From the NCBI GenBank assembly GCA_910592005.1, contig CAJVPP010001950.1, positions 1-17,034 on the forward strand: a DNA stretch of 17,034 nucleotides, written 5' to 3'. Below, piece by piece: positions 1 through 17,034 of this stretch (positions within the stretch are counted from its first letter, which is position 1; the number at the start of each line of letters is the position of its first letter). The notes beneath the pieces were generated by a model, which saw only the letters and a list, made by a program, of their open reading frames with translations, did not search any database and was not told the origin of the DNA. Source of the DNA: Funneliformis mosseae (lineage: Eukaryota; Glomeromycota; Glomeromycetes; Glomerales; Glomeraceae). A program made the position numbers and the translations under genes.

Positions 1-560
1 TTGCATATTTCATTATTACCATATAATTTAAAGTATTTGGATCTTGAGTAAATCCATATAATTGAATAAGATTTTCACTTGAATATTTTTTTAATTGACT
101 ATAACATTTATAATGATGTTTCCACTAAAATAAAATAAAATAATTTAAAAACTAATTATTTAAAATTAAATATAATTATTAATTTATACCTCATTTAAAA
201 ATTCCTCATTGAGTTTTGATGATTTATCTAAACTTTTAAGAATTACGCTAATACTACCATTTCTAATCCATTTTTTATTTTCATAATAATAAGATATAAT
301 AAATCCATCAGTCCAAGTTGCTTTATATATAATACTAAATCCTCCTTTATCAAAATACTTAATATTTTTAAATTTATTGTAAGGAATCCATTCTAATAAT
401 TGCCTTTTATTTTGAACATTTATTTGAATATTTTGAATAAATTTATCAATAAATTTATTTTTACTAGTCCAATTAGAAAAATTCTGTTGAAATAAATCAG
501 AATTACATTTTTTACACCAATAATATCCAGTATTTAATTTTTTACAATTTGGACATATTC
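1..560 (-). other. Zinc-ribbon and kinase N-lobe exons with a 65-nt intron
   Basis: The long exon (560-190, 371 nt) enters in phase 1 through acceptor TATAG at 565-561 and ends on a complete codon (GAG) at 190. The intron at 189-125 begins GTATAA and ends TTTTAG. The next exon (124-1) starts WKHHYKCYSQ and reads into the hinge MVIMKYA at the window edge. The reading upstream of 560 hits an in-frame TAA at 570-568, so the more upstream TTTAG (ending at 571) cannot be the acceptor in this frame. That fixes the acceptor at 561 and requires exactly one leading base from the previous exon, as the microexon chain supplies. These two exons carry all the residues that identify the family. Confidence 0.9.
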
Positions 561-2202
561 CTATATTTTACTAAATTATAAATTATATTATTAGTATTAT
601 TAAAAAAATTTTAAATAATAAATATAATAATAATACTTACTTAATAATATAAAATATTATTATTATATATTTAATAAATTTATTAAATTAATTTAATTAT
701 ACTTAAATTATATATTTAGTAATAAAAATAAAGTAACTTACCCCCTAATAAATAAAATTATTTAAATAAATAAAAATTTAGTAATTTTAAATTACAATAA
801 TAAGAATAATTAAATACTAATAATTAATAAAAATAACTTACAAACTAATAAAATTTATTTTTTTAAATAAAAAACTTAGTTGACTTAAAATTACAAAAAC
901 AAGTATAATTAAATACTGATAATCAATAAAAATAACTTACACTCTAATAAAATTTATTTTTTTAAATAAAAAATTTAGTTGACTTTAAATTACAGTAATA
1001 AGTATAATTAAATACTGATAATCAATAAAAATAATTTACCCACTAATAAAATTTGTTTTTTTTAATAAAAAATTAGTTGACTTTAAATTACAGTAACAAG
1101 TATAATTAAATACTAATAATCAATAAAAATAACTTACACACTAATAAAATTTATTTTTTTAAATAAAAATTTAATTGACTTTAAATTACAGTAACAAGTA
1201 TAATTAAATATTGATAATTAATAAAAATAACTTACATGCTAAATTATTATAAAACATTTAGTTGACTTTAAATTACAATAACAAGTATAATTAAATACTG
1301 ATAATCAATAAAAATAACTTACTCGCTAATAAAATTTATTTTTTTTAAATAAAAATTTAATTGACTTTAAATTATAGTAACAAGTATAATTAAATACTGA
1401 TAATCAATAAAAGTAACTTACAATCTATTGGAATTTTTAAATAAAAATTTTATTTAACTTTAAATTATTATAAAAAAAATTAATAACTTACTTTCTATAA
1501 TATTATAAAGAATATTTAATATTTTATTTAAATTATAATAAATATAATTAATTGAATTAATAAAATAATTTACCTTCTAAATTATTAAAATTTTATTTTA
1601 ATAAAAATTTTATTTATAAATAATAATAAATATTAAATAAAATTATAAATATAAATAATTTACCAACTAAAAATTATTAATTATCATTAAAAAATTTTTA
1701 TATTATATATTAAGTTTAAATTAAAATGTAAAAATAAATAACTTACTCCCTATATTATTAAACATTTTTTAAATAATAGTTTAATTAAATTTAAATTATA
1801 TAAATTAAAATATAATAAAAATTAAATAGTTTACAATCTATTCATTAAATTTTTTTTTTAAAAAAAAAAATATTAATTATTAATAATTATATAAGTAAAT
1901 AATAGATAAATAAAGTTTATTACCATTTAATTCTTTTAATGTAGGAGTATCTGAAACTGATTCTATATTCAAATTTGATATAATTTAATTTTTAGTAAAC
2001 AAAAATGAGTATAATTAACGAATTAGAGTGTAGTTACATATATTACCTTTAGCATCCGAAAGTGACTCTAAGAAAAAAAAAGATTTTAGAATCGTTAAAT
2101 TAATTCGTTTTAATCATATAAAGCTTCATATTTTATATTTCCTTTTCAATATTATTTAATTTTATTTATTACACTCTTACCTTTATAATTACTATTTGAC
2201 AT
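1..2202 (-). CDS. Kinase-like protein with N-terminal zinc ribbon, 18 or more exons, 3' end outside window
   Basis: Proposed gene model read right to left. Exons: 2202-2181, 2067-2047, 1962-1924, thirteen 3-nt exons (1837-1835 down to 744-742), 560-190 and 124-1, continuing beyond the window. The ATG at 2202-2200 begins MSNSNYKESLSDAKES. The model gives 205 residues in the window: a Ser/Asp-rich start (1-27), a microexon-coded linker (28-41), a CX2C-X9-CX2C zinc ribbon (C43, C46, C56, C59), a helix-rich linker, then a kinase N-lobe with glycine loop KGGFSIIYKA (112-121), likely beta-3 lysine K149 in SVILKSL, likely alpha-C glutamate E164, and hinge-like MVIMKYA at the end. The catalytic loop lies outside the window, so activity cannot be judged. 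All introns are GT-AG, and stop codons are absent in the joined frame. The family is hugely expanded in Glomeromycotina; substrate and role are unknown. The kinase exons are near certain; the 5' structure is inferred. Confidence 0.85.
561..741 (-). other. Last intron before the zinc-ribbon exon, apparently two repeat introns fused
   Basis: This 181-nt stretch starts GTAAGTTA like the array introns and ends TATAG. It is about twice the length of its neighbours. In its middle, at 640-635, sits a good internal donor GTAAGT, but the position where the array would have TAG (three bases before it) reads AT at 645-644 instead of AG. This looks like a former fourteenth unit whose acceptor was lost, so that two introns of about 101 and 79 nt are now removed as one. 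The abandoned triplet would be TAA at 643-641. Removing it gives the ...WGIC... junction typical of the family. Confidence 0.6.
742..1837 (-). other. Array of thirteen consecutive 3-nt exons in tandem repeat introns
   Basis: In transcript order the triplets are: ATT 1837-1835, GGA 1749-1747, TTG 1666-1664, AAG 1576-1574, AAA 1494-1492, ATT 1424-1422, CGA 1325-1323, CAT 1238-1236, TGT 1140-1138, TGG 1042-1040, AGT 943-941, TTT 844-842, GGG 744-742. Each is preceded by TAG (13 of 13) and followed by GTAA (GTAAGT 9, GTAAAT 3, GTAAAC 1). Intron lengths from the one before the first triplet to the one before the last are 86, 85, 80, 87, 79, 67, 96, 84, 95, 95, 96, 96, 97. Joined in phase 1 after AAT-G they encode D-W-I-E-E-N-S-T-L-L-E-F-W-G with no stop, and the final G pairs with the GA that opens the zinc-ribbon exon. 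The splice pattern is seen directly; that splicing happens is inferred. Confidence 0.8.
745..1421 (-). repeat. Homogeneous tandem intron repeats (about 96 nt, 7 copies)
   Basis: The seven introns at 745-841, 845-940, 944-1039, 1043-1137, 1141-1235, 1239-1322 and 1326-1421 are close copies of one another. On the minus strand each runs GTAAGTTA(C)TTTTATT, then a TTAATTATACTTGTTACTG-like block, AAAGTCAA(C/T)TAAAT, a T/A-rich stretch and TATTAG (ATTTAG in one). The copy at 1239-1322 lacks part of the segment near its 3' end. The copy at 745-841 has drifted most. Six introns further upstream in the gene (1425-1923) share the splice ends and parts of the body; 1425-1491 is clearly a shortened relative. 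The repeat unit is intron plus 3 nt, so it also counts as a tandem array of about 99 bp. Confidence 0.9.
1924..2202 (-). other. Three short 5' exons (22, 21 and 39 nt), one possibly a duplicate of another
   Basis: Exon 1 (2202-2181) encodes MSNSNYK plus one base, donor GTAAGA. Exon 2 (2067-2047) follows acceptor CTTAG and encodes ESLSDAK plus one base, donor GTAATA. Exon 3 (1962-1924) follows acceptor TATAG and encodes ESVSDTPTLKELN plus one base, donor GTAATA. All three end in phase 1. The first 17 bases of exons 2 and 3 match at 13 positions and both encode ES(L/V)SD, suggesting that one arose by exon duplication. The introns are 113 nt (2180-2068) and 84 nt (2046-1963). A competing acceptor two bases downstream for exon 2 (AGAG) would break the frame. 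Confidence 0.75.
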
Positions 2203-2400
2203 TGTTATAACTTAAAATAAAAAAAAAAAAAGTTTTTTTAAAAAAACTTTTATTTCAATCAAGTTATCTTGTATAATGTAATAGTAATACATATTGTCAA
2301 GGTATGTATGAGGCACAGCACTTTAAAAATAACCAATAGTGATAATTTGAATCGGAAAATTTTGTTTTAATTAGCGAATAGAATATTGATTTATTTTAAT
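2203..2400 (-). promoter_or_regulatory. Upstream region of the kinase-like gene with a 24-bp palindrome
   Basis: Just upstream of the ATG (minus strand) is an A/T run followed by a perfect 24-bp palindrome at 2228-2251 (AAAAGT7A7CTTTT pattern), then ordinary AT-rich sequence with TATA-like ACATTATACAAG near 2270-2281. No operator or known motif is recognised. The promoter role rests only on position. Confidence 0.35.
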
Positions 2401-2409
2401 AGTTCGTTT

Positions 2410-2790
2410 GTTTGATCTTTTTTTTTTAATTTTCGTTTTTGTGCTTTTATTTTTTTTTTCTTGTTTCTTTTCGCTTTTTTTTTTTATTTTCGTTTTGTCT
2501 TTTTTCTTTCTTTTTCATTTTTTTTCTTTCGGTTTTTTTTATTTATTTATTTTCGTTTCGTTTTGATTGTTTTTTTTTTATATTCAATTTTTTTTAATTT
2601 TTGTTTCTTTCGCTTCTTTCGTTTTTTTGTCTTTTTTTTTTTTAATTTTTTTTTTTTTTATTTTCGTTTTTTCGCTTCGTTCTTTCTTTTAATTTTAATT
2701 TTTTTTTTTTTTTATTTCGTTTTTTTTTCTTTGGTTCTTTCATTTTATTTTTTTCATTTTGTTCTCGTTTGTTTTTTTTAAAAATAACAT
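2410..2790. repeat. T-rich tract with recurring TTTCG
   Basis: The plus strand is almost pure T with scattered single C, G and A and many TTTCG/TTTCGTTTT occurrences. A phenylalanine-rich reading frame runs through it but is only a by-product of the T runs. It lies upstream of the minus-strand gene, so it is an A-rich tract in that gene's orientation. Function, if any, is unknown; strand-biased low-complexity DNA can exclude nucleosomes. Confidence 0.8.
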
Positions 2791-2821
2791 GAAAAAAAAA
2801 AATTTATTAAAAAAATTAAAA

Positions 2822-2936
2822 TAAAAATTTCGGCATATATCTCGACGCGATTTTAGTTTATTTTTTTTTTAATTTTGGCGATCACAGCGGTTTCACTCGA
2901 CGACCCGATCGTTGGGGGCAGCGTGACATTTTTTTA
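2822..2936. other. CpG-rich, relatively GC-rich patch of unknown nature
   Basis: Contains TCGACGCG, GGCGATC, a TCGACGACCCGATCGT segment and GGGGGCAGCGTGAC. The base composition is far from the surroundings. It ends right at the TA preceding the pogo/Tigger terminus. It could be the end of another dispersed repeat or an old promoter segment; no coding potential is evident. Confidence 0.5.
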
Positions 2937-2938
2937 TA

Positions 2939-3995
2939 CAAGTGCCGTCCGTTATAACGACACTTCAGACCAGAAATTTTTGTCATAATAACGAGATGTC
3001 ATTATAACGGACTTTCTTTTTATAGCGACATAATTATAAAATGCCGCAGTATGTCATTATAAGATTTTTATAATAATTAAAATATGCAAATACAATTTAA
3101 TTCAATTTATTATTATTGTAAATGTAATACACAACATTTAATATAAACATAAAAGCTAAAAATTAATTACTAAAAAATTTATCTAAACTCATCTGCTTTT
3201 CTAATTTATCATATATATTTTTTTGTAATCTTCTTAATTTTCATTAATTTCAAAATTTTCATCCTGCTGTTATATAAATTTTATAAATTTTATTAATTTC
3301 TTACATGAGCCACTAGGCTTAATTTCTATTTCAAATTCAGAATATTCATTATCATCACATCATTGGATCATAACAAACAGCAGCAATATTTCTGACATTG
3401 AATCAACTTTTAAATCATTATCACATTGAATAAATTCATTGGCATTTAAATTATTTTCATCATTATCTATTAGTATTTGTTTTATTAATAGCTACAATTT
3501 CTTAAAAGCTTCATCAATCATATCACTATCTAATTGATTATTATTGTTATTTAGAAGAATATCAATTCTTAATCAAAAATAAATTATAGTATCTTTACTA
3601 ATATTATTCTATGTATTTAATCAAATTTAATTGTATCATAAATGATTAAAGGTTATAGTTTATCAATATTAAGCTCCTAATACAAATTATAAGCTTCAAT
3701 TTGATTTTGGCACTAAAAATAAATTTTAATAAGATTATTAAAAATAATAATAAATTTTACTTAATTTAATATTTTAAAGATCTAAAATATTCCTACATTA
3801 CATAGCTGAAGATGAGAAGTGATATTAAGAAAAAGAAAATAATCTTTAATATTAGTTAACATTGATTTTCAACAATATATGAAAAATAATTATTTAATAG
3901 AAATAAAATATTTTATCTATCCTTTCTCATATTCTCATCTAATTTTTTAAGCCATATACTAAAAAATAAATATTTGCATCTAATCCTTATTATTC
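2939..3995 (-). mobile_element. Pogo/Tigger-type DNA transposon fragment (one terminus plus transposase C-terminal part)
   Basis: A TA at 2937-2938 is followed by CAAGTGCCGTCCGTTATAAC, and then by several subterminal motifs of the form GTCATTATAACGGA or GTCATAATAACGAG up to about 3060. This is the layout of pogo-family ends. The transposase relic lies behind it on the minus strand. The far terminus was not found; the relic stops where the TIR-flanked repeat at 3998 begins, so the element is truncated or interrupted there. Confidence 0.75.
3160..3990 (-). pseudogene. Pogo/Tigger (CENP-B-like) transposase relic, DDE domain to C-terminus
   Basis: Read right to left across shifting frames: WLKKLDENMRK near 3970-3935, a decayed ILFLLNN block where the family has an LLDN catalytic aspartate, IVENQ, then NITSHLQLCNVGIF where the family has NTTSHLQPCDAGIF, then SKDTI (family SxETI), and a C-terminal LRRLQKNIYDKLEKQMSLDKFF-like end near 3245-3170. 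Both aspartates that can be located appear changed to asparagine, consistent with G-to-A change. Many stops and frame shifts are present. The family call rests on several colinear motifs; the exact coding ends are approximate. Confidence 0.75.
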
Positions 3996-3997
3996 TA

Positions 3998-4541
3998 ATT
4001 AGTGTTTTATATAAATTCAGATTAAATCTATCAGATTCAGATCAGATTCAGATTCAAATTCAGATCTGATCTGTTAGATCTAAATTTAAATTCTACTTCT
4101 TTTAGAGCTAAAAGTTTCTTTCTTTCATTAAAAGAAACAAATTTTCAGATCTTTTTTTAAGTCAAAATTTTATTTCCTTTCATTGAACAAGAATAATTTT
4201 TAGATTTCTTTTAAACTATAAAGGTTTTTTCATTAAAAAGAAATGACTTTTCAGATCTCTTTTAGAGTTAAAATATTCTTTTTATTAAAAAGAAACAACT
4301 TTTCAGATTTATTTTAGAACTGAAAATAATTTTTAATAAACTTTTCAAATTCAGTTCATATCAGATTTGAATTTAAACTGATTCAGCAGATTCAAATTTG
4401 AGATTTAATTTATTAAATTTAGATCAGATCTGAATTTTAATAGATTCATCAAATTCAGTTCAGATTCAGATCCTAAAAAATAAAAATTATATCAAATCAA
4501 ATTTAGATAAAATCTCTAATCTAATTTTGCAAAATACTAAT
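3998..4541. mobile_element. Non-autonomous TIR-flanked repeat, about 544 bp, with internal tandem repeats
   Basis: Possible terminal inverted repeats ATTAGTGTTTT (3998-4008) and AAAATACTAAT (4531-4541) match at 10 of 11. Both flanks are packed with CAGATTCAGATC/GATCTGATC motifs, which are themselves palindromic. The interior holds a tandem repeat. It has no coding capacity. Size and design resemble the repeat at 8637-9173, so both may belong to one MITE-like class. A clear target duplication was not identified. Confidence 0.5.
4095..4350. repeat. About five degenerate units of a 50-60 bp tandem repeat
   Basis: Units run roughly TCTTTTAGAGTTAAAA, a T-rich stretch, then CATTAAAAAGAAAC and CTTTTCAGATC. 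Boundaries lie near 4095, 4150, 4205, 4257 and 4308. The CAGATC at unit ends is the same motif found at the borders of the enclosing element. Confidence 0.7.
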
Positions 4542-4914
4542 TTTAATAGTAATAAACAAATAATATTTATTTTTTAATTCCTTTTAATGCTTAAGAATTT
4601 TAATATTTAAGTATAAAAACTAGTATTAATTTATTATTTAATATATTATATAGTAATAAAATAGTAACTTAAGATTTTGATTTTTTTTTTTTTTGTATCT
4701 ACCATTAATTTATAAATAAGTATTTTTAATGATTTTAAATTCTAATTATATATATATATCAATAGATATCTTTAAATGATATTTTTTAAATCTTTCTGAA
4801 ATATAATTCTTTAAGTAATACACTTGCTACCTCTCTTTATTTAGTAATTTGATAAATATAATATTACTTTTTAAATTTGAATAACCATCTATCAGATCTA
4901 TTAAAATTATTTAA
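4542..4914. other. AT-rich spacer, nothing recognised
   Basis: No open frame, RNA gene or clear repeat. There is a short AT dinucleotide run near 4748-4758 and a T15-like run near 4680. Pogo/Tigger transposase sequence was looked for here and not seen. Confidence 0.6.
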
Positions 4915-4916
4915 TA

Positions 4917-6294
4917 TAGACCTCTATTAAAAGTTTCTGAACACTTTTTTATCTAATATTAAACTCAAAATTTTTATGTAAAACAATAAAAAGTTTATAT
5001 AAATTTATTTTAAATTAATAAAGCTCTAAATTTTGTATTAAGCAACTAATACTTAGTTGAACCTTCTTATGCAGTAATAATAACTTAAATTTGTGTAATG
5101 TACTATTGACCAAGTCTTTGATAGTTTTTTTTAGAATTTTCTTTCATGTACTTTTAATATATCATTCAAGATCAGTAAGGTAAAGTGGCTTTTTCTTTTG
5201 TTCGCTAATATTTTTCTTTACCTCAATTTATAAATTCTTAATTGGATTGAGATCTGGACTTTATGCTGGCCAAAGTAATATATGCAAGTCATTTTTAGCT
5301 TAAATTACTATTACAACCTTTGATTTATAAGGGCAAGCATTATCTTCTTAGAATTAACTATCACCATTTAGAAATATTCACCTCATAGTTAATTTAATAT
5401 ACTTGCAAAAAATTTTAACATGTGAAACACTAGTTGCAGTTCTAGTTAATAGTACAATTGAACCTAAACCTTATCTTGAAAAGCATCTCCAATGCATTTG
5501 ACTAGAACTATACTTTACTGTAATAGTAATACAAGAAGGTTTTCATTTGTCCTCAGGTTTTCACTACATTCTGCTACAATGATTCTATTAAAACTAGGTA
5601 AAAATTGATTCATCATTCTATATAATTTGTCTAGTCTTCCTTTATCCAGCTTTGATATTTTAAACACTATATAAGATGAGCTTTCTTATTTGTAGGTGAT
5701 ATAAGAGGCTTTTGTCAAACAAGACAATTTCTTAATCTAAGAGAACAGAGTGTTTAGCTAATGATACAATTTAAAATATCCTGCCTAGTTTTCTTTTTCT
5801 AAAGCTGCTATACTTCAGCAATGCAAAGATGATGATTATTTAATTTATTATTTGTCACAAACTTTTTAAGTCAATTTCATTAAGATTCTTTAATCAAAGG
5901 TAGACTTTTAAAGTAAAGCTTTAAGCTAGTTGATTCTGTATCACCAAATTATTTCAAAGTATCAACAATAGTTAATACTTCACAATTGATAGTCTCTGCA
6001 ATAGTTTGATAACTATTACCTATTAATAATAGTAAAGTATAGCACTATGTTATTCTTTAGTTAATTCTTGATTTTTTTTTATTGTTATTTATTATTTAAA
6101 CTATTTTAGAGAAAAGAAGAAAAAGTTTGTTTATTTTTATTTTGAGGTAAGTCAAAATAACACACTTTTTATTAAAAATTAACATAAACATACATCATAA
6201 CTTCTTATAACTGCAGTATCATTTAGTTATGTGATATAATGATTTATTTATTTGCATTTAAACTTAGTATTTAGAAACTTTTAGTAGGGGTCTG
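4917..6294 (-). mobile_element. Complete, inactive Tc1-type DNA transposon
   Basis: TA duplications at 4915-4916 and 6295-6296 bracket terminal inverted repeats that begin TAGACCTCTATTAAAAG (left) and, on the opposite strand, CAGACCCCTACTAAAAG (right). Over 29 positions 24 match and all five differences are transitions. The 1378-bp length is usual for Tc1 elements. A transposase relic fills the interior on the minus strand. It is inactive because of many stops. Confidence 0.9.
5060..6080 (-). pseudogene. Tc1-type transposase relic (DD34E family)
   Basis: Motifs in order on the minus strand: a helix-turn-helix region with GNSYQTIAETI and VDTLK, then a second N-terminal block ending FVTNNR-like, KPLISPTNKKAHL, a decayed region where the first catalytic aspartate is expected, GLGSIVLL-like text, EDNACPYKSKVV (family QEDNAPCH; second aspartate D retained), and WPA-stop-SPDLNPIKNL (family WPAQSPDLNPIEN, where the E of IEN is the catalytic glutamate and reads K here). 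Stops replace a Gln codon and a Trp codon in the last block. The family assignment is secure, activity is excluded. Confidence 0.88.
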
Positions 6295-6830
6295 TATTTA
6301 AATATTAACTATTGCATATCTTTTGATTTTTAAAATTTTGCCTGTAATTATCAAGTTATACTTAATTACTTCATCAAACTATAATGCTAAAACTTCTTTT
6401 AATTGAAAAAGAATTTCTGTAATAGTTTTTTTTATTTATATTATTATTAAAGATTTGAATTATTTAATATTTTTTGTAGTTTTATATTTATATAATTTTA
6501 TATACAAAAAAAATAAAAAATAATAAAAAATAATATATAACCTTAAATACATTTTTATAATGACTATTGCTATATTGATAATATCATTATATTAAGCTTA
6601 ATTTTAGCTTTATAAAATTAACTTATTAAAATTTTGTGTTGTTATTATTATATATATACAATATTTGTTATAATAATTTATCTGTTTAGATTAATTGGAC
6701 TTTCATTATAAGAAAATTTATTATCACTATAATAAATTATTTAGTATATATAAAGAATAATTCATTATTATAAAATGTTACTTAATTAGACTAATTAGAG
6801 TAATTTGTATATTATATAAACAATGATAAT
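6295..6830. other. AT-rich region, nothing clear
   Basis: No gene seen. Between about 6690 and 6780 there are repeated ATTATAA/CACTATAA phrases reminiscent of decayed subterminal repeats of a DNA transposon, but no terminus could be placed. Confidence 0.5.
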
Positions 6831-6831
6831 A

Positions 6832-7560
6832 ATTTTTTTTTACTTTTTTAATAACTGCTTTAATTTTATTTTTTATAATAAAGTTAAATATTTATTTAAT
6901 ATTATATAGCGATTTTATTCAATTATTTTAATATTGCAATTTTAATTTTATTTATTTTTTAATATCATTTTCTTCTTTTTTTTATTTTTTAAATTTTTTT
7001 AATTATTTCATTTATTTTTTTACCTTTTTTTTCTTTTATTTTGTTTTTTTTTTATTTTTTTTATTTTTACTTTTTTTGTTTTATTTTATTTATTTTTTTT
7101 TAATTTTAATTTTTTTAATTTATTTTATTTATTACTTTTTTACTTTTCTTTTTTTACTTATTTAATTTTGATTTTTTTATAATTTTTATTTTCATGTGAT
7201 CCTTTTTATGTATATTTATAATTTTCATTTATTTTTTTCATTTTTCTCAAAAATTTCTTAATTTTATTATTTTCACTCTTTTAATCTTTTTTTTTTTTTA
7301 ATTTTTTATATTTCTTGAACTTGTTTTAATATATTTTTATTTTTTCATTACTTTTTTTTTCATTTATTATTTTTTTATTTTTATTTTATTTTTATTTTTA
7401 TTTTATTTTATTACTTTTTTTAATTATTTTTTATTTTATTTTTTTATTTTTATTTTTATTTTATATTTTTTGCTATTTTACTTTTTTTATTAAATTTTTT
7501 TTTTGTTTTAATTTTGGATAGAAGAGGTCATTTTTATTTTTTTTTTATTTTTTAAAACTT
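6832..7560. repeat. Long T-rich low-complexity tract
   Basis: About 730 bp in which the plus strand is overwhelmingly T with ATTTTT and TTTTTATTTTTA patterns. Unlike the tract at 2410-2790 it has essentially no CG. No coding frame is present. Confidence 0.8.
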
Positions 7561-8060
7561 CTTTTTTAAATCTTAAAAGCTAGATAAATAAATTCCCTTC
7601 TTCTTAAAATGATTAGAGTTCTCTGAAAATATTTTACTAACATTTTTTTCTTCTTTTAATATTCTTTTATTTTCTTTTTTTAAGTCTTTCAAAATCTTCA
7701 TTATATCAAACAAAATTTATTATAAATAAATTTGTTAAAAAGAATTATTTTATAATATATGTTTATAAATTTTCTTTATACATAATTATATATAATTTTT
7801 AACTAGTAAAATTTAGTATAATAAGATTTTTTTAATAAAGAAAAATTTGTATCATATTAATAATTTATTGTATTGTAAAATTTATTACATTAAAATTTAT
7901 TGTATTAAGATTTAACTATATTAATATTTATAAAAATATTAAGTTTTATAATATATAATTTTATGAAATTTCAGTATAATATATATATTTTTTTCTTAGA
8001 TAAAAACCTTAAACTTAATACAAAAAAGTGTGTGAAACATACAAAAAAAAATAAGAAAAA
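7561..8060. other. AT-rich spacer, nothing recognised
   Basis: Ordinary AT-rich DNA with short TTAAAATTTATTGTATTA-like near-repeats around 7860-7920. No gene or element could be supported. Confidence 0.5.
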
Positions 8061-8226
8061 ATGTATATTTTATAATACTTTAACAGATGCAAAAATTATA
8101 GATAAAATGTATATTTTATAATACTTTAATATATACAAAAATCACAGATAAAATGTATATTTTATAATGCTTTAATCAATGCAAAATTATGAATATTATG
8201 TATATTTTATTATAATGCTTTAATTA
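8061..8226. repeat. 46-bp tandem repeat, four copies
   Basis: The phrase ATGTATATTTTATAAT followed by (A/G)CTTTAA starts at 8061, 8107, 8153 and 8198, giving periods of 46, 46 and 45. The fourth copy has a short TTAT insertion. Between cores the unit reads approximately NNATGCAAAAATTATAGATAAA. Confidence 0.85.
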
Positions 8227-8636
8227 AACAATTTGGATTTTATTGATATAATAAAAAATTAAAAATTAAAAAAAATTTAAAAACTAATATTTTTTAAATT
8301 TTTCCTTTCTTACAACTTCTTATTCTTTTCTGTAATATTTCTTTAATATAAATTAATCAAAATAAATATAAAAAAATGAGTATTATAAATTTGTAAAAAA
8401 ATAAAAAAAAAAAGATAAAATTTCTTACCTTTTTTATTTTTATTAATTAAATTTTATTTTTATTTTCTTTAATATTTATTAATATAAAGTTAATATAAAA
8501 TTATTATTTATATAGTAAATTAATAAGAATTTTAATTTATCTAAATTTTTATTATAAGATAAATTAAATTTTACATTAAGATTGAAAGTAATACTAAAAG
8601 TGATGCTGATTTACTTACTTTATCATTGATGCTAGC
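8227..8636. other. AT-rich spacer, nothing recognised
   Basis: No gene or clear repeat. The segment at 8575-8632 (ATTGAAAGTAATACTAAAAG onward, ending GATGCTAGC) resembles the triplet-periodic repeat at 9291-9440 and may be a small relative. Confidence 0.45.
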
Positions 8637-9173
8637 TAGAGTTCTAAATAGATCAGTTTAGTCAGATTAATCAAGTTACCTGAACTGAAAAAATCAAGTC
8701 AAATCAAACAATAATCTGATCTGATTCAAATTTTCATTTGTTCTAACCTGACTTGATCTGATTGAATTATTCAAAAAGAATAATTAGCTATTATTCAATA
8801 AGAATGAACAAATTATTCTAATTAAATGATAATAAATCATTCTAATTGAATAATAAAATATGATTCTTAAATGAAAACTATTATTCTTGAACAATAACAA
8901 ATTGTTATAATTAAATGATAAAATATCATTTTTGAATGATAAAATTATAATTATTGAATGATAAAAATATCATTCAAGAATATTAAAACTATAATTTAAG
9001 AATAATATAATATCATTCAGGAATGACGATTGGCTGACCTGAATTTTATCAGATCAGTTAAGTTAACCTGTTAATTAACTTAATATTAATCTGAAAATTT
9101 ACTGATCTGATCTGAATTTTTAGGTTAAATCAAATCAGATAAATAGGTTGATCTAATCTGATTCAGAGCTCTA
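8637..9173. mobile_element. Non-autonomous TIR-flanked repeat, about 537 bp, with internal hairpin repeats
   Basis: Ends TAGAGTTCTAAAT (8637-8649) and, inverted, TAGAGCTCTGAAT (9173-9161) match at 11 of 13, both differences being transitions. TA at each outer edge could be the target duplication. Flanks carry CTGATCTGATT, ACCTGA and related motifs. The interior is a run of ATTCTAATTAAATGATAA-like units, many self-complementary. It has no coding capacity and parallels the element at 3998-4541. Confidence 0.6.
8954..8977. repeat. Perfect 10-bp stem hairpin inside the repeat
   Basis: TTGAATGATA, loop AAAA, TATCATTCAA. It is the best preserved of several hairpin units between about 8770 and 9020. 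Confidence 0.8.
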
Positions 9174-9290
9174 ATACTGACTTTGCTTTTATTTTTTTTT
9201 TTTATTTTAATATTAATTAGCATAAAATTAAATTTAAGAAATAAAAATTTAAAAGTTATCTAAATAATATCTTAAAGCTTTACTTTTTCC

Positions 9291-9440
9291 TAACATTAGA
9301 GGTAACACTAGCACTGATACTGTTATTAGCTTTATCATTAGTATTAGCTTTAATACTAGTTTTAACACTTATATTAGCTTTAGTAATACTGATATTATTA
9401 ACACTGGCTTTAGCATTGGCATTGATATTAGTAGCATTTT
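9291..9440. repeat. Triplet-periodic degenerate minisatellite
   Basis: Built from triplets such as ACT, ATT, GCT, TTT and AGT in variants of ATTAGCTTTAATACTAGTTT. Because the period is a multiple of three, both strands are open; the minus strand reads Ala/Asn/Lys/Ser/Thr/Ile-rich (for example NANAKASVNNISITKANI) and stops soon after at VRKK. It lacks a start or splice context, so it is treated as a repeat rather than a gene. Confidence 0.65.
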
Positions 9441-10038
9441 CTTTTTAATAAATAGATTAAATATTTTATTTGTATTTTAATCAGAATATTAAAAAATAAA
9501 ATCTTTGATACCTAACGCTTTATTTACTTTTTTTTGAAATTACTTATCTTTATAAATATTATAATCATATTTATATTGTAAAGATTTTTTTATACATTTT
9601 TTTATTAGCTAACTACCTTTTTCTACTTGTATATTTTTATTTTTTTTTTTTGAATTATTAAAAAAATTTAAGATAATAATTAATATTTTTTAATTATTAA
9701 ATAATTATATATGATATACTTTTTTAATAACTTTTATAATATAATTTATTTCTTGATCTTTATATTTGATAGTAAAATCAATTTTTAAGACCAATATAAA
9801 AAAGAGTACTTCTAACTTTGAAAAGAGATAAAATCAATAGTAATATATTATTAAATTTATTTTTTAATATATTAAATATTTTCAAAATTTTAATATTATT
9901 AATATATTGTTAAGTTGGTTTGAAGATGCAAGTATTATTATTTAGAATGGTAATATTATTGTTTTAAACAATATCTTTAAGAAAATTTTGTATTTGATTA
10001 CAAGCCTTTTTATTTATTCAACATAAGTAAAAAATTTC
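9441..10038. other. AT-rich spacer, nothing recognised
   Basis: No coding frame, RNA gene or element boundary identified across about 600 bp. Composition is like the other spacers. Confidence 0.5.
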
Positions 10039-10039
10039 A

Positions 10040-11055
10040 CTAAGATGATTTCCTTTAAGAAATAAGCTAGAAGTGTTTTTTTTTGAAAAAATACTTTAAA
10101 GGTAAATCTCTTCAAGAGAAATGTCTTCAAAAGTAATTTTCTTTAAAAAATATTTTAGAGATGATTCCCTTTAAAGAAACATCTTTAATAAGTATTTTCA
10201 TTGGAAAAAAAGCCTCCAGAAGTACTTTTCTTGAGAAAAAATGCATTGGAAGCTATTTCCTTCAAGAAACATCTTTAGAAGTATTTTTCTTGAGAAAAAA
10301 TATCTCAAAGGTATTTATCTTCAAAAAAATGCCTCTGAAAGTGCAAATCTTTAGAAATCATCTCAAAGGTATTTTCTTTTAAAATTTCTAATAAAAAAAT
10401 GCCTCCAGATGCAATTCCTTTAAAGGAAAAGCTATAAAGATGAATCCCTTTAAGAAAATCACTCTAGAAGTAAAATTCTTTATAAAAATTATTCCAGATG
10501 TAAAATCCTTTAAGGAAATCATTCTGGAAATAAAATTCTTAATGAAATTTATTTTAAAAGTGAAGTTCTTTAAGAAAATCATTCCAAAAGTAAAATTCTT
10601 CAAGGAAATTACTTTAAAAGTAAATTCTTTTAAAGAAATCATTTTGGAAATGAATTCCTTCAAGAAAAATATTTTGAAAGTGAAATTTTTCAATGAAATC
10701 ACTTTAGAAGCAAATTCCTTTAAGAAATACCACTAAATGTATTTTTCTTTAAAGAAAATATCACTGGATTCATTAAAAAAAATGTTACTGGAATCATTTT
10801 CTTCAAAGAAAATATTACTGCTATCATTTTTTTTTAAAAAAATATCACTAGGGCTGTTTTTCTTTAAAAAAATATCATTAGGACCATTTTTCTCTAAAAA
10901 AAATATTACTAAAACCATTTTTCTTTAAAAAAATATCATCAGACCATTTTTTTTTAAAAAAAATATTACCAGGGCTGTTTTCCTTAAAAAATATGGCACT
11001 ATTGTCATTTTTCTTCAAAGAAAAATCCTTTAGATTTATTTTTTTCAAAGAAGAA
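10040..11055. repeat. 30-bp tandem repeat array, about 33 units with hairpin core
   Basis: Units such as GTAAAATCCTTTAAGGAAAT plus CATTCTGGAA follow one another head to tail at 30 bp. The core TTCTTTAAAGAA is nearly palindromic. Three subtypes occupy successive blocks: to about 10440 (core CTTGAGAAAAA or CTTCAAGAAA), 10440-10730 (GTAAAATTCTTTAAGGAAAT type), and 10740-11055 (CATTTTTCTTTAAAAAAATA type). As 30 is a multiple of three, decapeptide-repeat frames (V-K-F-F-K-E-I-I-L-E style) open on both strands; these are taken as artefacts of the repeat. Confidence 0.88.
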
Positions 11056-11098
11056 AATATAAGCCAATGAGTAAAGCTGCAGCACAAGCTAAGCTATG

Positions 11099-11196
11099 GT
11101 ATAAGCCAGCTTATCTAACTTGTAACTCATTTTATAGTAGCTTAAGCTGAACCTAAATGAGCCAACTTATTTGACTTACAAGTAGCCCAGCTTATA
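11099..11196. repeat. Palindromic element of about 100 bp
   Basis: The outer arms are GGTATAAGCCAGCTTAT... and its imperfect inverse ...CCCAGCTTATAC. Nested inside are ACTTGTAACTCATTT and an inverted counterpart reading ATGAGCC...ACTTACAAGT. The centre is the palindrome AGCTTAAGCT (11139-11148). It could be a folded-back MITE or foldback element. Related AAGCT and TATAAGCC phrases continue leftwards to about 11056. Confidence 0.6.
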
Positions 11197-11229
11197 CAGA
11201 ATTCTAACTTCTTGAATGCTTTTCAATTT

Positions 11230-12460
11230 AAATTTCTGTTCATAAAGTTTAGCTTTAGTATTAAGACCAATAAGCAAAAATTTTACATCTGAAAAAGTTG
11301 AGTTAATTAAATTAATAATGAGTGGTACATTAGCATAATTACACATAATTCTGATGAATATATAATATCAAGAAAGTTATTATACAAATTTATCCATTTA
11401 GAATTTATAAAGTTGTTATTAAGGCATTTTTTGGAGATTTTTCTAAACTGATATAAAATCTTGATATTATTATAAATTTTTGATAAAGTGACTAGTTTTA
11501 GAAATATGATAACTATTAAGTTTATAAATAGGTATAATTTTTTTAGCAGTCATAATTAATGAGTCTTGAAAAAAAGTTTATAAGAAATTTAAAATACTTT
11601 GTAATCATGATTTGATAAAAAAAAATATGTTTTAAAGAATATGAATTAATAATATTATTAAACTTATTACAGAACTTAGTCTATTTAGATAATCTATAGA
11701 TTAATAATTGAAAAACATTTAAAAAAGACATTTCTTACTATTTTTAGAAACTTTAAAAAAGTTAAAACACTTGGCAAAAATAATATAATGATCTAAAATG
11801 AATAGTCTAACTCATATTATATTACAGTCAAGTAAATTAAAGAAAGTTCTGAAAATAAAATATATAATTGATTCTAGAATTACAAGCAAAGACAGAAAGA
11901 AAGACCAGTTCTTTTTATGACAAATATTAAAGACATTATATAAGTTGTAATGTAATAATAAAGTAATAAAAGTTGGATTTTGAGGAATTATTATATCTAT
12001 TAATATTTATATTGAGGTCTCAAAGAGGATAATATAATAATTTTCTTTAATAGTATTGTCAAGAAGATGAGATATATATGAGATGACTTGTTTAGTGATA
12101 TTAGAATTACTTTTGTTAGGAATTAGATAACAATTTATAATTAGAACTTTTTATTTGTTAGCAAATTGCAATTTAGCATAGATTATACTATTTAAATTAA
12201 AGGTATAATAAAATACATATTTAGCAAGCTTTTAGTTAATTGAGAGACTAACGTCAAATTTAATAATTTAGCTGTCTTTGTTTTTACTAAAAAATGTTGT
12301 ATATTCTAAAACATTTGATTGAAAAAGAATGAAATATCAGATTTAATATTAATTTCTTATAAACCAATAATGTCAAAATAATTACTTGAAAAAAGAAAAA
12401 AAAGATGATGTTGTTTTGAGGGTTTATTAAAAAAATGAATATTATGGGTAGCAATTCAGA
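11230..12460 (-). pseudogene. LINE ORF2 relic: APE-type endonuclease
   Basis: From right to left: IATHNI (family THNIRG) at about 12455, NKPSKQHHL, FDIIGL followed by a stop and EINIK (family IIGLQETNI) near 12378, then stop-DLNININR near 12025 where the family has GDLN (GGA to TGA), SRINYIF where the family has SRIDYI (D to N) near 11870, and LDHYII (family SDH) near 11790. After it come AAKK-like text and QFRKIS, as seen between endonuclease and reverse transcriptase in LINEs. Frames shift several times and stops are frequent, so it is not functional. Confidence 0.75.
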
Positions 12461-12579
12461 AATTGGTAAAATCTAAAGAGTTGTTAGATATGTTAAAATT
12501 ATCACACATAGTATCAGTAGAGATAATAATTATAAAATAAACAGAAATTATTGTGAGTAACTGCTGATGTAGCATTCTA

Positions 12580-14460
12580 TTTTTGTATTAACATCTCTAT
12601 TTAAAAGAACAAATTGATGAACATTATATTAGTTGAGTAAGTTTTTGTTTATAAGTACAATTTAAAAGTCATCACAAGTTTTAAAGAAATGATTAATAAG
12701 TGAAATAAATTCAAAAATCCTCTGTTATTATTTTTGACAAATAGTGATTAATTGTTTGTTAGATTATTATTATAAGTGAGCAGTATAAAGTGAAGAATCA
12801 ATATAAGATTCTTTGAGATCACTAATTCAGAAAGAGAGTTAATATAAAAATCAGCTTCAAGTGTGATGGTTACTTTAATATTAAGGGCTTTTTCTACAAT
12901 TACCAAATGATTTTGTAAAAATTTAATAATGTTATAAAGAGTTTTAAGGGTATTAGTAATTGATTTGAGTTGAATGGTAATAAAATATTTAAAATTAGGA
13001 TTGTGTATTAAATTACCTTAGGCTATGCTTTTAGATAGTTTGTTGTTTTTAGCAATATCACTAGAATTACTGTATGTACTTTGATAGTTACCAAATGTTT
13101 TAAAATCTATATTATTAGCATATTATCAGTCTAATAGTTGTCAGATTTGAGAAAAAGTGATTTACATAAAGTTTGGTAAGTATTGATTGAAGGTTTAGAT
13201 AGAGATATATTGATATTTTGAGCAGTATTTTATTAAGTCATTTTTGGTTTTAATTTAATTACATTAACAAAAATAATGTTATCTCTTATTATGCCTCTTT
13301 ATAGTTATTTCTTCAGAGCAGTATAATTGTTAAATTATGCAGGTTAAAATTATTGGTCTATCTTTAGATTTATTTTTTTTCTTTAAGCAAGATGACGTAT
13401 TATGATGAGATAAGAAATAGATGACATATAATTTTTTCTTAAAATCAGTCTATTGAAGATGCTTTCTGTTTAAAGAAAGATCAGTAACTGATTTAGCTTC
13501 ATAAAGGTAAGTTAAAAAAAAATAAAAATAGACATGTTGAAAATAATTGTAATTAGATTTACTATGAGGAATATATTTCTAGGTAGATTCATTAGTTTAA
13601 TTAAATGTTTAAATCTTTCTTGAATGATACTATAAGTAGCATCATATTTATGAAATCTAATCATATCATTAAATAAGAAAATACTATCCTTTTATTAAGT
13701 TTAGTAAAATTAGCTTTTTTATCAAATGTAATAGTTGCTCTCTACTATAAGTTACAGATTGATATTATCATATTTGAAGATCAATTTTTTAAGACATAAT
13801 TTTATCACATCTAATGAAATTTCAATTATAGTAATAGACTACTAAGAGTAGAAATGTAATGTTATTTAATTGAGATATCTGCATTTTGTAGAAATTATTT
13901 TATTTTTTCTGATCAGAAAAGATAACTTTAAGTATTGTTGATATATAATCAGTAGAATTTTTTTCACGTATAATTTCTGAAAAGCTAAGCAGATCTATAC
14001 AATATTAATTAATAATATTAGTAATTTTTGGTAAAAAGTTAAACCTTTGTATTTTTTGAAAAAGAAAAACACAAAAAAAATTTGTTTAATAAAAGCAAGG
14101 ATTTCTTTGTTTAATAAAATAGTTTTTTTAATAGAATCAGAGCTGTTATCAACATTCATGCTAGTAGTTAGCATATTTTTATTTAGTGAAAAGACTTCTT
14201 TAGCCTTTTTTTATTTCTGTTTAAGAGATATCGACAGGAGTTTGATAAACTTTTATATTAATTTTTGAAGTTGAAATGTTTGAAATAATACTAATAGAAG
14301 CTGTAGTTCTAATTGTATCGATAGTTTAAGTTTTATTTTATTTTTTATTAGTTATTTATTATTAGTATTAGCTGATGATATAAAATAGTAGCAGTTGGTA
14401 ATTTACTACTTCGTCTATTTGGTATTTTGTGATTTAGCAGAAAGAGATTTAATTTTTTTT
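12580..14460 (-). pseudogene. LINE ORF1-like relic with decayed zinc knuckle
   Basis: The N-terminal part (about 14460-14050) is Ser/Thr/Lys-rich text including VYQTPVDIS-stop-TEIKKAKEVF and LTTSMNVDNSSDSIKK. Further on, near 13475-13380, KKLYVIYFLSHHNTSSCLKKK looks like a CCHC knuckle (LCxxC..xGH..xxC) with the first cysteines changed to tyrosine. Near 12970-12850 there is a frame free of stops, NTLKTLYNIIKFLQNHL, of coiled-coil character. It has multiple stops. The assignment to ORF1 depends on position ahead of the endonuclease and is less sure than the endonuclease call. Confidence 0.55.
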
Positions 14461-14642
14461 ATATAAAATTACAGTATCTGAAATATAGGATAACTACATA
14501 ATAATTGTTTTAGCTTATAGAGGTGAAAATACTTTAATGCTTAATCTTAAAATTCTTAAGATTGTAGTCAAATATAAGATCTAATTAGAATCTACTTGAT
14601 AATACTAGTTTAAAGCTTGCCATCTAAGTTAACACCTTAGAA

Positions 14643-14771
14643 TAGTATTTTAGGTAAACTAGTTTTGCTAAATTAATCTAGTTTTGAAGGTTTTAAATAG
14701 TTTTAGATCATAGAAGAATTTTATAAACAAAATATTTCAAATGTTAAAAAATAGTTTTACCTGAAATACTA
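14643..14771. repeat. Inverted repeat with about 25-bp arms
   Basis: TAGTATTTTAGGTAAACTAG (14643 onward, to 14666) pairs imperfectly with AAAAATAGTTTTACCTGAAA (14747 onward, to 14771), about 80 bp apart. Immediately after lies the perfect palindrome AAAACTTAAGTTTT (14776-14789). This suggests a small MITE-like or foldback element. No target duplication could be fixed. Confidence 0.55.
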
Positions 14772-14789
14772 CCCCAAAACTTAAGTTTT

Positions 14790-15430
14790 AGAGACCCTAA
14801 AACCTTAGAACTACTATCAAATTTGAATAAAGTGATCATTTTTAGTTATAGGTATTTATATCACTTTATTTCTACACTTATCAATATTAATTAGAATTAC
14901 TATTACCTCAGTCTAGTATTAGGATATATTACATATGATTGGAAAGGCTTAGATATTATCATTCTTATAGAATCTTAGAAAGGTAGGTGGTTATCATACT
15001 CATATCAGCAAATTCACTCAGAAATTGAATTCAGCCTCTACTCTTAGTAATAGCTTGATTGGATAGTGCTGCAGCAGTGCAATGCAATTTATTATTACTA
15101 TAACTATATGAAGTATTTAGACCTTGATATGATACCTAATCTATTAATTATTAGTTAATCACTTCTTACTTATTTAAGGGTCTTTGAATTTTAAGACGTG
15201 AAACAGTATCTATTATAAACCTATTAGTGAAGACTAAGTTTCTGTTAATTTTATATTTTATTTACATTTACATTTTCTTAAAATCCAATATTTAGACATG
15301 ATCTATGCTAATTAATAGATCAATCAACTAGTTATAAATGCATATTAGTATATATGTTTACATATTTAATTATATATAAAATTTATAAGAAAATTATCTA
15401 ATTTTATGTCTCTGCTGAGATCTAAACCTG
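14790..15430. other. Unexplained AT-rich region
   Basis: About 640 bp with slightly more balanced composition than the spacers further left (for example near 15055-15090, GCTGCAGCAGTGCAATGC). No open frame, splice-consistent exon, RNA gene or transposon motif could be supported. Confidence 0.45.
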
Positions 15431-15455
15431 TGGCTATCACTGGTCGAAATCAAAA

Positions 15456-15680
15456 AAATTGGACATGCGAAAATCGGCCTAAAATCAGCCTAAATCGGCC
15501 TAAAATCGGTCTAAAATCAGCAAATTATCAAAAATCAGCCTAGCCGATTGGTATACATCAGAAATCGGCTAAGAATCAGCCAAAATTCGACCTATCTTAT
15601 TTATAGCTGATTGGCATACTTATAGCCGATTGGTATATATCAAAATTTGACCTATCTTATTTATAACCGATTGACGTCTG
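15456..15680. repeat. AATCGGCCTA short repeats followed by 60-bp repeats
   Basis: From 15471 to about 15545 the motif AATC(G/A)GCCTAA recurs every 10-13 bp. From about 15546 there are longer units in which CCGATTGGTATA and CAAAATT(C/T)GACCTATCTT recur, the latter at about 15580 and 15640 (period 60). The short motif and the CCGATT of the longer units are inverted relatives. It directly precedes the palindromic satellite. Confidence 0.8.
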
Positions 15681-15696
15681 ATTGGAACGGTTGCAC

Positions 15697-16960
15697 TGTT
15701 CCTTAGGTATAATAGGTATAATTGTACCTAAGGAACGATAGTATTATCGTTCTTTAGGTACGACGAATTTATTGTACCTAAGATACGATGGTATTATAGT
15801 ACCTAAGGAATGATGGTATTAATGTTCTTTAGGTACGACAATTTTATTGTACCTAAGGAATGATGGTATTATCATTCCTAAGATACGATGCATTTATCAT
15901 TCCTTAGGGATGGTTTTATCGTTTCTTAGGGACAATGGTATTATCGTTCCTTAGGGACGATGGTAATATCATTCCTAAGGTACAATGCATTTATCATTCC
16001 TTAAGGACGATGGTTTTATCATTCCTTAGGGACAATGGTATTATCGTTCCTTAGGACGATAGTATTATCGTTCCTAAGGTATGACGATTTTATCGTTCCT
16101 TAGATACAATATATTTATCGTTCCTTAGGGACAATGGTATTATCGTTCCTAAGGTACGATGCATTTATCGTTCTTTAAGGACGATGGTTTTATCGTTCCT
16201 TAGGGACAATGGTTTTATCGTTTCTTAGGGACAATGGTATTATTGTTCTTTAGGACGATGGTATTATCGTTCCTTAGGTACGATAGTTTTATCGTTCTAA
16301 GGTACGATGCATTTATCGTTTCTTAGGGACAATAGTATTATCGTTCCTTAGGATGATGGTATTATCATTCCTAAGGTACGACGCATTTATCATTCCTTAG
16401 GGATGGTTTTATCATTTCTTAGGGATAATAGTATTATCGTTCCTTAGGGATGATGGTATTATCGTTCCTAAGGTACGATGCATTTATCGTTCCTTAGGGA
16501 TGATGGTATTATCGTACCTAAGAAATGATAGTTTTATCGTTCCTTAGGTATGATAGTTTTATCATTTTAAGGTACGATACATTTATCGTTTCTTAGGAAC
16601 GATAGTATTATCGTTCCTTAGAGACGATGGTAATATCATTCCTAAGATATGATGCATTTATCGTTCCTTAGGGACAATAGTTTTATCGTTCCTTAGGGAC
16701 AATAGTATTATCATTCCTTAGGACGATAATATTATTGTTCCTAAGGCACGATGATATTATCGTTCCTTAGGTACGATGGTATTAATATTCCTTAGGTACA
16801 ACGATTTTATCGTACTTATAGGAACGATGGTATTATCTTACCTAAGAAACGACGATTTTATCGTTCTTTAGATACGATGCATTATCGTTCCTAAGGCACG
16901 ATGATTTTATCGTTCCTTAGGGATGATAGTATTATCATTTATCGTTCCTAAGAACCGAAC
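15697..16960. repeat. 25-bp palindromic satellite, about 50 copies
   Basis: The unit is a 19-bp dyad of the form ATCGTTCCT(T/A)AGG(G/T/A)ACGAT plus a 6-bp linker (GGTATT, GCATTT or GGTTTT), giving exact 25-bp spacing (for example cores at 16442, 16467 and 16492). The dyad includes CCTNAGG. Linker types recur at intervals of roughly 75-100 bp, hinting at a higher-order repeat. CpG is common here while rare elsewhere in the window. No coding capacity. Confidence 0.92.
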
Positions 16961-17034
16961 TTTCAGATTTAACTGATTGCTAAAATAATATTGATTTAAT
17001 GTGTACTATTTGAGTTTATTTCTGGTATATAGGA
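16961..17034. other. Short flank after the satellite
   Basis: 74 bp of non-repetitive sequence at the window edge; nothing recognised. Confidence 0.5.

Follow-up and report, generated by a model that had tools for sequence, protein, structure and literature searches.

A gene of Funneliformis mosseae very probably contains thirteen genuine exons of one codon each, which would be recognised by intron definition, joined in genomic order in phase 1, and together encode a diversifying segment at the N-terminal side of a zinc ribbon. The gene lies on the minus strand of the stretch of DNA analysed here (17,034 bases; "the window"), which is one entire contig and cuts the gene off at its end. What is read directly from the DNA is the anatomy of the array, its phase, the avoidance of stop codons, a conserved head and a shared intron family. 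Translation is little proven by the window alone, because thirteen random triplets often stay open, and the evidence for it comes from the paralogues.

The array in the window and its predicted gene

When both strands of the window are searched for TAGNNNGTAAR, 13 matches are returned, all of them on the minus strand between 737 and 1840, whereas 200 shuffled versions of the window average 1.57, and none of them holds more than 6. Within 560–1930 of that strand, TAG and GTAAR stand 3 nt apart 13 times, and any other spacing from 0 to 30 nt occurs once at most. A first-pass annotation of this DNA had claimed thirteen TAG-triplet-GTAA(A/G) units spaced 3 nt apart, and this is borne out, since all 13 matches of the window fall in the array and 3 is the dominant spacing; the triplets, found at 742–744 to 1835–1837, fit the bounds it gave for the run (742–1837), and its introns of 67–97 nt likewise agree with ours. 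It is the run and not the single match that is special, because across the whole genome single matches show no excess, at 7690 where the backward-read pattern gives 11,692.

In the predicted gene, three exons of 22, 21 and 39 nt precede the 13 triplets, and these are followed by an exon of 371 nt and by at least 124 nt of the next. The features are as follows, in window coordinates.

2181..2202, minus strand: exon 1, 22 nt, with ATG and a GTAAGA donor; MSNSNYK; ends in phase 1 (predicted gene model)
2047..2067, minus strand: exon 2, 21 nt, with TAG acceptor and GTAATA donor; ESLSDAK; phase 1 to phase 1
1924..1962, minus strand: exon 3, 39 nt; ESVSDTPTLKELN plus G; several paralogues have a similar exon before the array (judged by eye)
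1835..1837, minus strand: 3-nt exon 1, ATT; head, completes GAT (D)
1747..1749, minus strand: 3-nt exon 2, GGA; head, TGG (W)
1664..1666, minus strand: 3-nt exon 3, TTG; head, I
1574..1576, minus strand: 3-nt exon 4, AAG; head, E
1492..1494, minus strand: 3-nt exon 5, AAA; head, E
1422..1424, minus strand: 3-nt exon 6, ATT; head, N
1323..1325, minus strand: 3-nt exon 7, CGA; variable tail
1236..1238, minus strand: 3-nt exon 8, CAT; variable tail
1138..1140, minus strand: 3-nt exon 9, TGT; variable tail
1040..1042, minus strand: 3-nt exon 10, TGG; variable tail
941..943, minus strand: 3-nt exon 11, AGT; variable tail
842..844, minus strand: 3-nt exon 12, TTT; variable tail
742..744, minus strand: 3-nt exon 13, GGG; variable tail
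745..1421, minus strand: seven introns of one family of about 96 nt, with six unlike triplets between them (TRF: 7.0 copies, 751–1422)
561..741, minus strand: last intron, 181 nt
190..560, minus strand: exon of 371 nt; zinc ribbon GICPNC..WCKKC and start of the kinase-like region
1..124, minus strand: next exon, cut by the contig end

Joined, these exons are free of stops and read MSNSNYKESLSDAKESVSDTPTLKELN-DWIEENSTLLEFW-GICPNCKK..., in agreement with the open, in-phase joining into the GIC zinc ribbon that the first-pass annotation had proposed, and all junctions as far as the 371-nt exon fall in phase 1. A transcript form without any of the 13 triplets would also have an open frame, as had been remarked there of joining 1924 directly to 560. 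The introns between triplets measure 67–97 nt, with 86 nt for the first intron of the array and 181 nt for the last; the gene's other introns are 65, 84 and 113 nt long, so that the array introns are of ordinary length. Elsewhere in the window, 15698–16936 holds a satellite-like array of about 50 copies of the 25-nt unit GTTCCTTAGGTACGATGGTATTATC, and 10448–11026 holds diverged 30-nt tandem repeats (about 9 and about 8 copies) with some frames open on both strands.

The 371-nt exon matches 165 database proteins at E≤1e-3, and those relatives that name an organism, among the 120 of 165 listed, are kinase-like, HCP-like or hypothetical proteins of Rhizophagus. Similarity extends across the zinc ribbon and the kinase-like region, which makes the gene a member of a Glomeromycotina family of zinc-ribbon kinase-like genes; in its own genome assembly (82 Mb in 4154 contigs) the exon has at least 154 matches, the window included. 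In the 205 residues present before the contig end, Pfam finds no kinase domain at E≤0.1, so the kinase label of this gene rests on its relatives, and the zinc-ribbon match in the same residues is sub-threshold (13.5 bits against a cut-off of 25.7). Neither a NACHT nor an ANK domain is found by Pfam in these 205 residues, and the array is filed with the codon-sized mini-exon genes of truffle type by its gene structure, not as a member of the NACHT-ANK receptor family.

Paralogous arrays and their introns

Among the 29 next-best paralogue loci, 28 carry at least two TAG-NNN-GTAAR units, which with the window's own locus makes 29 of the best 30, L036 being the sole one without. Longer regions were taken for 20 paralogues; on their coding strand 291 strict units lie before the exon and 2 after it, and the opposite strand has 2. 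With the window added, the strict upstream units on the coding strand come to 304, with 4 strays elsewhere, and 4 isolated units of the 304 were dropped from later tests, leaving 300. The longest array, at L046, spans about 4.2 kb and counts 40 strict units, or 43 once gaps are filled, and the shortest of the longer regions, L045, has 2 units near a contig end. As splice-site anatomy, then, many 3-bp exons do stand in series, 13 of them in the window and 40 strict ones at L046. A further array, of 15 strict single-codon units (L059, 1824–3369), comes before a kinase that has no zinc ribbon, with the Pfam kinase domain in two later exons, and the arrays are therefore not confined to one subfamily. 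Eleven units were found at L060, where no kinase-like frame of at least 60 codons was seen by eye on that strand within 4 kb.

The exon match lies 167–193 bases beyond the last strict triplet in 11 of the 20 other arrays and farther away in 9. In the window and in 11 of the 20 other arrays, the last intron has roughly double the usual length. By eye, two AGs that lie 6–10 nt apart precede the zinc-ribbon exon in many arrays, and in several of them only the second fits the frame.

A scan for acceptors and donors in which the exon length was left open gave a distance of 3 nt in 289 cases, while all other distances from 0 to 60 together gave 20 and none occurred more than twice; the count of 289 is partly circular, because the splice-site matrices were trained on units at distance 3. 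The gaps between known units provide an independent test, their fills lying outside the training set. In double-length gaps the best-scoring exon is 3 nt long in 35 of 41, and a chain fit with exon lengths of 1–24 nt free gives 3 nt for 37 of 38 filled exons, with 15 further gaps left without a resolved fill. The fills often have variant splice sites such as GTATG or CAG, and the odd one of the 38, in the decayed locus L047, is 2 nt long. The array of L041 opens with ATTT before GTAAAC, which may be an exon of 4 nt, and the gene's zinc-ribbon exon is intact. Unit counts run as far as the last strict triplet, and the missed-unit search likewise stops short of the stretch beyond it, which is long in 9 arrays.

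The 225 introns that separate neighbouring units are 65–109 nt long, most often 95–96, and form one family with a strong donor of consensus GTAAGTTATT. Over shared columns their identity is 0.83 within loci and 0.80 between loci, and the best-matching intron lies in the same locus for 49 of the 225. With a 96-nt query that is 98% identical to the intron at 944–1039, at least 422 matches are found in the genome, and in having many near-identical copies at many loci the family resembles introner-like elements. Those near-full-length matches that were listed include 24 neighbouring pairs on 14 contigs, 20 of them 3 nt apart and 4 of them 4 nt apart, the latter spacing arising where the intron alignment begins at base 2. 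A branch-point-like CTAAH motif occurs in the last 60 nt of 124 of the 225 introns, YTRAY in 85 more and neither in 16, as counted in the real introns alone. Consensus RNA folding of 53 introns gives an energy of 0 for real and shuffled alignments alike and is thus uninformative, and one window intron folds at -6.9 kcal/mol, a value for the real sequence alone. The commonest base falls below 0.70 in 13 intron columns, of which 11 vary C/T or G/A and 2 A/T, the pattern to be expected if copies decay mostly through transitions.

The triplets between these introns behave differently, as G+C is 2.5% at the A/T intron columns but 23, 19 and 39% at the three triplet positions. Where the flanks are 0.95–1.0 identical, the triplets agree at 0.43 per base (158 pairs, 13 of them with identical triplets), and at 0.40 where the flanks are 0.90–0.95 identical (662 pairs); these flank identities leave out gap positions, and chance triplet identity, estimated from base frequencies, is about 0.39. 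Introns of 0.93–0.97 identity have neighbouring triplets at about chance. With gaps counted as differences, only 3 intron pairs, too small a number for a verdict, reach 0.97 or more, and they share the triplet in 1 of 3 cases upstream and in 1 of 3 downstream; among 18 pairs at 0.95–0.97 identity, the triplet is shared in 3 upstream and 1 downstream. Adjacent triplets are identical in about 26–27 of 318 cases against 26.0 when shuffled. Duplication of triplet-plus-intron units followed by point mutation was rejected, since the triplets are near chance though their flanks are near-identical and since adjacent identity is not raised. For a 3-bp target-site duplication, rare triplets give a weak hint (5 against 2.2, P 0.07). 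Two accounts would fit this contrast: homogenisation or insertion of the introns without regard to the triplets, or diversifying selection under which the triplets change many times faster.

Phase, order and the predicted segment

A stop arises in phase 1 when a triplet that ends in T is followed by one that begins with AA, AG or GA. Adjacent strict units form 226 pairs, and 4 of these make such a stop where 12.2 are expected (P 0.0016); in phase 2 the count is 66 against 57.6. For the final test, filled units and two more loci were added, giving 18 loci not labelled decayed and 5 decayed ones. The 18 undamaged loci have 1 phase-1 stop in 281 adjacent pairs against 12.7 by shuffling, with none of 5000 shuffles as low, and the decayed loci have 4 in 37 against 2.0 (3 in 32 against 1.4 without L060); in all 23 loci the count is 5 of 318 against 14.7, and 4 of 5000 shuffles were as low. 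Stops are not avoided when the order of the triplets is reversed (13 of 281), nor between adjacent pairs in phase 2 (85 of 281 against 79.0). Phase 0 is beyond the reach of order shuffling, and there 6 of 312 triplets are themselves stops against 12.2 by base composition, a plain model that may exaggerate this mild shortage. Individual exceptions exist: L042 has a phase-1 stop in its array despite an open zinc-ribbon exon, and at L056 a looser unit, ATT before GAA, would make a stop that lies outside the strict set and is uncounted.

The predicted peptide has a largely conserved head, D-W-I-x-E-N, encoded by six successive triplets, and a tail that varies. The array start was judged visible in 16 cases, 14 of which have GGA (W) near it, and in 13 of these 14 the codon after GGA is Ile (ATT or ATC); GGA is a filled unit in L040, L044 and L047 and the first strict unit in L041 and L054. 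With the preceding exon taken to end in G, as it does in the window, the heads, whose successive triplets are all separated by introns, read as follows.

Window and L044: D-W-I-E-E-N
L040: D-W-I-K-E-N
L043: D-W-I-V-E-N
L046: D-W-N-D-E-N
L053: D-W-I-D-E-N

Exceptions are L056 and L057, which start differently, L055, which has one residue fewer, and L041 with its first unit of 4 nt. The tail is mostly unalignable even where the zinc-ribbon exons of paralogues are about 90% identical; triplet order is shared at z above 3 in 19 of 210 locus pairs, and what the six best, which were inspected, share is mainly the head. At L059, whose kinase belongs to another class, the array is followed by an exon with ASKWIENALKSEKVKF, and a similar W-I-E motif (ASKWIENALKSE) stands there uninterrupted. 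A motif scan of the loci for a head peptide contiguous in one exon returned other motifs only, for example LLEWIPYN and NWIRNN.

The first-pass annotation had claimed that a peptide is built codon by codon through splicing, and the spacing in the paralogues, the avoidance of phase-1 stops between neighbours and the conserved head all lend support to this prediction. What the stop pattern clearly protects is the predicted joining of neighbours in genomic order, and such avoidance between neighbours in order points to splicing in series over a free choice of subsets. We infer that splicing proceeds as drawn. Each intron of 67–97 nt would be recognised as a unit of its own, by intron definition, and the introns would be removed one after another until the whole series of triplets is joined, in order and in phase 1; recognition across the intron together with serial removal would permit exons of 3 nt. 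The product would be an N-terminal segment made of a largely conserved head of six residues and a hypervariable tail of variable length before the zinc ribbon. Since the exons are 3 nt long and the junctions are in phase 1, codons could be gained or lost without a shift of frame, and with shared, homogeneous introns around unrelated triplets the array most likely supplies an expanded signalling family with quickly evolving peptide diversity.

It could instead be envisioned that the gene draws a large combinatorial repertoire from splicing in many different subsets of its triplets, as the truffle NACHT-ANK genes are reported to do. Any subset would indeed keep the frame, as all array exons are 3 nt long and in one phase, and alternative splicing of codon-sized exons is the view published for Tuber melanosporum in the excerpts cited below. 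If skipping were common and meaningful, stops should also be avoided between triplets at longer distances. Avoidance is weak at distance 2, with 7 stops in 252 pairs against 11.4 (P 0.067), and absent at distance 3 (10 of 225 against 10.4) and distance 4 (12 of 201 against 9.2). Of the eight distances from 3 to 10, seven are without significant avoidance, the exception being distance 7 with 2 of 147 against 6.7 (P 0.02); we consider this use of subsets unlikely. It is very improbable that the array is nothing but a tandem repeat within one long intron, from which no triplet ever enters the mRNA. The introns do form a tandem repeat, their family is widespread and skipping keeps the frame open, but a repeat gives no reason for strong variation at the three bases between AG and GT, and it leaves the stop avoidance, its restriction to one phase and one order, and the conserved six-codon head unaccounted for.

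A separate matter is how such arrays arose, and one answer, compatible with serial joining of all thirteen triplets, is that mobile, introner-like introns were inserted 3 nt apart into a coding sequence of which the triplets are older exon pieces. This would fit introns nearly as alike between loci as within them, their hundreds of genomic matches, the minority of introns whose best match is in the same locus, and the chance-level triplets beside introns of 0.93–0.97 identity. It fits less well with arrays that range from few to more than 40 triplets with hardly any exon of 6, 9 or 12 nt, and with the lack of a contiguous head exon in the loci scanned, and on balance we regard this origin as somewhat unlikely. 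One ancestral exon chopped up by introns is unlikely as the sole origin, intermediate exon lengths being nearly absent.

Known systems and the meaning of the arrays

The codon-sized mini-exons of truffle nank genes were reportedly first described by Iotti et al. in 2012. Excerpts from later papers speak of "multiple codon-sized microexons" (PMC4986451), "dozens of 3 bp mini-exons" (PMC9815663) and "tens of codon-sized microexons" (PMC3689799) in the NACHT-ANK genes of Tuber melanosporum, and alternative splicing of 3-bp long microexons is mentioned in an excerpt of another (PMC10197012). The first-pass annotation's statement that it knew of no described run of so many single-codon exons, taken as a claim of novelty, falls with this precedent (PMC4986451, PMC9815663, PMC3689799). 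As far as these excerpts go, the likeness is that 3-bp exons occur by the dozen, that the fungal gene family is an expanded one and that the structure is seen as diversifying part of a protein. The truffle genes encode ascomycete NACHT-ANK receptors in which, according to the excerpt, alternative splicing diversifies a potential C-terminal recognition domain (PMC9815663), whereas the genes considered here are zinc-ribbon kinase-like genes of Glomeromycotina type in which the segment is N-terminal to the zinc ribbon and the signal is one of neighbours in order. This is a second case of long runs of single-codon exons, and it differs from that of the truffle in gene family, protein region and phylum; unlike the truffle view, the array triplets seem to be joined constitutively. 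A literature search for microexons with Rhizophagus or arbuscular mycorrhizal fungi, which covered subscription journals thinly, found no run of 3-nt exons in Glomeromycotina.

Schistosome micro-exon genes and aphid bicycle genes likewise have many very short exons and fast-evolving products, but their exons are mostly 5–36 nt long and their products secreted, whereas here each array exon is one codon and the gene is kinase-like. Copies of introner-like elements are near-identical, and a difference from them is that the copies here are arrayed 3 nt apart. In fungi such elements are described, in an excerpt, as multiplied, invasive spliceosomal introns (PMC4457414). Animal microexons, of 3–15 nt, resemble the present exons in size and are described as included or skipped singly, and runs of single-codon exons go unmentioned in the part of that review drawn on here (PMC13149111).

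Finding long runs of single-codon exons in another kind of fungal gene, and in dozens of its paralogues within a single genome, suggests that they are no truffle curiosity. They make it testable how the spliceosome handles, repeatedly, exons too short for both splice-site complexes at once, and near-identical introns decoupled from unrelated triplets require some mechanism by which codons diversify. Such codon-array segments will probably escape gene prediction, and ordinary RNA mapping is likely to show one long intron in their place. By analogy with the truffle receptors, one might guess at a role of the variable segment in recognition or in the choice of partners. A broader proposal, which we put forward tentatively as possible though short of probable, is that, throughout the genome, proliferating or homogenising introns carry or create single-codon exons before many kinases, in a system that arose independently of the truffle and has a fixed head, a tail rewritten much more quickly than its surrounding introns, and constitutive reading of one codon from each exon. 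If this is true, codon arrays would be a germline mechanism for the diversification of intracellular signalling proteins.
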